NCBI GenBank assembly: GCA_017656505.1 | Contig: JACDNU010000001.1 | Coordinates: 1-64,000, forward strand | DNA from: Archaeoglobus sp. | GTDB taxonomy: Archaea > Halobacteriota > Archaeoglobi > Archaeoglobales > Archaeoglobaceae | Length of the DNA: 64,000 nt | Direction of reading: 5' to 3' | In this document: positions 1 through 64,000 of the stretch, piece after piece | How positions within the stretch are numbered: position 1 is the stretch's first letter | Layout of the letters: the number at the start of each line of letters is the position of its first letter | The notes under the pieces: model-generated | What the model saw: only the letters and a program-made list of their open reading frames with translations | The model's database searches: none | What the model was told of the DNA's origin: nothing | Made by a program: the position numbers and the translations under genes

Positions 1-97
1 GGGTTTAGAAGTGTGAAAAAAGAGATTGGGTTATTGTTTCTGCAAGGACCCTATAACAATAACAACTTTTTTAAATTATTAATCGTATCTTGCATTC

Positions 98-427
98 GTG
101 ATGGCCGTCTTGATCAAATCCGGCGAAGAGATAATGAAGAGAATTTTCGATGGCATAACTTACCGCGTTAAGGCCAAATCTGGAAACTTGATCGTAATAA
201 AATCAGAACTCGAGCCTGGAGCTGAAACAGATGAATACGAGCACGAGGGTGAAGAGGTGAGGATACTTCTAGAAGGGAGGGTCGAATGCAAAGTCGGAAA
301 CATGCATTACACGATGGAAGCTGGAGATGTTATATGGCATCCCTCAAGCCTCCCCCACAAGATGAAGAACATTGGCGAAGGGAAAGCTGTATATATCACA
401 ATAGGAACGCCACCAACCTTCATGTAA
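98..427 (+). CDS. small cupin-domain protein (start may be internal ATG at 134)
   Basis: Translated ORF with cupin-like motifs (EYEHEGEEVRILLEGRVECKVG...MEAGDVIWHPSSLPHKMKN). Confidence 0.8.
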   Translation: MMAVLIKSGEEIMKRIFDGITYRVKAKSGNLIVIKSELEPGAETDEYEHEGEEVRILLEGRVECKVGNMHYTMEAGDVIWHPSSLPHKMKNIGEGKAVYITIGTPPTFM

Positions 428-910
428 ATGACTGCTGTAATAAGCATAGTAGGCTCTCCAGATTCCGGAAAAACCACGTTGATTGAGAAGATAATCCCAA
501 TTTTGAAGGAAAGAGGATTAAAAGTTGCGGTTGTTAAGCACCACGCCCACGGAGATTTTGAGTTCGACAAGGAAGGAAAAGATTCTTGGAAGCATTACAA
601 TGCCGGAGCAGATGTGATTGTCGCTTCTTCCCAAAAAATGGCGTTAGTCAGGAGATCAGATGGTTTTGATCTTAATGCGGTTGTGGAGAAATATTTAGAA
701 AATTACGACATCGTGCTGACAGAGGGATTCAATTCAGCTGGAAAACCAAGAATAGTCGTTCTAAAGCCAGGCGATGACATTTCCAGATTCGAAATTGGAG
801 AGATAATCGCCGTCGTTTGTAGCGAGAAGGTTAAGGGGTATGAAGAAAAAACATTGAGCTTGGAGGACTACAGAAAGCTTGCAAACATGATTCTCGGGCG
901 AGTGGGTTAG
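428..910 (+). CDS. mobB: molybdopterin-guanine dinucleotide biosynthesis protein B (P-loop GTPase)
   Basis: Walker A GSPDSGKTT, VVKHHAHGDFEFDKEGKDSWKHYNAGAD motif, TEGFN motif. Confidence 0.88.
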   Translation: MTAVISIVGSPDSGKTTLIEKIIPILKERGLKVAVVKHHAHGDFEFDKEGKDSWKHYNAGADVIVASSQKMALVRRSDGFDLNAVVEKYLENYDIVLTEGFNSAGKPRIVVLKPGDDISRFEIGEIIAVVCSEKVKGYEEKTLSLEDYRKLANMILGRVG

Positions 911-1020
911 TGGGATAGTCTTAACCAATCTTATGTATTTCTTTATTATTCTTATTTATTTTCCACTATTTTCTATTACTACCATTTTCCATTACTACCT
1001 TCAAAAAATCACTGACCAGT

Positions 1021-1560
1021 CTAAAAGTCCAAAAACCTCGCAATTCTATTTGCCAGATATAAGTCGAAGGGAGTATTAACGTTGAAGGCCAGAAGTCCAT
1101 TTGAGAATTCGAAAAACCTTTCCTCTCCTGCCGTTACTGTGTTTATCCCCACCAAAGTTTTCCCCTCGAATATCAAAGCTCCCGATCCCTTCGGAGTCTT
1201 ACTCAAGCTTAAACAGCCTATAAGGCTGAATTCGCAGAATGCTTTCTCAATCTCTTCAATATCTTCCCTCCTAATAAAAGGGATGTCACATGAGATGCTT
1301 ATGAATTCACCATAGTTTTTGAAGATCCAGTTAACATCATGGACATAGCCCTTTCCAGGCGTATCGATTACTGGATAGCCTCTTTCAAGACAAAAAGCTC
1401 TAGTTTCAGGAGTGTTCTTGCTCACCGCAACATAAGCTTCTTCGCATGCGGAGAAGACCCTCTCTAAAAGCGGAATCCCGTTTACTTTCAGAATTCCCTT
1501 CTCTCTGCCCATTCTCTCCGCCTTTCCACCAGCCAGAATTACCTTGAGAGGCCTAACCAA
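1021..1560 (-). CDS. cobY: GTP:adenosylcobinamide-phosphate guanylyltransferase (ORF extends to 1620; a start near 1560 is assumed)
   Basis: NTP-transferase motif VILAGGKAERMGREKG; overlaps the end of cobS in a cobamide cluster. Confidence 0.8.
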   Translation of the reverse strand: MVRPLKVILAGGKAERMGREKGILKVNGIPLLERVFSACEEAYVAVSKNTPETRAFCLERGYPVIDTPGKGYVHDVNWIFKNYGEFISISCDIPFIRREDIEEIEKAFCEFSLIGCLSLSKTPKGSGALIFEGKTLVGINTVTAGEERFFEFSNGLLAFNVNTPFDLYLANRIARFLDF

Positions 1561-2270
1561 TACAAAACCCCCATCAAAAGCGTTACCGCCCTTGTTAATT
1601 CTACTGAAGCCCCGATACAATCCCCATTCAAGCCTCCAAAGTTTTTAAGTGCGATTCTTGTGATATATATCGGGACTAGAAAGCAAATGATGGAGATAAA
1701 AGTAAATAGACTTCTACCGAGGACAAAAATCACGATTAGACAGAGAACGTAAACAATTCCGGACAGAAATAGTCCTTTGAAATCCATAGCCTCTGAAAAG
1801 AACTTTCCAATTCCATCCAAAAAATTCCTATTTTGCAGCATCAGAACGATCGACATCTTCGAGTTTACTTCTGCCAATCCAATTATCCAGAAGATTTTGG
1901 CAGGGAAAGAGTTGAGGGAAAAGATTTGAATCAGCATAACCGCGAGCATCGCAAAAACTCCTGCAACGCCTGTGTCGGGAGATTTCATAACCTTTATCTT
2001 CTCGGTTCTGTCTCCTTTAGCCATCAAACCATCAAAAAAGTCTGCTAAACCATCCAAATGGATTATTCCGATTATAAGGTAGAGAGACAAAATTGAGATT
2101 AACCCCTTAACGGGAGAGGTGCGAATGATAAGGGATGAGAAATAAAATATCAGGGAAGGGATCAGAGATAAAAGTAAACCTAAAAGTGGAAGTAACCACA
2201 CCTCATTCCTTGCTTTCTCGATATCTCCCTTTACCGGGATTCTTGAAAAGAATGCTACGAGATTTTTCAT
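1539..2270 (-). CDS. cobS: adenosylcobinamide-GDP ribazoletransferase
   Basis: Polytopic protein with HLDGLADFFDGLMA motif typical of CobS. Confidence 0.9.
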   Translation of the reverse strand: MKNLVAFFSRIPVKGDIEKARNEVWLLPLLGLLLSLIPSLIFYFSSLIIRTSPVKGLISILSLYLIIGIIHLDGLADFFDGLMAKGDRTEKIKVMKSPDTGVAGVFAMLAVMLIQIFSLNSFPAKIFWIIGLAEVNSKMSIVLMLQNRNFLDGIGKFFSEAMDFKGLFLSGIVYVLCLIVIFVLGRSLFTFISIICFLVPIYITRIALKNFGGLNGDCIGASVELTRAVTLLMGVLYWLGLSR

Positions 2271-2308
2271 CGAGGAAACTTCGACAGAAAAGATAAAATT
2301 TTTTTGAT

Positions 2309-3247
2309 TTGGAGTTCGGAAATTTTAAAATGTTTGAAAGCTGTGTCCTTCCGTCTCCACCTCTAATAGCCCTCACCCTCGCCCTGATCTTCGATCTCAT
2401 ATTTGGCGAACCGAGAAGGTTTCATCCGACAGTGTGGTTTGGCAGATTAATTTCTTTTTTCGATAGAAAGTATGGCAGAAGTTGTGGAGATCACGAAAAC
2501 AAAAAAAGGATAATAGATTTGCTGGCAGGTACTCTTTTCAGCCTGGTTGTAATTCTTCTCGCAGTGCTTTTATCATTCCTTCCCTCATTCTTCCCCCATC
2601 CTCTTTCCCTACTGTTTACAGCTTATCTCCTGAAAACAACCTTTTCAATCAGGTCGCTGGAAGAACACGTTAGAAATGCAGCTGTTTTTGATGTAGAAGA
2701 GAAAAGAAAGAGGGTATCAATGATAGTAAGTCGAGATTCCAGCAAGCTTTCCGAAGAAGAGTTAAATTCAGCTGCTATCGAGAGTCTTGCAGAGAATCTG
2801 GTGGACAGCATAATCTCGCCCATCTTTTATTTCATGATTTTCGGTTTGCTGGGAGCGATGGTTTACAGAGCGGTAAACACCTTGGATGCGATGATAGGTT
2901 ACAAAGATGAGAGATACGAAAATTTTGGAAAGTTTGCAGCCAAGCTGGATGATCTCCTAAATTTCATCCCTGCAAGAATATCCGTTCTTCTCTTTCTACC
3001 TCTCTCAAGAAGGGTTTGGAAATACTACAGAATGGCGAGATTCAAACTAAACGGCGACAAGCCGATAGCTGCTATGAGTGCTGTTCTTGGGGTTAAGCTT
3101 GAGAAAAGAGGTAGTTATTCTTTTCCCGGCAAAATCCCTAGTAATACCGATATCCTAAGATCGCTAAGAATTTCAAGGGTAATTTGCATTGAATGGATTG
3201 CCATTGCGTTTGCCTTTCTTGCCTTAAAGGGAGGAACGATTTTATGA
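2309..3247 (+). CDS. cbiB: adenosylcobinamide-phosphate synthase
   Basis: CbiB family motifs ([69 protein letters not shown]). Confidence 0.92.
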
Positions 3248-4230
3248 AAAATTTGAGGAAAAAGTTGGAGTTGGATAGAATCCAAGAGCTTTCATCACAT
3301 GGAGGGAGGGAAAAAAGCACGCTCGACTTCTCGATCTCGGTAAACCCCTACCAGCCTGAATGGATGAAAGAGTTGTTCATTGAGGCTGAAAAGCGAAGCA
3401 TATGCTATCCTTACTTCGAAGAACTGGACAGGGATCTAAGCGAGGTGGTTGGAGAGGATGTAGCAATTACTGCCGGTGCTACCGAAGGAATTTATCTCTC
3501 GCTGTTGCTTCTGAGAGATAGGGTGAAAAAATCCATAATACCACAGCCTACGTATTCAGAATACGAGAGAGTATCAAGGATTTTTGGGCTGAAAATTGTA
3601 AAAACAGGTTTAAGTCCAAAAGAAATTGCTGAGAAATTGAGGGGGAGGGAAGTCGTTTTCTTCTGCAATCCCAACAACCCCGATGGAAGGTATTTTCCTC
3701 CAAAAGAGCTTGAGCCTTTGATAGAGGCTGTAGAAGAGACGAATTCAATTCTCATACTGGACGAAGCTTTCAAAGATTTTGTAAAGAATTTTGAATCCCC
3801 TAAAAGCGAGAATGTGATCAAGCTCAGGACATTTACAAAGAGTTACGGAATGCCGGGAATTAGAGTGGGTTATGTTACAGGATTCGCAGAAGAGATTAGA
3901 GCACTAAGGATGCCTTGGAGCATTGGAAGTGTTGGAGTTGCGTTCATCGAAAGGATGATCGAGGACTCTTTCAAATTTTTAAGGGAGAGTATCCCCAAGG
4001 TATGGAGAGAGAAGGAAAGGTTTGAGAAGGAACTCAATGTAAAAAGTGGTGCGAACTACTTTCTGCTCAAGCTAAGCGGTCAAGCTTTAAAGGCTCTGAA
4101 GTTGAAGGGGATCGCTGTCAGAGATTGTACATCTTTCGGCTTGCCTGACCACATCAGATTTTGCATAAGAAAGCCAGAGGAGAATTCTAAACTCATAGAA
4201 GCGATAAAGGAATGTTGGCAGGATCATTAA
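3244..4230 (+). CDS. cobD: L-threonine-O-3-phosphate decarboxylase-like PLP aminotransferase (HisC/CobD family)
   Basis: Fold type I PLP enzyme; [14 protein letters not shown] and [13 protein letters not shown] motifs; ATGA overlap with cbiB; ORF-track start 3193 is upstream of the coupled ATG at 3244. Confidence 0.82.
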
Positions 4231-4236
4231 AGGCGA

Positions 4237-4821
4237 TCAATCTAACGCCTCCCATTTCTCTATGCTCTCCTCCAGAGCCTTGCTCACAGCAAACTTTATG
4301 TCTCTCCCTATCCGCGTTGCCCTTCCGGCCCAATCTTCTTTTCCTTCCTCGCAAAAAATACCTATGGCATCGCTTGTCGTTCCCGTTGCCCCGAACCTCT
4401 CGTAAACTATCCTGGCCTTTTCCTCGGTGGCTGTGATTATTGCGTTGACCATCCCGTTCAGATTCAAGTCCCTTACTACCAAACAAATGTTTATCGTGAG
4501 ATTTGTTAGGCCTGCAGTCACATAAGCTTCAACATTTCCTTTTCTAGCATAAGAGATAACATCAGGTATGTCAACAGCCGTCATGAAACCAACAAAACTT
4601 TTCAAGCCATACCTTTCTGCGAATTTCTCACAGTCCAGCCTGTAATCTCCCGAATAGTTTTTGTCAACGTACATGAAAAAGAAACCTCTGGCTTTGGAAA
4701 TTCCACCATTGTAGGGAGCGGAGGAGATGGATAAAAGCTGCTTTCCAAAATGTCTGACGAAATTTTTGGAGATAAAGTATTCCTTGAGATCCCCCACATC
4801 ATCCGGATTTTCCCTTTCCAT
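4237..4821 (-). CDS. cbiZ: adenosylcobinamide amidohydrolase
   Basis: CbiZ-like sequence (VGFMTAVDIPDVISYARKGNVEAYVTAGLTN...GTTSDAI) inside a cobamide cluster. Confidence 0.85.
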   Translation of the reverse strand: MERENPDDVGDLKEYFISKNFVRHFGKQLLSISSAPYNGGISKARGFFFMYVDKNYSGDYRLDCEKFAERYGLKSFVGFMTAVDIPDVISYARKGNVEAYVTAGLTNLTINICLVVRDLNLNGMVNAIITATEEKARIVYERFGATGTTSDAIGIFCEEGKEDWAGRATRIGRDIKFAVSKALEESIEKWEALD

Positions 4822-4865
4822 TTCCGATCTCCATTTCCAAATCTCCCAACCTTCAGCTTTAATCT

Positions 4866-5873
4866 TTAGTCTATCCTCTCCTCCAGCAATGAGTAGAGTT
4901 CCTCAACCTTCCTTACTATATCATCGATTGAGATACCTCCCTTTGCTGCGAGATAAACGCTTCCTCCTGCCCCAACCCCCTCTTTGACGTAACCCATCTC
5001 GTAGTCCCTCAAACCCTTATAGCTGGAACGGCTGAAATTCAGTTCAGCAGACCAGAAATCAACTCCTATTTCCTCCGCTGTTTCTACGAAAGAGGCAGAG
5101 GGGTCGTTGACTACATACTTCGTGGTTGCGATCAAAAACCTGCTAAGATTTTCCCCCAAGGCCTTCAGGATCGCTGCGATGGCGAGCATCTGCGTTCCAC
5201 CGGCGAGCACAACCCTTTTTCTGAAGCCCAACGAGATTGCTACAACTGTTGCCAGCATCGGATCTCCGAGTTCAGAGACAATCTTCCAAGGATTTAGACT
5301 ATTCAGCTTTTCCAGCCCGATCCTTTTTAAACCGGCCTCAACCACCTCTTCCTTGAGCTTTTGAGGATTCTTGGGTGAGGCGGAGCTAGTTCTCGCCTCA
5401 TATCCCAGAGCAAGCAACACAGCCTGAGCAGTTGTTGTGCCGCCAGGAATGCTCTCTCCAATAACAAGCTCCCCAAGACCCATCTTCTCCAGCTGCATTC
5501 CGAGCATTTTGCCCTTTTGAATTATGTCCGAAACCTCTATGGCTGCCTGAAATCTAAAGTCTTTGCCGGGTTTAGCAGTGATTTCGATATAAGGTGTTTG
5601 AGGGGGCAGAATGGATCCTCCTCGAACGGGAAGGATTCCAAAATTGGCAAGCTCATAACTCGCTTTGGTGATTATGGCTGGAGTTGGATGGCCTTCAGGA
5701 GTTACAGGGATTGCGTCGATGCTTAGCGGCTTTCCATAAAAAATGTATTCAACGTCTGCAGGAGGTGTAAACTTCGTAAGCTCAGGAGACGCTCCAGCAA
5801 CTGATATGCCCGGTATGCTTGCAATCTCAGTATTTCCAATCACCACCAGCAAAATGTCAGACAAATCAGACAT
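4866..5873 (-). CDS. cobT: archaeal CobT-like nicotinate-nucleotide--dimethylbenzimidazole phosphoribosyltransferase family protein
   Basis: [21 protein letters not shown] and [15 protein letters not shown] motifs; gene context. Confidence 0.8.
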
Positions 5874-5980
5874 GTTTGATTCGAAATCAAGTCAATTTAA
5901 ATAAATTTCCTTTTCTCTTTCTCCAGCCAAAGCACTTTTAAACGGAAAAATTTAAATACCAAGGTATATTCCTGAAATTA

Positions 5981-7204
5981 ATGCATAAGTTTGAAAAAGA
6001 AGTCTATACTCCCAAAAAAGAAATACTAAAAATACAGGAGGAGAGGTTTCGAAAAACAGTAAAACATGCAATGAACTGTTCTTTCTACAGAAAAAGACTG
6101 AAAGAACTGGGAATTAATGGGGTAAACGATCTGGAGAAAATCCCGTTGACAACAAAGGAGGATTTGAGAAAAGCGTATCCTCTTGAAATGAGCTGCGTTA
6201 ACAAAAGCGAGATAGTCAGGATTCAGATGAGTGGAGGTACGACAGGCAGCCCTGTCATAATTCCCTACACTAGGGGAGATGTTGAACAGTGGAAGGAAAT
6301 GCTTCTTAGGGCTTTCTTCCTTGCTGGAATCGGAAAGAAGGATGTAATTCAGATAACTCCCGCTTTTGGCTTATGGAATGGTGGTTTTGGTTTTCATTTT
6401 GCTGCAGATGCGATCGATGCGTTTACAATTCCCATAGGAGCTGGAAACACGAGAAACCAGCTGAAATTCATGCGAGACTTTGGAACGACGGTTCTCTGCT
6501 CCACGGCGAGCTATCCTTTGAGGATAGCGGAGGTTGCTGAAAGGATGGGTATCGATGTGGCTGAATTGCCGTTGGAGAAAATGCTGCTTGGAGCTGAGCC
6601 ATGGAGCGAGGAAATGAGGAAAAAGATTGAGGAAATCTTCGATGTTAAAGCGTTCGACATTCCTGGACTTACGGAGATGGGAGGCGTCGGAACTGTAGGC
6701 TTTGAATGTCCGGAGAGGAACGGAATTCACATATGGGAAGACAACTACATCGTCGAAATTGTCGATCCCGAGACGGGGGAGAGGGTGGATGATGGAGAAG
6801 AGGGCGAGGTCGTTTACACCTCGATAAACAGGGAAGCTATGCCGTTGCTTAGATATAGAAGTGGCGAGATTTCCGCCATTGTATCGAGGGAGAGATGCGA
6901 ATGCGGGATAGAGCATCTCACGATAAAGAGAATTAGAGGGAGAACGGATGACATGGTAATTTACAGAGGTGTGAAATTCTACCCTTCTGATGTGGAGAGT
7001 ATTCTCTACTCCCATGGCATCGTTAACTACAAGATAGAAGCTGGAGAAAGGATAAAGATCATTTTCGAAGGCGAGAGTGCTATTATAGAAAGGATTCTGG
7101 CAGATATCAAGGAATTCCTGGGATTTAAACCTGAAATTGAGGCGGTAGCAACAGGAACCCTCGAGAGGTTTGAAGGAAAGGCCAGGAGGCTTGTTAGAGT
7201 TTAG
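5981..7204 (+). CDS. phenylacetate-CoA ligase family (PaaK-like) adenylate-forming enzyme
   Basis: MSGGTTGSPVIIPYT, DIPGLTEMGG, RTDDMVIYRGVKFYPSDVE motifs. Confidence 0.88.
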   Translation: MHKFEKEVYTPKKEILKIQEERFRKTVKHAMNCSFYRKRLKELGINGVNDLEKIPLTTKEDLRKAYPLEMSCVNKSEIVRIQMSGGTTGSPVIIPYTRGDVEQWKEMLLRAFFLAGIGKKDVIQITPAFGLWNGGFGFHFAADAIDAFTIPIGAGNTRNQLKFMRDFGTTVLCSTASYPLRIAEVAERMGIDVAELPLEKMLLGAEPWSEEMRKKIEEIFDVKAFDIPGLTEMGGVGTVGFECPERNGIHIWEDNYIVEIVDPETGERVDDGEEGEVVYTSINREAMPLLRYRSGEISAIVSRERCECGIEHLTIKRIRGRTDDMVIYRGVKFYPSDVESILYSHGIVNYKIEAGERIKIIFEGESAIIERILADIKEFLGFKPEIEAVATGTLERFEGKARRLVRV

Positions 7205-7253
7205 TGAGATAAGTCGAGATAAGTTGAGGTTAATTCATTAAGGAGGTGAAAGA

Positions 7254-7346
7254 ATGATTTTAGAAGCTGTTTATGGTGTCTCAATCGTTATGATGTTTGT
7301 TGGAGCTTTGATAGCGAAGATTTACAGCAGAAGATTGACAGGGTGA
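7254..7346 (+). CDS. 30-aa single-TM micro-protein, probable symporter small accessory protein (MILEAVYGVSIVMMFVGALIAKIYSRRLTG)
   Basis: ATG preceded by strong SD (aaggaggtga); stop overlaps the GTG start of the downstream SSS symporter; not in ORF track because it is short. Confidence 0.75.
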   Translation: MILEAVYGVSIVMMFVGALIAKIYSRRLTG

Positions 7347-8821
7347 GATGGATGCAAATGGGGATCCAGCTTTTCATTCTGTCGATCTACCTCGTTTTAA
7401 TGATGCTTTTGGGCGTTTACGAGTATAGGCGGACAAAGGGTGCTATCGATTTTTATCTTGCGGGTAAGAAGCTTGGGGTGATCGTTGTAAGCTTCTCATT
7501 TTTTGCAACTTACTTCAGCACTGCAGCTTTCCTTGGAGGGGGAGGCTTTGGATTTGTTGCGGGATTTCAGTGGAGCGCATTCCTGATTTTCTTCCATATT
7601 TTGTTTGCGATAGCTGCATGGCTGATTATTGCTCCGCCAATGAAGAGAATTGCAGATGAACACGGAGCCCTGACAATTCCAGAAATATTTGGTATGAGAT
7701 TTGGAAAACTCAGCCAGCTTGTAGCTGCCCTGATAATCATCGTATTCTTCCAGTTCTATATGGTCTCCATTTACAAGGGAGCTGGAAATTTGCTGGAAGT
7801 TATGCTAGGATTGGACTATAGAACTGCTGTTTTGCTTACGGCCGTAATAGTTATGCTCTACACGGCAATTGGAGGATTTAGGGCGGTCGTTATGACTGAT
7901 TTGGTCCAAGGAGTTCTTGTCTTTGTGGGTGGTATAGCGCTTTTCGTAGCGTTGATGTACTATTTGGGTGGGCCGATAAATGCGATCGAGAGTTTAAAGG
8001 CAACTCAAACGATTATGGGTAGCGGTGCAAAGCTTTTCGAGCTGGGAAGTGTAGCTCCCCCGCCCATTATGAAAGCAGGAATGGTAATTCCATTCATTCT
8101 CAGCTTAACCTTTGCGATAAGCATAGCCCAGCTTGCAAGTCCACAGCTCGTCATAAGATTTGTTGCTGCCAAAGATAGCAGGGTGATAGCCAAGGGAGCG
8201 ATTCTTACTCCCCTCATCATCGGAATATTTGCTTTATGCGTCTTCAGCATAGGTCCATTTGGATGGCTTGTAATCCCGAAATTCGACGATCCTGTAAAGT
8301 ATCTCAAGAATTCCGACCTCGTTGTTCCTTTCATAGCAATGAAAATCTTTCCTGCTGGCTTGAATGCTTTGATACTCACAGCCATAGTTGCGGCAGCGAT
8401 GAGCACGATAAACTCCTTGGTGCACGTTATAGCAACTTCCTTCGTGAGAGATGTTCTTCAGAATGCCGTTAAGCTGAAAAAAATAGTGCTGCCAACAAGG
8501 CTGAGCGTGCTTGTATTTTCCTTGCTACCTGTGATATTTGCTTTAAATCCGCCGGACATCATAGTTGTGATAGTTGGTCTGAGCTTCTCTGTAATCACCT
8601 CAGCCTTCCTCATTCCGCTGTTAGCATCCTTCTACTCCAGAACTACCCAACTGCCAGTGGTTTCAAGCATGATCGTTGCAGTTGCTGTATGCATCATTTG
8701 GTATCTTTACTTCTACAAGGTTTACTGGGTATATCCCGTGATTCCGGGACTTGCGGCCTCAGCTTTAACCTACGTTATTTTCCTGAGGACTGAGAGGGCA
8801 ATAAGTGCAGCACCCGGCTAA
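7343..8821 (+). CDS. sodium:solute symporter (SSS) family transporter
   Basis: ~13 hydrophobic segments; SSS-like TAIGGFRAVVMTDLVQGVLVF motif. Confidence 0.9.
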   Translation: MRWMQMGIQLFILSIYLVLMMLLGVYEYRRTKGAIDFYLAGKKLGVIVVSFSFFATYFSTAAFLGGGGFGFVAGFQWSAFLIFFHILFAIAAWLIIAPPMKRIADEHGALTIPEIFGMRFGKLSQLVAALIIIVFFQFYMVSIYKGAGNLLEVMLGLDYRTAVLLTAVIVMLYTAIGGFRAVVMTDLVQGVLVFVGGIALFVALMYYLGGPINAIESLKATQTIMGSGAKLFELGSVAPPPIMKAGMVIPFILSLTFAISIAQLASPQLVIRFVAAKDSRVIAKGAILTPLIIGIFALCVFSIGPFGWLVIPKFDDPVKYLKNSDLVVPFIAMKIFPAGLNALILTAIVAAAMSTINSLVHVIATSFVRDVLQNAVKLKKIVLPTRLSVLVFSLLPVIFALNPPDIIVVIVGLSFSVITSAFLIPLLASFYSRTTQLPVVSSMIVAVAVCIIWYLYFYKVYWVYPVIPGLAASALTYVIFLRTERAISAAPG

Positions 8822-8844
8822 CTACCAGCGAATTTAGGTGAACA

Positions 8845-9294
8845 TTGATGAAGGGGAGAGACGTCACAAATAACATCACCAACAACAAGATCCTCATTGT
8901 GGATGGTGATGAAGGGGTACTAGAGATACTAAAGCTCATGCTTGCAGAATACGATTGCATTCCGGCAAAGGATGGAGAGATGGCCATCGAACTTTACACA
9001 AAATTTAAGCCTGCACTGGTTTTGACGGAGATAGTACTACCCAAAATGGATGGTGTGGAAGTCACTAGAAAAATTCTTAAGATTGATCCCGACGCCAAAA
9101 TAGTCGGAGTTACAGCATTTGGGAGCAAGCTGGGGAAAGCTTTGCTTGAAGCTGGAGCGGTTGAATTAATTGACAAACCTTTCAGAAAAGAAGAATTGCT
9201 TAAAATTGTCAATAAGCATCTGAAGGCCAAAAAAGTTGTACGGGCCGGGAGGGATTTGAACCCCCGACCGACGGATCTCTCCGAGGGCTCTTAG
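8845..9294 (+). CDS. receiver-domain (CheY-like) protein; 3' end runs antisense through a tRNA gene
   Basis: KILIVDGDEGVLEILKLMLAEYD...LVLTEIVLPKMDGVEV...VTAF...IDKPF; C-terminal VRAGRDLNPRPTDLSEGS is encoded antisense to tRNA-Lys. Confidence 0.82.
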   Translation: MMKGRDVTNNITNNKILIVDGDEGVLEILKLMLAEYDCIPAKDGEMAIELYTKFKPALVLTEIVLPKMDGVEVTRKILKIDPDAKIVGVTAFGSKLGKALLEAGAVELIDKPFRKEELLKIVNKHLKAKKVVRAGRDLNPRPTDLSEGS

Positions 9295-9340
9295 GAAGCT
9301 CTTAAGAGTCCGCTGCTCTGCCTGGCTGAGCCACCGGCCC
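9241..9340 (-). tRNA. tRNA-Lys (anticodon CTT), with a 26-nt intron at 37/38 (+ strand 9277..9302)
   Basis: Acceptor GGGCCGG/CCGGCCC, T arm CGGGGGTTCAAATCCC, D arm GCTCAGCCAGGCAGAGC, anticodon loop CTCTTA|intron|A; bulge-helix-bulge CTCT-TAA-GAG / CTC-GGAG-AGA. Confidence 0.9.
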
Positions 9341-9535
9341 TTTTTTACATTTAACCTTTTACAGAGCATCCGCCTTTTAGTTGTTTGTGCTTATAAGGGT
9401 TATGGTATCCCGTGTACCAATTTTCTAACTTTCTACCATTCCACGTTTTATTCCACTTTTTTAATGCATACAAACCCATCCCCTATCACCTACCCTAATC
9501 TCTTCATCACCATGGAAAAGCTCTGGTTTTCAAAA

Positions 9536-9552
9536 GGGATATATATATCTGA
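9536..9552 (+). promoter_or_regulatory. candidate archaeal TATA box for the gene at 9568
   Basis: gggatatatatatct roughly 20-30 nt upstream of the ATG, consistent with a leaderless transcript. Confidence 0.5.
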
Positions 9553-9567
9553 CCCGAAAAAATTTTC

Positions 9568-10638
9568 ATGGGATTCGGAAATGTATCGTTAAAGCTCATT
9601 TTTATAATCACCGGGTTAATCCTCCTTCTCTCACCCGCAAATGCTGCTGTGGTGAGTGTTTACGCCAATTTTGAGCATCTAAAAATCCCTTTCACCCAAT
9701 GGTACCACGGCGGGAATGCTCAAATTGTCGAAGAGAACGGAAACAAGGTTCTTGAGGTTTCAGGGGGGTCTGCTGGAAGAGTTCTGGGAGTTGACGTGCA
9801 GTATGCTCCATACATTCAGCTTCAGTTAGATCTCAAACTACTGAATTCAAGCAATGGATATCTAAGAATTGTAGCATTTGGATATCCGATGAGTTCTGAA
9901 GAGTATAAAGCAGATAGAGAAATTTGCGGGATTTATGTAAACAAAGAGGCAATATTCAGCTTTAACGGATTTCTGAAAAAACTGGTAACGATCGAAAAAG
10001 GCTGGAATACGCTAACCCTGAATCTTAATCTTCAGGATGGAATCGCATCGCTGGAGTATGGGGGCGAGAAATACATCTTCAACGTCCCGCAGACAGAGGG
10101 CAAGTATTTCATTTTCAGGGTGGATCCCGGAACAGAGGCAAGACTGGATGAGATAAACCTCAAGGCAGGGGAGGACTTTAATGAGTTTTTTAACTCCTAC
10201 ACCTTCTCCAAAGCCACTCCACCTCCGATAGAAGGCCCAACGCCGTCTGGAACTGCCGTACAAACTCAAAGTCCGTCTCCAGCCCCATTACCAACCCCAG
10301 ACTTCGATAAGCTCAAAATAATTTTGGACAAAAACTACGAACTCCTTTACAAGACGGAGTACAACTCCCACAACTTCTACATCGTGAAATACTACAACTA
10401 TCTCCCCCCGGGAACTGGAGTTGAGGTTGTAACGGAGCGGGGATTCAAAATCGGAATAGAAGAGAAGGATCTGGTCAAGAACATTCTCGACACCCTCGAT
10501 ACTTCAGATGTTGAAAAAGAGCTGCTCTATCGCTCATGGGAAGACAGACAGAATGGAATTATAACCGTTTACGTAAGCGTTATCGCATTCTTGCTGTTCC
10601 TTCTCGGCCTTCTGGCAGTGATAGTCTGGAAAGCGTAA
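9568..10638 (+). CDS. exported, C-terminally membrane-anchored protein of unknown function
   Basis: N-terminal signal peptide, Pro/Ser-rich linker (TPPPIEGPTPSGTAVQTQSPSPAPLPTP), C-terminal TM helix. Confidence 0.7.
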   Translation: MGFGNVSLKLIFIITGLILLLSPANAAVVSVYANFEHLKIPFTQWYHGGNAQIVEENGNKVLEVSGGSAGRVLGVDVQYAPYIQLQLDLKLLNSSNGYLRIVAFGYPMSSEEYKADREICGIYVNKEAIFSFNGFLKKLVTIEKGWNTLTLNLNLQDGIASLEYGGEKYIFNVPQTEGKYFIFRVDPGTEARLDEINLKAGEDFNEFFNSYTFSKATPPPIEGPTPSGTAVQTQSPSPAPLPTPDFDKLKIILDKNYELLYKTEYNSHNFYIVKYYNYLPPGTGVEVVTERGFKIGIEEKDLVKNILDTLDTSDVEKELLYRSWEDRQNGIITVYVSVIAFLLFLLGLLAVIVWKA

Positions 10639-10691
10639 TACGTAAATTAAAATGTAATGGAATGTAAGGGAATGTAAAATCAAGACGTAAC

Positions 10692-12188
10692 CTAAGAACC
10701 TTTGTAAAATCTCAGGCGGTGGAGTTTTCCATTCGGCCCATAAACAGGAACGTTACCAGGCATAGGATTCAAATTCACCTTTCTTTGGAACTCGGTCTGA
10801 GACTGCCAGGCTGAAGAATTGATTGCAAGCACACCCTTGTAGAATTTCGCGCCATAAGTATGGACGTGGCCGGTATGAATGACATCCGGAATCTCATCAA
10901 TGACAAGTAGATCTTCTTTCTCGGGGGCTAACGGAGATCTTCCCCCATATATCGGAACAAGATGCCTCCTTTTCAAAATCTCCACTATGGCTTCCACCGG
11001 ATTCGAATAATCAAGCCTCGGAATTTTCAGAATTATGTCATCAAAGCTTCTCCCGTGATATACAAGCACCTTTATCCCATCTACATCGACCCATGCTGGG
11101 TTACCCACGTGAATCACGTTTTTCGGGAAGAGAGAGGCAAACTCCTTTGGCAATGCTGGCTGGGGTTCCGCCTGCCTTACCGCATCGTGGTTGCCGGGTG
11201 AGAGGATTATTTTGATTTTCTTTGGGATTCCATCCATGTGTTCTGCCGCTTCCTCATACTGGCCATAGATGTCTATGATTCTCAGCTCTTTGTCCTGTCC
11301 TGGATAGATTCCGACCCCATCGACCACGTCCCCAGCGATGAAAATGCACTTCACCTTCTCAGCTAACTCTCTCATGTACTCATTCCCAACCTCACCATTT
11401 AGCCATTTGATGAAAAGATTCCATGACTCCTCTAAAAAGGCGTTGCTACCGAAATGGATATCAGAGGTGAAAACTATCGCAAAATCCTTGTTCGGTCTTT
11501 TTCCGTTTTGGGGAAGATCAGGAAAGATGATTCGGTTGGCAATAAGATTTTTGCCCTTGAGTATGCCAGAGACTGCCAAAACCTCCTCTCCGAGGAGCTC
11601 TGATGCAATTTCCCTCAGCTTTCCGGTAGCAATAACATTTATCCTACCAGTTTTGTCCTCGAGCTCAATCAAATAATTCCCACTTGAGGTTTCCCTCACA
11701 CCACAAACGATTCCTATTATCTCCGCTTCCTTCGGTTTTATTTTCGACAAGCTTGCAATTGGAATTGACTTTACCCTTCTCCTCAGGATGTTTGCAAGCT
11801 TATCGAAGCGAGAGTTGAAATGACAGACAAAATCCTCGATTCCTCCCTCGCATGAAGAATTGCCTGTAATGTCTTTCTCAACCTTTATCTTTACATCTTT
11901 TTTCGAATCCAAGTCATAGCCATAAGAGTCAAAGGAGTTGTAAACATCCATTTTTGGTTTGTTTCTTATCAGATCTTGCAAGGATTCTGGAGTAACAACC
12001 GCCCCTCTGCTCGTCATGGAGATCTTATCGATTAAGCTGTCTAAACTCTCAACATTTAAGCTTTCAAGCCTTTCAAGCATCCTGACAGCCTTTGGATGGA
12101 TGTTGAGTCCTCTTTCTGCAAATTTTGAAACTATATCCAGTGAGCTCAAGCCTACATCATTCGAACTCTTGATTTCCACCTTTACCAC
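10692..12188 (-). CDS. polB: DNA polymerase D small subunit (DP1), calcineurin-like phosphodiesterase
   Basis: OB-fold then phosphoesterase motifs (TSDIHFGS, AGDVVDGVG, SPGNHDAVR, VYHGRSFDD, HTGHVHTYG). Confidence 0.93.
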   Translation of the reverse strand: MVKVEIKSSNDVGLSSLDIVSKFAERGLNIHPKAVRMLERLESLNVESLDSLIDKISMTSRGAVVTPESLQDLIRNKPKMDVYNSFDSYGYDLDSKKDVKIKVEKDITGNSSCEGGIEDFVCHFNSRFDKLANILRRRVKSIPIASLSKIKPKEAEIIGIVCGVRETSSGNYLIELEDKTGRINVIATGKLREIASELLGEEVLAVSGILKGKNLIANRIIFPDLPQNGKRPNKDFAIVFTSDIHFGSNAFLEESWNLFIKWLNGEVGNEYMRELAEKVKCIFIAGDVVDGVGIYPGQDKELRIIDIYGQYEEAAEHMDGIPKKIKIILSPGNHDAVRQAEPQPALPKEFASLFPKNVIHVGNPAWVDVDGIKVLVYHGRSFDDIILKIPRLDYSNPVEAIVEILKRRHLVPIYGGRSPLAPEKEDLLVIDEIPDVIHTGHVHTYGAKFYKGVLAINSSAWQSQTEFQRKVNLNPMPGNVPVYGPNGKLHRLRFYKGS

Positions 12189-12296
12189 TCCAACCTCCTC
12201 TATTCATTTCAAAACTTCTCTCGAAATATCTTTTGTCCATCGTGAAAGTGACTTATTTCGATACGTTTAAATTACTCCTCCTGTTCCCTGATTTAC

Positions 12297-12827
12297 ATGG
12301 ATAGAAGCTCGCTGATCAATCTTGGCAAGGATATCCTTTCAACGCTCATCATAGTCGGTGTGATAGTCGGGCTGGGAATTCTCCTCACAGGAACCTGGCC
12401 CTTCATGGTGGCCGTGGAATCGGGAAGCATGGAACCAAACATGCATCGAGGAGACGTTATTTTCCTAGTTAGTCCAGACAGAGCTGGAATCATCACCTAT
12501 GTTGAGGGTGTCCAGAAAGGATATAAAAGTTTTGGAAACTACGGCGACGTTATTGTTTATAAGCCGAACGGTGATGGTAAGCGTACTCCAATAATCCATA
12601 GGGCTTTAGCTTATGTGCACAAAGGTGACTATATTCCGGTAAGAGTTGGTAGCTCCGTTTATCTCACAAAGAACATCGCATCCAAAGACGGTTATGTAAC
12701 CCAAGGAGACCACAATCCCATTCCCGACCAGCCCTACGTCTCTGAACCTGTTCAAAAAGAATGGATAATCGGAGTTGCTAAATTCAGGATTCCATACATT
12801 GGTTACTTCAGGCTGATTTTCAGGTAG
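12297..12827 (+). CDS. signal peptidase I (S26B, archaeal/ER type)
   Basis: VESGSMEPNMHRGDVIF, PIIHRAL, TQGDHNPIPD motifs; N-terminal TM. Confidence 0.92.
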   Translation: MDRSSLINLGKDILSTLIIVGVIVGLGILLTGTWPFMVAVESGSMEPNMHRGDVIFLVSPDRAGIITYVEGVQKGYKSFGNYGDVIVYKPNGDGKRTPIIHRALAYVHKGDYIPVRVGSSVYLTKNIASKDGYVTQGDHNPIPDQPYVSEPVQKEWIIGVAKFRIPYIGYFRLIFR

Positions 12828-12832
12828 AAACC

Positions 12833-13114
12833 ATGATCGAGTATTTACTTTCCCTAGTGTTAGGTTTCACAGCCGGTTTCTTGATTGAGAGACTGAAAGG
12901 GGTGGGGAGGGAGAAAGAATTTCTTTCGAAGGGCATGACTGCAAGTCTTTTCTTCCTGATTTTCTTCCTCGGTTTGGACATAGGAAGAAAGCTGGATCTT
13001 TCAGAGATGATTCAAGTCGGTAAGTTGTCAATAGTTTTCGCTGTTATGACGATGGTCTTCAGCTACACAGCCTCTAAAATCCTTCTGAGGGGGTTTAGAT
13101 GTTCGTCGCGTTAG
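12833..13114 (+). CDS. LysO-type exporter, N-terminal half (DUF340-like)
   Basis: TM protein with LFFLIFFLGLDIGRKLD; overlaps the LysO C-terminal-half ORF. Confidence 0.72.
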   Translation: MIEYLLSLVLGFTAGFLIERLKGVGREKEFLSKGMTASLFFLIFFLGLDIGRKLDLSEMIQVGKLSIVFAVMTMVFSYTASKILLRGFRCSSR

Positions 13115-13686
13115 TTCTACTAATCCTTGTGGCAGGCATAGCTATCGGATCGATATCAAAATCATTAGCCTTTGATTTTGGAGAGTACATCCACTGGATT
13201 CTAATATTCTTCATCTTCCTAATTGGTATGGATCTCGGACTTATGGAGTCAAGAATGGAGAAGATAAAGAAATCATGGAAAATCGGTAGTCTGATTGCAG
13301 CAGGAACCGTTACAGGCTCGCTTTTTGCTGGAGTCATTCTGCATTACTTTTTAAGCATCCCCCTTTTGCTTGCCGCAAGTGTCGCAGCGGGGATGGGGTG
13401 GTATTCGTTGACAGGCCCGTTTTTGGCAAAAACAGCAGGAGCTTTTGCAGGAGCCCTCGGATTTACATCTAACTTTCTAAGAGAGGTACTAACGTTCATC
13501 TTTTACCCAAAGATGAAAGATAAAACTTCTGCAATCTCTATAGGCGGTGCGACAACGATGGACACGACCCTACCTTTAATAGCCAGATTCTCAAGCTCCG
13601 AGAATGCATTAGTTGCCTTCATCCACGGATTTTTCATCTCAGCTCTCGCGCCAATTCTGCTTTCGATTCTCTCAAGTTTGATGTAA
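13099..13686 (+). CDS. LysO (lysine exporter) family C-terminal domain protein
   Basis: AAGMGWYSLTGPFLAK...NFLREVLTFIFYPKM...IGGATTMDTTLPLI...FIHGFFIS conserved LysO motifs. Confidence 0.85.
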   Translation: MFVALVLLILVAGIAIGSISKSLAFDFGEYIHWILIFFIFLIGMDLGLMESRMEKIKKSWKIGSLIAAGTVTGSLFAGVILHYFLSIPLLLAASVAAGMGWYSLTGPFLAKTAGAFAGALGFTSNFLREVLTFIFYPKMKDKTSAISIGGATTMDTTLPLIARFSSSENALVAFIHGFFISALAPILLSILSSLM

Positions 13687-13749
13687 AAATGAGGCTGAAA
13701 ATGAGGCCGAAAGACTGAAATTTAAAGCTAAAAACAAAAAACAAACAGA

Positions 13750-14157
13750 TTAGACCATATTCTTCCTTATCCACCTAATGATGTCCCCTTTGGGTATTGC
13801 TCCAACGATTTTGTCAACCGGTTTTCCGTTTCTGAAGAAAATTAAAGATGGAATTGCTGTTATCGCATATCTATTCGCTATTCCCTGTTCCTCTGAAGTA
13901 TTGAGTTTGCCAAAAACAACATCTCCAGCATATTCCTTTGCGAGATCCTCGATCGTTGGAGCAATTAATCTGCACGGAGCACACCACTCCGCCCAGAAAT
14001 CAACAACCACGTACTTGTATTTCTTCAAAACTTCATTAAAGTTTGAGGAGTTTAGAGTTATGGGATGATCGGGAAATTCCACCTTTGGCTTCTCTCCAAG
14101 CATTTTTTCCATCATTTCTTTCATTTTTTTCTGTCTGATCTTCTCCAATTCGTCCAT
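13750..14157 (-). CDS. thioredoxin
   Basis: VDFWAEWCAPCRLIAPTIEDLAKEY active site CxxC. Confidence 0.93.
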   Translation of the reverse strand: MDELEKIRQKKMKEMMEKMLGEKPKVEFPDHPITLNSSNFNEVLKKYKYVVVDFWAEWCAPCRLIAPTIEDLAKEYAGDVVFGKLNTSEEQGIANRYAITAIPSLIFFRNGKPVDKIVGAIPKGDIIRWIRKNMV

Positions 14158-14315
14158 GCAAAGAGGTTGTCCCTCTGATTTTTGAAGGTTTCGGAATTTG
14201 TATGGATGGTGAAAACCCGTGTGAAAGCCGGAGAGGATTGGTTGAGGTTGTCTGGGGAATCAATTGAAAATCAATTAGAGAAGTTATTTCTACCAAAACC
14301 CCGCAGCTTTTTAGC

Positions 14316-15473
14316 ATGTCGAACCTCCGCAGGTCAAATCTTGGCAGGTCAAACTTTAGGCCAGACCTTAGCTTCATAAAAGATCCAATGTTTCTAACAT
14401 TCCTGCTGATTTTGACTATCCTTTCCCTCCTCTTTCCAGGAGAGATTCGGGAATATCCCAAATTTGTGGACTGGAGGACGATTCTTGCTTTGACAGGGTT
14501 GCTCATACTGACTACAGGCGTAAGGGAGAGTGTTTATTTTCTAATCTTAGCAAAAAAGACTCTAAGAAGGATTAGCTCCGAGAGAGGACTTGGATTGTCG
14601 CTCGTTATACTAACATTTCTGCTCTCACCAATTTTGACCAATGACATAGCGCTTTTTATCACAATTCCGCTAACGTTAAGCCTTCAAGAACTTTTAGATG
14701 TGAAACTCAGTAAACTGAGTAGATTGATTGTTCTAGAAGTAATCGCAGCCAATGCTGGCTCAACCCTAACCCCGATCGGCAACCCTCAAAACCTCTTCCT
14801 GTGGCATAGCTGGGATGTTTCATTCCTGTTTTTTGTGGAGAAGATGCTACCACTTACTGCATTGCTCTTCTTCTCTCTCATTTTCTTTGCCGTAGTGACC
14901 TTCAAAAAAGATGATCTGGCTTTTGCAAGCGATTTCAGATTGCAAGAACCAGTTGATAGAAGGCTTTTTAGCCTTTCTTTTGGGTTAATGGTAATATACG
15001 TTCTTGCTCTGGAAGTTAGGGTATCACAGTACCTGCTACCCTTTATCATCCTCATTTTTCTGGTTTTCTACAGAAAAGTTCTTAAAAAAGTTGACTGGTT
15101 ATTGCTGCTGATCTTCGTGATCGTTTTCATAGACTTCCACCTTCTATCGATGGTGGAGCTGATTCAAGATGCTGTGAATTCGTTCAGCCTTACTCCAGCA
15201 AACGTTTTCATTCTTTCGATTTTCACATCTCAGCTCATGAGCAATGTTCCTGCAGCAATATTCATCTCAAAGTTCTCCCACCACTGGTTAGCAATATGTT
15301 ACGGAGTAAATCTGGGAGGGAATGGTGTAGTTCTCGCATCCTTCGCCAACTTAATTGCTCTCCGATTATCAAAGAGTAAGGGAATCCTCATCGACTTTCA
15401 CAAAATCTCGCTGCCATACCTTCTTCTAACCGGAATTGTTGCATATTTACTATTCTTCGGATTTAATATTTAA
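14316..15473 (+). CDS. SLC13/ArsB-NhaD (ion transporter) superfamily permease
   Basis: Polytopic; TNDIALFITIPLTL, NAGSTLTPIGNPQNLFLW, SQLMSNVPAAIFIS motifs. Confidence 0.83.
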   Translation: MSNLRRSNLGRSNFRPDLSFIKDPMFLTFLLILTILSLLFPGEIREYPKFVDWRTILALTGLLILTTGVRESVYFLILAKKTLRRISSERGLGLSLVILTFLLSPILTNDIALFITIPLTLSLQELLDVKLSKLSRLIVLEVIAANAGSTLTPIGNPQNLFLWHSWDVSFLFFVEKMLPLTALLFFSLIFFAVVTFKKDDLAFASDFRLQEPVDRRLFSLSFGLMVIYVLALEVRVSQYLLPFIILIFLVFYRKVLKKVDWLLLLIFVIVFIDFHLLSMVELIQDAVNSFSLTPANVFILSIFTSQLMSNVPAAIFISKFSHHWLAICYGVNLGGNGVVLASFANLIALRLSKSKGILIDFHKISLPYLLLTGIVAYLLFFGFNI

Positions 15474-15502
15474 AAGGGAGTTTAAAAACTAAAACTTTAA
15501 AA

Positions 15503-16855
15503 CTATCCTAAAATTTTCTTTACACTCTGGATGCCTTTCTCAAGTAATTCCTTAGCTTTATCGGGAGATTTAGCCTCAGCGAAAACCCTCACTATGGGCT
15601 CAGTGCCTGAAGGTCTTATAAGAATCCATCCGTCATCATAATCAAGCCTAGCTCCATCGGTGAAGTTCGCCTTTGGGAATTCCTCTTTAAGGCCGGTTAA
15701 AAGCTTGAGCTTATCCCTGCAGGGCAGCTTCTCTTTTAGGGTATAGTACTTCGGAATGTCCTTCACAAGCTCAGAAATCGGCTTTTGCTCGCTCGCCATA
15801 AGCTCAAGAACCTTTGCAGCGCTCATGGCTCCATCTCTCGTCAGCTGGAACTCTGGGAAAATCAAGCCGCCGTTCCCTTCCCCACCAAAAACCGCATTCA
15901 CCTCTTTCATAACCTTAACTACAACCGGAGAGCCGACAGCCGTATAAACGATTTCCCCTCCAGCCCCGTTTACAGCATCCTCAACACACTTGGAGCTCGA
16001 AACGGGGGTTACGACTTTCCCCCCACCCTTCATCGTTACGTAGTACTTCGCCATCAGGGCGAGCATGACATCTTCGGAAATGAAATTGCCCTTTTCATCA
16101 ACGAAGGTTGCTCGATCAGCATCTCCGTCATGGGCGATGCCTAAGTCGGCCGAAACCTGCTTCACGACCTCCTTAAGAAAGCCGACGTTTTTCTCCTCAG
16201 GCTCGGGATTTCGCTGGGGGAAGCTTCCATCTGGATGGGCATTTATGCTTATTACCTCACATCCAAGCTCTTTGAGGAGTTGGGGGGAAGTAAAGCATGC
16301 AGCCCCATTCCCGCAATCAACAACAACCCTGAATTTTCGCGAGACTATGAGATCGACATCAACCCTCTCCTTTACACCATCTATGTAAAATCTGTTGCAT
16401 TCGCTGCTGAAAATCTGGCCAACCTCGTTCCATCTTGCAGTCCTAAACTCCTTGCTCTTGTAGATCCTTTCACTCTCCTCATCCATCTCCCTCGTGAATT
16501 CCGTTCCATCGGAATGGACGAATTTTATTCCATTGTACTCCCTCGGATTGTGGCTTGCCGTAACTATGACTCCTCCCGTGGCGTTCGTTTCCTTTACGTA
16601 ATACTGAAGAGCTGGAGTGGGGGCTACGCCAAGATCGACGGCATCGCTTCCAACGGATGTAATTCCTGCGAGAACGGCACACTTCAGCATCTGAGAAGAG
16701 ATCCTCGCATCCGTTGCAACAGCTATCCTGCCCTTCCTCATCGTCCCGATTACTCTTCCAAGATTGAGGGCCATGTCGGCGGTTAGCTCCTCATTTGCAA
16801 TTCCTCTAACTCCATTGGTGCCGAAAAGCTCTCCCGCCCCACCTATTCGAGTCAT
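15503..16855 (-). CDS. glmM: phosphoglucosamine mutase / phosphomannomutase
   Basis: FGTNGVRGIANEELT, TASHNPREYNGIKF, AHDGDADRATFVD, RPSGTEPIVRVFAEA motifs. Confidence 0.92.
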   Translation of the reverse strand: MTRIGGAGELFGTNGVRGIANEELTADMALNLGRVIGTMRKGRIAVATDARISSQMLKCAVLAGITSVGSDAVDLGVAPTPALQYYVKETNATGGVIVTASHNPREYNGIKFVHSDGTEFTREMDEESERIYKSKEFRTARWNEVGQIFSSECNRFYIDGVKERVDVDLIVSRKFRVVVDCGNGAACFTSPQLLKELGCEVISINAHPDGSFPQRNPEPEEKNVGFLKEVVKQVSADLGIAHDGDADRATFVDEKGNFISEDVMLALMAKYYVTMKGGGKVVTPVSSSKCVEDAVNGAGGEIVYTAVGSPVVVKVMKEVNAVFGGEGNGGLIFPEFQLTRDGAMSAAKVLELMASEQKPISELVKDIPKYYTLKEKLPCRDKLKLLTGLKEEFPKANFTDGARLDYDDGWILIRPSGTEPIVRVFAEAKSPDKAKELLEKGIQSVKKILG

Positions 16856-16940
16856 AAAAAAAGTAGAGAAAAGGAGTTTAAAAACAATTCGAATTTAAGA
16901 TTGAGTTTTGGTAATTGAATTGTAAAAAATTGTAAAAAAT

Positions 16941-18488
16941 TCAGGCTTTTTCTGCAAACAGGTCTTTGAATTTCTCCTTCAACTGCCGTTTCATTATCTT
17001 TCCAGAGGGTGTGATCGGGATATTTTCGTAGCCGGTAACGATTACCTTCTTTGGCACCTTGAACTTTGCAAGCCTTTCCTTGCACCACCCAATTATCTCT
17101 TCTTCACTTGGCTCTTCTCCCGGTTTGGGAACGACGACAGCCACCACAGCCTCTGCCCAGTAGGGATGGGGAACTCCTATGACTGCACACGCTCCAACCT
17201 TTGGATGCATAGCGATAGCTGTCTCAACTTCCAGAGATGGGACGTTCTCTCCTCCACTTTTGATCATATCCTTTTTTCTGTCTACAAAGTAATACAACCC
17301 ATCCTCACCAAGTCTGAAAAGATCTCCCGTGTGTAACCATCCATTTTTAAGAGTTTCCGCAGTTTTTTCCGGGTTCTTGTAGTACTCCATCATAACACTC
17401 GGCCCTCTCATCAGCAGCTCACCCACTTCACCTTCCGCAACCTCTCTGTCCTCATCATCAACTATCCTAACTTCCACGTTTAGATGGGGTTTCCCAAGGC
17501 AGTTTTTAACGAATTTTTCTGCCATCTCTTCGTTCATTTCGACAAAGCCATAGCTCAGGCCTAGAGGATTGCTCTCCGTCTGTCCATAGTAGTTCATCCA
17601 TTTACCGTTTGGAAACATCTTTGCTGACATGAGCAAAGCCTGATAACTCGGGAAGGGGTTACCGAAGGTGATAAGCTTATTCACGGATTCGAAGGTTTTC
17701 TCTCCCTTTGTCATCTGTACAAGAGCCATATATAGTGTTGGTGGCCAGACGAGATAATTGACATCGTATTTTTCCAGATATTCCATCGCTTCAACCAGAT
17801 CGGCTCTTTGCTGCACGAAAAGCTTTGCACCTGCCATAAGACCGCAAAGAACGAGGTAGCTTCCCGCTACATGGAACATCGGTATGGTTAAAAGGGTTCT
17901 GGAATCTTTGGTTACCTCAAGATCATAAAAACCGCTCATCAGCGTTGCGTACCAGTTTCTGTGAGAAGCAATTACCCCTTTCGGTAAAGCTTCCGTTCCA
18001 CTTGTGTAGATGAGCGTGCAGGGGTCGTCAAGGTAGATGTCAACTTCCGGATCTTCCGCTGATCCTTTGAGCAAATCCGAATACTTGGTTTCGGCATCTT
18101 TGCCCAATCCCTTTTCGATCAGAACTCTCTGCTTGCTTCCAGCAACCTTAGCTACTGCATCAGCGAAAAATTCCTCTACGAAGATGATTTTCGCATCGGC
18201 ATGCCCGATGATGTAGGCAATGTCTTGTGGAGAGAGCATGACGTTTATCAGATTTATGACGGCACCTATTTTGGTTACGGCGAAAAGCAGCTCTATATAT
18301 TCAGGCGAGTTCAGAGAAATTACGGAAACCACATCACCTCTGCCAATCCCCATCTTTATTAACGAGTTTGCAATTCGATTTGAGTTCTCGTAGAGTTCGT
18401 TGTAAGTTATTTCCTTTTCCTGAAAAACCACAGCGGTTTCATCTCCAAAAAGCTTGGCACTTCTTCTTATAATATCCCCTACAGACAT
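16941..18488 (-). CDS. AMP-dependent acyl-CoA synthetase (long ORF start 18626; likely start at internal Met near 18488)
   Basis: LIYTSGTEALPKGVIASH, YGQTESNPLG, LHTGDLFRL, PITPSGKIMKRQLKE motifs. Confidence 0.88.
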   Translation of the reverse strand: MSVGDIIRRSAKLFGDETAVVFQEKEITYNELYENSNRIANSLIKMGIGRGDVVSVISLNSPEYIELLFAVTKIGAVINLINVMLSPQDIAYIIGHADAKIIFVEEFFADAVAKVAGSKQRVLIEKGLGKDAETKYSDLLKGSAEDPEVDIYLDDPCTLIYTSGTEALPKGVIASHRNWYATLMSGFYDLEVTKDSRTLLTIPMFHVAGSYLVLCGLMAGAKLFVQQRADLVEAMEYLEKYDVNYLVWPPTLYMALVQMTKGEKTFESVNKLITFGNPFPSYQALLMSAKMFPNGKWMNYYGQTESNPLGLSYGFVEMNEEMAEKFVKNCLGKPHLNVEVRIVDDEDREVAEGEVGELLMRGPSVMMEYYKNPEKTAETLKNGWLHTGDLFRLGEDGLYYFVDRKKDMIKSGGENVPSLEVETAIAMHPKVGACAVIGVPHPYWAEAVVAVVVPKPGEEPSEEEIIGWCKERLAKFKVPKKVIVTGYENIPITPSGKIMKRQLKEKFKDLFAEKA

Positions 18489-18657
18489 CTGGTTTACCCT
18501 AACCCCATAAAAATCACCTCTTTCACAAATAATCATGAAAGAATTAAAAATTTGTGGTGAGCGATATCTAACTTTTAGATCTATCTTGCATCTATTGCCA
18601 AACTTACTGTAAAATCCATAACCCAAAGAATTAATACCTCAAAACCAAGGAATAGAT

Positions 18658-18713
18658 GGGCAATGATGAAAGGACCCCTCTGAAGGGTGATGAGGGTATT
18701 GAGTTCTGAGCCC
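18658..18713 (+). ncRNA. C/D box sRNA (2'-O-methylation guide)
   Basis: GGGC stem - C box ATGATGA (18663-18669) - 10-nt guide AAGGACCCCT - D' CTGA (18680-18683) - AGG - C' GTGATGA (18687-18693) - 12-nt guide GGGTATTGAGTT - D CTGA (18706-18709) - GCCC stem. Confidence 0.88.
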
Positions 18714-18754
18714 TAATCAATTTTCCATGAACTTTTCATAAACTCTTCATGAAT

Positions 18755-20074
18755 TCATGGACTCTTCATAAACTCCCTCAAAAAAATAGTGGCATAGCAG
18801 CCCTTCGGCAGGAAGAAATCGAATTTCACGCTATCTTCCTCGAAGTCGTACTTGAGGTGCGAGAATTCAAACGGAATTTCAGCTGTTCTGAAGCTGCCCG
18901 CTGAGGAAAACTCCTTATATTCATGTTTGAAATCTTCCAGCGAGATTCCATCTCTCTCCAGAAACTCTAGCTCCTTTTCCATCGCCCAGCTTTCATCCAG
19001 CGTGCTTTCATATCCCGGCAAGGGGAGGGCGAGCAAACACCTCTTTTTTGCCGCGAGAAATGCTATCCTCCGCTCGTTCAGATTCGCTTTTACCACATCA
19101 CCTTTAGGGAGGGGGACTCTCAAAGAATTTAACTCCTTGTAAGACACGAAATCAACCCAATCAGTATTTTCTAGTTCCCTTAAACTCCCGAACTCCTTTA
19201 TTCTCGCCGAAAGGGTGAGGTTGAAAATGTAAGATTGATAGGCATGTACGAACATGAGCTTGAGATTCTTAGGTAGGGTAAGCAAAGCTTTCTCCTCATC
19301 CAATCCCTCCTGAAGCTTTTGAAGTAGATTTCTTTCATATCTAAGGTGTTTCGGTAGCTCTCTTAGCCCAAGCTTTGCATCCCTGCTGTTCCAAAGTTCT
19401 TCTCTAATCTTCCTTACCTCTTCACTTTCAAGCTCGAATGGCTTCGCCACGTACGTCCAGAATGCTTCTTCATATTCTCTTCTTAGCAAATACCTCCCAA
19501 CTTCGTGAGTTATGTACCTTATACTCCCAAATCGCTGCAGGCCGAAGAAGTTAGGAATTCCCTTTTCCTCAAGTTCAGCCACTATCTTCTCTATTTTTTT
19601 CTTTATCTTATCGGAATTTTCATTTACTTCCGTTACTTCTGTTATCTTTATCTCGAAGAAATTTCCAACGAGATCTCCGAGCCTTAGCCCCCTTCTCGCC
19701 TTTCCAAGGATTTCAATTTCAGCATCCTTGATCTTTATATCCCTAAGCTTCTCAGTAAGATTCTCAGCTCTCTTTATCGAGTAGTGCTGAATAGTTTTGG
19801 CCCTCTTGTCCTTGGTTCCCGAATATTCGATTCTTTTTTGGCTTATTCCAAGCTTGTTCGAAAGTATTCTTGCGAAATTTATCGTGTCCCAGTTCGTTTT
19901 ATCCACTCTGATAATCAGATACGATCCATCCTCATGAAATTCTGGAAGTTCAACAACCTCTTCTACTCTGAAATAGGACGGCTCCGCCTTTAGGACTCCC
20001 CCAATTCCGGGTGTTTCTGTTATGTATTCCTCTATCCCAACTATTCCTTCCACGTAACGCATCCGAACTTTCAC
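18755..20074 (-). CDS. truD: tRNA pseudouridine synthase D
   Basis: RIEYSGTKDKRAKTIQHYSIK, PNFFGLQRFGSIR, FVHAYQSYIFNLTLS motifs. Confidence 0.93.
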   Translation of the reverse strand: MKVRMRYVEGIVGIEEYITETPGIGGVLKAEPSYFRVEEVVELPEFHEDGSYLIIRVDKTNWDTINFARILSNKLGISQKRIEYSGTKDKRAKTIQHYSIKRAENLTEKLRDIKIKDAEIEILGKARRGLRLGDLVGNFFEIKITEVTEVNENSDKIKKKIEKIVAELEEKGIPNFFGLQRFGSIRYITHEVGRYLLRREYEEAFWTYVAKPFELESEEVRKIREELWNSRDAKLGLRELPKHLRYERNLLQKLQEGLDEEKALLTLPKNLKLMFVHAYQSYIFNLTLSARIKEFGSLRELENTDWVDFVSYKELNSLRVPLPKGDVVKANLNERRIAFLAAKKRCLLALPLPGYESTLDESWAMEKELEFLERDGISLEDFKHEYKEFSSAGSFRTAEIPFEFSHLKYDFEEDSVKFDFFLPKGCYATIFLREFMKSP

Positions 20075-20697
20075 TCCTCGAGCTTTTCAACCATTTCAAG
20101 CCAGCGATAGCTGAATGGAGGGCCGAGGGCTATGTAGAGGTTTTTCAGGTCCTCCATTCTGCTCCGGAATTTTCTCTTTAACTCTTTCGGATTCACACCT
20201 TTCAGCTCAAGGTCTTTAATCGTTTCCTTCATCTCTTTCAGCATGTTGAAGTCTTCATGCATTCTGAGGAAGAGCCATTCAAGCGAAATCTCGCTCTGAG
20301 ACTCCAGAGACTCGAGATGCAATCGATATTTTGAGATCGCTGAAAGGAAGGAGAAAGCAGCATCTGGATTTTGAGAGAAGAGAGATACAGCCCTCCTTCC
20401 CACCTCGCTCCAGAACTTCTTTCTACCCTTTATGGTTCGATACGCTTCAACTATTCCTATCAGATGGCTTTTAACGCCAGGCTGCTGATAAGCGTTTTCA
20501 AGAGGATAGTAAATCTTCCTCTTACCTTTAACTTCAAAGGATACGAGCTTTCTTTCGATTAGATCCTTGAGGTGGTTGGAGAGGGCTGGAGCAGAGAGCT
20601 TTACCTTATCGAGCAAAGTTGAGAAGTCCATCTTCCTCTCTATCAAGGCCAAAAGAATTTTGTCGCTGTTTCGCGTGTAGGCTTCCTTCTGATACAT
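20071..20697 (-). CDS. winged-HTH (ArsR-like) transcriptional regulator
   Basis: N-terminal wHTH (ILLALIERKMDFSTLLDKVKLSAPALSNHLKDLIERKLVSFEVKGKRKIYYPL); ATGA overlap with truD. Confidence 0.8.
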   Translation of the reverse strand: MYQKEAYTRNSDKILLALIERKMDFSTLLDKVKLSAPALSNHLKDLIERKLVSFEVKGKRKIYYPLENAYQQPGVKSHLIGIVEAYRTIKGRKKFWSEVGRRAVSLFSQNPDAAFSFLSAISKYRLHLESLESQSEISLEWLFLRMHEDFNMLKEMKETIKDLELKGVNPKELKRKFRSRMEDLKNLYIALGPPFSYRWLEMVEKLEE

Positions 20698-20754
20698 AAC
20701 TCAATTAACTTTACCTTTCTTAAGAAATTTTCCATTAAGTTAGTAAATTGAGTT
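20698..20754. promoter_or_regulatory. nested inverted repeats, candidate operator upstream of the wHTH gene
   Basis: AACTCAATTAACTT (20698-20711) pairs with AAGTT-agta-AATTGAGTT (20737-20754), flanking perfect palindrome TTTCTTAAGAAA (20716-20727). Confidence 0.55.
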
Positions 20755-20780
20755 TAGTTGAGTATCGATTTCAGTACACC

Positions 20781-21983
20781 TCAATATATTTCATCCAGCC
20801 TTCTTTGAAGGGGTTTTCTCTGGATTTTAAAGAACCTTATTGCTGCCTTGGCAACTTCTTCGATGTTTTCCTTTGTCGTGTAAATTCCCATCATCCACGA
20901 ATCCCGCTCGGTCTGTTTTAAAGCTCTTACAAGAGGTGAGCATTCCTCCAGTTTAAGCTTTTCACCTCCGAAATCAACCACGGCAGAAACTTCCTTTGGG
21001 GGTTCTAGTGGTGGAATATCGACGATTATGTTTTCCTCATCCACTCCAGAAATGCTTGCCAATTCAATCTCTGCTCTTTCTTCCGTTAATCTCTCTATTT
21101 CGATTCCGATCCTGTCCCTGCCAACGTAAATTGCCCGTTTGAACAATCGCCTTTCCTCTATCCTCTGCATTATTTCCGCAGGATAGCCTCCCACATGCTT
21201 CAAAAACCACGATATTTCACAATCATCCATTCTAAGCAATTCCGATGGCTTAAGTTTACCATCCGATATCGCATGCTCCAGAGCTTTTTCATACATTTTT
21301 TTTGCTATTCTGCAGACGTGGTGGAAGTATACTGTCGGATACATCATGAATCTCGAAATAAGGAGGGATTCCGCCGCCCTCAAACCCTTTTCATCAATAA
21401 CAAGGGTTTCTCCCTCAAATTTAAGAGTTTCAATGAGTCTAGAGATGTCGAAAACACCGTAGGCAACGCCTGTGTAGTAGGAATCTCTTACAAGATAGTC
21501 CATTCTGTCGGCATCTATTTCTCCGTTAACGAGGTTGTATTTGCTTCTGCCCTTTACATGCATCGCAATCTTTTTCAAGCTCAGCCCAAGTTCATCGATT
21601 TTCTCCTCGATTTCAGAGCCTTTCAAATGCCTGTCAATATCCTCATGGCTTGTTTTAAGGTATTCTCTAACTATTCTGTCGCTCGAGTGGGAGAAGGGTG
21701 AATGGCAGATGTCATGAAGGAGGGATGCTGCGAGAAGCTCCATTTTTACGCTTTCATCGGCCTCAAGTCCGTCAATTAGCTTCGATGTTATAAAGTAAGT
21801 GCCCAGACTGTGTTCAAATCGCGTGTGGTTCGCTCCAGGATAAACGAGGTTTGCAAAACCAAGCTGCTTCACCCTCCTAAGCCTCTGAAACTGGGGCGTG
21901 TCGATAAAGTTTATAACCCAGCCGGGAAGCTTGATTACTCCGTGAACCGAGTCTTGAATTGTTCTTGAGATCTCCACAACCAA
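20781..21983 (-). CDS. HD-domain phosphohydrolase (dNTPase-like)
   Basis: HTRFEHSLGTYFI, LLHDICHSPFSHSSD, NGEIDADRMDYLVRDSYYTGV motifs. Confidence 0.9.
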   Translation of the reverse strand: MVVEISRTIQDSVHGVIKLPGWVINFIDTPQFQRLRRVKQLGFANLVYPGANHTRFEHSLGTYFITSKLIDGLEADESVKMELLAASLLHDICHSPFSHSSDRIVREYLKTSHEDIDRHLKGSEIEEKIDELGLSLKKIAMHVKGRSKYNLVNGEIDADRMDYLVRDSYYTGVAYGVFDISRLIETLKFEGETLVIDEKGLRAAESLLISRFMMYPTVYFHHVCRIAKKMYEKALEHAISDGKLKPSELLRMDDCEISWFLKHVGGYPAEIMQRIEERRLFKRAIYVGRDRIGIEIERLTEERAEIELASISGVDEENIIVDIPPLEPPKEVSAVVDFGGEKLKLEECSPLVRALKQTERDSWMMGIYTTKENIEEVAKAAIRFFKIQRKPLQRRLDEIY

Positions 21984-22106
21984 TTTTCTTCCCCCAACTT
22001 TATAAGGCTTCTTGAATTTAAAATTATCTCTTGAGATAAAAATTTCTGAATAAAAGTCAGGTTAAATTTATATACTCTGAAAAATTTTATATTTAGAGGA
22101 AAAAAT

Positions 22107-22916
22107 ATGAATTTGGGCGAAACAATACCCTATACGACCGTAACTCTGCTACAGGTTATTACAGCCATCGTAATACTTGTGGTGGGCTGGATTCTGGCAA
22201 AGATTGTCTTGGCTGTTTTCAGGAAGAGTTTGAAGAAAACAAAACTTCCAGAGCTGGTAATCGAATTGCTCAGTCGATTGTTTTCGATTCTTCTTTACGT
22301 GATGATAATCCTGCTTGCCGTCAGCGCACTTGGAATCTCTACTGGCTCGGTTGTTATCGGGCTTTCGGCAGTCATAGGCCTCATCTTAGGCTTCGGTCTG
22401 CAGGATTCACTAACGAACCTTGCCGCTGGAATATGGATTGCCGCTTTAAGGCCCTTTGACAAGGGAGAAGTTGTGAAGCTGAGCGGGCACAGCGGAAGGG
22501 TTGAGGGAATCGGAATCATGGTAACGGAGCTTCTAACCCCCGATAACGTGCTCATCACCCTGCCCAACAAGATCGTTTGGGGAAGTCCAGTCGTGAACTA
22601 CACAAGGATGTCCCAACGAAGGGTTGATGTTGACGTTGGCGTTGCATATGGGACGGATTTAGGAAAGGCCATTGAGATCGCGATGGATGTTATGAGAAAT
22701 CATTCCTTGATTTTGGAAGACCCTGCTCCGGCAGTTGTTGTCACAGGGTTGGGCGACTCAGCAATAAACCTTCAGCTCAGAGCCTGGACAAACACCGAGA
22801 ACTACTGGGCTGTAAAGGGAGATCTGACAACAGGAATCTACGAGGCATATAGAAAGGAGAACATAGAAATTCCATTCCCGCAGATGGATGTGCATGTGAA
22901 AGAGATGCCAAAATAA
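22107..22916 (+). CDS. MscS-family small-conductance mechanosensitive channel
   Basis: TM3-like GLSAVIGLILGFGLQDSLTNLAAGIWI then beta domain (TLPNKIVWGSPVVNYTR). Confidence 0.92.
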   Translation: MNLGETIPYTTVTLLQVITAIVILVVGWILAKIVLAVFRKSLKKTKLPELVIELLSRLFSILLYVMIILLAVSALGISTGSVVIGLSAVIGLILGFGLQDSLTNLAAGIWIAALRPFDKGEVVKLSGHSGRVEGIGIMVTELLTPDNVLITLPNKIVWGSPVVNYTRMSQRRVDVDVGVAYGTDLGKAIEIAMDVMRNHSLILEDPAPAVVVTGLGDSAINLQLRAWTNTENYWAVKGDLTTGIYEAYRKENIEIPFPQMDVHVKEMPK

Positions 22917-23013
22917 TCTCTTTTTTATTATTTTTAACTATCCTAATTTTAGCCGCTTGAGTTGATTGCTCATGAGAAAGATTTTTTAAACCCCCATTCG
23001 AATTTCCTTCATC

Positions 23014-23102
23014 GGGGCGGTAGGGTAGCCTGGTTATCCTTCCGGCTTTGGGAGCCAAGGCCAGAAAAGCCGGCGACCGGAGTTCAAATCTCCGCCGCCC
23101 CA
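23014..23102 (+). tRNA. tRNA-Pro (anticodon TGG) with a 15-nt intron at 37/38 (23053..23067)
   Basis: Acceptor GGGGCGG/CCGCCCC, T arm CGGAGTTCAAATCTCCG, anticodon stem CCGGC/GCCGG, loop TTTGGG|intron|A; BHB TTTG-GGA / CAGA-AAA. Confidence 0.88.
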
Positions 23103-23188
23103 TCTGGTTATGATCGATTAAACGTTCTTGATCTAAACGATAAATCCAAGATCAAAGATTTTAAAATTCTCAAAGCCAACGAAGTCTG

Positions 23189-23770
23189 ATGGAATCTGGC
23201 AAAAGTATAGATATCAAAAATACCAAGAATACCAAGAACATAACTAATATAACCATTAACATCCAGCCGATTGGGTATGTAAACAGAAAGATACTCGAAT
23301 TCCTAAAAGAGAAGCTTAGGCATTTTTTCGGAGATTCAGAAATTCTAAGGCCGGTTGAGATAAACAGATTCTGTTTTGACTCTCTTAGAAAGAAATACAT
23401 TTCCACATGCCTTTTAAAAAGCTATCCAGTGGCCGAGATAACTCTGTTCGTTACCGAGCACGATTTATTCGCAGATCGACTCAACTTCGTTTTTGGAGAG
23501 GCTGAGCTTGGAGGAAAGAGAGCGATAATATCCCTTTATCGCTTGAGGCCAGAGTTTTATGGGATGAAAGATGGAGAGCTTTTCAGAGAAAGAGCTATTA
23601 AAGAGGCAATGCATGAACTAGGTCACGTTTTCGGTCTGATGCATTGCAGAAATCCCAGTTGCGTGATGTACTTTTCGAATTCCATTCTGGACACGGACAG
23701 AAAAAGCTGGAAGTACTGTGAACTTTGTCTTGCAAAACTGAAATCGAGAGGGATTAAACTGAATCTTTGA
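23189..23770 (+). CDS. archaemetzincin-type zinc metalloprotease
   Basis: HELGHVFGLMHCRNPSCVMYFSNSILDTDRKSWKYCELC signature. Confidence 0.92.
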   Translation: MESGKSIDIKNTKNTKNITNITINIQPIGYVNRKILEFLKEKLRHFFGDSEILRPVEINRFCFDSLRKKYISTCLLKSYPVAEITLFVTEHDLFADRLNFVFGEAELGGKRAIISLYRLRPEFYGMKDGELFRERAIKEAMHELGHVFGLMHCRNPSCVMYFSNSILDTDRKSWKYCELCLAKLKSRGIKLNL

Positions 23771-23848
23771 TTTTTATCGGAATTAAATGGTATCTCGGCC
23801 CGTAAAATTTTCTGGATCAATAAGAAAATCAATCAAAATAATCAAAAA

Positions 23849-24994
23849 TTAATCAAAAGCACATTTGGCTATCCCACTACTGTATAGGCATTCTCCACAC
23901 GAAGGAGAATTCACATAGCAATCTTGGTTGTTCTCTACATACCAACACCCATTCACATGAGGGCAATCCGCACACCAGGGGAAAGTTGACATATCCTTTC
24001 TTCTTCTCTCAAACTCAGCCAATGCTGAGACAACTTCATCGTAATCCTGGCGATTCAGATCTCCCACAATGAATTCCCCTACTTTTCTGTAATGCCCATT
24101 AACGAATTCAAAATGGGTTCGAGAGAAAGGCATGCAGCTGGAGACCTTTCCATCCGCTCTTACAAAAATTGAATCCTCGTAAGGGCAAGTCCTTTGCTTA
24201 GCATCCCCAAAAAAGTTTGGAGCGTCAACCTTAACACCCCTTTCTTTTCCCATCTCTTTCAGTTTCTCGACTTTCTTTTCCGCTGCCATAGCTTTCTGAA
24301 CTCTCTTAGCCGATTCGAGGATATACAGAAGGTTGATGAGATAGCCTTCTCTTTCAGCTCTCCTATGGATTTCTTTATACTTCTCAAGAAACTTGCCTTT
24401 TCCTTTGGAGTAATCGTGAATCACCTTAACTATAAAATCCTCATCAACCTCGGCAAGTTCAAGAAGCTTTTTACTCGCCTCAAAATAGACTGTTTTCTCG
24501 TAAACTTCTTTTTTCGGGGCAACAACGTTTGTAAGCTTCAGATCAATGCCAAAATCTGCTGCCAAGTTTAACAAGTTCTCCAAGGTTCCAAGACTATCTT
24601 CCGTAACAACAGCCTCTATGAACGCTTTCTCACCAACTTTTTTGAGATTATTAACTATTTTTTCGGCATTCGAGCCCCTTCTGACTTTCGAAAGATAATT
24701 TTGATCGATTGAATCCAGCGAGAATCCTATTCTGTCCGCTACCTCAGCAATCCCGCTTACATCGTTTATGCCGTTAGTGCTGAGAACCACTCTCCCCCCA
24801 AGCTTCTCGGCAATCCTTCTCAAATTTTTATTGAGCAAAGGCTCTCCGTAGCCATAGAGAACGTATTTCCTATCGCATCCGGCAAGCTTCTCCACCACTT
24901 CCTCGCTGATGTTCATAGGCCTTATGGCATTCCCATTCCTAAAGCAGTAGCTGCAGTTAAGATTGCAGGCAGTCGTTACCTCCAGTTGAATCAT
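23849..24994 (-). CDS. radical SAM protein with C-terminal Cys-rich (SPASM/Twitch-like) region
   Basis: TACNLNCSYCF CX3CX2C motif; C-terminal CADCPHVNGCWYVENNQDCYVNSPSCGEC. Confidence 0.85.
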   Translation of the reverse strand: MIQLEVTTACNLNCSYCFRNGNAIRPMNISEEVVEKLAGCDRKYVLYGYGEPLLNKNLRRIAEKLGGRVVLSTNGINDVSGIAEVADRIGFSLDSIDQNYLSKVRRGSNAEKIVNNLKKVGEKAFIEAVVTEDSLGTLENLLNLAADFGIDLKLTNVVAPKKEVYEKTVYFEASKKLLELAEVDEDFIVKVIHDYSKGKGKFLEKYKEIHRRAEREGYLINLLYILESAKRVQKAMAAEKKVEKLKEMGKERGVKVDAPNFFGDAKQRTCPYEDSIFVRADGKVSSCMPFSRTHFEFVNGHYRKVGEFIVGDLNRQDYDEVVSALAEFERRRKDMSTFPWCADCPHVNGCWYVENNQDCYVNSPSCGECLYSSGIAKCAFD

Positions 24995-25163
24995 TGGATT
25001 GCTTAGGACACCAAAGCATTTAATCCCTCCCCCTAAAATTTTGGTAAGTACATAGGAACATGATCCAACAGAATCTAAATGAAACTAAAACGAAATAAAA
25101 CGGAAAAAAGCGAGATCCCAAAACACCAGAACATTTATTTTCAGTGAGATATATGGCCTCAAG

Positions 25164-25721
25164 ATGCTTGAACTCATTGCCAGACTGATGGCCCTAGGAG
25201 CGGATTTAAGCTCAAAAACAGCCATTAAAAAAGCGTTAGCTTTTATTGGAGAGGATGCTGATGAGCTCGTTGATCAAATATACGTCTCGATAAAGAATAA
25301 TGCTTTAAAATCAGACTTCGCAAGGACCCCCGTTGCTGAAAGGGCTCTCTTCCTCCCCCAATGCTTGAGAGATCCTGAAAATTGTAAGGCCAAGCTTACT
25401 GAAATCGGCTACATCTGCGAGAGATGTGGAAGCTGCTCAATTTCAGAGATAATCGAAGATGCAGAACGCCTCGGGTACAAACACATCTATATCGTTCCCG
25501 GAGGGAGCATGGTTATCAAGATTCTGAAGAACAATAGTGGTATTAAAGCTGCTCTCGGCGTTGCATGCTATCCGGAGTTGAGTGAGGCAATTGAGAGGCT
25601 TTCAACCGTTGGATTTCACACCCTTGCAGTCCCCTTGCTCAAAACAGGCTGCGTGAATACGGAGGTTGATGTTTGGAAGGTGAAACAGCTTCTTAGATTG
25701 GGCTTGGGGAATGAGGGGTGA
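25164..25721 (+). CDS. DUF116 family protein
   Basis: LFLPQCLRDPENCKAKLTEIGYICERCGSCSISEI...VPGGSMVIKI Cys-rich pattern. Confidence 0.8.
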   Translation: MLELIARLMALGADLSSKTAIKKALAFIGEDADELVDQIYVSIKNNALKSDFARTPVAERALFLPQCLRDPENCKAKLTEIGYICERCGSCSISEIIEDAERLGYKHIYIVPGGSMVIKILKNNSGIKAALGVACYPELSEAIERLSTVGFHTLAVPLLKTGCVNTEVDVWKVKQLLRLGLGNEG

Positions 25722-26418
25722 AATTCTCAATTTCTGGGTTGTTAACACTACATGGTGCAGCAGAAAGGTTTTAGACTGGATTGGGGATTGGGCAGATACA
25801 ATAAATGCGATCTTTCTGGATCTTCCACGGGACTTTGAATCTTTTTTCAGGAAAAGAAGCAGACTTGAAGCATTGAAGGAGAAGCTTGATGCAAAGCTCA
25901 GCCAACAATTAAACTCTCTATCGCCTTTGGTTAATTTTGCAATGGATGAGGAGGTAGAAATCTACTGCTACAAGGACAGTCTCCATTCAATTTCAGAGAA
26001 CTCTACTTCTTTTGAAATACTGACTCTTGTTTTAAAGGCTAGATTGGGCAAAATTGATCTCGATGAGTGGAGGAAAACGATACTCACAGATATCGAGGAT
26101 TCATTTGAGTTTGCTGAATATGAGGCCAACTATATCGTGGAAAGGGCTGGAAGAAAGAACGTATGCATAAACCTCAATGATGAGATAGAGAAAGCTCTTA
26201 CAGATTTTAACTTTAATGTTAAGAGGGTCCAGCTTTACAGCTTCAACAGACCAATAGACAAAATCTATTCTCTTATTAGGGAGGAGTTAAATGAGAATAT
26301 AAGAAAAGACGCAGAGCTGATGGATCTAATAAAAAAGCACGTGAGGTTTATAGACGACGTAATCGAGAAGGGATACGAAGAGGCATGCAGGATCTGGGAA
26401 ATACGAGATCTGAGTTGA
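25711..26418 (+). CDS. uncharacterised protein overlapping the DUF116 gene
   Basis: 235-aa ORF, 11-nt overlap with upstream CDS, coding-like composition; family not recognised. Confidence 0.7.
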   Translation: MRGEILNFWVVNTTWCSRKVLDWIGDWADTINAIFLDLPRDFESFFRKRSRLEALKEKLDAKLSQQLNSLSPLVNFAMDEEVEIYCYKDSLHSISENSTSFEILTLVLKARLGKIDLDEWRKTILTDIEDSFEFAEYEANYIVERAGRKNVCINLNDEIEKALTDFNFNVKRVQLYSFNRPIDKIYSLIREELNENIRKDAELMDLIKKHVRFIDDVIEKGYEEACRIWEIRDLS

Positions 26419-26498
26419 GTCAACTGAATTTTAAAAACAGAGCTTCCAAAATGGACTTCAGAAAAAATAAAATAAAAGGCTAGGGAGGTTGCCTTAGG

Positions 26499-28160
26499 TT
26501 AGTACATACCTCCCATTCCGCCCATTCCGCCCATTCCGCCCATGCCTTCTTCGCCGCCGCCTTTCTCCTCTTCCTTGCTCAGACCTTTGGCAGCAATGAC
26601 GTCGTCTATTCTCAGGATCATCACCGCAACTTCTGTTGCTGAGGCTATTGCCTGAGTTTTCACCCTGAGGGGTTCGATGACGCCCGCTTCCTTCATGTCA
26701 ATTATTTTGCCTGTCTCAACATCAACGCCGGCATCCTTCTCTCCCTTCTCATGGGCGCTCTTGAGCTCTACAAGCACATCGATCGGATCGATTCCAGCGT
26801 TTTCTGCGAGAGTTCTCGGTATGATCTCGAGAGCGGTTGCGAAAGCCTCCACAGCTAGCTGCTCTCTTCCGCCGAGGGTTGGAGCCCATTCTCTAAGCTT
26901 CAGTGATATCTCGATTTCCGGAGCTCCTCCACCAGCCACAACCTTACCATCCTCTAGAGCGCATTCAACAACCCTTATCGCATCCTCAACGCCTCTTGCA
27001 ACCTCATCGACGACATGCTCGGTTCCGCCTCTAATCAGCACTGTTACAGCCTTCGGATTCTTGCAGCCCGTGATGAACACCATCTTCTCATCGCCGATCT
27101 TTCTCTCCTCAACGAGGGCAGCATAGCCAAGGTCCTCGGGCTTCACCTCTCTGAGCTCGGTATGCACTTTTGCTCCCGTTGCCTTCGACAGCTTTTCGAT
27201 GTCGCTCTTCTTCACTCTCCTCACAGCCAGCACTCCAGCCTTTGCGAGGTAATATTGCGCGAGATCATCGATTCCTTTCTGGCATATCACAACATTTGCC
27301 CCAGCGTTTAGAATCTTGTCAACCATCTCCTTCAGCATCTTCTCTTCCTGCTCGACAAACTTCTGAAGCATTTCTGGATCTGTGATCCTTATCTTTGCAT
27401 CGGTCTCAGTTTCTTTGACTTCAAGAGCACTGTCAAGCAGCAGGATTTTTGCATCCTTGACTTTCTTGGGCATTGATGGATGTACAACCTCTTTGTCAAG
27501 AACCACACCGTCAATCAGTTCGGTCTCATCGATACTTCCGCCCTGTCTCTTCTCGATTTTAACGTATTCTGAATCGACCTCTATCTTTCCATTAACCTCT
27601 TCAGCTACGCTTTTCACCGCCTTTACAGCGATCTCGGCGAGTCTATCAATTGCAACCTCTGCACCTTTGCCTGTCATGGCCGTCATTGCTATTTTCTTGA
27701 GAATGTCCTCATCATCTGGGCTTATCGGGATTGCGAGCTCGTTGAGGATCTCAATTGCCTTGTCAGCTGCAAGCCTATAACCGTTTGAGACTATGGCTGG
27801 ATGAATTTCCTGCTCTAGCAGCTCTTCAGCCCTCTTAAGAAATTCTCCTGCAAGAACGACTGCTGTAGTTGTTCCATCTCCCACTTCGTTGTCCTGGGTT
27901 TTTGCAACCTCAATAACCATTTTAGCAGCAGGATGCTCAACATCTATTTCTTTCAGAATCGTAACACCATCGTTCGTTATTACAACATCTCCAAGGCTGT
28001 CTACAAGCATCTTGTCCATTCCTCTTGGCCCAAGGGTGCTTCTCACAGATTCAGCTATGACCCTTGCAGCCATAATATTCAGCCTCTGGGCATCTCTTCC
28101 CCTCGTTCTCTCCGTTCCTTCCTTCAATATCAAAACAGGTTGTCCCTGTAACGTTGCCAT
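26499..28160 (-). CDS. thermosome subunit (group II chaperonin)
   Basis: [38 protein letters not shown]-terminal GGM repeats. Confidence 0.97.
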
Positions 28161-28232
28161 TCATATCACCTCCAATTTAATGAGCAAATTTTTATGGGTT
28201 TGTTGTTCTATATAAGTTTTACGCTAGGAACA

Positions 28233-28880
28233 CTAAACTAGAATACCCACAAAAGATAATACGGTAAACAAAACTATAGCTACAGGTAACGTCAGAAGGA
28301 AAGGAAGCAAGGCTCCAATCACATACTTTTCTCTTTTATTCTGTGTTCCTGTGAAGTTTATGAGCTGCATTGGTAAAAGAAAAACCGCCGCGTAGACAAC
28401 CACCACCAAGGGAAAAGCAATCAGAATATCAACCGGATTTAAGTTCTTCCCAATAAATTCGTAAAACACACCCGTGAAGCTGGCTATTAACAAAGCTTCA
28501 TCCTCTGAAAAAAGGTACTTTCTCGAGAGGAGTAGAAACCACGTTGAAAACCAAACCGTCCACATCACCGAGACGAGAATTAAATCAATCCAGAGTACGG
28601 GATGTGCTGTCCTGTTTCCCAGAATATAGCAGTATGTTTCTTCAACCATCGTAACTGCAATCGCTAGAAGAAGAAAGCTGCGATAGTTTCTTATACCTTT
28701 ATTAAGGAAAAACCGCCGGATAGTCTCCCTATATCTAAACAGGATTCCACCATAACCGATGCCGTACGTAACGGCAAAAGCAACAACCCTCCACTCTCCT
28801 GCAATGAACAAAATGATGCAGGAGAACAAAAACCAGATCAATACTGTTCCCCAAACTAATTTGATGTTCTTGTCGTTCAT
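28233..28880 (-). CDS. polytopic membrane protein of unknown function
   Basis: Multiple TM segments; family not recognised; start estimated at an internal Met. Confidence 0.6.
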   Translation of the reverse strand: MNDKNIKLVWGTVLIWFLFSCIILFIAGEWRVVAFAVTYGIGYGGILFRYRETIRRFFLNKGIRNYRSFLLLAIAVTMVEETYCYILGNRTAHPVLWIDLILVSVMWTVWFSTWFLLLSRKYLFSEDEALLIASFTGVFYEFIGKNLNPVDILIAFPLVVVVYAAVFLLPMQLINFTGTQNKREKYVIGALLPFLLTLPVAIVLFTVLSFVGILV

Positions 28881-28923
28881 CTTTGCAATTCGATAGGGAT
28901 TACATTGCGATTGCACTTTCCGA

Positions 28924-29667
28924 TTACGCTTTCCGCCCAGCTAATTTTTCCTTCCAGTAATCCATCCACTTGCCGAATGCTTGATTCGCGAACTGAATGT
29001 AGGCATCTCTTGGCACCAGAGGTCTGCTCACCCGATTCTGCGTATCTTCCGATATACTTCCTGCCTCGATTAATTCTTTGCCAGCTTCTCTCGCTGCCTC
29101 GAATATGTCGTCTATGGCTATACCCATCTCCATCATTGGTCTTAAAGCCTCACCGTGTGGTCTCAGCAAAGCACCTGCGAACTCTCTGTTAATGTTCTTG
29201 CAGAAGGCTTTCATGTGAACCAAAAGAGGCTCGAAGTTGTCCATCTCCCAAAAACCGCAGTTTGAAATAAGCACGAGTTTGCCCCCTTTAGTTCCCTCCC
29301 TAATCGGATACCTACAGTGATCGTCTCTCAATTCGATGAAGGGTTTGGCAAGAGGGATCATCCTGTCCATCAGATTCTTCATCAATCCTGTCACACCGTC
29401 TGTGTAAACTGGAGTTGCGAAGACCCATATCTCCGCATCTCTCAACTTGGAGTTAAGCATAGCCATGTCGTCCTTGTGATAGCATTCGCCCGGATGCTTG
29501 ACCCAGCAGTAAAAGCATCCACGACATGGGTTTATCTCGAGTTTTTTTGTGTAAAAAAGCTCCACCTCTGCTCCAGCTTCCTCCATTCCCTCAATGAAGG
29601 GGTTGAGGATTAGAGATGTATTGCTTTTCTCAGCCCTTGGACTCGAATTTATTGCGACGACTTTCAT
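28924..29667 (-). CDS. flavodoxin-fold NAD(P)H-dependent FMN reductase / iron-sulfur flavoprotein-like
   Basis: VVAINSSPRAEKSNTSLIL; CRGCFYCWVKHPGECYHKDDM; TPVYTDGVTGLMKNLMDR. Confidence 0.88.
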   Translation of the reverse strand: MKVVAINSSPRAEKSNTSLILNPFIEGMEEAGAEVELFYTKKLEINPCRGCFYCWVKHPGECYHKDDMAMLNSKLRDAEIWVFATPVYTDGVTGLMKNLMDRMIPLAKPFIELRDDHCRYPIREGTKGGKLVLISNCGFWEMDNFEPLLVHMKAFCKNINREFAGALLRPHGEALRPMMEMGIAIDDIFEAAREAGKELIEAGSISEDTQNRVSRPLVPRDAYIQFANQAFGKWMDYWKEKLAGRKA

Positions 29668-29806
29668 AGAAAAGAAGGCTTGGGATTATTACTAATATTT
29701 TTCTCGGTTAGCATAGGAAGCAGAATTTTAGAACATGAACCACAGTAACTCCTGAACAACAGAATATTTTTAAAGATGAGTTGCCAAACCCTTTATGGCG
29801 GTTTGA

Positions 29807-30118
29807 ATGGGGAAAATTTTCTTCATTCTGATTTGCTTTGGAGCAATTTTCCTCGCATCTTTTATTGCCGGATGCGAAGAAGATAGCATCTACCATTGCA
29901 TGTATGAGGAGCGTTCAACCGGCTGTGGTGGAAAAGGCTGGTCTTCTTGGGAGAAAAAGTGTTTTCAATTTGATATGGAAGACTACAAGGAGGGTTGGAC
30001 ACCAGAGAAGGTGTGTAATAAATTTACCGGAAGTGATACCCACTGCGGTGGAAGTTGCTGCATATACATAGAATACCGGAACACCCACCTATCCCATGGC
30101 GAATGCCCTGAGGAGTAG
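29807..30118 (+). CDS. small Cys-rich exported (lipo)protein
   Basis: Signal peptide with lipobox-like ASFIAGC; 9 further Cys in a short mature region. Confidence 0.6.
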   Translation: MGKIFFILICFGAIFLASFIAGCEEDSIYHCMYEERSTGCGGKGWSSWEKKCFQFDMEDYKEGWTPEKVCNKFTGSDTHCGGSCCIYIEYRNTHLSHGECPEE

Positions 30119-30206
30119 CTAAAGCATAAAAAGCCAAGTATAAAATTCAACAGCACCAGGTGACATTTAGCAGTTAGCACTATCAATACTACAATCAACA
30201 GTTCAA

Positions 30207-31112
30207 TCAATCATGTAAACCATAAATCTGTCTTGGTCCAAGATACTCCGGAAATCTATCGATAAGCGATCGCCTCACAGAAAAACAAAGGTGACATGCA
30301 TCTATAAAACCTGCTTCATGCTCAATCTCGCTAACCTCATACCTTTCGGCAAGCAATGCCGGCCCACCTTCAACCAATGGCTCACAGATTGGATGTTTGT
30401 TAAAATCGTAATTCTTGACGAGTTCGGAAAGAGGGGTCTTATCCAAGTTGCCCATCAGCAAACCCTGGCAGATGTGAACGTTTCCAAATGGATCGACGTG
30501 CACCCTTTCAGGCTTTTCGAGATTCTCATATGGACATTCTCTAAATTCTTTCCAATTTTTTCTCGGAAAATCTGCCAAATCTGCCAACTTATCCGCTGCC
30601 CTCCCTCTAAACCTGAGCGAGGTTTCTCCCTTTGCTAGACTCTGAGCATCGGGCTTATCTATACAGATCGAGGATACAGGCATATTTAAAGTTCTAGCAG
30701 CAGCATACGCATTTTTGGCTAGATTTTCATTTCCACTTTTTCCTCCTTCTTCTGGATAATGAAAGGTGTCATCACTGATGCTAATATCGGAAACTCCTAA
30801 CTCTCGCAATGAAGTGAGCCAGAGCTTTGCATCCTCAGTGTTTATCGCCCAGTAAGCGTTCGTAACCACGCCCACTTTGAAACCCATACCGCTTGCGATC
30901 CTTATACCCTCCACCATTAGGGGATAGAACAAAAACGGCTCGCCCCCTTCAAAATATATCCATTCCACTCCAATTTTCTTCGCCTCTTGCAAAACAGCTT
31001 TGATTTGCCACAAAGAAAAAGTTCCCTTGGCAGCAGGGCTGGAATATACAAAGCAGTGGTCGCATTCAAAATTGCATGTGTATGTCAGAAGAAAATGAAT
31101 ACCTTCCAACAT
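30207..31112 (-). CDS. radical SAM protein with C-terminal Cys cluster
   Basis: YTCNFECDHCF CX3CX2C; C-terminal NVHICQG...CHLCF. Confidence 0.85.
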   Translation of the reverse strand: MLEGIHFLLTYTCNFECDHCFVYSSPAAKGTFSLWQIKAVLQEAKKIGVEWIYFEGGEPFLFYPLMVEGIRIASGMGFKVGVVTNAYWAINTEDAKLWLTSLRELGVSDISISDDTFHYPEEGGKSGNENLAKNAYAAARTLNMPVSSICIDKPDAQSLAKGETSLRFRGRAADKLADLADFPRKNWKEFRECPYENLEKPERVHVDPFGNVHICQGLLMGNLDKTPLSELVKNYDFNKHPICEPLVEGGPALLAERYEVSEIEHEAGFIDACHLCFSVRRSLIDRFPEYLGPRQIYGLHD

Positions 31113-31183
31113 ACTAAAGCTTGAACTCCATCATAGTTATCTTTTGCGTTACAATTAAATATAACGGTTGCAGACATACTCTA

Positions 31184-31405
31184 ATGTGCCTCTCAAAGAG
31201 GGAAAGGGAGTTCATTCAGGATTGGCTGGATTACACAGAGGGCAAGATATCACTTGTGGATTTTGTCAACAAATGGAAGACTGAAGGAAAAGACTGGAAA
31301 GTTTACATGAGGGTTCTAAGGCACAGAATAACGAAGAAATACAATAGGATGCTTGAAGATCTGATTTTCATGAAAAAATTTCTGGAGCTGGATTATCATC
31401 CTTGA
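31184..31405 (+). CDS. small uncharacterised basic protein (ORF-track start 31121; Met at 31184 more likely)
   Basis: 74-aa coding-like ORF divergent from the radical SAM gene. Confidence 0.5.
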   Translation: MCLSKREREFIQDWLDYTEGKISLVDFVNKWKTEGKDWKVYMRVLRHRITKKYNRMLEDLIFMKKFLELDYHP

Positions 31406-31429
31406 TTGTTGTCTTAAAACTCTTAACTT

Positions 31430-32410
31430 CTAAACTCTCCTCAGCTTGGCAACAAAGAATCCGGAACATCTATGAATGTGCGGATAAAATCTTCTGGCAA
31501 GTTTAACCTCCTCTTTTATGCCGGGCAGCATAAGGGCTTCCTCACCAAAGGGGATTTCCTCCATTTCAACCCCTATCCCTTTTTCCTCACAGTAATCTAA
31601 GAGATCGTTTATCACGAACTCGTTTTCTTCAGGCGTTAGGGAGCATGTGGAATATACCAAGACCCCGTTTTCCTTCAAACTCTCAATTGCTGAAAAAATC
31701 ATCTTTTTCTGCAAACCAGAGCAGAACTGGATGTCCTTCTCACCTCTGCTCACCTTCCTCGACGGATCCTTGTGTATTATTCCCTCACCGGTGCACGGAG
31801 CGTCAAGCAGGATCTTGTCAGCTTTTATCCCCGTTCGGTGAAACACGCTCGCATCCATCTTGAGAATTGCGGTGTTGATTACTCCCATCCGCTGGATGTT
31901 ATCCCTTAAAGCCCGAATTCTTTCTCTATTTACCTCCAGCGCGAGTATTACTCCCCTATTCTCCATGAGCTGGGCCAACATCGTTGTCTTTCCTCCCGGA
32001 GAGGCTGCGAAGTCGATGACAACATCCTTTCCTTTTGGATCGAGGACGAGCGGGGGGATGCACGAGCTCTTATCCATCAGATAGTAGTAGCCCATAAGGT
32101 ATTCGGGCGTCGCCCCGGCAGAGTATCTTTCTTCCAAAATTTCGTAGCAAAAATCTACCTCTGTTTTCTCGAGTCTGAAACCCCTCTTTTCCATTCTTTT
32201 TATGAGATCCTTTTCTTTTACCTTCAGGGTGTTCACCCTCAGGTATTTGGGAACGCTTTCCATCGCTTCAATCAGCTTGAGCGTTTGCTCTCTCCCGAAA
32301 AACCTCTCCCACCTTCTAACTATGAATTCGTCATAGCCAAATTCCTCACTAACCTTTTTTGAAAAATTGGTGGAGGGGAAGTCCAAGACCTCAGATTTCC
32401 CGGGATTCAT
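31430..32410 (-). CDS. NSUN/NOL1-NOP2-Sun family RNA m5C methyltransferase
   Basis: FAASPGGKTTMLAQLM, LLDAPCTGEG, YSTCSLTPEENE motifs. Confidence 0.92.
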   Translation of the reverse strand: MNPGKSEVLDFPSTNFSKKVSEEFGYDEFIVRRWERFFGREQTLKLIEAMESVPKYLRVNTLKVKEKDLIKRMEKRGFRLEKTEVDFCYEILEERYSAGATPEYLMGYYYLMDKSSCIPPLVLDPKGKDVVIDFAASPGGKTTMLAQLMENRGVILALEVNRERIRALRDNIQRMGVINTAILKMDASVFHRTGIKADKILLDAPCTGEGIIHKDPSRKVSRGEKDIQFCSGLQKKMIFSAIESLKENGVLVYSTCSLTPEENEFVINDLLDYCEEKGIGVEMEEIPFGEEALMLPGIKEEVKLARRFYPHIHRCSGFFVAKLRRV

Positions 32411-32958
32411 CAGCTCTGCCTGTCGAAGAAGGGATTTTTAGAGGCGGAAGTCAAAGGAATCCCCAGCACGACATCTGACTTGGCGTATCCAAGTTTTTTT
32501 GCCGCAACCCCTATGCGGTACATGATTCTGTTGTCTATTCCGATCACTGCAGCAAGCTTTGCAGCCGAGCCGAGGGCGATTCCCAAATCTATCAGCTTGT
32601 AAGCGCAATTCGGGCCGGAAAAGTCCTGGCCGCTAACCCTTCCAGCTTTCTTAAGCTGATCGCACGTCTCAAAACCGCATGCACCGCAATTCAGGCCGAG
32701 GGTCTTATCTCCGAAGACTCCGATGATCACAACGGCTTCGGCAGCCTCAACCCCCTTTGCATCCCTAACGAAGTCTTTATGCCTTGATTCCATCTCCTTC
32801 ATTGCCTTGGCAAGCTTTTCCTTCTCGACACCATCTATCAAAAGAATCTCAAGGCTATCCTCGCCCTTAGCCTTCGGAGCCGTTCTTGCTGTGATAAGAA
32901 GCTGATAAGCTGCTTGCTTTATTATTTCATCTCTTATATTTTTTTCATTTAGAATCAT
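32410..32958 (-). CDS. DUF2148 ferredoxin-like protein
   Basis: NCGACGFETCDQLKKA...GPNCAYKLIDLGIALGSAAKLAA. Confidence 0.82.
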   Translation of the reverse strand: MILNEKNIRDEIIKQAAYQLLITARTAPKAKGEDSLEILLIDGVEKEKLAKAMKEMESRHKDFVRDAKGVEAAEAVVIIGVFGDKTLGLNCGACGFETCDQLKKAGRVSGQDFSGPNCAYKLIDLGIALGSAAKLAAVIGIDNRIMYRIGVAAKKLGYAKSDVVLGIPLTSASKNPFFDRQS

Positions 32959-33004
32959 GGTAAAATTACGGCAGGAAAGGATTTAATCATTTCGTCTTGC
33001 CGAA

Positions 33005-33859
33005 CTAAAACGCTCCTGCCAGAAATCCTATTAGCCCGAAAAGCATCGCAACCAGACTCTCCTTCCGGTACTTTTTTATCTCTCGGATCCCAAATTTTCC
33101 GGAAAGCAGCTCGAACGAGATCTTGAGTAGAATAAAATCGGTTATCAGAACGGGAATCAAGTACTTAAAATCGAAAATAAATTTATCTAGGAAGAGAAAA
33201 GGTATCGGGCTTAAAACAACGCTAAGAATGAAGATCACGGCCGAATACTTTGCGGCTATTCTTGTTCCTTTCGTTCTGGCGATCGTCTTAACATCCCTCA
33301 ATGCATCCCCCTCAACATCCTCGATCCCTTTCATTATCTCTCTTGCAAATCCTGACAGAAACGCTATGCCCGCCAGCACGGCCACCGCTGGTGTGACGGA
33401 ATTCAAAGCCACAACACTTCCGAAGATGAAGGGGGCCGCCATTGAAAATGCTATATAGACATTTCCGGCGATGCCAAACTCCTTCAACTTTAAATCGTAG
33501 ATAAAGCCAGCCATCGTAATCAGGAAAGCAAGCAGAAACGCTTCAAGGCTAATTAAAACCGAGGCAATAAAGCCAAGTGGGGTTAGCAAAATAGCAACTG
33601 CCAAAGCGTGGCTTCTGGAAAGGTCACCTCTAACCAAAGGCCTGTCCATTCTTTTGTTTCTCAAATCAACCTCGTAATCACAGTAGTCGTTTAGCGAGAA
33701 AGCAGCTGCTTGCAAAAAAATTGCAGTAAGAATCCCAAACAAAAGCTTTTGAGGTTCAATTGCAATTCCTGAAGAAACGACTACACCTATCACAACACCA
33801 ATACCATACATCAAGCCGTGTTCAAGGCGAGTAAGCTCCCATAAGGCTTTAATTTTCAT
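33005..33859 (-). CDS. UbiA family prenyltransferase, probable digeranylgeranylglyceryl phosphate synthase
   Basis: NDYCDYEVDLRNKRMDRPLVRGDLS and ADLKLKEFG-type Asp motifs; adjacent to GGGP synthase. Confidence 0.85.
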   Translation of the reverse strand: MKIKALWELTRLEHGLMYGIGVVIGVVVSSGIAIEPQKLLFGILTAIFLQAAAFSLNDYCDYEVDLRNKRMDRPLVRGDLSRSHALAVAILLTPLGFIASVLISLEAFLLAFLITMAGFIYDLKLKEFGIAGNVYIAFSMAAPFIFGSVVALNSVTPAVAVLAGIAFLSGFAREIMKGIEDVEGDALRDVKTIARTKGTRIAAKYSAVIFILSVVLSPIPFLFLDKFIFDFKYLIPVLITDFILLKISFELLSGKFGIREIKKYRKESLVAMLFGLIGFLAGAF

Positions 33860-33863
33860 CCAA

Positions 33864-34592
33864 TCAGTCCTTCGGAATTGTTTCCAGATATTTCTCAATT
33901 CCCTTCTCGTAGATTACGTTTCCAACGATAATAATGTCCGCAAACTCAAGCATCTCCATCGCTTTCTCCCTGCTATCTATTCCCCCTCCGTAAACAAGGG
34001 TAGATTTCTCAAGAACACTCGAAACCTCTCTAACAACTCCTGGATCTCCATAGGTTCCGCTATATTCGATGTAAATTATTGGCAGACTGTATATCCTCTC
34101 CCCAACCAAGGCATAACTTGCCGCTTCTTCTGCTGAAAGATTGCAAATGGCATTCGTGACTCTAGCGACCGCAGAATTTGGATTTAGAACTACGTAGCCT
34201 TCCATTACCACCTTTTCAAGCATTTTCGCAAACTCGTTTAGCCTGCTGTAGTGCATGGCTATCCATTTCGCATGCTTTCCTGTTATCCACTCTCCATCCC
34301 TTGAATTGAGGACTGTTGGAACGAAAAGATAATCTCCAGCATAAACAACGTTTGAGGGATCTGAGGGCTCAACAACTGTTGGGAGACCATGTTCTTTTAT
34401 TTTTTCGAGCAAGTCCATTGCTTTCTCGAAGGTAACACCTTCCGTGCCTGAAACCATTACAGCATCGGTTCCACTTTCAGCAACAGCCTTGATGATTTCA
34501 TCTGGATTTTCTCTGTCAGGATCGAGCTTCGTTATGTGTCTCCAACCTCTCCACCCAGGTTTCGATTCCATGACTTTCCCCGATAAAGCCAT
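33864..34592 (-). CDS. geranylgeranylglyceryl phosphate synthase (PcrB family)
   Basis: [49 protein letters not shown] motifs. Confidence 0.92.
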
Positions 34593-34688
34593 CTTGAAGG
34601 TTTTAAATAAAGTTTACTTTCGGCAAAAAAAGAAAAACGGATTTCACTAAAATTGATTAAATTATCTTGATCAATCTAAATTGCTGAC

Positions 34689-34829
34689 CTAAATTGCCTT
34701 TACCCTCTTTTTGAGGGCGGGAGGTCTTGGTTTGAGCAGAACTCTATTTCCACATCTCGTGCATTGAATTAGATTCCTCTCCAGATCGACATCCACCTCT
34801 GCCTGACAAACTAGGCAGATGTAGCTCAT
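34689..34829 (-). CDS. rpoP: DNA-directed RNA polymerase subunit P (Rpb12-like), 46 aa
   Basis: My translation: MSYICLVCQAEVDVDLERNLIQCTRCGNRVLLKPRPPALKKRVKAI; Zn ribbon CxxC..CxxC; next to L37Ae; absent from ORF track. Confidence 0.9.
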   Translation of the reverse strand: MSYICLVCQAEVDVDLERNLIQCTRCGNRVLLKPRPPALKKRVKAI

Positions 34830-35092
34830 ACCATGCCACCTGCCTTGGCAATTTTATCATACATCTTCGAACTTGGGGTTGAGGGAGCGTAAGTTCCACC
34901 AGCAAATTTATGGCCACAACTCTTGCATTCCCAGATTCCGGTTCCTACCCTCTTCACACTCCTCTTCCCGCATTTCTTACAGACGTACTTCTGCCTCTGA
35001 ACACTCTCGATTTTTACTATACTCTTCCTCACTTTTACTCCATATCTTGCGCCGAACTTTCCGGCGGCCTTTACTTTTTTCGTTCTTGGCAT
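34826..35092 (-). CDS. rpl37ae: 50S ribosomal protein L37Ae
   Basis: YVCKKCGKRSVKRVGTGIWECKSCGHKFAGGTY. Confidence 0.95.
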   Translation of the reverse strand: MPRTKKVKAAGKFGARYGVKVRKSIVKIESVQRQKYVCKKCGKRSVKRVGTGIWECKSCGHKFAGGTYAPSTPSSKMYDKIAKAGGMV

Positions 35093-35161
35093 CTGGATTC
35101 CCCCTTAGTTAACCATTCTTTTGTTTCGTCTTTTGTTTCGATACCATCTGGATACCTTCTT

Positions 35162-35941
35162 TCAGATATCCTTCAGAAGCTCTCTGACTTCCCTAGCCTT
35201 CTCCACACTGACATCGATGAGTTCATAAAATTTTTGTTCGCTGAGCAGATAGCTTCCACTCTTCTGCATAGCAACGATGTTATCATCCTTGTCTGAGGTT
35301 ATTGTGATCAGTCTTTGCCCGACGCTCATCTCATCTCTAGTTGGGTCTACCAAAAACTTGTCGCCAACAACCAATGAAGTTATGGCAACGGGCAGATTCC
35401 TAACTGGCAACGGAAAGTCATCTCCCAGCTCGAATCTCTCGGCCGGAACCGTTGTGTTAAGCAAGGCTGAAATCGCAGCTAAGGCTGAGGCATCCACCAA
35501 ATTCCCATCATCGTCGAGAGCGTGAATGTCGATAAAGATCATCCACACCTTCTCTCCTTCCTCAACGCAAAGCTTTGTTAAATCCACTGCCTCACTCTCC
35601 CTTATCCCCCTATCAACAACCCTCGCGAGCTCGATAGAGGTTTCATCTGGTGGCCCAGCTTCAAAGGTTGGTGAAGCCAGTGGGACGAGTTCCGCATTCG
35701 TTATTATAACCCCTCTGTCGGGAACATCCGGAAAAGGCTCCCCTGGCTGCATTTTTATTCCAACTAGAACCTGGGTGTCGCCCAGCTTAACCAAAGCCGA
35801 GCCTTCGGCTTTGGATATTATGTTCGTTTCAATCTCGATCGACCTTATCTCATCAAGCTTTCTTCCGTCTATCCTCTCTCCATCCCTAAGCTTTGAGAGG
35901 ACATAATCCTTTTTTATGTCCATCAGAATCTCTTCTCCCAT
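35162..35941 (-). CDS. rrp42: exosome complex RNA-binding subunit Rrp42
   Basis: RNase PH fold; DGRKLDEIRSIEIETN...GSALVKLGDTQVLVGIK; operon context. Confidence 0.94.
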   Translation of the reverse strand: MGEEILMDIKKDYVLSKLRDGERIDGRKLDEIRSIEIETNIISKAEGSALVKLGDTQVLVGIKMQPGEPFPDVPDRGVIITNAELVPLASPTFEAGPPDETSIELARVVDRGIRESEAVDLTKLCVEEGEKVWMIFIDIHALDDDGNLVDASALAAISALLNTTVPAERFELGDDFPLPVRNLPVAITSLVVGDKFLVDPTRDEMSVGQRLITITSDKDDNIVAMQKSGSYLLSEQKFYELIDVSVEKAREVRELLKDI

Positions 35942-35980
35942 GCTAACTCCTCCTCGCTAACTCTGCTTATTCCTCCTGGC

Positions 35981-36766
35981 TCATTCCTCCTCTATTTCGA
36001 TGGCCTCGTATTTCTTCATTATCGCCTCTCTCTGGAGGTTGTAGATCTTCATCGCTCCTTCTTTTGCCATTTCCAGAGCTTTCTTCATCTCCTCAACCGT
36101 CATTTTTCCATCCATTTGCACGAGGGCTATGGACTCTATTTTCCCATTCCGAATTACGAAAGCAAATGGAACGTCAGCCTCGCCGTAGTTGTCTTCCTCT
36201 TTCATTGGATCCAAAACAAGCACGCCATCAACCTTTGCTACAGCGACTGAAGTTATTAAACCCCTCATTGGAATTCCAGCATCGACCAAAGCTACGGTTG
36301 CTGCGTTAAGGCAGGCTGTCCTCGTTCCAGCATCGGCTTGCAAAACCTCAACGAAGATGTCGATTCCGGATCTCGGAAAAAGTTCTTTCATGATAACTGG
36401 CTCGTAAGCTTCTCTGCTAACCTTTGAAATCTCCACACTCCTCCTATCCGGGCCCGGCCTCTTTCTCTCTTCCACACTGAATGGTGCCATGTTGTAGCGG
36501 TATCTTATTACCGCTTTGCTCGGCTCCTGCAGATGCCTTGGATGTACCTCCCTCGGCCCGTAAACGGCTGCAACTACTTTATTCCTTCCCATCTCAAGAT
36601 AGCATGAACCATCTGCCCTCTTCAAAACTCCAGCCTCGATCTTTATTGGTCTCAGCTCATTAAAATCCCTTCCATCCAGCCTTTTTCCATCGATAATCAG
36701 CTGGATTTCATCCTTTCTTAACTTTTCCTCCTCAGGTTTGTCAACCTCAAATTCATCTCCTTTCAT
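35981..36766 (-). CDS. rrp41: exosome complex exonuclease Rrp41
   Basis: RNase PH fold; [32 protein letters not shown]; operon context. Confidence 0.95.
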
Positions 36767-37433
36767 TCTGTAATCCCTCTTTCCTCCTTTTTATGAACTC
36801 GGTTATCCTGTCAGTTAGGCCTTCCGTATGGGCCTCCTTCTCAATTTTGTAAATTGCCTCCTCTACAATATCAACCTTTCTTCTATCCCCACTAAGCCAG
36901 ATCAGCCCGTTCTGGCCGACTACAATCTGAACTCCCAATTCATTCTTTAAGAGTTTGATCATACTCCCTTTCTTGCCTATAACTCTCGGCACGCGGGTAG
37001 GATTTATAGCGACTATCCTCCCAAACCTTATCGGCCTGCAAACCTTGTCTTTCATTGTCAATGTAACCTTCATCTTCGGATCTATCGCGATTACCTTGGC
37101 TATTATCGCATCATCCATGTCTAGAATGTCGTTCATCTTCCTCCCCCTGACTTCAGGTTTCTCAGAAGTGGGAAGAAAAGCCTGATAGGGAGAGTTTATG
37201 TCAACATTCCAGCCGTTTGAGACAACCTCTCTAACGATGCCAATCACAACATCTCCTGGAGAAGGGATGTATCTGCCCTTTAGCGGGATAATCCTGACCA
37301 TATTGTCCGTTTTGTCCATCAAACCCATTATCTTCGCGTAAACCTTTCCGTTTTCAACGAAAGTTCCATATCCGGCTGTCCTTGGATTTGTGCTCACTAA
37401 ATCTCCTGGAAGAACAAGCTTTCTTGCGTTCAT
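36753..37433 (-). CDS. rrp4: exosome complex RNA-binding protein Rrp4
   Basis: S1/KH architecture; [27 protein letters not shown]. Confidence 0.94.
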
Positions 37434-38137
37434 CCGTGAATCCTCCTTAAAACCTTTGTTAGAGCTTCTCCTTGAGTAAGCCTTCCCAGCATCTCAAGCA
37501 GATCCCCCTGCATTCCGGCCGGAATTCTGAGAACACAGATCCAGCTTCCGTCCTTCTGCCATTCCTCTTTGATTACGGTCCCAAATGAATATATTGCTCC
37601 CATTGCCTTTCCCGTGTAAGCAGGGGGGATTTTTACTGCTATTTCCACTTCTTCAATTCTTATCGGAATTATTGGCTTTAAAGCTTTGATTATGTCCTTA
37701 ACCTGAGCCTCAACAGTTTTGAATATGTCAACATGGATCTTCGCTTCCTCCATCGCCCTTTCAATCCTCGAAGGGGGGTGAGGAGTTCCGGTTCTCGGAT
37801 CAACGGTGTTTTTCCTTATAAATTCAACTATCTGCTTCTTCTTCTGCTCGAGCATCTCCCTTCTTTGCTCGGCGGTGATCTGAACATCGCCTTCGATAAT
37901 TATCGTTTTGATGATTTCTTCAATACTGTTCGTTCCGAAATACTTTGAAAGCTCCTCCATAGCAACTCTCTCTCCCTTTTTCGCATCCCTGAAGATCTCT
38001 TCACTCGCTATTAGATCTTCAAAGTTTACTTCCCTGCCTTCTTTAAGATCTCTTGCTAAATACGGATCGACCAAAACCTCAAAAGTCTCTCCACCCTTTT
38101 TTAGTCTTGCAATCACAGCTTTCTCTAGGGATACCAT
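37430..38137 (-). CDS. ribosome maturation protein SDO1/SBDS homolog
   Basis: [29 protein letters not shown]...[18 protein letters not shown]. Confidence 0.94.
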
Positions 38138-38164
38138 TCTATCCCTTTACTCCTTTAAACCCAA

Positions 38165-38908
38165 TCACCCTTTGGAGAGTTCTTGCCTGAGGACTTCGTT
38201 TGCCTTCTCAACGTAGGGTTCGAGCTCTTTCTCTGTAAACTGCTTGAATTTCTTGTCTTTAACTTCCACTATCCCCATATCGATAGCATTAGCCTTAACT
38301 TCCGACTCAATTGCCTTTCCCATAGCTATCAAGCCCTTCACGATAGCATCCTCAAGACTCATGTCCTCGGAATACTCCTTCTCGAAATACTCCATAACTG
38401 CATTTCTTCCCGCTCCAATTGCCGTTGCTTTGTACTCGAGCAAAGCACCACTCGGATCGGTTTCGTAAAGTTTTGCATCATCGTCAACGCCTGCAATCAG
38501 CAACGAAACTCCGAACGGTCTGACCCCTCCAAACTGGGTAAATTGCTGCTTGAAATCGCAAATCTTTTTCGCCAGATCTTTAACGCTAATCGGCTCATCA
38601 TAGGTTAGCCTGCTTATCTGAGCTTCAATTCTCGCCCTATCAACCAGAACCCTAGCATCTGCTACCAAACCAGAAGTTGCAATGCATATGTGCTCATCGA
38701 TCTTGTAAACCTTCTCAATCGTATCAGCTTCAAGCAGCTTGCTCGCAACTCTTCTGTCTGCTAAAATAACCACACCCTCTTTAGTTTTTATTCCTATGGC
38801 CGTTGCACCTCTTTTCACAGCCTCTCGTGCATATTCAACCTGAAAGAGCCTTCCATCTGGGCTGAAAACCGTAATTGCTCTATCATAACCCATCTGTGGT
38901 ATTTGCAT
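38165..38908 (-). CDS. psmA: proteasome subunit alpha
   Basis: [36 protein letters not shown]. Confidence 0.97.
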
Positions 38909-39248
38909 CCTTAAACACCTCCATATATTTTGTTTTGCATTTTCTTATCGTTCCGCTCACTCCAAGGATGAGGGGTAAGACCCTTTCCCCTTGGATTTCA
39001 TTTATTAGGGTTAGCGCGATTTTTACTTTCTCCAAAGCTTCGTTATAGCACCTCACTATTCCGTATTCTCCATCGAAGTATTCAATCCATATTCCAGCGT
39101 GAGAGCTTCCTACCTCACCAAACAGCGATAACATGCTGTCCATTAGCTTAAGAGCGATTTCCTTCCGCTCCACTGGATTGCTAAGTCCAATAAGCCTAAA
39201 TGCAATATATCTTTTTCTGTGCCTCAGAGAAGGTGGAAGTCTCTTCAA
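38883..39248 (-). CDS. rnp2: ribonuclease P protein component 2 (Pop5-like)
   Basis: [18 protein letters not shown]...[20 protein letters not shown]; next to psmA. Confidence 0.9.
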
Positions 39249-39348
39249 TCTATCCCTCTTTCGAAAGTTAATGGAGAGATATTAAAATCTGCTGAAAGTA
39301 AACTCCGAAATTCAAAACCCTTTTATCGGCTAACATTTAAAAAAGACC

Positions 39349-40611
39349 ATGCACGATCTCGCAATAAAGAATGGCCTATGCTACATAGAGGGAGAATTTG
39401 TTCATGCTAACATCGGAATCGATGGGAATAGAATAACCTATGTGGGGAAAGAAGAAATCAAAGGGGAGCTAAGTGTTAATGCTAAAGAGAGACTCGTTCT
39501 TCCCGGTCTTTTTAACGCTCACACCCATCTTGCAATGACCCTCTTTAGAGGTTTCGCCGAAGACATGCCCCTCATGGATTGGCTTAAAACGAAGATATGG
39601 AGAGCAGAAAGAAAGCTAACTGCGAAAGACGTCTACTGGGGCTCGATGCTTGGGATTGTTGAAATGCTCAAAACGGGCACGACATGTTTCTCTGATCTCT
39701 ATATCCACATGGACGAGGTTGCGAAGGCTTGTATTGAGTCTGGAATTAGAGCAGTTCTCTGCTATGGAATGGCAGATCGCGGAGATCCAGAGAGGGCAAA
39801 AGAAGAACTAGAAATCGGTGAAGAGTTTATAAGAAAGTGGAATGGAGGGAGAATCAAAGCAATTTTCGGGCCGCACGCCCCTTACACATGCTCCCTGGAA
39901 TTCTTAAAGGAAGTTAAGGAAAAGGCTGATCAGCTCGGAGTGGGCATCCACATTCACGTTTCCGAAACGAGAGAAGAGGTAAAGGAATTTCTGCAAAAGT
40001 ATCGCTCAAGACCAATCGAGAAGCTAGAGGAGATCGGATTTTTATCGCCTAAAACGGTTATTGCCCATGCCATTTGGGTTGATGAAAAGGAAATGGAGAT
40101 CCTTGCTAAAAGGAAAGTTAGCGTTGCTCACAATCCAGTTAGCAATCTAAAGCTCGCTTCCGGAATAGCCAGAATTGTCGAAATGATGAAATTTGGAATA
40201 AATATCTGCCTAGGCACCGATGGAGCTGCTTCGAACAACACCTACAATCTTTTTGAAGAGATCAAGCTTACCTCTCTTTTGCAGAAGGTTCATACTGGAA
40301 GAGCCGACGCTTTGCATGCTAGAGATGTCATTGAGATGGCAACCGCAAACGGATACAAGGCTTATCAAATAGACGGCGGTAAAATTGAAAAAGGCAAGCT
40401 TGCAGACCTTATTTTGCTTAGAAAAAGCTTCAACTACATTCCCCTTTACAACCCACTTTACAGCATAGTCTATTCATCCTTTGGCTGCGAGGTGAGCCAT
40501 ACGATAGTGGACGGAAGGTTACTGGTTGAGGACGGTCAGCCTTTAACTCTCAACGAGGAGAAAATAATAGAAAGGGCCGAAAAAATTAAGGAGAAGTTCC
40601 TAGATTTGTAG
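39349..40611 (+). CDS. amidohydrolase, SAH/MTA/5'-deoxyadenosine deaminase type
   Basis: LPGLFNAHTHLAMTLFRGFAEDMPLMDWL, HIHVSETREEV, LGTDGAASNN motifs. Confidence 0.9.
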   Translation: MHDLAIKNGLCYIEGEFVHANIGIDGNRITYVGKEEIKGELSVNAKERLVLPGLFNAHTHLAMTLFRGFAEDMPLMDWLKTKIWRAERKLTAKDVYWGSMLGIVEMLKTGTTCFSDLYIHMDEVAKACIESGIRAVLCYGMADRGDPERAKEELEIGEEFIRKWNGGRIKAIFGPHAPYTCSLEFLKEVKEKADQLGVGIHIHVSETREEVKEFLQKYRSRPIEKLEEIGFLSPKTVIAHAIWVDEKEMEILAKRKVSVAHNPVSNLKLASGIARIVEMMKFGINICLGTDGAASNNTYNLFEEIKLTSLLQKVHTGRADALHARDVIEMATANGYKAYQIDGGKIEKGKLADLILLRKSFNYIPLYNPLYSIVYSSFGCEVSHTIVDGRLLVEDGQPLTLNEEKIIERAEKIKEKFLDL

Positions 40612-40696
40612 TTTTTGGAAGCTTTGGGGGTCTTGGATTAGATTCTTGGATTAACAAGTCCTCCACAAAAGTTTACCGTTAGATTTACCAAAAGTG

Positions 40697-41047
40697 CTAA
40701 AGCTGCCACTCTGCATCTTCAATGAATTCAACTACCCTCTTCACCATCTCCGCATCCAACTCAGGTAGATCCTCAGGGAGATCCTTAACATCCCTAAAGA
40801 GGTCGAGAATCTTTTTCCTCTGCTTAGGAAGCTGGGAGATCACGTACAACTTGAGCAATTGCAAGTTCTTTCTCGCATCCTCTTCAGGAATTTCTCCAGC
40901 TTTAAACTTCTCGTAAACTTTCTTTACATCACCTATGAACATGGCCTCAATGCTGGCTTCGTCGGTAAGCTCCTTAAAAAGCCCCTCGTCTCCCCCCTTT
41001 TCAAGGAGCATCCTGATTTTATCGAGGTATGTATTGATGTATTCCAT
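40697..41047 (-). CDS. uncharacterised 116-aa protein
   Basis: Coding-like acidic helical ORF; family not recognised. Confidence 0.55.
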   Translation of the reverse strand: MEYINTYLDKIRMLLEKGGDEGLFKELTDEASIEAMFIGDVKKVYEKFKAGEIPEEDARKNLQLLKLYVISQLPKQRKKILDLFRDVKDLPEDLPELDAEMVKRVVEFIEDAEWQL

Positions 41048-41128
41048 ACACTAGCTTCAACCTAAATATTAAAAGTTTTGTTGATTTTAGGTTTCGCCTG
41101 AGTTTAATTTTGTCTAAGTTAACTAAAT

Positions 41129-41812
41129 TTATCGGGAGAGAAGGAACGCTGCTGCTATAAACAATCCCGCACCAATTATCCCAATAAGAATCAGGGGTGC
41201 TTGGACTGGAAGGCTAAAGGTGAAAACAAAGGGATAAAGCAGAAATATCAGATAAGTGGAAACGAACGCAAAGCCCCACTGAAAAACCACAAGATTTTTC
41301 GAACTCATTCCCCTCGCTTCCATTTCCCTCCCCTTTTCTGCAGATATCCATACAAGCTGAGATAGCACGAAAAGCCAAACTATGTTGAGTAATACGCCAA
41401 GAACGCTTACGTGCTTGGCTGAGGAGAAAACGGAGTTGAGATAGGATGCAAGATCCGGATACTTCAGGTAAAGGGCATCGAGGCTTGCGTAAAACAGCTC
41501 ACTTCTAGACAGAAGATTTCCTGTGCTAAGGAGTATCAGAAAGTAAAAAAAGGCGAAAGAGAAGGGATTCTTCCTGAGAATAAGCAAAATTATTGGAATC
41601 GATAGGATGACCGGATACAGAAGATGGATTGCAAAATACTTCGAAAGTATGACTATTGCTGGGGATTTAAAGAAAGCTAGCAAGGAGAAGTGTCCAGCTA
41701 TTTCGGCGAGAAGGAGATTTATAATTGGTGCAAGAACTAGATAGCTTCCCCTCACTTTTGTTTTTACTTTTGCTCCCGCTTCCTTTCTGCCAAATCCAAG
41801 TTTGAATCTCAT
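41129..41812 (-). CDS. membrane protein of the MoxR/DUF58/transglutaminase cluster
   Basis: Polytopic ORF with ATGA overlap to the DUF58 gene. Confidence 0.65.
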   Translation of the reverse strand: MRFKLGFGRKEAGAKVKTKVRGSYLVLAPIINLLLAEIAGHFSLLAFFKSPAIVILSKYFAIHLLYPVILSIPIILLILRKNPFSFAFFYFLILLSTGNLLSRSELFYASLDALYLKYPDLASYLNSVFSSAKHVSVLGVLLNIVWLFVLSQLVWISAEKGREMEARGMSSKNLVVFQWGFAFVSTYLIFLLYPFVFTFSLPVQAPLILIGIIGAGLFIAAAFLLSR

Positions 41813-43065
41813 GCGTAGAGGACCTCCTTCAAAAGAATCTGAGACAGCGGCTTCTCCATTTCCCAGAGCGTTAATTTAACTCCAGCAGATCTAATCCTTG
41901 CCTCCATTGAAGTCCTTAGCATTCCAACCGCTTTCTCCGAAAAGCCGTCTCCTCCGCTTACCGCCAGAGCAATTACTTCAACCGGAGCTCTTCTCCCCCT
42001 TTTTGATACTTTCGATGCTTTTAAAACCGCTTTTATAGGCTTAGAGTACTCAATTCGGGTTATGAAGTATATTAAAGGTTTGTAGGTGACCAAAAGGGTT
42101 TTCGAGTTCTCAAACGCTTCCTCCATTGACTCATAGGCCTCTGAGGGTTCAACCTTTATCAGTTCATCCACTATCCTTCTGAACTGTCTCCTCCCCGTGT
42201 CAGGATAGAGGTATCTTCGGTGTCCAACGATGTACAATCCAACCCTGTATCCGCGCTGGGTGAAGTAGTAAGACAAAGCATTAGTTGCCTCCACTGCAGC
42301 CTCAAAATAGTTCCTTATCAGCTCTCCGTGTCTCATGTATGGGTTTGCATCCAAAAAAATCCAGACTGACTTTTTACCCTCAACCTCGTACTGGTTCACC
42401 ATCACCTCATTCTTCCTAGCACTTGCCTTCCAGTTGATGAACTTAACAGGATCCCCCGAAATGTACTCTCTTATCTCCCTAAAATCGGTTCCTGGTACGC
42501 CTATCTTGGATACATCAACATCAGGAGTTGGAGATCTCGCAATTCCCCTGTGTACACCTATCCTAATAAGCTTGGGAACCTTCTGCTTAACCTCAATCTC
42601 CAAAGGCACCTCCAGCTCTCTCACGAAAAGTTTTCCAGTAAGGAAAGGATTTTCGACCTGAACAACCACTTTGTCAAGCAAATACTTCCCCCTTTTTGTG
42701 GGAATGGCTTGATAATCTATTTTCAGGTTTGCAGACCCTATTACAAATCTAGCCACAGCATTGCTTCCTTCAGAAAGTTCAAAGTGTTCCGGAATTTTGT
42801 GCATAACTTTAACAACCCCGAAACCCTTAGCTGTCATTGAAATCGAGACTTTAAACCCATCTCCCACGTATGTTCCGCCTTCGAGCTGATGAGTAAGGAC
42901 TTTAACTCTCACAGGAAAAGTAGGGGCTAGAAGGAACAGAATAGGAAATACCGAGAGGGCTACCAGTTCATATGATGTGAGAAGGATGCCTAACACCAAC
43001 AAGAACATCGAGGTCTTTACGAGAACATATGTTCCTTTTCTGATTTTCATGGCTTTTAAATTCAA
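41809..43065 (-). CDS. DUF58 domain protein
   Basis: GTDFREIREYISGDPVKFINWKASARKNEVMVNQYEVEGKKSVWIFLD signature. Confidence 0.9.
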   Translation of the reverse strand: MNLKAMKIRKGTYVLVKTSMFLLVLGILLTSYELVALSVFPILFLLAPTFPVRVKVLTHQLEGGTYVGDGFKVSISMTAKGFGVVKVMHKIPEHFELSEGSNAVARFVIGSANLKIDYQAIPTKRGKYLLDKVVVQVENPFLTGKLFVRELEVPLEIEVKQKVPKLIRIGVHRGIARSPTPDVDVSKIGVPGTDFREIREYISGDPVKFINWKASARKNEVMVNQYEVEGKKSVWIFLDANPYMRHGELIRNYFEAAVEATNALSYYFTQRGYRVGLYIVGHRRYLYPDTGRRQFRRIVDELIKVEPSEAYESMEEAFENSKTLLVTYKPLIYFITRIEYSKPIKAVLKASKVSKRGRRAPVEVIALAVSGGDGFSEKAVGMLRTSMEARIRSAGVKLTLWEMEKPLSQILLKEVLYA

Positions 43066-43099
43066 AGATTTAAATCTAATTCAGTCTAATTTAATCTAT

Positions 43100-44080
43100 C
43101 TAAGGTCTAGCCTCCTCCTTCTTCGGCACCTCTACGCTTTTCAAAACATCTTCAATGATGCTTTCCGGTTTCACGCCCTCGATTAGATACTCCACGTTCA
43201 GAATGATTCTGTGCGAAAGTGTCTCGAAAGCGACTCTCTTCACATCATCAGGAATTACGAAATCTCTGCCATCGATTGCAGCTAATGCCCTCGATATTTT
43301 CAGCAAAGCAAGCCCACCCCTTGGACTTGAGCCTATTTCAACGAGTTCGTGCTCTCTGGTAGCCCTTACTAGCTCGGTGATATACCTCAGAATGCTTTCG
43401 TCAACGTAAATATTCTCGACGATCTCCTGCATTCTTCTGAACTCTTCCAAGCTAACAACCGGCTGGATGTGGGATGTGGGATCATCAACCTTCCAGTCAA
43501 TCCTCCTCCTAAGAATTTCCATTTCCGCCTCAACATCCTCCGGATAGCCGGGAGACATCTTTATTAGAAACCTGTCCATCTGCGCTTCTGGCAAGGGATA
43601 GGTTCCTTCCTGCTCTATAGGGTTCTGAGTTGCGATTACGTAAAAAGGTGGGTCGAGCGGATAAGTCTCGCCTTCAATAGTTACCTGTTTTTCTTCCATG
43701 GCTTCAAGCAAAGCCGCCTGAGTTTTAGGGGGACTTCGATTTATCTCGTCTGCCAGCAAAACGTTCGTGAATATCGGCCCCCTAACAAGAACGAACTCTC
43801 CCGTGCTCTGTCTCCACACCTTCGTTCCAGTTATATCAGCTGGAAGTAAATCTGGCGTGAACTGGATTCTGCTGTAGTATGATCCTATAACCCTGGCGAA
43901 AACCTTCGCGAGCAAAGTCTTTCCTAGCCCGGGATAATCTTCAAACAGGACGTTTCCATTCGTCAGGCAGGCCGCGAGCATCTTTTCCACTATGTCAGAA
44001 CTTCCGACGTAAACGCTGCATACCGTGTCAATTATATCCCAACTCTTTCTACTAAATCCTCTAAGATCCAATTCTAACAC
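43100..44080 (-). CDS. MoxR-family AAA+ ATPase
   Basis: LFEDYPGLGKTLLAKVFA, LADEINRSPPKTQAALLEAMEEKQVTIEG motifs. Confidence 0.94.
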   Translation of the reverse strand: MLELDLRGFSRKSWDIIDTVCSVYVGSSDIVEKMLAACLTNGNVLFEDYPGLGKTLLAKVFARVIGSYYSRIQFTPDLLPADITGTKVWRQSTGEFVLVRGPIFTNVLLADEINRSPPKTQAALLEAMEEKQVTIEGETYPLDPPFYVIATQNPIEQEGTYPLPEAQMDRFLIKMSPGYPEDVEAEMEILRRRIDWKVDDPTSHIQPVVSLEEFRRMQEIVENIYVDESILRYITELVRATREHELVEIGSSPRGGLALLKISRALAAIDGRDFVIPDDVKRVAFETLSHRIILNVEYLIEGVKPESIIEDVLKSVEVPKKEEARP

Positions 44081-45131
44081 CCTCCTTACTCATTTTTTCT
44101 TCAATCATTTCCAAAATTTTATTCCTCTTCTTTTTATTTTTATTCTCAATCATACTTTTCTCCCATCCAAAAGCAAATTTTGGTACCTTCTCATCCTCAT
44201 ATGAGATAAGAGGAGATATTAGCGCGGCTATTCTATCCTCACTCCATCCTGCGTCAACCAAAATCCTCGAAATGGAGGCGATTAGTGGGGACTTGACTCC
44301 CTCTTTCAAGAATAGCTCTCTTGCACTATCCAACCTCTCGATCATCTCGTCCTTTTTGTAAGACAATCTCTGTCTGTGAACCTCAACCGCCTCGACCTCC
44401 TCTACAGAAAGGGACTTTCTAAAGTCATTTGAAAATTTAAGCAAAAATATTCCAACCAACACCCATTCCATGAAATTAACAAGCCCGCTTCGCTCGATTA
44501 TCCTGGGGCGGATTGCGATGTAATATACGATCGCAAGAACCAAAAATGATAGAAGAAAAGCTCTGGAATTTCTGAGCCATCTGGCAGCTCCACTTTCAGA
44601 GATGTTTGCAAGCGAGGTTCCAGCCAAAATCAAAAGAAAGATTAGAAAGCCCAAACCTATTTTCTGCGTCCTTTCTGGATCGAGGGGGAGATTTGAGATA
44701 ATCAAGTAGCCAAAAACGCCCATCACTATCAGCCCAGCAGCTGAGATAGCAGGCTGGACAAATCTGTGAACCTTGAATGGAATCTCTACTCTCGCAACTG
44801 CGAATCCTAAAAAGAATAGTAGAAAGTACTTGTCCATTGAATAAACGAAAGGATAGACTAAGGCAAAGGTAGCAAACCTGGATATAGAGTAGGCTATAAC
44901 CTTCAGAATAAGATAGAGCGCAACAGACAAAGCAAAAGGCTTCAGAGGAATCGTGTACTTGTGGAGGTTGAAAAGAATATAAGCGAGAAGGAAAGAATAG
45001 ATCGCTATCAGCATATCTGGCTGGATGACTATAAGCACCCTTCCTGCTATTGAACTCTGGAAACTCGTGAAGACATAAAGAATTCCGAAAAAGAAGGTCA
45101 GAGCAACTATTTTTGTCACTTCACCCCTCAA
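44061..45131 (-). CDS. polytopic membrane protein of the MoxR cluster
   Basis: N-terminal TM segments with a soluble C-terminal region; overlaps both neighbours. Confidence 0.68.
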   Translation of the reverse strand: MRGEVTKIVALTFFFGILYVFTSFQSSIAGRVLIVIQPDMLIAIYSFLLAYILFNLHKYTIPLKPFALSVALYLILKVIAYSISRFATFALVYPFVYSMDKYFLLFFLGFAVARVEIPFKVHRFVQPAISAAGLIVMGVFGYLIISNLPLDPERTQKIGLGFLIFLLILAGTSLANISESGAARWLRNSRAFLLSFLVLAIVYYIAIRPRIIERSGLVNFMEWVLVGIFLLKFSNDFRKSLSVEEVEAVEVHRQRLSYKKDEMIERLDSARELFLKEGVKSPLIASISRILVDAGWSEDRIAALISPLISYEDEKVPKFAFGWEKSMIENKNKKKRNKILEMIEEKMSKEGVRIGS

Positions 45132-47853
45132 TCACATCACCTCTTACAACTTTGAAGGATCTGTAAGCTTCGATGAATTCCTGCCTGCCAGCTTCCCTCA
45201 AGCCATACTTCGATAGCTCGAAGAGTCTTAAAAGCTTTCTTCCCTCGGGTTTCTCTTTCCCATTCAGAATGTTAAACGTTCTCAGAATTTCACGGGCTGT
45301 ATAGTCGCTCAAATCAACACTTCCCGTCTTTTCCAAGCTTTTTACAAGTTCAGAGAAGATTGAGATTATCGCCTCTCTGTAGCTCATTATCCTGATCTCA
45401 ATTTCTTCCTTTTCCAGAACTCCCTTTTCTCCAACCCTTTCCGCAAGAATTCTGTGCAAGCCAGGCTCTTCAAAGGCTATTGTTATTTCTAGTCCCTTTT
45501 CATGACTACCAACGGCATGCCCATCAATAAAAACCCTGAGTATTCCTTCTCCCAAGTTCTTGACCCTTAACTTAATTTCCTCGTTCACATCCCAGATAAG
45601 CGGTAAATCTTCTTCTTCCCGCTCAATTTCGAATACTATGTAGCTTGCGGTAAGCTTTCTGTATTTCTTGATCAATATATACGCAACTAAAGGGATAAGG
45701 ATTGAGAAGACTAAGAACGGAAAAGTGGATGTTTTAAATTCCTTTTCTGATGGTAAGTACTTTTCATTTCCATCAAAAACAGCCTTGGTAGCAGATGGCT
45801 CTCTATCGTAAACAAAAACCGCCAAACCGGCATTGTTCGTTTCAGCAGTTCTATCTCCTATCCTAATTGTCCCAAAAGCGGGAATTTTCTTACCCTTCTC
45901 CCTTAGCAAAACGTAAATGTAAGTTTTGTCATTCTCATGCTTAACCGATACATCCATTTCAGTTTCAGCCTTAACAGTTAAATCAATCGAACTCTGGAAA
46001 CCAACTCCTTCGATGGTGAAATTAATGGGAACCTTACCCAGCTCGAAGTTTTCTGGAATTTTTCCCTTAACGACGAAGTTTCCTGAAGCATCAGCAACAG
46101 CCTGAGTCGTGAAATCATCCTTTGAGAAGGTTATGATCGCTTCATCGAACGGCTCGCCTTTGAAGAAAATTTTGCCTGAGGAAACCCATTCCTTCCCTTT
46201 TACAGCACTTTTATTGCTGATTAAAAGTTCTATCCTTCCGACTTCAACAAATTTACTCTCTGACAGTGGCATTATGAATTTAGATCCTTGATACTCAACG
46301 GAAACGTGGTGTCTGCCTTCTTCATCGATCTTCAGAGTGAAGTAGAAAAATCCATCCGCATCGCTTACAGCTCTCTCAACAACCTTGCCATCGATTCTAA
46401 GCGAGAGTTCAGCATTAGCAAGCGCACTTCCATTGTAATCAACTATCCTCCCCCCAAGTCTGTAAGGAATTCCAGCAGCAAGCTTATCTGGAATGTTCAC
46501 CCTGATCTCTGGCGGGCTGTAGATCGTTATTATCGGATCACTCCATGATTCCTTAAACCTCAAACTGCCAACGTAGTGGGCTACGACATGATACTTGCCC
46601 GAAACGTCCGGAACCTTCACCTTGCCTTCAAACTTCCCCCTGTCGAGCTTCAGTAGTCCAAGCAAAAGTCCAGATTCATTCTTGTTCCTCTTGATGCTTA
46701 TCTCAACGTAACCTCCATACACAGGCAAACCATCCTTTGTCGTAACGATTCCTCTGACGGTAAAATTGCTACCTTTCGTTGCAGTTGGATCGGCATAGGT
46801 TATCTCTGTAATAGTAGGCTGCATGTTCTCTGGGGCTGGTGTGGGATCGATTTCCACCCACCCAGTAGTAAACTTGACCTCCGCCCAAACGTGAGCCTGC
46901 GCTGCCAAAACGGTTTGATTGTCCGGAATCGGCCTTGCGTTGTAGCCAAAAACGGCTCTAGCTGGGATACCAATGCTCCTTGCCAGAGCTACAAAAGAAG
47001 TTGCGAACTCCTTACAAATTCCCTTCTTGTTCTCAAAAAGGAAATACGTAACTGGTTCGACATTTTCAGGCGGAGGTGTGTAGTTCGGATCGTATTCATA
47101 GTTTTTCTCCAGGTACTCCTTTATTGCAAGAACCTTCTCGTAATCTGTTGCAGCATCCATCGTTATTTCCTCAGCCAAAGATCTTATTCTCTCCAAATCA
47201 TTTTCGCTGAAAGAAAGTTGGGTATATCTGGGATCGTCTTCCACGAATTCAGCCTCTGTCTTCCATGCGGTCGAAGCCGCATCATAGGGCTTGCTGAGGT
47301 TAGACTCTATGAGGTATGTTCCGGTTTGCCTGTTGAACTTTGCCTGAACTGTAACGTATGCGGTATCTTTCGCAACGGGAATGTGTTTTGAGAATTCACT
47401 CACGGGAGTGATGTGATATTTCGTAACGTGTCCGGTTGGATTTATTGCCGGAGTGTCGCCGTAGTTTCCTTCTTCCTCAAACCATTTTCCATCTCTGTAT
47501 TCAGCTGCTGTAAAGAGTCGGAGTTTGTTCGTGTATTTGTTTAAGCCTTCCACAAAGAAAATGGGTACTTGGGGTGGATCAAATCCCTCATGGAGATTTG
47601 CTATAGATTCCGTTACCGATACTTTGATTTCCTTGTATGGCTCTATTTCCTGAATATCCGGTGGTATGGTTTCAGAAGGAGAGATTTCTTCTGCTCCTAT
47701 CCCTATGAAACCACTAAGGCCAGTATTGCTGAAATCTAGGGATGAAGTAAAGTTAAGGAGAAAGGAGAGAGCTACTAGAATGAGGACCAAAGAAATTAAC
47801 TTTTTTAAGGCTTCCAGCAATTCTTCTTTCACTCTGATGAGATTTCTGTTCAA
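45121..47853 (-). CDS. membrane-anchored transglutaminase-like protein with Ig-like/carboxypeptidase-regulatory-like repeats
   Basis: Transglutaminase core (GICKEFATSFVALARSIGIPARAVFGYN...AQAHVWAEVKF...WVEIDPTPAP), beta-sandwich repeats, second TM. Confidence 0.88.
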   Translation of the reverse strand: MNRNLIRVKEELLEALKKLISLVLILVALSFLLNFTSSLDFSNTGLSGFIGIGAEEISPSETIPPDIQEIEPYKEIKVSVTESIANLHEGFDPPQVPIFFVEGLNKYTNKLRLFTAAEYRDGKWFEEEGNYGDTPAINPTGHVTKYHITPVSEFSKHIPVAKDTAYVTVQAKFNRQTGTYLIESNLSKPYDAASTAWKTEAEFVEDDPRYTQLSFSENDLERIRSLAEEITMDAATDYEKVLAIKEYLEKNYEYDPNYTPPPENVEPVTYFLFENKKGICKEFATSFVALARSIGIPARAVFGYNARPIPDNQTVLAAQAHVWAEVKFTTGWVEIDPTPAPENMQPTITEITYADPTATKGSNFTVRGIVTTKDGLPVYGGYVEISIKRNKNESGLLLGLLKLDRGKFEGKVKVPDVSGKYHVVAHYVGSLRFKESWSDPIITIYSPPEIRVNIPDKLAAGIPYRLGGRIVDYNGSALANAELSLRIDGKVVERAVSDADGFFYFTLKIDEEGRHHVSVEYQGSKFIMPLSESKFVEVGRIELLISNKSAVKGKEWVSSGKIFFKGEPFDEAIITFSKDDFTTQAVADASGNFVVKGKIPENFELGKVPINFTIEGVGFQSSIDLTVKAETEMDVSVKHENDKTYIYVLLREKGKKIPAFGTIRIGDRTAETNNAGLAVFVYDREPSATKAVFDGNEKYLPSEKEFKTSTFPFLVFSILIPLVAYILIKKYRKLTASYIVFEIEREEEDLPLIWDVNEEIKLRVKNLGEGILRVFIDGHAVGSHEKGLEITIAFEEPGLHRILAERVGEKGVLEKEEIEIRIMSYREAIISIFSELVKSLEKTGSVDLSDYTAREILRTFNILNGKEKPEGRKLLRLFELSKYGLREAGRQEFIEAYRSFKVVRGDVIEG

Positions 47854-47950
47854 TAAATATCTATTTTTCGCTTTTGGGGATGATGATAACTCTGAGCGAT
47901 AAGCTAATTAGCTAAGCGTCTATTTTTTATTCTCTCGGGGGATTTGATTT

Positions 47951-48454
47951 TTGATGATATGCCTATGCCTCGTGAATACCTATGACAAGCTGATGCTTCA
48001 TGAGATTCACCTGCGGAGCATTGCTAGAGCCTCGCCTATATGCTACGCTTATGGTTTTCACCTTGCCCTCCTCGACTTTCCTTTTTGGGATAGTGAGGAA
48101 GAAATGGTTTCTCAGATTGTCGATTATACCACAATCGGCGAAGGTGGGAAGTTCGCAAGAATTCTGCTGGAAGAGGGGAAGATTCATCTGGTGGAAAAGA
48201 TTCCAGCTTACTTTGGTGAGATTATCGCTACAACATCAAAGCCTGAAGGAAAGGGAATTTCGCTCGAAGAATTGAGAAAACTTTTAAAAGAGGGGTCGGT
48301 AACCTTCCTTATAGGCCTTGGTAGAAGGGGGCTGCCAAGGGAGATGGTCAAAAAAGCGAGGCATCAACTGGATGTGACATGGAAGGGTGTCAGCCTCGAA
48401 ACGTGTAGTGCGATTGGGGTTATAGCGGCAACGGCTTACTGGTTAAAAAGCTAA
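47951..48454 (+). CDS. DUF531 family protein
   Basis: LCLVNTYDKLMLHEIHLRSIARASPICYAYGFHLALLDFPF...SLETCSAIGVIAATAYWL. Confidence 0.72.
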   Translation: MMICLCLVNTYDKLMLHEIHLRSIARASPICYAYGFHLALLDFPFWDSEEEMVSQIVDYTTIGEGGKFARILLEEGKIHLVEKIPAYFGEIIATTSKPEGKGISLEELRKLLKEGSVTFLIGLGRRGLPREMVKKARHQLDVTWKGVSLETCSAIGVIAATAYWLKS

Positions 48455-48465
48455 CAGGTGATCCA

Positions 48466-49098
48466 ATGGAAGATATAAGGTTCTGTCCCGAGCATGGATA
48501 CTATAGAGGTGTCAAATGCGAAATTTGCAACTTCAAAGGAGAAATTATTCTGGATAAGGAGAGGGTTGAGAAGCTAGGGAGATTTGTTTCAGGAGTGCTC
48601 AGACATTTTCCACAAAAATTCAATCTGGAGATGGACGAGAATGGTTGGGTTGACTTCGAGGAGCTCTCAAGAGTAGTCTCAAGAAAGTATAGATGGGCTA
48701 ACAAGTGGTTGATAAAGGCGATGGTTTACTCAGACAAGAAGGGGAGATATGAGCTTTCCGATAACAAGATAAGGGCAAGATACGGCCATAGTGTTGATGT
48801 GAAACTCAACGATTACGAGCTAGCCGATAACGACATCCTTTACTATGGTACAAGCGAGGAGGAGGCACACAGATTGCTTGAAATTGGAATTAAGCCAGTG
48901 AATCAGAGGTACGTGCACCTCTCAACAACCATAGAAAAGGGGATAGAGGTGGCCATGCTTAGAACCGACGATCCCATAATCCTCGCCATAGATGCAAAGA
49001 AAGCTAGAGAGAATGGAATAAGATTCATAAAGGCGAATGAATTCATAGTTCTTTCAGAAGAGATTCCTCCGGAGTTTATCGAAGTGCTTGAAGTTTGA
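48466..49098 (+). CDS. kptA: RNA 2'-phosphotransferase (Tpt1/KptA) with N-terminal zinc-binding motif
   Basis: LGRFVSGVLRHFPQKFNLEMDENGWVDFEEL; RARYGHSVDV; YYGTSEEEA; VHLS; N-terminal CPEHGYYRGVKCEIC. Confidence 0.93.
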   Translation: MEDIRFCPEHGYYRGVKCEICNFKGEIILDKERVEKLGRFVSGVLRHFPQKFNLEMDENGWVDFEELSRVVSRKYRWANKWLIKAMVYSDKKGRYELSDNKIRARYGHSVDVKLNDYELADNDILYYGTSEEEAHRLLEIGIKPVNQRYVHLSTTIEKGIEVAMLRTDDPIILAIDAKKARENGIRFIKANEFIVLSEEIPPEFIEVLEV

Positions 49099-49115
49099 TT
49101 ATATCAGGGTTTATA

Positions 49116-49541
49116 TCAAGAGTAGTAAAAGGCCGGTATCCTTGTTGTGTTCTCGAAAATAAATGTTGTTCCGCTCACATTTATACAAACCTCAACCTCT
49201 TTCCCCAACTCAAGTCCTCCAAAGTACTTTGTCCCGTTATCGTTCTCAAAATAAACCCTGAAAACAGCCTCATCCATTCCAACTTTAATGAATTCTGTGT
49301 CGGATGAGAGATTTGAGAGCTTTAACAGCTCATCCTTTACGGGCATCGCACCGAAAAGGAAAAGTTGAAGCTTTTGAAGAGCATCTACCTCATACATTAT
49401 TTTTATTACTACGCTCTCATTCTCAACACTTACAAAAACATCTTTGATGTCTAAATCGAGGCTTTGAGCCGTAGAGGAGATAAGGATGAGTAGGAGAAAA
49501 ATCGAACCGATCCGGACGACTTCGTGTGAGAATGAGCGCAT
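49116..49541 (-). CDS. small exported protein of unknown function
   Basis: N-terminal signal peptide-like segment; otherwise unrecognised. Confidence 0.5.
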   Translation of the reverse strand: MRSFSHEVVRIGSIFLLLILISSTAQSLDLDIKDVFVSVENESVVIKIMYEVDALQKLQLFLFGAMPVKDELLKLSNLSSDTEFIKVGMDEAVFRVYFENDNGTKYFGGLELGKEVEVCINVSGTTFIFENTTRIPAFYYS

Positions 49542-49712
49542 GCCTCATCATAAGATTCGGAGAATATAAACTTTGCCCCAATAAGTCCCAGAAAATCGAA
49601 ACGAGTGAATTTTCGTGTAATTCATTGTTATCCATTGTTCATTGTTATTATAATTCAGATTATCTGGATTTTTACCGTAACACTTATTTAGAACATTGAA
49701 CTTTAAATTATT

Positions 49713-49778
49713 GGGGTGCCGCCTGCAGTAACAGCTATTCCCGCCGTCACCGTAATAATAGCTATTATCTGGCACCCC
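49713..49778. repeat. structured intergenic element with nested inverted repeats
   Basis: GGGGTGCC (49713-49720) / GGCACCCC (49771-49778), enclosing AGCTATT (49733-49739) / AATAGCT (49757-49763). Confidence 0.5.
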
Positions 49779-49860
49779 TGGATTACTTATTTCAATTTAT
49801 TCCAATCTGATCTTGCCACCAAACAGTAACCATTTAATATTCATTGCTTGGTGATGGCCT

Positions 49861-50616
49861 ATGGTTAAAATCGCGATCTCAGGAAAAGGAGGGGTCGGAA
49901 AAACAACCCTTGCAGCGATGCTCGCTTACCTGTTTGCAAAAGATGGTTATACCGTAACAGCAATAGACTGCGATTCCTCAATAAATCTCCCAACAGTGCT
50001 AGGGGTGGAGAACATCAAGCCGATGTCCGAGCTCGAGGAAATAATCGAGGAAAGGGTAAAGGGACCCCTCGGAACCTTCAGATACAATCCGAAAGTTGAT
50101 GACATATTCGAAGAATACTCTGAAAAGAATGAGTTTGGTGTGAGAGTTCTCGCTTTGGGCACGATCGAAAAGGGAGGAGAGGGATGCTTCTGCCCGCAGA
50201 ACGCCTTTCTGAGGGCGATTTTGAGGCATGCCATATTCAAGAAGAAGGATGTCCTGCTTCTTGACATGGAAGCGGGGATTGAGCATCTCGGCAGGGGGAC
50301 TGCAAGAGGAGTTGATTTGCTGATTGCTGTGATAGAGCCAGGGATGAGATCTGTGGAGACGTTAAGGAGGATAGAGAAACTAGCTGCTGACATAGGTATT
50401 GAGAGAATCGCCGTTGTAATCAACAAGTACATCGATTCAGAGGGGGCAAAAAAGCTCATCGAAGAAATAGAAAGGGATGCCGAAATTCTAGGAAAGATCC
50501 CCTACAACCAGTGTTTCATCGAAGCCGACCTCGAAAACATCCCCCCTTACAAGCTCAACTGCGAGATCGAGGCATTTGAGAGAATAAAGAACAGAATTGT
50601 GGAGATAATCTCGTGA
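49861..50616 (+). CDS. CooC-like MinD/ParA-family ATPase (metallocenter maturation)
   Basis: ISGKGGVGKTTLAAMLAYLF deviant Walker A, LLLDMEAGIEHLGRGTARGVD, CFCPQN. Confidence 0.9.
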   Translation: MVKIAISGKGGVGKTTLAAMLAYLFAKDGYTVTAIDCDSSINLPTVLGVENIKPMSELEEIIEERVKGPLGTFRYNPKVDDIFEEYSEKNEFGVRVLALGTIEKGGEGCFCPQNAFLRAILRHAIFKKKDVLLLDMEAGIEHLGRGTARGVDLLIAVIEPGMRSVETLRRIEKLAADIGIERIAVVINKYIDSEGAKKLIEEIERDAEILGKIPYNQCFIEADLENIPPYKLNCEIEAFERIKNRIVEIIS

Positions 50617-50623
50617 AGCATGT

Positions 50624-51502
50624 CTAATTTACTAAAACTTTCAAAAGTATTGAGGCGAAAAAGATTGAACTAATAGCTGCATTTGAGTAAAAGAATGCGA
50701 GCTGTATTCTTTTTTCATCGTATCTTTTTCTGACAATGGCGTGTTCATAAAAAAGTAAAAATCCAATCAGAAGTATTCCAAGGATGAGAGACTCACCTTT
50801 AATTCTAAAGAGGAAAACAAAGGCCAAGATTATAAAAAAAACGACGTGATTTAGGGCAGCCATCAATCTAGCGGTTCTTTCTCCAAAATGCGCTCCTATC
50901 GAATGCAGACCCATTTTCCTGTCAAAATCAACATCTTGGAGAGCGTAAATCATGTCGAAGCCCGCCACCCAGAATACGAGAGCCAAGCCGATAAGAGATG
51001 GTACAAGTTCTGCCTCCAACGGATCTATCGAATTCGTTATCGCAATCCATCCTCCCAACGGAGCGAACGCCAAATTCAATCCGAGAACGTAGTGAGATAA
51101 GCAGGTGTATCTTTTTAGATACGGATAGATCCATGCGGTTAGTGCAGGAATTGGAGAGAGAAAGAAAGCCGTGAAGTTTATGAAGTAGGCTGAAAGGAAG
51201 TAAACTGCAAATCCAACAATCGCTATCCAGTAGCCTTCTTTCACCGAGATCTTGCCCGACGGAATGTGTCTATCCGCCGTTCTTGGATTTAAGGCATCTA
51301 TCTCCCTATCGATGATCCTGTTAAGGCTCATGGCAGCCGTTCTAAGACCGGTAAAAGCGAGAGTTATGAGAATGAGAAATTTTATCCCAAACCAACCGTT
51401 TGATGCAAGAAAAGCCCCAGCATAGGCAAAAGGAAGGGCAAAGAGAGTATGTTCTATTTTTATGAAGTCCAGATAATCTTTAAATTTTCTAATCCAGCTC
51501 AT
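50624..51502 (-). CDS. UbiA-family prenyltransferase (4-hydroxybenzoate/MqnP-like, probable menaquinone biosynthesis)
   Basis: NRIIDREIDALNPRTADRHIPSGKIS and DVDFDRKMGLHSIGAHFG motifs. Confidence 0.87.
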   Translation of the reverse strand: MSWIRKFKDYLDFIKIEHTLFALPFAYAGAFLASNGWFGIKFLILITLAFTGLRTAAMSLNRIIDREIDALNPRTADRHIPSGKISVKEGYWIAIVGFAVYFLSAYFINFTAFFLSPIPALTAWIYPYLKRYTCLSHYVLGLNLAFAPLGGWIAITNSIDPLEAELVPSLIGLALVFWVAGFDMIYALQDVDFDRKMGLHSIGAHFGERTARLMAALNHVVFFIILAFVFLFRIKGESLILGILLIGFLLFYEHAIVRKRYDEKRIQLAFFYSNAAISSIFFASILLKVLVN

Positions 51503-51673
51503 CCCTCCTGATTCGGCGGATTGGAATTAACCTTTTCGCTTTTAATCCAAATCAGATTGCCAAATTATCCGAATACTTAACTTTAATTCTGAATCTTAAA
51601 TCCTTTATTCCAAATCCTAAATTCTAAATTCTAAATCCCTAAATCTTAAATCTCTCCCCTACCAACAAGTTTC

Positions 51674-52546
51674 ATGTTTGAGAGCAAAGAAGATGCTGCT
51701 GTAGCAGCCTTACTCTCAATGCTTCTTGAAGTATCAGGGACACCAAAGGCAGGAAATGTTGATAGAGAGCATGATTTTACCGATTTAAAATACGAGCATT
51801 TTCTCGCTTCCGCTTCCTCAGCCTTTCCGACTTTTTTGGATGCAACGCAGCATGGAGCGGTGGGTGAGCTTATTTTAAAAGCAGTAAAAAACTCGATGAG
51901 ATGGCATAGGGCACAGAATGTCCACTTTGGCGCATTTCTTCTTCTAATTCCACTCCTAAAAGCTTGGGATGCAAGCGATGCTGAGGAGGCGGGTAAAAAA
52001 GCTACTATGGCACTCAAGAAAACAAGTTTCGAAGACTCACTGAACCTCCTAAAAGCTTTCAGGATTTCTCAAGCAAGAGTGATGGACGCTAAAGCGCTTA
52101 ATCTTCATTCTGAGGAAACAGAGAAGCAGATTAAAGATGAAAGAATAAACTTGTACGAGTGGATGGAGCTTGCACCTCAGGAAAATGTTATAGCGAAAGA
52201 GCTAACGTCGGGATATGAGCTTAGCGTGTGGAATTCTAAGAGGATTCTCGAGAATTTTGAGAAAAGCGGGAACATAAACTATTCGGTCGTGGTAAGCTAT
52301 CATTTTCTGCTCTCTAAAGTTAAAGATCCCCTCATAATTTCTAAGTTCGGAGATGCAGTTGCTGAGGGGGTTCGTGAAAGAACGGTTCAAATCTTAAAGG
52401 AATTAACTCAAGATCCCGATAAAGATATCCACATTCTCAGGAAATTCGATGAAAATCTGGTAAGGAAAGGAATAAATCCCGGCTCCGTAGCTGATCTAAC
52501 CATCTCTTCCATATATCTCGCCCTCCTTGAAGGGCTAAGGTTCTGA
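51674..52546 (+). CDS. triphosphoribosyl-dephospho-CoA synthase (CitG/MdcB) family protein
   Basis: SGTPKAGNVDREHDFTDLKYEHFLASASS; C-terminal NPGSVADLTISSIYLALLEG. Confidence 0.87.
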   Translation: MFESKEDAAVAALLSMLLEVSGTPKAGNVDREHDFTDLKYEHFLASASSAFPTFLDATQHGAVGELILKAVKNSMRWHRAQNVHFGAFLLLIPLLKAWDASDAEEAGKKATMALKKTSFEDSLNLLKAFRISQARVMDAKALNLHSEETEKQIKDERINLYEWMELAPQENVIAKELTSGYELSVWNSKRILENFEKSGNINYSVVVSYHFLLSKVKDPLIISKFGDAVAEGVRERTVQILKELTQDPDKDIHILRKFDENLVRKGINPGSVADLTISSIYLALLEGLRF

Positions 52547-52547
52547 G

Positions 52548-53150
52548 GTGATTATTGAGGTGATTGCTGTGGAAATTCAAAACCATAAATTGAGACTCGC
52601 AGATTTTGGGTTCCAGAACGGTATAAACGAGGTTATAGGAATAACGCAGGGAGAATGGATAAACACCGCCCCCCTCGGCTTGATCGTTGAAGATGCTGAG
52701 GCTGACAAAGCGAAAATCAGACTCTACTCCAATCATACTAGGAAGAATTTGGAGAGGGAAGGCGTTCTATGGGTTAACATTGTTCATGATCCGATTGTCT
52801 TTGCACTTGCATCCTTCGAGGATCTCGATGCTGAATGGTTTTCAAGCCTAAAGCCACCAATTCTGAAAAATTCGCTTGCATGGTGTAGAATGGAGGGAGA
52901 AGTCAAGGGAGCTTTCGCTCTGCTGCAACTTAAAGATGGAGAAGTTCTGCAGAGAGAAGTTAAAGCTGTAAACAGAGGATTTAACGCAGTTATAGAGGCT
53001 TTGGTTCATGCAACAAGATATGTTTCTCTAAAAAAGCCGGAGATGCTGGAGAAAGTTGAGTATTACATCGGAATAGCAGAGAAATGCGGTGGGGAAAGGG
53101 AAAGGGAGGCCATTGAGATAATAAAAAAGAACGTTGGACTTGAAATTTGA
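52548..53150 (+). CDS. DUF447 family protein
   Basis: NTAPLGLIVEDAEADKAKIRLYSNHTRKNLEREGVLWVNIVHDPIVFALASF. Confidence 0.82.
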   Translation: MIIEVIAVEIQNHKLRLADFGFQNGINEVIGITQGEWINTAPLGLIVEDAEADKAKIRLYSNHTRKNLEREGVLWVNIVHDPIVFALASFEDLDAEWFSSLKPPILKNSLAWCRMEGEVKGAFALLQLKDGEVLQREVKAVNRGFNAVIEALVHATRYVSLKKPEMLEKVEYYIGIAEKCGGEREREAIEIIKKNVGLEI

Positions 53151-53169
53151 AAAAGAAAATTTGAAAAGA

Positions 53170-54261
53170 CTACTTCTCGGTGTCTTTCTTGTAAGCCACA
53201 GTGAGATATTCCCCGGGAATGTTCTTTATCCTCTTCTTTTTCAGCTTTATCAACTTATCGATGACATCCGGGATTACATTTGAAAATTCCGCATATCTTT
53301 TTTCCCTTATATAATCAAGAATTTCTTTTCCAATCTCCGTTCTAACGACTACAGTCGAATAGCCGACTTTGCTCCCAACGCTGCCCACACTAACATCCGC
53401 TAACACATCTGTGAAGTCTGTACATCTCTCACAGCCATGAGGAACGATTTCATCCATCTCTTTAACTGGGAAGCTTATTTCAGAATCGGGCATGGTTGCA
53501 ATGAATTTTCCTCTGGTAATATCCATTTTAACGAGCTTCCTCATGTCCACGCCCTTTTTCTCAAGGTAAGCGCGAAGCTGATCGTAGTAGAAATTTTCCA
53601 TACAGAATAGCCCCACAACAAGTTTTACTTTATCCTTGAAAATCTTAAACTCCTTCTGGATTTTTCTCAATCCCGTTACGATGCATGGAGTACCAACAAC
53701 TCCGATACCTTTCTTAGTTACCCTTATCGCCTCTTTCAGCTCTGGAAGGACACTCGCATACGAATACTTCGTTCCACTAATCCTAGTATCCCTTAATTGC
53801 TCAACACTCCTTATGTGATAGATCTTTGGCCTCCATTCCTCATCCCTGCCAACGAAAATCGCTCTGTCTATGATTCCCATTTCAAGAGCTGATGCCATGA
53901 ACTCCGTAACCATAGCTCCATCCTGCCCCTTGAATCTCTTCGATTTCGCGGCGATAAGCTCGATGTACTCGCCCAAATCAGAGAGGGGAGTATATTCCCA
54001 GCGATGACATACCCGAAGGCAACCTTCGCAATCTATGCATCTCTCCTCCCAATCAGGAAAGTCTATTCCCCTGTCTGGCAGTGAAATTATGCCTTGAACG
54101 GGGCAGACAAAAGCACATGCAGAGCAGTGACTGCATAACCCAGTATCTATGACCCTTTTCTTTAGATCCATCCATGCTTTGTCTTTTATTCTCTTTTTTG
54201 GAATCCTTACTTTCCATTCCAGCGTTTCAACAGCCGCCGTATCGCTACTTGTATTGCTCAT
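53170..54261 (-). CDS. fqoF: F420H2:quinone oxidoreductase subunit F (F420-oxidising, FrhB-like)
   Basis: CSHCSACAFVCP and CIDCEGCLRVCH clusters, FrhB-like VVGTPCIVTGLRKIQ; last gene of fqo operon. Confidence 0.92.
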   Translation of the reverse strand: MSNTSSDTAAVETLEWKVRIPKKRIKDKAWMDLKKRVIDTGLCSHCSACAFVCPVQGIISLPDRGIDFPDWEERCIDCEGCLRVCHRWEYTPLSDLGEYIELIAAKSKRFKGQDGAMVTEFMASALEMGIIDRAIFVGRDEEWRPKIYHIRSVEQLRDTRISGTKYSYASVLPELKEAIRVTKKGIGVVGTPCIVTGLRKIQKEFKIFKDKVKLVVGLFCMENFYYDQLRAYLEKKGVDMRKLVKMDITRGKFIATMPDSEISFPVKEMDEIVPHGCERCTDFTDVLADVSVGSVGSKVGYSTVVVRTEIGKEILDYIREKRYAEFSNVIPDVIDKLIKLKKKRIKNIPGEYLTVAYKKDTEK

Positions 54262-54998
54262 GCCTTCTCCTCCCGTATCCTAACCAACTTCAACACGTGC
54301 ATCGGGCAGGATCGCACGCAGATTCCGCATCCATAGCATTTTTCTATGTCAATTCTTAAATGCCTTTCTTGGCCAATGGTTTCCCTCGTGATAGCTTCAA
54401 CTGGGCAGGAATGCTCGCAAATGCCGCATGCAATGCAGCTCTCAGGATCTATGCAAACGCTGTGCTCCTTAATCTCAACATGCGGCTCGATTTCAGGAAA
54501 CAGCTCGTCAAGCTCTTTTGATTTTTTAAGAATAATATCTCCATCCATCACATATTCAACCGTTACCTCTTCCTCTCTAACGATTTTTGGTGGTTTAACC
54601 ATCAGCTCTGTTGGTGTGTACATCTCCTCCAGATCTTTGTAAACAACGTCATGAATCTTCGTTGGTTTCAAAGCTGTAACAGGACAGGTGTCAATGCAAA
54701 AGTGGCAGAAGATGCATTTCGCATAATCAATGGATGGATAATACCGATTGTTACTCGCGAGCTCCATTTTTATCGCGTTAGCCGGGCAGACGAAGGAACA
54801 CTGCCAGCAGCTCTTACATCTTTCTGGCGAAAAGAGAATGTAGCCCCTGAAGTTGTCCGGAAGCTTCCTCCTTTCCCTCGGATACTCTATCGTAATCGTT
54901 CCCGGTTTGATAGCTTCCTTTGCTCCAGTAAACAAAGCGTCGAGATGGAGCTTAATGCTTTCAAGGGTTTTCAGCTTTGGGGTTTTGATTTTGATCAT
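54258..54998 (-). CDS. fqoI: F420H2:quinone oxidoreductase subunit I with four 4Fe-4S motifs
   Basis: CKSCWQCSFVCP, CIFCHFCIDTCP, CIACGICEHSCP, CYGCGICVRSCP; ORF-track start 55043, Met at 54998 preferred. Confidence 0.9.
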   Translation of the reverse strand: MIKIKTPKLKTLESIKLHLDALFTGAKEAIKPGTITIEYPRERRKLPDNFRGYILFSPERCKSCWQCSFVCPANAIKMELASNNRYYPSIDYAKCIFCHFCIDTCPVTALKPTKIHDVVYKDLEEMYTPTELMVKPPKIVREEEVTVEYVMDGDIILKKSKELDELFPEIEPHVEIKEHSVCIDPESCIACGICEHSCPVEAITRETIGQERHLRIDIEKCYGCGICVRSCPMHVLKLVRIREEKA

Positions 54999-55094
54999 TT
55001 TATCTTCCCCCTTGTTTCTGAATTTGCAACTTACTAATCTCACTCATTTTACTCATCTTACCCACCTTACCCATCTCCCACCTTACTCACTATC

Positions 55095-56240
55095 TTACCA
55101 CCCCAGTCCAAAGGCTATGTTGGCAACTATTCCAATAGCGAGCGAGAGCAACGAGATCTTCATGAGGGTATTCCAGCTAAGCCTCAAAGCCTGATCAAGC
55201 CTTAGCCTTGCATAAATCGATCTTAGGAAGGAGAGGAGAACCATGATCGCCATCGCTTTAACGAACAACCATAACACTCCCGAAAGATTGCCGAGCAACG
55301 GGATATCAGGGCCATTTCCACCACCGAGAAAGAGTACCGACATGAGCAGGGCAAGAATGTACATCTTCTCGTATGTGATCGTCATGACCAAGCCGAACAT
55401 GATTCCGCTGTACTCGACGAAGGGCCCGAAGGCAATTTCCTGATCTGCCTCGGGAATTTCAAAAGGCAGCCTCGAGGTTGCCATAACCGTTGTCAGGAAA
55501 AAGATGAAAGCGGCCACCGGATTCAAAAAGATGCCGGGGATGTTCTGCTTTTCAACGATTTCAACCATATCGGCGGTTCCGTAGAGGAGGATCATCGAAA
55601 TCACAGCGAGAATGAAGGGAATTTCGTATGCGAAGTACATGAAAGCCTCCCTGATCGTTCCGATATAAGCATACCTGCTATTCGATGCCCATCCAATGGC
55701 AACTATGAACACCGGTATGAGGGAGATAAGCGCAACAGCTATCGCCAACGAATAGGGGCTCTCTATCCCGACTATGCTTCCTGCAGGAATGAAAAGCAAG
55801 GGCAAGAGAACTGGGATGAAAATTAGGATGGGAAACTGGAGGAAGTATGGCTTGTGGGCATCGCGATGAACGATCACCTCTTGGAAGAAGTACCTCATGC
55901 CGTCGGCCAAAGCCTGAATTACTCCTCCTGCCTGCCTTAAGATTTCAACTGGCCCCTTCCTCCACTGGATTCTTGCTGTAAGCTTTCGCTCGAACCATAT
56001 TATGAAAAGCAGAACCGCCATCAAGGTTCCCAGTCCAGGGAAAATCAGTAAGGCGAACATCGGCTTCCAAAGAATCAAAGCTACTAAATAGCCAACGAAA
56101 GGCATGCTGAGCAATAAATCTATTATCGGCTGAATTAGAGGTATAGAGACCTGATTTTGTAGGAAATGTTGCATCGAAAGCAAGCTTAGCAATTCGTTTA
56201 ACAGTTCGTTTAACCCGCTTAACCCGTTTACATTCATCAC
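55095..56240 (-). CDS. fqoH: F420H2:quinone oxidoreductase subunit H (NuoH-like)
   Basis: IWFERKLTARIQWRKGP, RLPFEIPEADQEIAFGPFVEYSGIMFG. Confidence 0.94.
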   Translation of the reverse strand: MMNVNGLSGLNELLNELLSLLSMQHFLQNQVSIPLIQPIIDLLLSMPFVGYLVALILWKPMFALLIFPGLGTLMAVLLFIIWFERKLTARIQWRKGPVEILRQAGGVIQALADGMRYFFQEVIVHRDAHKPYFLQFPILIFIPVLLPLLFIPAGSIVGIESPYSLAIAVALISLIPVFIVAIGWASNSRYAYIGTIREAFMYFAYEIPFILAVISMILLYGTADMVEIVEKQNIPGIFLNPVAAFIFFLTTVMATSRLPFEIPEADQEIAFGPFVEYSGIMFGLVMTITYEKMYILALLMSVLFLGGGNGPDIPLLGNLSGVLWLFVKAMAIMVLLSFLRSIYARLRLDQALRLSWNTLMKISLLSLAIGIVANIAFGLGW

Positions 56241-57484
56241 CTATCAGCCTCCGGCGGGAAGTAACCGAAACTTCCGTAGATGGCTTGCAAGTCAGCCAGC
56301 CTTTCTCCCCTCAAAGCTTCCATGAATCCCTTCAAGTAGTACCAGCCCGGCGTGATTACCCTCGCTCTGTAAGGAACGTTCGATTCTCCATCACTAATGA
56401 TCGAGTAGAGCAGCGTCCCCCTCGAAGCTTCAGTTAGTGAAGTGAATTCTCCCAAAGGCAGGGTTAGCTCTCCGAAAACTCTGAAAAAGAACCCCCTTAT
56501 GTCGGCAGAAGCCACCTCAGCATACTCCTGCAAGATGTCCTCACTTATTACTTTTCCTTCCGGAATCCTTCTCAACTCGTTCACGGCCTGCCTTATTATC
56601 GAGATGCTTTGAGAGATCTCCTCAACTCTAACCAGAAATCTCGAATAGGAGTCTCCCTCATCGGAGACTGGAATTTCCCAGTTTAATGAGTCATAGACTT
56701 CATACGGCTCAACGGCTCTAAGATCGTATTCAACTCCGCTTGCCCTCAGGAAAGGCCCGACCAGTCCGAATCTTATCGCTTCCTCCCTGCTTAGAACCCC
56801 CACCTCTTTGAGCCTTTCTATTACTGTCGGGTTTTTAATGAAAATCTTCTCGAAGCTTTTTAGCCTTCTTTCGAGAACGAACGTTGTCTTCCTGACAAAT
56901 TCGAGAACGTTCCAAGGGACATCCCTTCTTATACCGCCCGGAATTATGAAGGAAGATGTGATTCTCGCTCCGCTTATTCTCGTTATAGCTTCAACAATGG
57001 GCTCTCTCAAAGCAAAGGGCCACATGAAACCGGTTGTGTGGCCGAGGAAGACAGCCAGAATTCCGGCATCGTATAAGTGGGTTCCTATTCTGCTCAACTC
57101 GGCCAGAATCACCCTTATGTACTTCGCCCTTTCTGGCACCTCAACATCCAGAGCTTTCTCCATCGCTCTCACATAGCCGAGAGTAACGTTTCCGGTGTCC
57201 ATTATCGCCGGCCTCTCGAAGAGCGGGATGTTTTGGATGTACAGCCTCGTCTCAGCCAGTTTCTCCATCGATCGATGGACGTAGCCAGGATCCGGAATGG
57301 CTTCGACTATCACATCACCTTTAATGCGAAGGATTATCCTCATGTGCCCGCTTCCAGGGTGCTGAGGGCCTACCAAAACGAGGTAGTCATCTCCCTTGTA
57401 TGCGTCTTCCAAAAACTTCTTCGGAACTGGAAGAAAGAGTTCCGTCGGAGGCTGAACTGGAACGTCAAGTACGATTTCCTCCAT
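56237..57484 (-). CDS. fqoD: F420H2:quinone oxidoreductase subunit D (NuoD-like)
   Basis: GPQHPGSGHMRIIL, DPGYVHRSMEKLAE, ISDGESNVPYRARVITPG. Confidence 0.95.
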   Translation of the reverse strand: MEEIVLDVPVQPPTELFLPVPKKFLEDAYKGDDYLVLVGPQHPGSGHMRIILRIKGDVIVEAIPDPGYVHRSMEKLAETRLYIQNIPLFERPAIMDTGNVTLGYVRAMEKALDVEVPERAKYIRVILAELSRIGTHLYDAGILAVFLGHTTGFMWPFALREPIVEAITRISGARITSSFIIPGGIRRDVPWNVLEFVRKTTFVLERRLKSFEKIFIKNPTVIERLKEVGVLSREEAIRFGLVGPFLRASGVEYDLRAVEPYEVYDSLNWEIPVSDEGDSYSRFLVRVEEISQSISIIRQAVNELRRIPEGKVISEDILQEYAEVASADIRGFFFRVFGELTLPLGEFTSLTEASRGTLLYSIISDGESNVPYRARVITPGWYYLKGFMEALRGERLADLQAIYGSFGYFPPEADR

Positions 57485-58558
57485 TCACTCCACCTCCGAG
57501 TAAATCTCTTCCCTAAGCTTCCTGTCTTTTCTAAGGGGGAATTCCGGCGTATCAGGAGCGAGGAGAAATCTTTCTCCCATCGCTGAATTTCCTTCAAACC
57601 AGACTCCGAAGAGGTCATACATCTCCCGCTCGAGGTAGTCTGCCGATGGCCAGAAAACTGCCAGGCTAGGAAATCTCGGATTGTTTCTCGGAATCCTTGC
57701 GAAGAGGTTTACAACTACCGGCATCAGTTCTTTTACGCTGTAGCTTGAGATCTGATACTCAACGATGAAACTATACTCATGTGGAATGTCGATCACGTTT
57801 ACATTCTTCACATGATCGAACCTTTTGCTCAGCTTGCTGGCTAACGCTACAACATCATCTTTCTCCGCCTGAATCGCTATTCTGTTTTTGTCTGTGATCG
57901 TTATTGATTTGTATAAGCCTTCAAGATCCGACTTCAATTCTGCGATCAGCTTCTTTCCAAAGCTCCAATCAACTTCTTTTGGAACATCAACCTTTATCGG
58001 GGGTGTTGGAGAGTAATGCTTTGGAGAAGGAGGCTTTAAAGGCTGTTCACCCCTCACGTTGATTTTCGAGAGGTCGTATTTCTCGAATTCGATTGTGTTT
58101 CTTGCTTCTCCGCTCACTATTTTCTCCTGCAAACTCCTTATCGCCCTAAGCAGAGCTTCAGGAGTTGGGGGGCAGCCAGGTATGAAGAAATCAACCGGAA
58201 CGACGTCAGAAGGCCTTACCATGTGGTAGCCATTCCAGAACAAACCGCCTTTAAGCCCACAAGCTCCCATTACTATAACGAATTTCGGCTCGGGCATCTG
58301 CTCGTAGGTTATTTTCAGCACTCTCGCCATCTTCCTCGTTATCGCTCCCTCAACAATGATCAGATTTGTTTGCCTTGCGATCCCATAATTTAAAGAGCCA
58401 AGCCTTTCACCATCGTATCCGCTTGCATAGGCGTGAGCTAACTCAACCCCGCAGCATGCCGTAACGAGATGGACCGGCCATAGACTCCACTTCGTACCCC
58501 ACTTTTTCAAAGGTGCCAGAGGCCCGGAATGAAGGAAATCCACGCTATCGTCACTCAT
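57485..58558 (-). CDS. fqoBC: F420H2:quinone oxidoreductase fused subunits B and C (NuoB-NuoC-like)
   Basis: VTACCGVELAHAYASGYDGERLG, FFIPGCPPTPEALLRAI, then NuoC-like YLEREMYDLFGVWFEG; start estimated. Confidence 0.93.
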   Translation of the reverse strand: MSDDSVDFLHSGPLAPLKKWGTKWSLWPVHLVTACCGVELAHAYASGYDGERLGSLNYGIARQTNLIIVEGAITRKMARVLKITYEQMPEPKFVIVMGACGLKGGLFWNGYHMVRPSDVVPVDFFIPGCPPTPEALLRAIRSLQEKIVSGEARNTIEFEKYDLSKINVRGEQPLKPPSPKHYSPTPPIKVDVPKEVDWSFGKKLIAELKSDLEGLYKSITITDKNRIAIQAEKDDVVALASKLSKRFDHVKNVNVIDIPHEYSFIVEYQISSYSVKELMPVVVNLFARIPRNNPRFPSLAVFWPSADYLEREMYDLFGVWFEGNSAMGERFLLAPDTPEFPLRKDRKLREEIYSEVE

Positions 58559-58919
58559 AAGCAACCCTCCTGTAAGCCATCTCAAGTGTAAGCATGTATC
58601 CGAAGTAAATTGCCGGGATGAAGGCTATTGCTGCAACTGCAAGCAGAATGAAAAAACTCAGCCCCGCAAAAACTGCCAATACCAAAAGGAGAATTATAAC
58701 AGGCTCGACGGCCATGAACATGTACATGTAGCCGAAGTACTGCATCGGTATTCTTTTCTTTGGATTTCTGATTGGAATGTTTCCAGCCTCATACCTCAAA
58801 ATCTTTATCTCCGACTTCTTATATCTCGGAAGAATCTTGGATAGAACAAGGATGGCTCCATCTATGACTAAACTTACTACGATCAGAGCTCCGATGATTA
58901 TGATGTTATCTCCTATCAT
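58551..58919 (-). CDS. fqoA: F420H2:quinone oxidoreductase subunit A (NuoA-like)
   Basis: YEAGNIPIRNPKKRIPMQYFGYMYMFMAVEPVIILL; operon position. Confidence 0.92.
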   Translation of the reverse strand: MIGDNIIIIGALIVVSLVIDGAILVLSKILPRYKKSEIKILRYEAGNIPIRNPKKRIPMQYFGYMYMFMAVEPVIILLLVLAVFAGLSFFILLAVAAIAFIPAIYFGYMLTLEMAYRRVAYE

Positions 58920-58958
58920 TTTCTTACCTCCTTAATCTTTACCACCTTAAGAACCTCC

Positions 58959-60263
58959 TTAGGATATACCGGATATACCAGATATACCAAACATGACTAC
59001 CACTCCTTTAACCCCCTGAAGGAACCAGTCCGGGGGATAGAGTGTGACGATTACCAGCAGAGTTACAAGCAAACCTATAAGATTCACAATTCCCGTTCCT
59101 CTCCCTTTTCCAAGCTCTCTTGCCAATCTGAGATAGTAGGGAACTGAGATTGCAGAATTCAACACGAGCAATACGGCAAGCCAGAGGTAGCCAGAGTTGA
59201 CAAGAGAGAGGGTTATAAAGAGCTTGCTCCAGAATCCCATTAGCGGTGGCATTCCTATGAAAGAGAGAGCTAAAGCGTAAGTGAAAGGGGAACCCATTCC
59301 TTCTTTCTTTATTGCAGTAAAGAACCCTATTTTTCCCGCAGAATTAGCGAAGAGCTGGAGCAATGCCCCTGCAATTGCAAGATATACGAACTCAAGCCTC
59401 ACGATTGCGACGAGAGTTGCCAGAACGTAACCCATGTTCGCGACAGTTGAATATCCTAATACCCTCCCATGTTCCCTGCTTGTCAACGCGCCTATGTTCC
59501 CGACAAACATTGAAACTACTGCAAGAAAGGCTGTGAAGAGAGTGATGCTTTCCGTGAGTGGGGTTGAGGTTGCTATTAAAATCTTAAAAGCAACGATAAA
59601 GGGAACGATTTTCGCGAGGGATGCCACGATCGAGATTGGAATTGCATCGGCTGCTGCGAAAACATCCGGAACCCATTCGTGAAGCGGGGCAACTCCAACT
59701 TCAAGGCTTAAGCCAAGGATTAGGAAAACGTAACCGATTATGTAAAGGATCGGACTCGCTTGGGCAGAGAAAACCTGCGAAGAGAAGACCAAAAGCAGCG
59801 AGCCGATAAGGAAGAGCACCGTTGCGAAAACCATGAAGGTTATGTACTTAATCCCAACCTCCAGCTTCAGATCCTTCTCTCCCGTCAGAACGAGCACGTA
59901 GGTTGGAACAGAAACAAGAACGAAAGTAGCAAGAATTACCGCAAAGTTGTTGCTCAGAATCACCCAAACCGTGGCGAGAACCATCAACGCCACTAAAGCG
60001 TAGTCAATACCCTTGATCTGATTTTGAGAGATGTACAAGCAGAAAATGTTTAAAAGGCCGATTGCCGCCACGAAAACGCCGTAGAAGTACGTTTCAGCTG
60101 TCAAGGATGCCACACTTACTACGATAGCTATTATCGATGCAATAAAGCCTATTCTTCTGTCTTTAATTGAAAAAGCTGCCCCCAAGGTTAGAATTATGAT
60201 CGAAATTAGCAGCAAGGAGTTTGTTAACCCCAACTCTAAAGCCATTAAGGCCATCCGTACCAC
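58959..60263 (-). CDS. fqoN: F420H2:quinone oxidoreductase subunit N (NuoN-like)
   Basis: Antiporter-like: VGVAPLHEWVPDVFAAADAIPISIVASLAKI; operon position. Confidence 0.92.
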   Translation of the reverse strand: MVRMALMALELGLTNSLLLISIIILTLGAAFSIKDRRIGFIASIIAIVVSVASLTAETYFYGVFVAAIGLLNIFCLYISQNQIKGIDYALVALMVLATVWVILSNNFAVILATFVLVSVPTYVLVLTGEKDLKLEVGIKYITFMVFATVLFLIGSLLLVFSSQVFSAQASPILYIIGYVFLILGLSLEVGVAPLHEWVPDVFAAADAIPISIVASLAKIVPFIVAFKILIATSTPLTESITLFTAFLAVVSMFVGNIGALTSREHGRVLGYSTVANMGYVLATLVAIVRLEFVYLAIAGALLQLFANSAGKIGFFTAIKKEGMGSPFTYALALSFIGMPPLMGFWSKLFITLSLVNSGYLWLAVLLVLNSAISVPYYLRLARELGKGRGTGIVNLIGLLVTLLVIVTLYPPDWFLQGVKGVVVMFGISGISGIS

Positions 60264-62164
60264 CCCGCAATCGCGATCGCAACTATGAAGATCATTATCC
60301 AGGCTGCCACGATTCTGAGGTAACTGGGAAGATATCCTTTCTGAACAGCCCTTATTAGCCTTGAAATCCAGTCAAAGAAAGACGGAATCGCCTGATGGAA
60401 GAAGTAATCGATTCCTCTGTTAGCGTAATCCACCACAGCAGCAATGAACCACCCGATTTTTGGAATTATAAAATCATTCAAGAAGGGCAGATACATCCTG
60501 TCAGTCAGGAAAACTCCGACTCTCGAGAAGGCTTTAACACTGGGTTTGTATAATGCAATGAGATAGGAGACAGTAACGAGGACTCCCACAGCAAAAGAGG
60601 TCACTAGATGTCCTTCCTCAACGAAATGATGCTCGTGGGATACTGCGTAAAGCAAGATGAAGAGCATTGAAACCATGATCGAATAGGCAAGCTTCATAAG
60701 ATTTGCATTCTCAACATGCTCGTGTTTCGGCTTTTCTCCCCTCATAAAGTTCAGGCTCAGGAATTTTGCTAAAAATGCAGAATAAATGACAGATACCAAA
60801 ACCAGCAGGTAAAAAGGAAGTATCACTCCTTCTTCAGCCAGATGCTCCATCACCCCATCCATCGCCGACTTAACCCAGTAGGCGGTGAAGGGCGGGATGC
60901 CGGAGAGGAATAAAGTTGCTACTATCGTTACAGCGAATGCTGCTTTCATCTTCCTTGAAAAGACTCTGTCTCCAGAACAGAACCTGTCGTGGGTTGCATG
61001 GATTAGATGTCCTGCGACAAGGAAGAGCGATGCCTTCGCGAATGCATGAACCATCAAATACCAGAACGCAACTATTATCGCTATCTGCCCGATCCAGAAT
61101 GATGCAGCCGAAGAGGCGAACATCAAGCCAAGGCTCGACATTGTTGAGGCGGCGAGCAAAACCTTCCTCTCTCTTAAACCTAAAGCAACTATCGCACCAT
61201 AGAACGCGGAGATCAATCCGAGAAAGAGGACGACCGAGTAAACTACAGCCAAAGCAGGAGTTTCTGCGTTCCAAGGCTGGATATACCACGAAAGTCGCAT
61301 GAATAGATAAGTCCCAGCAGCGACCATCGTTGCACTGTGAAGCAACGCACTAACAGTCGTTGGGCCTGTCATAGCAGTCATGAGCCACTCGCTGAAAGGA
61401 AGCTGGGCCGACTTTGTGAAAGGCCCCATGAGAAAAAGGAAAAGCAGGAATACGCTTCCGAAAAACCCTATTCTCTCGAAAAGTTCATGCCAAGGAATGC
61501 TGTGGATGTCGAGCGTTCCGACCAAAGCGAAAATGGTAGCTATAGCAAAGAACATCGGCATGTCACCGAATCTTATCGTGGAGATGGCCCTCCATCCACC
61601 GAAGCTCGGACTCCAGCTGAGCTCCAGCGGGCCAACCTTTCTGCCTTTCTCCCCGACGAATGTTATTTCGTCATCGTCCCTGAACCAGTGGCCGATTAGT
61701 CCCCAAGACGCCAAACCGAGCCCTTCCCAGCCTATGAGGAGTGTTAAAAGATTGTCGCTGTAAACGACGAGGAGCATGGAAGCGGTGAAGGTGTTGAAAA
61801 AGAACCAGTACCATCCCAAGCGATAATCGTCTTTCATGTATTCCAGACCATAGACTCCAATCAAGAAAGCAATTAGGGCTGTAAGAACTCCCATGTATCG
61901 GCTTAGATAATCAACAACGAAGACGAAATTTATGTTCAGGCTGGGAATCCATGGATACGAATAGAATCCATCCTCAACGTTGAAGAGGATGTTGAGGGAA
62001 ATCAGAAGCGAGATGAAGAGGCCAAAAACCGAGAGATAGGGAAGCTTTCTCGCCCATTCTTCGCCAGGTCTGTAAATCCAAGCAATAGCGATAGGAAGGC
62101 TTGAGATTACAGGAACGAGAAACATGAGGCTGAGCTGTAGGATCTCGTTCATACTCCAGTTCAT
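60245..62164 (-). CDS. fqoL: F420H2:quinone oxidoreductase subunit L (NuoL-like)
   Basis: LLTLLIGWEGLGLASWGLIGHWF, GPFTKSAQLPFSEWLMTAMTGPTTVSALLHSATMV. Confidence 0.95.
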   Translation of the reverse strand: MNWSMNEILQLSLMFLVPVISSLPIAIAWIYRPGEEWARKLPYLSVFGLFISLLISLNILFNVEDGFYSYPWIPSLNINFVFVVDYLSRYMGVLTALIAFLIGVYGLEYMKDDYRLGWYWFFFNTFTASMLLVVYSDNLLTLLIGWEGLGLASWGLIGHWFRDDDEITFVGEKGRKVGPLELSWSPSFGGWRAISTIRFGDMPMFFAIATIFALVGTLDIHSIPWHELFERIGFFGSVFLLFLFLMGPFTKSAQLPFSEWLMTAMTGPTTVSALLHSATMVAAGTYLFMRLSWYIQPWNAETPALAVVYSVVLFLGLISAFYGAIVALGLRERKVLLAASTMSSLGLMFASSAASFWIGQIAIIVAFWYLMVHAFAKASLFLVAGHLIHATHDRFCSGDRVFSRKMKAAFAVTIVATLFLSGIPPFTAYWVKSAMDGVMEHLAEEGVILPFYLLVLVSVIYSAFLAKFLSLNFMRGEKPKHEHVENANLMKLAYSIMVSMLFILLYAVSHEHHFVEEGHLVTSFAVGVLVTVSYLIALYKPSVKAFSRVGVFLTDRMYLPFLNDFIIPKIGWFIAAVVDYANRGIDYFFHQAIPSFFDWISRLIRAVQKGYLPSYLRIVAAWIMIFIVAIAIAGWYGWP

Positions 62165-63588
62165 ACTCCACCTCCTATCACCGCTTTAAGTCCGTTTAAA
62201 AGCATCGTGATCAGAGGAGGGAAGATGAAGATTATCGAGAGTATGCCGATAAGGTACAACGGCACATCAAGATACCGGCTGATCTTAGGTCTCTCCATTG
62301 CCTTTGGCGTTCCGTAAAAGATCTTCTTTAAGGTGTAGAAGCTGTACCATCCTGAAAGAATGAAGATGAAAACTATAGCAAGAATTAATCCAACGTTTGC
62401 CAGGCTGAACACATCTACTACACCACGAAGGATAAAGAACTCCCCGAACATACCTATGGCAAGAATCCCACCTAGATTCATGAAGCCTAGCAAAGCAGCG
62501 TTAGATAAGGATGGAACGTACTCGTGCAGTCCTCCCATTTTTCTTATGTCTCGCAATCCATGGTAGCTTGCAATCAAGCCGCCTGCGGTCATGAAAAGAA
62601 TTGATTTCCCGAAAGCGTGGGACATGTACTGGATAACAACTCCAATCAGACCAAAGGTTCCGAGACACAATCCAATGAGAATGTAACCCATCTGGGAAAC
62701 AGTCGAGTATGCAAGCAATCTTTTGTAATCAGTCTGCCTGAAAACTGCAAACCCAGCATAGATGCTCGAGATGATTGCGTAAACAAGAATCGGGTTTCTG
62801 TATGCGATGATGAAAGAAGGATCGATAAGGTATGCTCTTAGTAGAATGTAGCCAGCAAGCCCAACGGTGAGGGGGCTTAGCAAGGCGCTAACTGGAGTTG
62901 GAGCCTCAGCATGGGCCCATGGGAGCCAGATATGTGGCCCAAGGCCGGGAAGCTTAATCACCATTCCAACGAAGATGAGAAGCCACGCCACCATGCTTAT
63001 AGCTGATATATCCCTTATAGCAAGGCTTGAATTATCCAGCGCTACCACGATAAAGCCTATCAGCATTAAAACTCCTGCTACATTTGTCCATATGAAGTAC
63101 AGAATCCCGACCCACCTTCTATTGCCGTATCCATAGAGGTAGATCAGAAGGAAGGAGGTTATGAGCGAGATCTCGAGGAAAATGTAAAGCAGAACTAAAT
63201 TCCCGCTGTATACTAGCCAGAGCATGGAGGCGGCGTAGAATCCAAAAATGATTATGTATTTTCTATATTCATCGCTCCCAAGCCCCATTTCCTCGAACCT
63301 GTGCTGCATGTAGGGAAGGGAGTAGTAAGCCACCATGGCCGAAACTATGCAAACCGTGAGGCCGAATGCGTTGGAGATCGGATCGATGAGGATGTAAAAG
63401 TCGCCTACCGGCGGTGAGAAGGAGACTAAATTTATTTCCTGCGTGCTAAGCATTGCTAAACTTGCTAAGGCACCGACAAAAGGAATCAGGAATGAGAGTG
63501 AGAGTAAATGAGTTGCTTTTTTCGGGTTTAGAAATGGGGCAAGCAGGGAGGCGATGAAGGGGAGAGTTAGGAGGTAAACCAGAATCAT
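62161..63588 (-). CDS. fqoM: F420H2:quinone oxidoreductase subunit M (NuoM-like)
   Basis: LLYIFLEISLITSFLLI, GLGPHIWLPWAHAEAPTPVSALLSPLTV. Confidence 0.94.
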   Translation of the reverse strand: MILVYLLTLPFIASLLAPFLNPKKATHLLSLSFLIPFVGALASLAMLSTQEINLVSFSPPVGDFYILIDPISNAFGLTVCIVSAMVAYYSLPYMQHRFEEMGLGSDEYRKYIIIFGFYAASMLWLVYSGNLVLLYIFLEISLITSFLLIYLYGYGNRRWVGILYFIWTNVAGVLMLIGFIVVALDNSSLAIRDISAISMVAWLLIFVGMVIKLPGLGPHIWLPWAHAEAPTPVSALLSPLTVGLAGYILLRAYLIDPSFIIAYRNPILVYAIISSIYAGFAVFRQTDYKRLLAYSTVSQMGYILIGLCLGTFGLIGVVIQYMSHAFGKSILFMTAGGLIASYHGLRDIRKMGGLHEYVPSLSNAALLGFMNLGGILAIGMFGEFFILRGVVDVFSLANVGLILAIVFIFILSGWYSFYTLKKIFYGTPKAMERPKISRYLDVPLYLIGILSIIFIFPPLITMLLNGLKAVIGGGV

Positions 63589-63929
63589 AGACCTTCACCT
63601 CCCGCAAAGATGGATGATGTTGTTATGTCCTCTTTTAGCTTATCAAGCTTTACTATTGTTGCAATTAGCACGAGAAGCTCACTGCTGCTTGTGAATACTG
63701 TAATAACAGCAATTCCTAGACTTTCATTGATTAGGCTTTCAATGGAGAAGAGCGGGAGCAAAGCAAGGAAGACGGATGCAAACATGAGTTCCAAGGATAT
63801 AAGCAATCTGATTAGATCCTTACTTGAAATCGCCATTAAATATGCGATCATGAGAATCGACACCGAGGTTATCAGGATAGTCGCGACATCAATCACCGGA
63901 TCTATCATCTGATCAATCACCTGAACCAC
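63585..63929 (-). CDS. fqoK: F420H2:quinone oxidoreductase subunit K (NuoK-like)
   Basis: DLIRLLISLELMFASVFLALL; SSELLVLIATIV; operon position; exact start uncertain. Confidence 0.9.
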   Translation of the reverse strand: MVQVIDQMIDPVIDVATILITSVSILMIAYLMAISSKDLIRLLISLELMFASVFLALLPLFSIESLINESLGIAVITVFTSSSELLVLIATIVKLDKLKEDITTSSIFAGGEGL

Positions 63930-64000
63930 CCCTTGAGATTGATAGAACAGATAACATCAGTAGAACCACCAAAGATGTAAGGGCCGAAAAAAGGAGGACA
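63913..64000 (-). CDS. fqoJ: C-terminal fragment of F420H2:quinone oxidoreductase subunit J (truncated by window edge)
   Basis: My translation VLLFSALTSLVVLLMLSVLSISRGGSGD* upstream of and overlapping fqoK. Confidence 0.6.
   Translation of the reverse strand, partial: VLLFSALTSLVVLLMLSVLSISRGGSGD

Follow-up and report, generated by a model that had tools for sequence, protein, structure and literature searches.

The window analyzed here, a 64 kb stretch of Archaeoglobus DNA, contains a gap (18627-18754) between two minus-strand ORFs, and in this gap lies a 56-nt element whose ends pair in a 4-bp stem (GGGC/GCCC). According to the first-pass annotation, 18658-18713 (+) encodes a C/D box guide sRNA; the features that it described, namely four boxes matching the consensus perfectly, a 10-nt and a 12-nt guide, and a paired stem, are all present. 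It had also described the element as antisense to the flanking genes; the element is indeed on the strand opposite to its minus-strand neighbors, but it does not overlap them. The features are listed in Table 1.

Table 1. Features of the sRNA locus in the window. Counts refer to the 52 homologous sequences described in the text.
Feature	Position	Strand	Basis or remark
C/D box sRNA gene, terminal stem to terminal stem	18658..18713	+	sequence, homologs, Rfam
Terminal stem, 5' arm GGGC	18658..18661	+	pairs with 18710-18713
C box ATGATGA	18663..18669	+	ATGATGA in 51/52, GTGATGA in 1/52
D' guide AAGGACCCCT, 10 nt	18670..18679	+	proposed target: tRNA-Leu variable arm AGGGGUCC
D' box CTGA	18680..18683	+	invariant, 52/52
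D'-C' spacer AGG	18684-18686	+	sequence
C' box GTGATGA	18687..18693	+	RTGATGA in 52/52
D guide GGGTATTGAGTT, 12 nt	18694..18705	+	proposed target: tRNA-Leu(CAA) anticodon arm, methylated nucleotide C34
D box CTGA	18706..18709	+	invariant, 52/52
Terminal stem, 3' arm GCCC	18710..18713	+	pairs with 18658-18661
Predicted promoter: TATA-like box TTAATA, located 32 nt before the C box	18631..18636	+	

A C/D sRNP consists of the guide RNA with L7Ae, Nop5, and fibrillarin, and it methylates the target nucleotide that faces guide nucleotide 5, counted from box D or D'. The boxes that define archaeal C/D box sRNAs (RUGAUGA, CUGA, RUGAUGA, and CUGA) occur in the window element in this order, with guides in the range of about 10-12 nt and a 4-bp terminal stem adjoining the C/D kink-turn. 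A strict four-box pattern, searched on both strands, matched once in the 64 kb and had no match in any of 60 random sequences of 64 kb generated by a Markov model; the window also gives a single match to a relaxed pattern, versus 0.017 matches expected. In Rfam, the element scored 43.0 bits (E 5e-8) against snoPyro_CD (RF00095), just short of the 45-bit cut-off, and 34.1 bits against sR1 (RF01152), which has the same gathering score of 45. The box architecture is common to both families and the window element; both scores are under the gathering scores, and the likeness stems from the boxes, not from the guides. The genome itself encodes a fibrillarin methyltransferase (PF01269, E 2.6e-71, contig G000:C4). 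We consider it practically certain that the element is a C/D box sRNA.

A BLAST search recovered homologs in 51 of 55 Archaeoglobaceae genomes, covering all 13 genera; the conservation set comprises 52 extracted sequences, as one genome contributes two. The first-pass annotation had made its proposal depend on the boxes being conserved in close relatives, and every box is intact in 52/52 sequences. Invariant throughout the set are positions 2-7 and 9-11 of the D guide and positions 3, 4, and 7 of the D' guide. The D'-C' spacer, in contrast, is free to change (40 different spacers of 3 to 11 nt), and spacer and flanks drift among the relatives while the element stays conserved. The inner two pairs of the terminal stem form in 52/52 sequences and the third in 48/52; this third pair occurs in compensatory versions (G-C, A-T, T-A, and G-T). 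The notion that box-like motifs came together here by chance, or that the element is a decayed pseudogene, draws on the general frequency of short motifs only and has a negligible probability, as no strict match occurred in the 60 random windows and the retention of the boxes and both guide cores across 13 genera refutes it.

Relative to the C box, TATA-like hexamers are most frequent at -32/-31 (23 and 25 of the 52 loci), where the A+T content is 0.92; at other upstream positions the counts are mostly 0-7. Because the box turns up repeatedly among the relatives, at about 32 nt upstream, the sRNA is probably transcribed from its own promoter, and this peak and the conservation together argue that the gene encodes a conserved, probably independently transcribed RNA. 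The neighboring genes vary. The adjacency of truD, to which the first-pass annotation had drawn attention, is not a conserved feature: truD is found within 3 kb of the sRNA in only 7/51 relative loci. The association is incidental, and a functional tie to truD was dropped. One relative, G010, carries a second, different sRNA copy (G010:C4) resembling that of another genus; this copy may be foreign, because its assembly has a listed contamination of 4%. In relatives G037, G034, G009, and G011, the sRNA is located about 0.8-4.7 kb from the tRNA-Leu(CAA) gene; these four cases are two pairs of congeners, and we make no claim from this proximity.

As the first-pass annotation had suggested, both guides were searched against rRNA and tRNA. 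No rRNA genes are assembled for this genome; therefore, rRNA was tested in ten relatives, and no complementary 16S or 23S column conserved across genomes was found in their aligned sequences. Among the genome's own tRNAs, the best partner of the D guide is tRNA-Leu(CAA), whose gene was overlooked by the Rfam tRNA search and was located via its anticodon arm. A different gene, at 23014-23102 (+) in the window, encodes an intron-bearing tRNA that ARAGORN labels Leu(taa) and that is tRNA-Pro(UGG) by sequence; it was found in the tRNA search and is absent from the Rfam gathering scan of the window.

The duplex between the D guide and tRNA-Leu(CAA) scores 9.0 of 12 and places C34, the wobble base, at box+5. 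In the Archaeoglobus genome under study, the duplex includes two G-U pairs and a single mismatch, at position 8 (opposite G37); when this genome alone is considered, between 0.5 and 0.9% of shuffled guides reach its score. Conservation across genomes, with box+5 on the wobble base, is a stronger argument than these shuffles. Pairing was compared in the 36 genomes in which both the sRNA and the tRNA-Leu(CAA) gene were read. Guide positions 2-7 form Watson-Crick pairs with ACUCAA of the same genome's tRNA-Leu(CAA) in 36/36, as does position 11 with its partner, and position 10 forms G-C or G-U. The sole free position among 2-11 is position 8 (window 18698), which faces G37 and is T in 24, A in 14, and C in 14 of the 52 sequences. 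Positions 9-12 can pair with the first intron nucleotides of intron-bearing tRNA-Leu(CAA), and in intronless tRNA-Leu(CAA) they pair with tRNA positions 38-41; the guide therefore suits both the spliced and the unspliced tRNA. Together, these pairings make C34 of tRNA-Leu(CAA) a highly probable target of the D guide. Coevolution of the guide with the start of the tRNA intron is unproven: the intron of pre-tRNA-Ser(CGA) starts similarly, which suggests a splicing constraint.

This pre-tRNA-Ser(CGA), encoded at G000:C39:24574-24666, is a near-competitor for the D guide. Its site GACUCGAGACCU scores 8.5, versus 9.0 for tRNA-Leu(CAA) in the same genome, and also presents C34 at +5, so that the guide could act on tRNA-Ser(CGA) in addition to or instead of tRNA-Leu(CAA). 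However, the invariant T at guide position 6 would form a G-U pair with G35 of the CGA anticodon, whereas it forms an A-U pair with CAA. We regard this alternative as improbable as a whole; tRNA-Ser(CGA) may be a second substrate. Very improbable is an action on T-loop C56 (GGUUC-AA) of several tRNAs in place of C34 of tRNA-Leu(CAA). Sites in the T loop, for example GGUUCAAUUCCC, reach 8.5/12 in the genome and have a C at box+5, and a C/D sRNP of Pyrobaculum is known to make Cm56 (PMC6313347); however, pairing in the T loop requires three G-U pairs at positions 1-3, directly beside the box, and with tRNA-Leu(CAA) the T-loop duplex gains a mismatch at position 9, and often one at position 8, in every relative. 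The guides of Thermococcus and DHVE2, moreover, are perfect over 10 nt with the anticodon arm.

In each of the genome's four tRNA-Leu that were read, including tRNA-Leu(CAA), the variable arm pairs with the D' guide at 8/8 positions, and tRNA-Leu is this guide's only perfect 8-nt match among the genome's own tRNAs; 0.9% of shuffled guides reach this score in the same genome. The duplex is only 7-8 nt long; many relatives have G-U pairs in it, and no compensatory change stands out. On balance, we lean toward the tRNA-Leu variable arm as the target of the D' guide. There is a considerable chance that this guide has another target (rRNA, SRP RNA, RNase P RNA, or an mRNA) or is an orphan, since its positions 9-10, which are fairly conserved and mostly AA, are unpaired with tRNA-Leu, and since tRNA-guiding sRNAs usually carry one orphan guide, according to PMC7994747. 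A 23S site, CGGGGCTC, matches 7.5/8 in two genomes with the guide GGGCCCCG; it fails in other genera (3.5/8 in G013), whereas positions 2-5 of the D' guide pair with the tRNA-Leu site in 35-36 of 36 genomes. Both guides seem to be aimed at one tRNA, with the D' target the less certain of the two.

These duplexes bear on the nucleotides that the first-pass annotation had predicted by the box+5 rule. The nucleotides themselves (C and G) were correct, but the exact complements AACUCAAUACCC and AGGGGUCCUU are not found whole in tRNA-Leu(CAA): the D complement is interrupted by a single mismatch (opposite G37), while pairing of the D' guide ends after 8 nt. The earlier interpretation, which had named no target RNA, is supported in part, and the target can now be proposed as tRNA-Leu(CAA), with good support for C34 (D guide) and moderate support for a G in the variable arm (D' guide).

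The element is very probably an Archaeoglobaceae C/D sRNA that guides Cm34 formation in tRNA-Leu(CAA), with the D' guide probably on the variable arm. Its transcription, RNP assembly, and methylation of the target are steps that we infer. The sRNA, probably made from its own promoter, would assemble with L7Ae, Nop5, and fibrillarin; the D guide would bind the anticodon arm, before or after removal of the intron, and direct 2'-O-methylation of C34 to Cm34. The D' guide would probably pair with the variable arm of tRNA-Leu and place a 2'-O-methyl group on the 3'-terminal G of the GGGG run; alternatively, it would serve as a second clamp on the tRNA. The pairing face of m1G is blocked, and guide position 8 may be free because G37 is already m1G when the guide docks; m1G37 may thus be made before docking. 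This scheme gives an unannotated guide RNA a target, and it predicts that a single tRNA receives up to two methylations, with position 37 modified before position 34. In systems other than this one, 2'-O-methylation of position 34 tightens the reading of the third codon base (PMC7668247).

A scan of GTDB genomes for a pattern combining D' box, C' box, TTGAGTN, and CTGA matched at least 117 stretches. Among the 80 matches listed, 79 are archaeal and 1 is bacterial; they include Thermococcales, Archaeoglobi, Methanothrix, Thermoplasmata, DHVE2, and Nitrosopumilus, as well as Fervidicoccus, Marsarchaeota, Heimdallarchaeota, Micrarchaeota, and Diapherotrites. The guides of Thermococcus and DHVE2 complement the anticodon arm of tRNA-Leu(CAA) from the same genome perfectly over 10 nt. 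Since the guide is fixed by its target, the D-guide core shared across phyla may go back either to one inherited gene or to repeated inventions. Archaeal C/D guides are described as fast-evolving; despite this reputation, a guide for wobble methylation appears to have been kept family-wide and is recognizable in many archaeal phyla. In three records, an HgcF H/ACA RNA is found at a distance of about 1 kb from the sRNA's Thermococcus relatives.

The second guides of these homologs differ in their fit to tRNA-Leu. The D' guide of Thermococcus fits the D arm (7.5 of 8; shuffles 0.9%) and that of one Methanothrix the D loop (10 of 10; shuffles 0.03%), and no match to tRNA-Leu beyond chance was found for the D' guides of DHVE2 and a second Methanothrix. 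The latter two rule out a general redirection of the D' guide to tRNA-Leu. A broader reading, which we judge rather doubtful, is that of an archaea-wide guide for C34 of tRNA-Leu(CAA) whose second guide was redirected by lineage to other parts of tRNA-Leu (the variable arm in Archaeoglobaceae, the D arm in Thermococcus, and the D loop in one Methanothrix) and whose free D position reflects prior m1G37. If true, this would be a two-handed tRNA-Leu guide, against the one-orphan-guide pattern reported in PMC7994747.

In three Pyrococcus species, a C/D sRNA directed at the first anticodon nucleotide of tRNA-Leu(CAA) is already on record (PMC7994747). For P. furiosus, PMC7668247 cites C34 of tRNA-Leu(CAA) and G47 of tRNA-Leu(UAA) as predicted sites, and its mass spectrometry did not detect these two methylations in the tRNAs analyzed; for C34, this counts against the target proposed here. 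The Pyrococcus sRNA, likened here by its description, agrees with the window element in its C/D type and in having a D-type guide on C34, whereas the Thermococcus homologs differ from the window element in the sequence of their D' guide (CTCGGCAG), in having a longer spacer between D' and C', and in lacking a strong end stem. Because the Pyrococcus C34 guide had already been reported, the window element is a further case of this guide type. In the literature consulted, we have not found its near-invariance in Archaeoglobaceae and the likely second guide on one tRNA described; older Archaeoglobus small-RNA catalogs may list the element.

The genome's own tRNA-Trp(CCA) gene (G000:C5:90682-90818, minus strand) has an intron with C/D boxes, which is the classic intronic guide arrangement. 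The guide in the pre-tRNA-Trp intron (Cm34/Um39) and the haloarchaeal guide for Cm34 of tRNA-Met (PMC2584109) are likewise of the C/D type and directed at a tRNA wobble nucleotide; in these systems, too, the tRNA may carry an intron, and the pairing can reach into it. In contrast to both, the window element has a different tRNA as its predicted target, is a free-standing gene, and suits spliced as well as unspliced tRNA-Leu.
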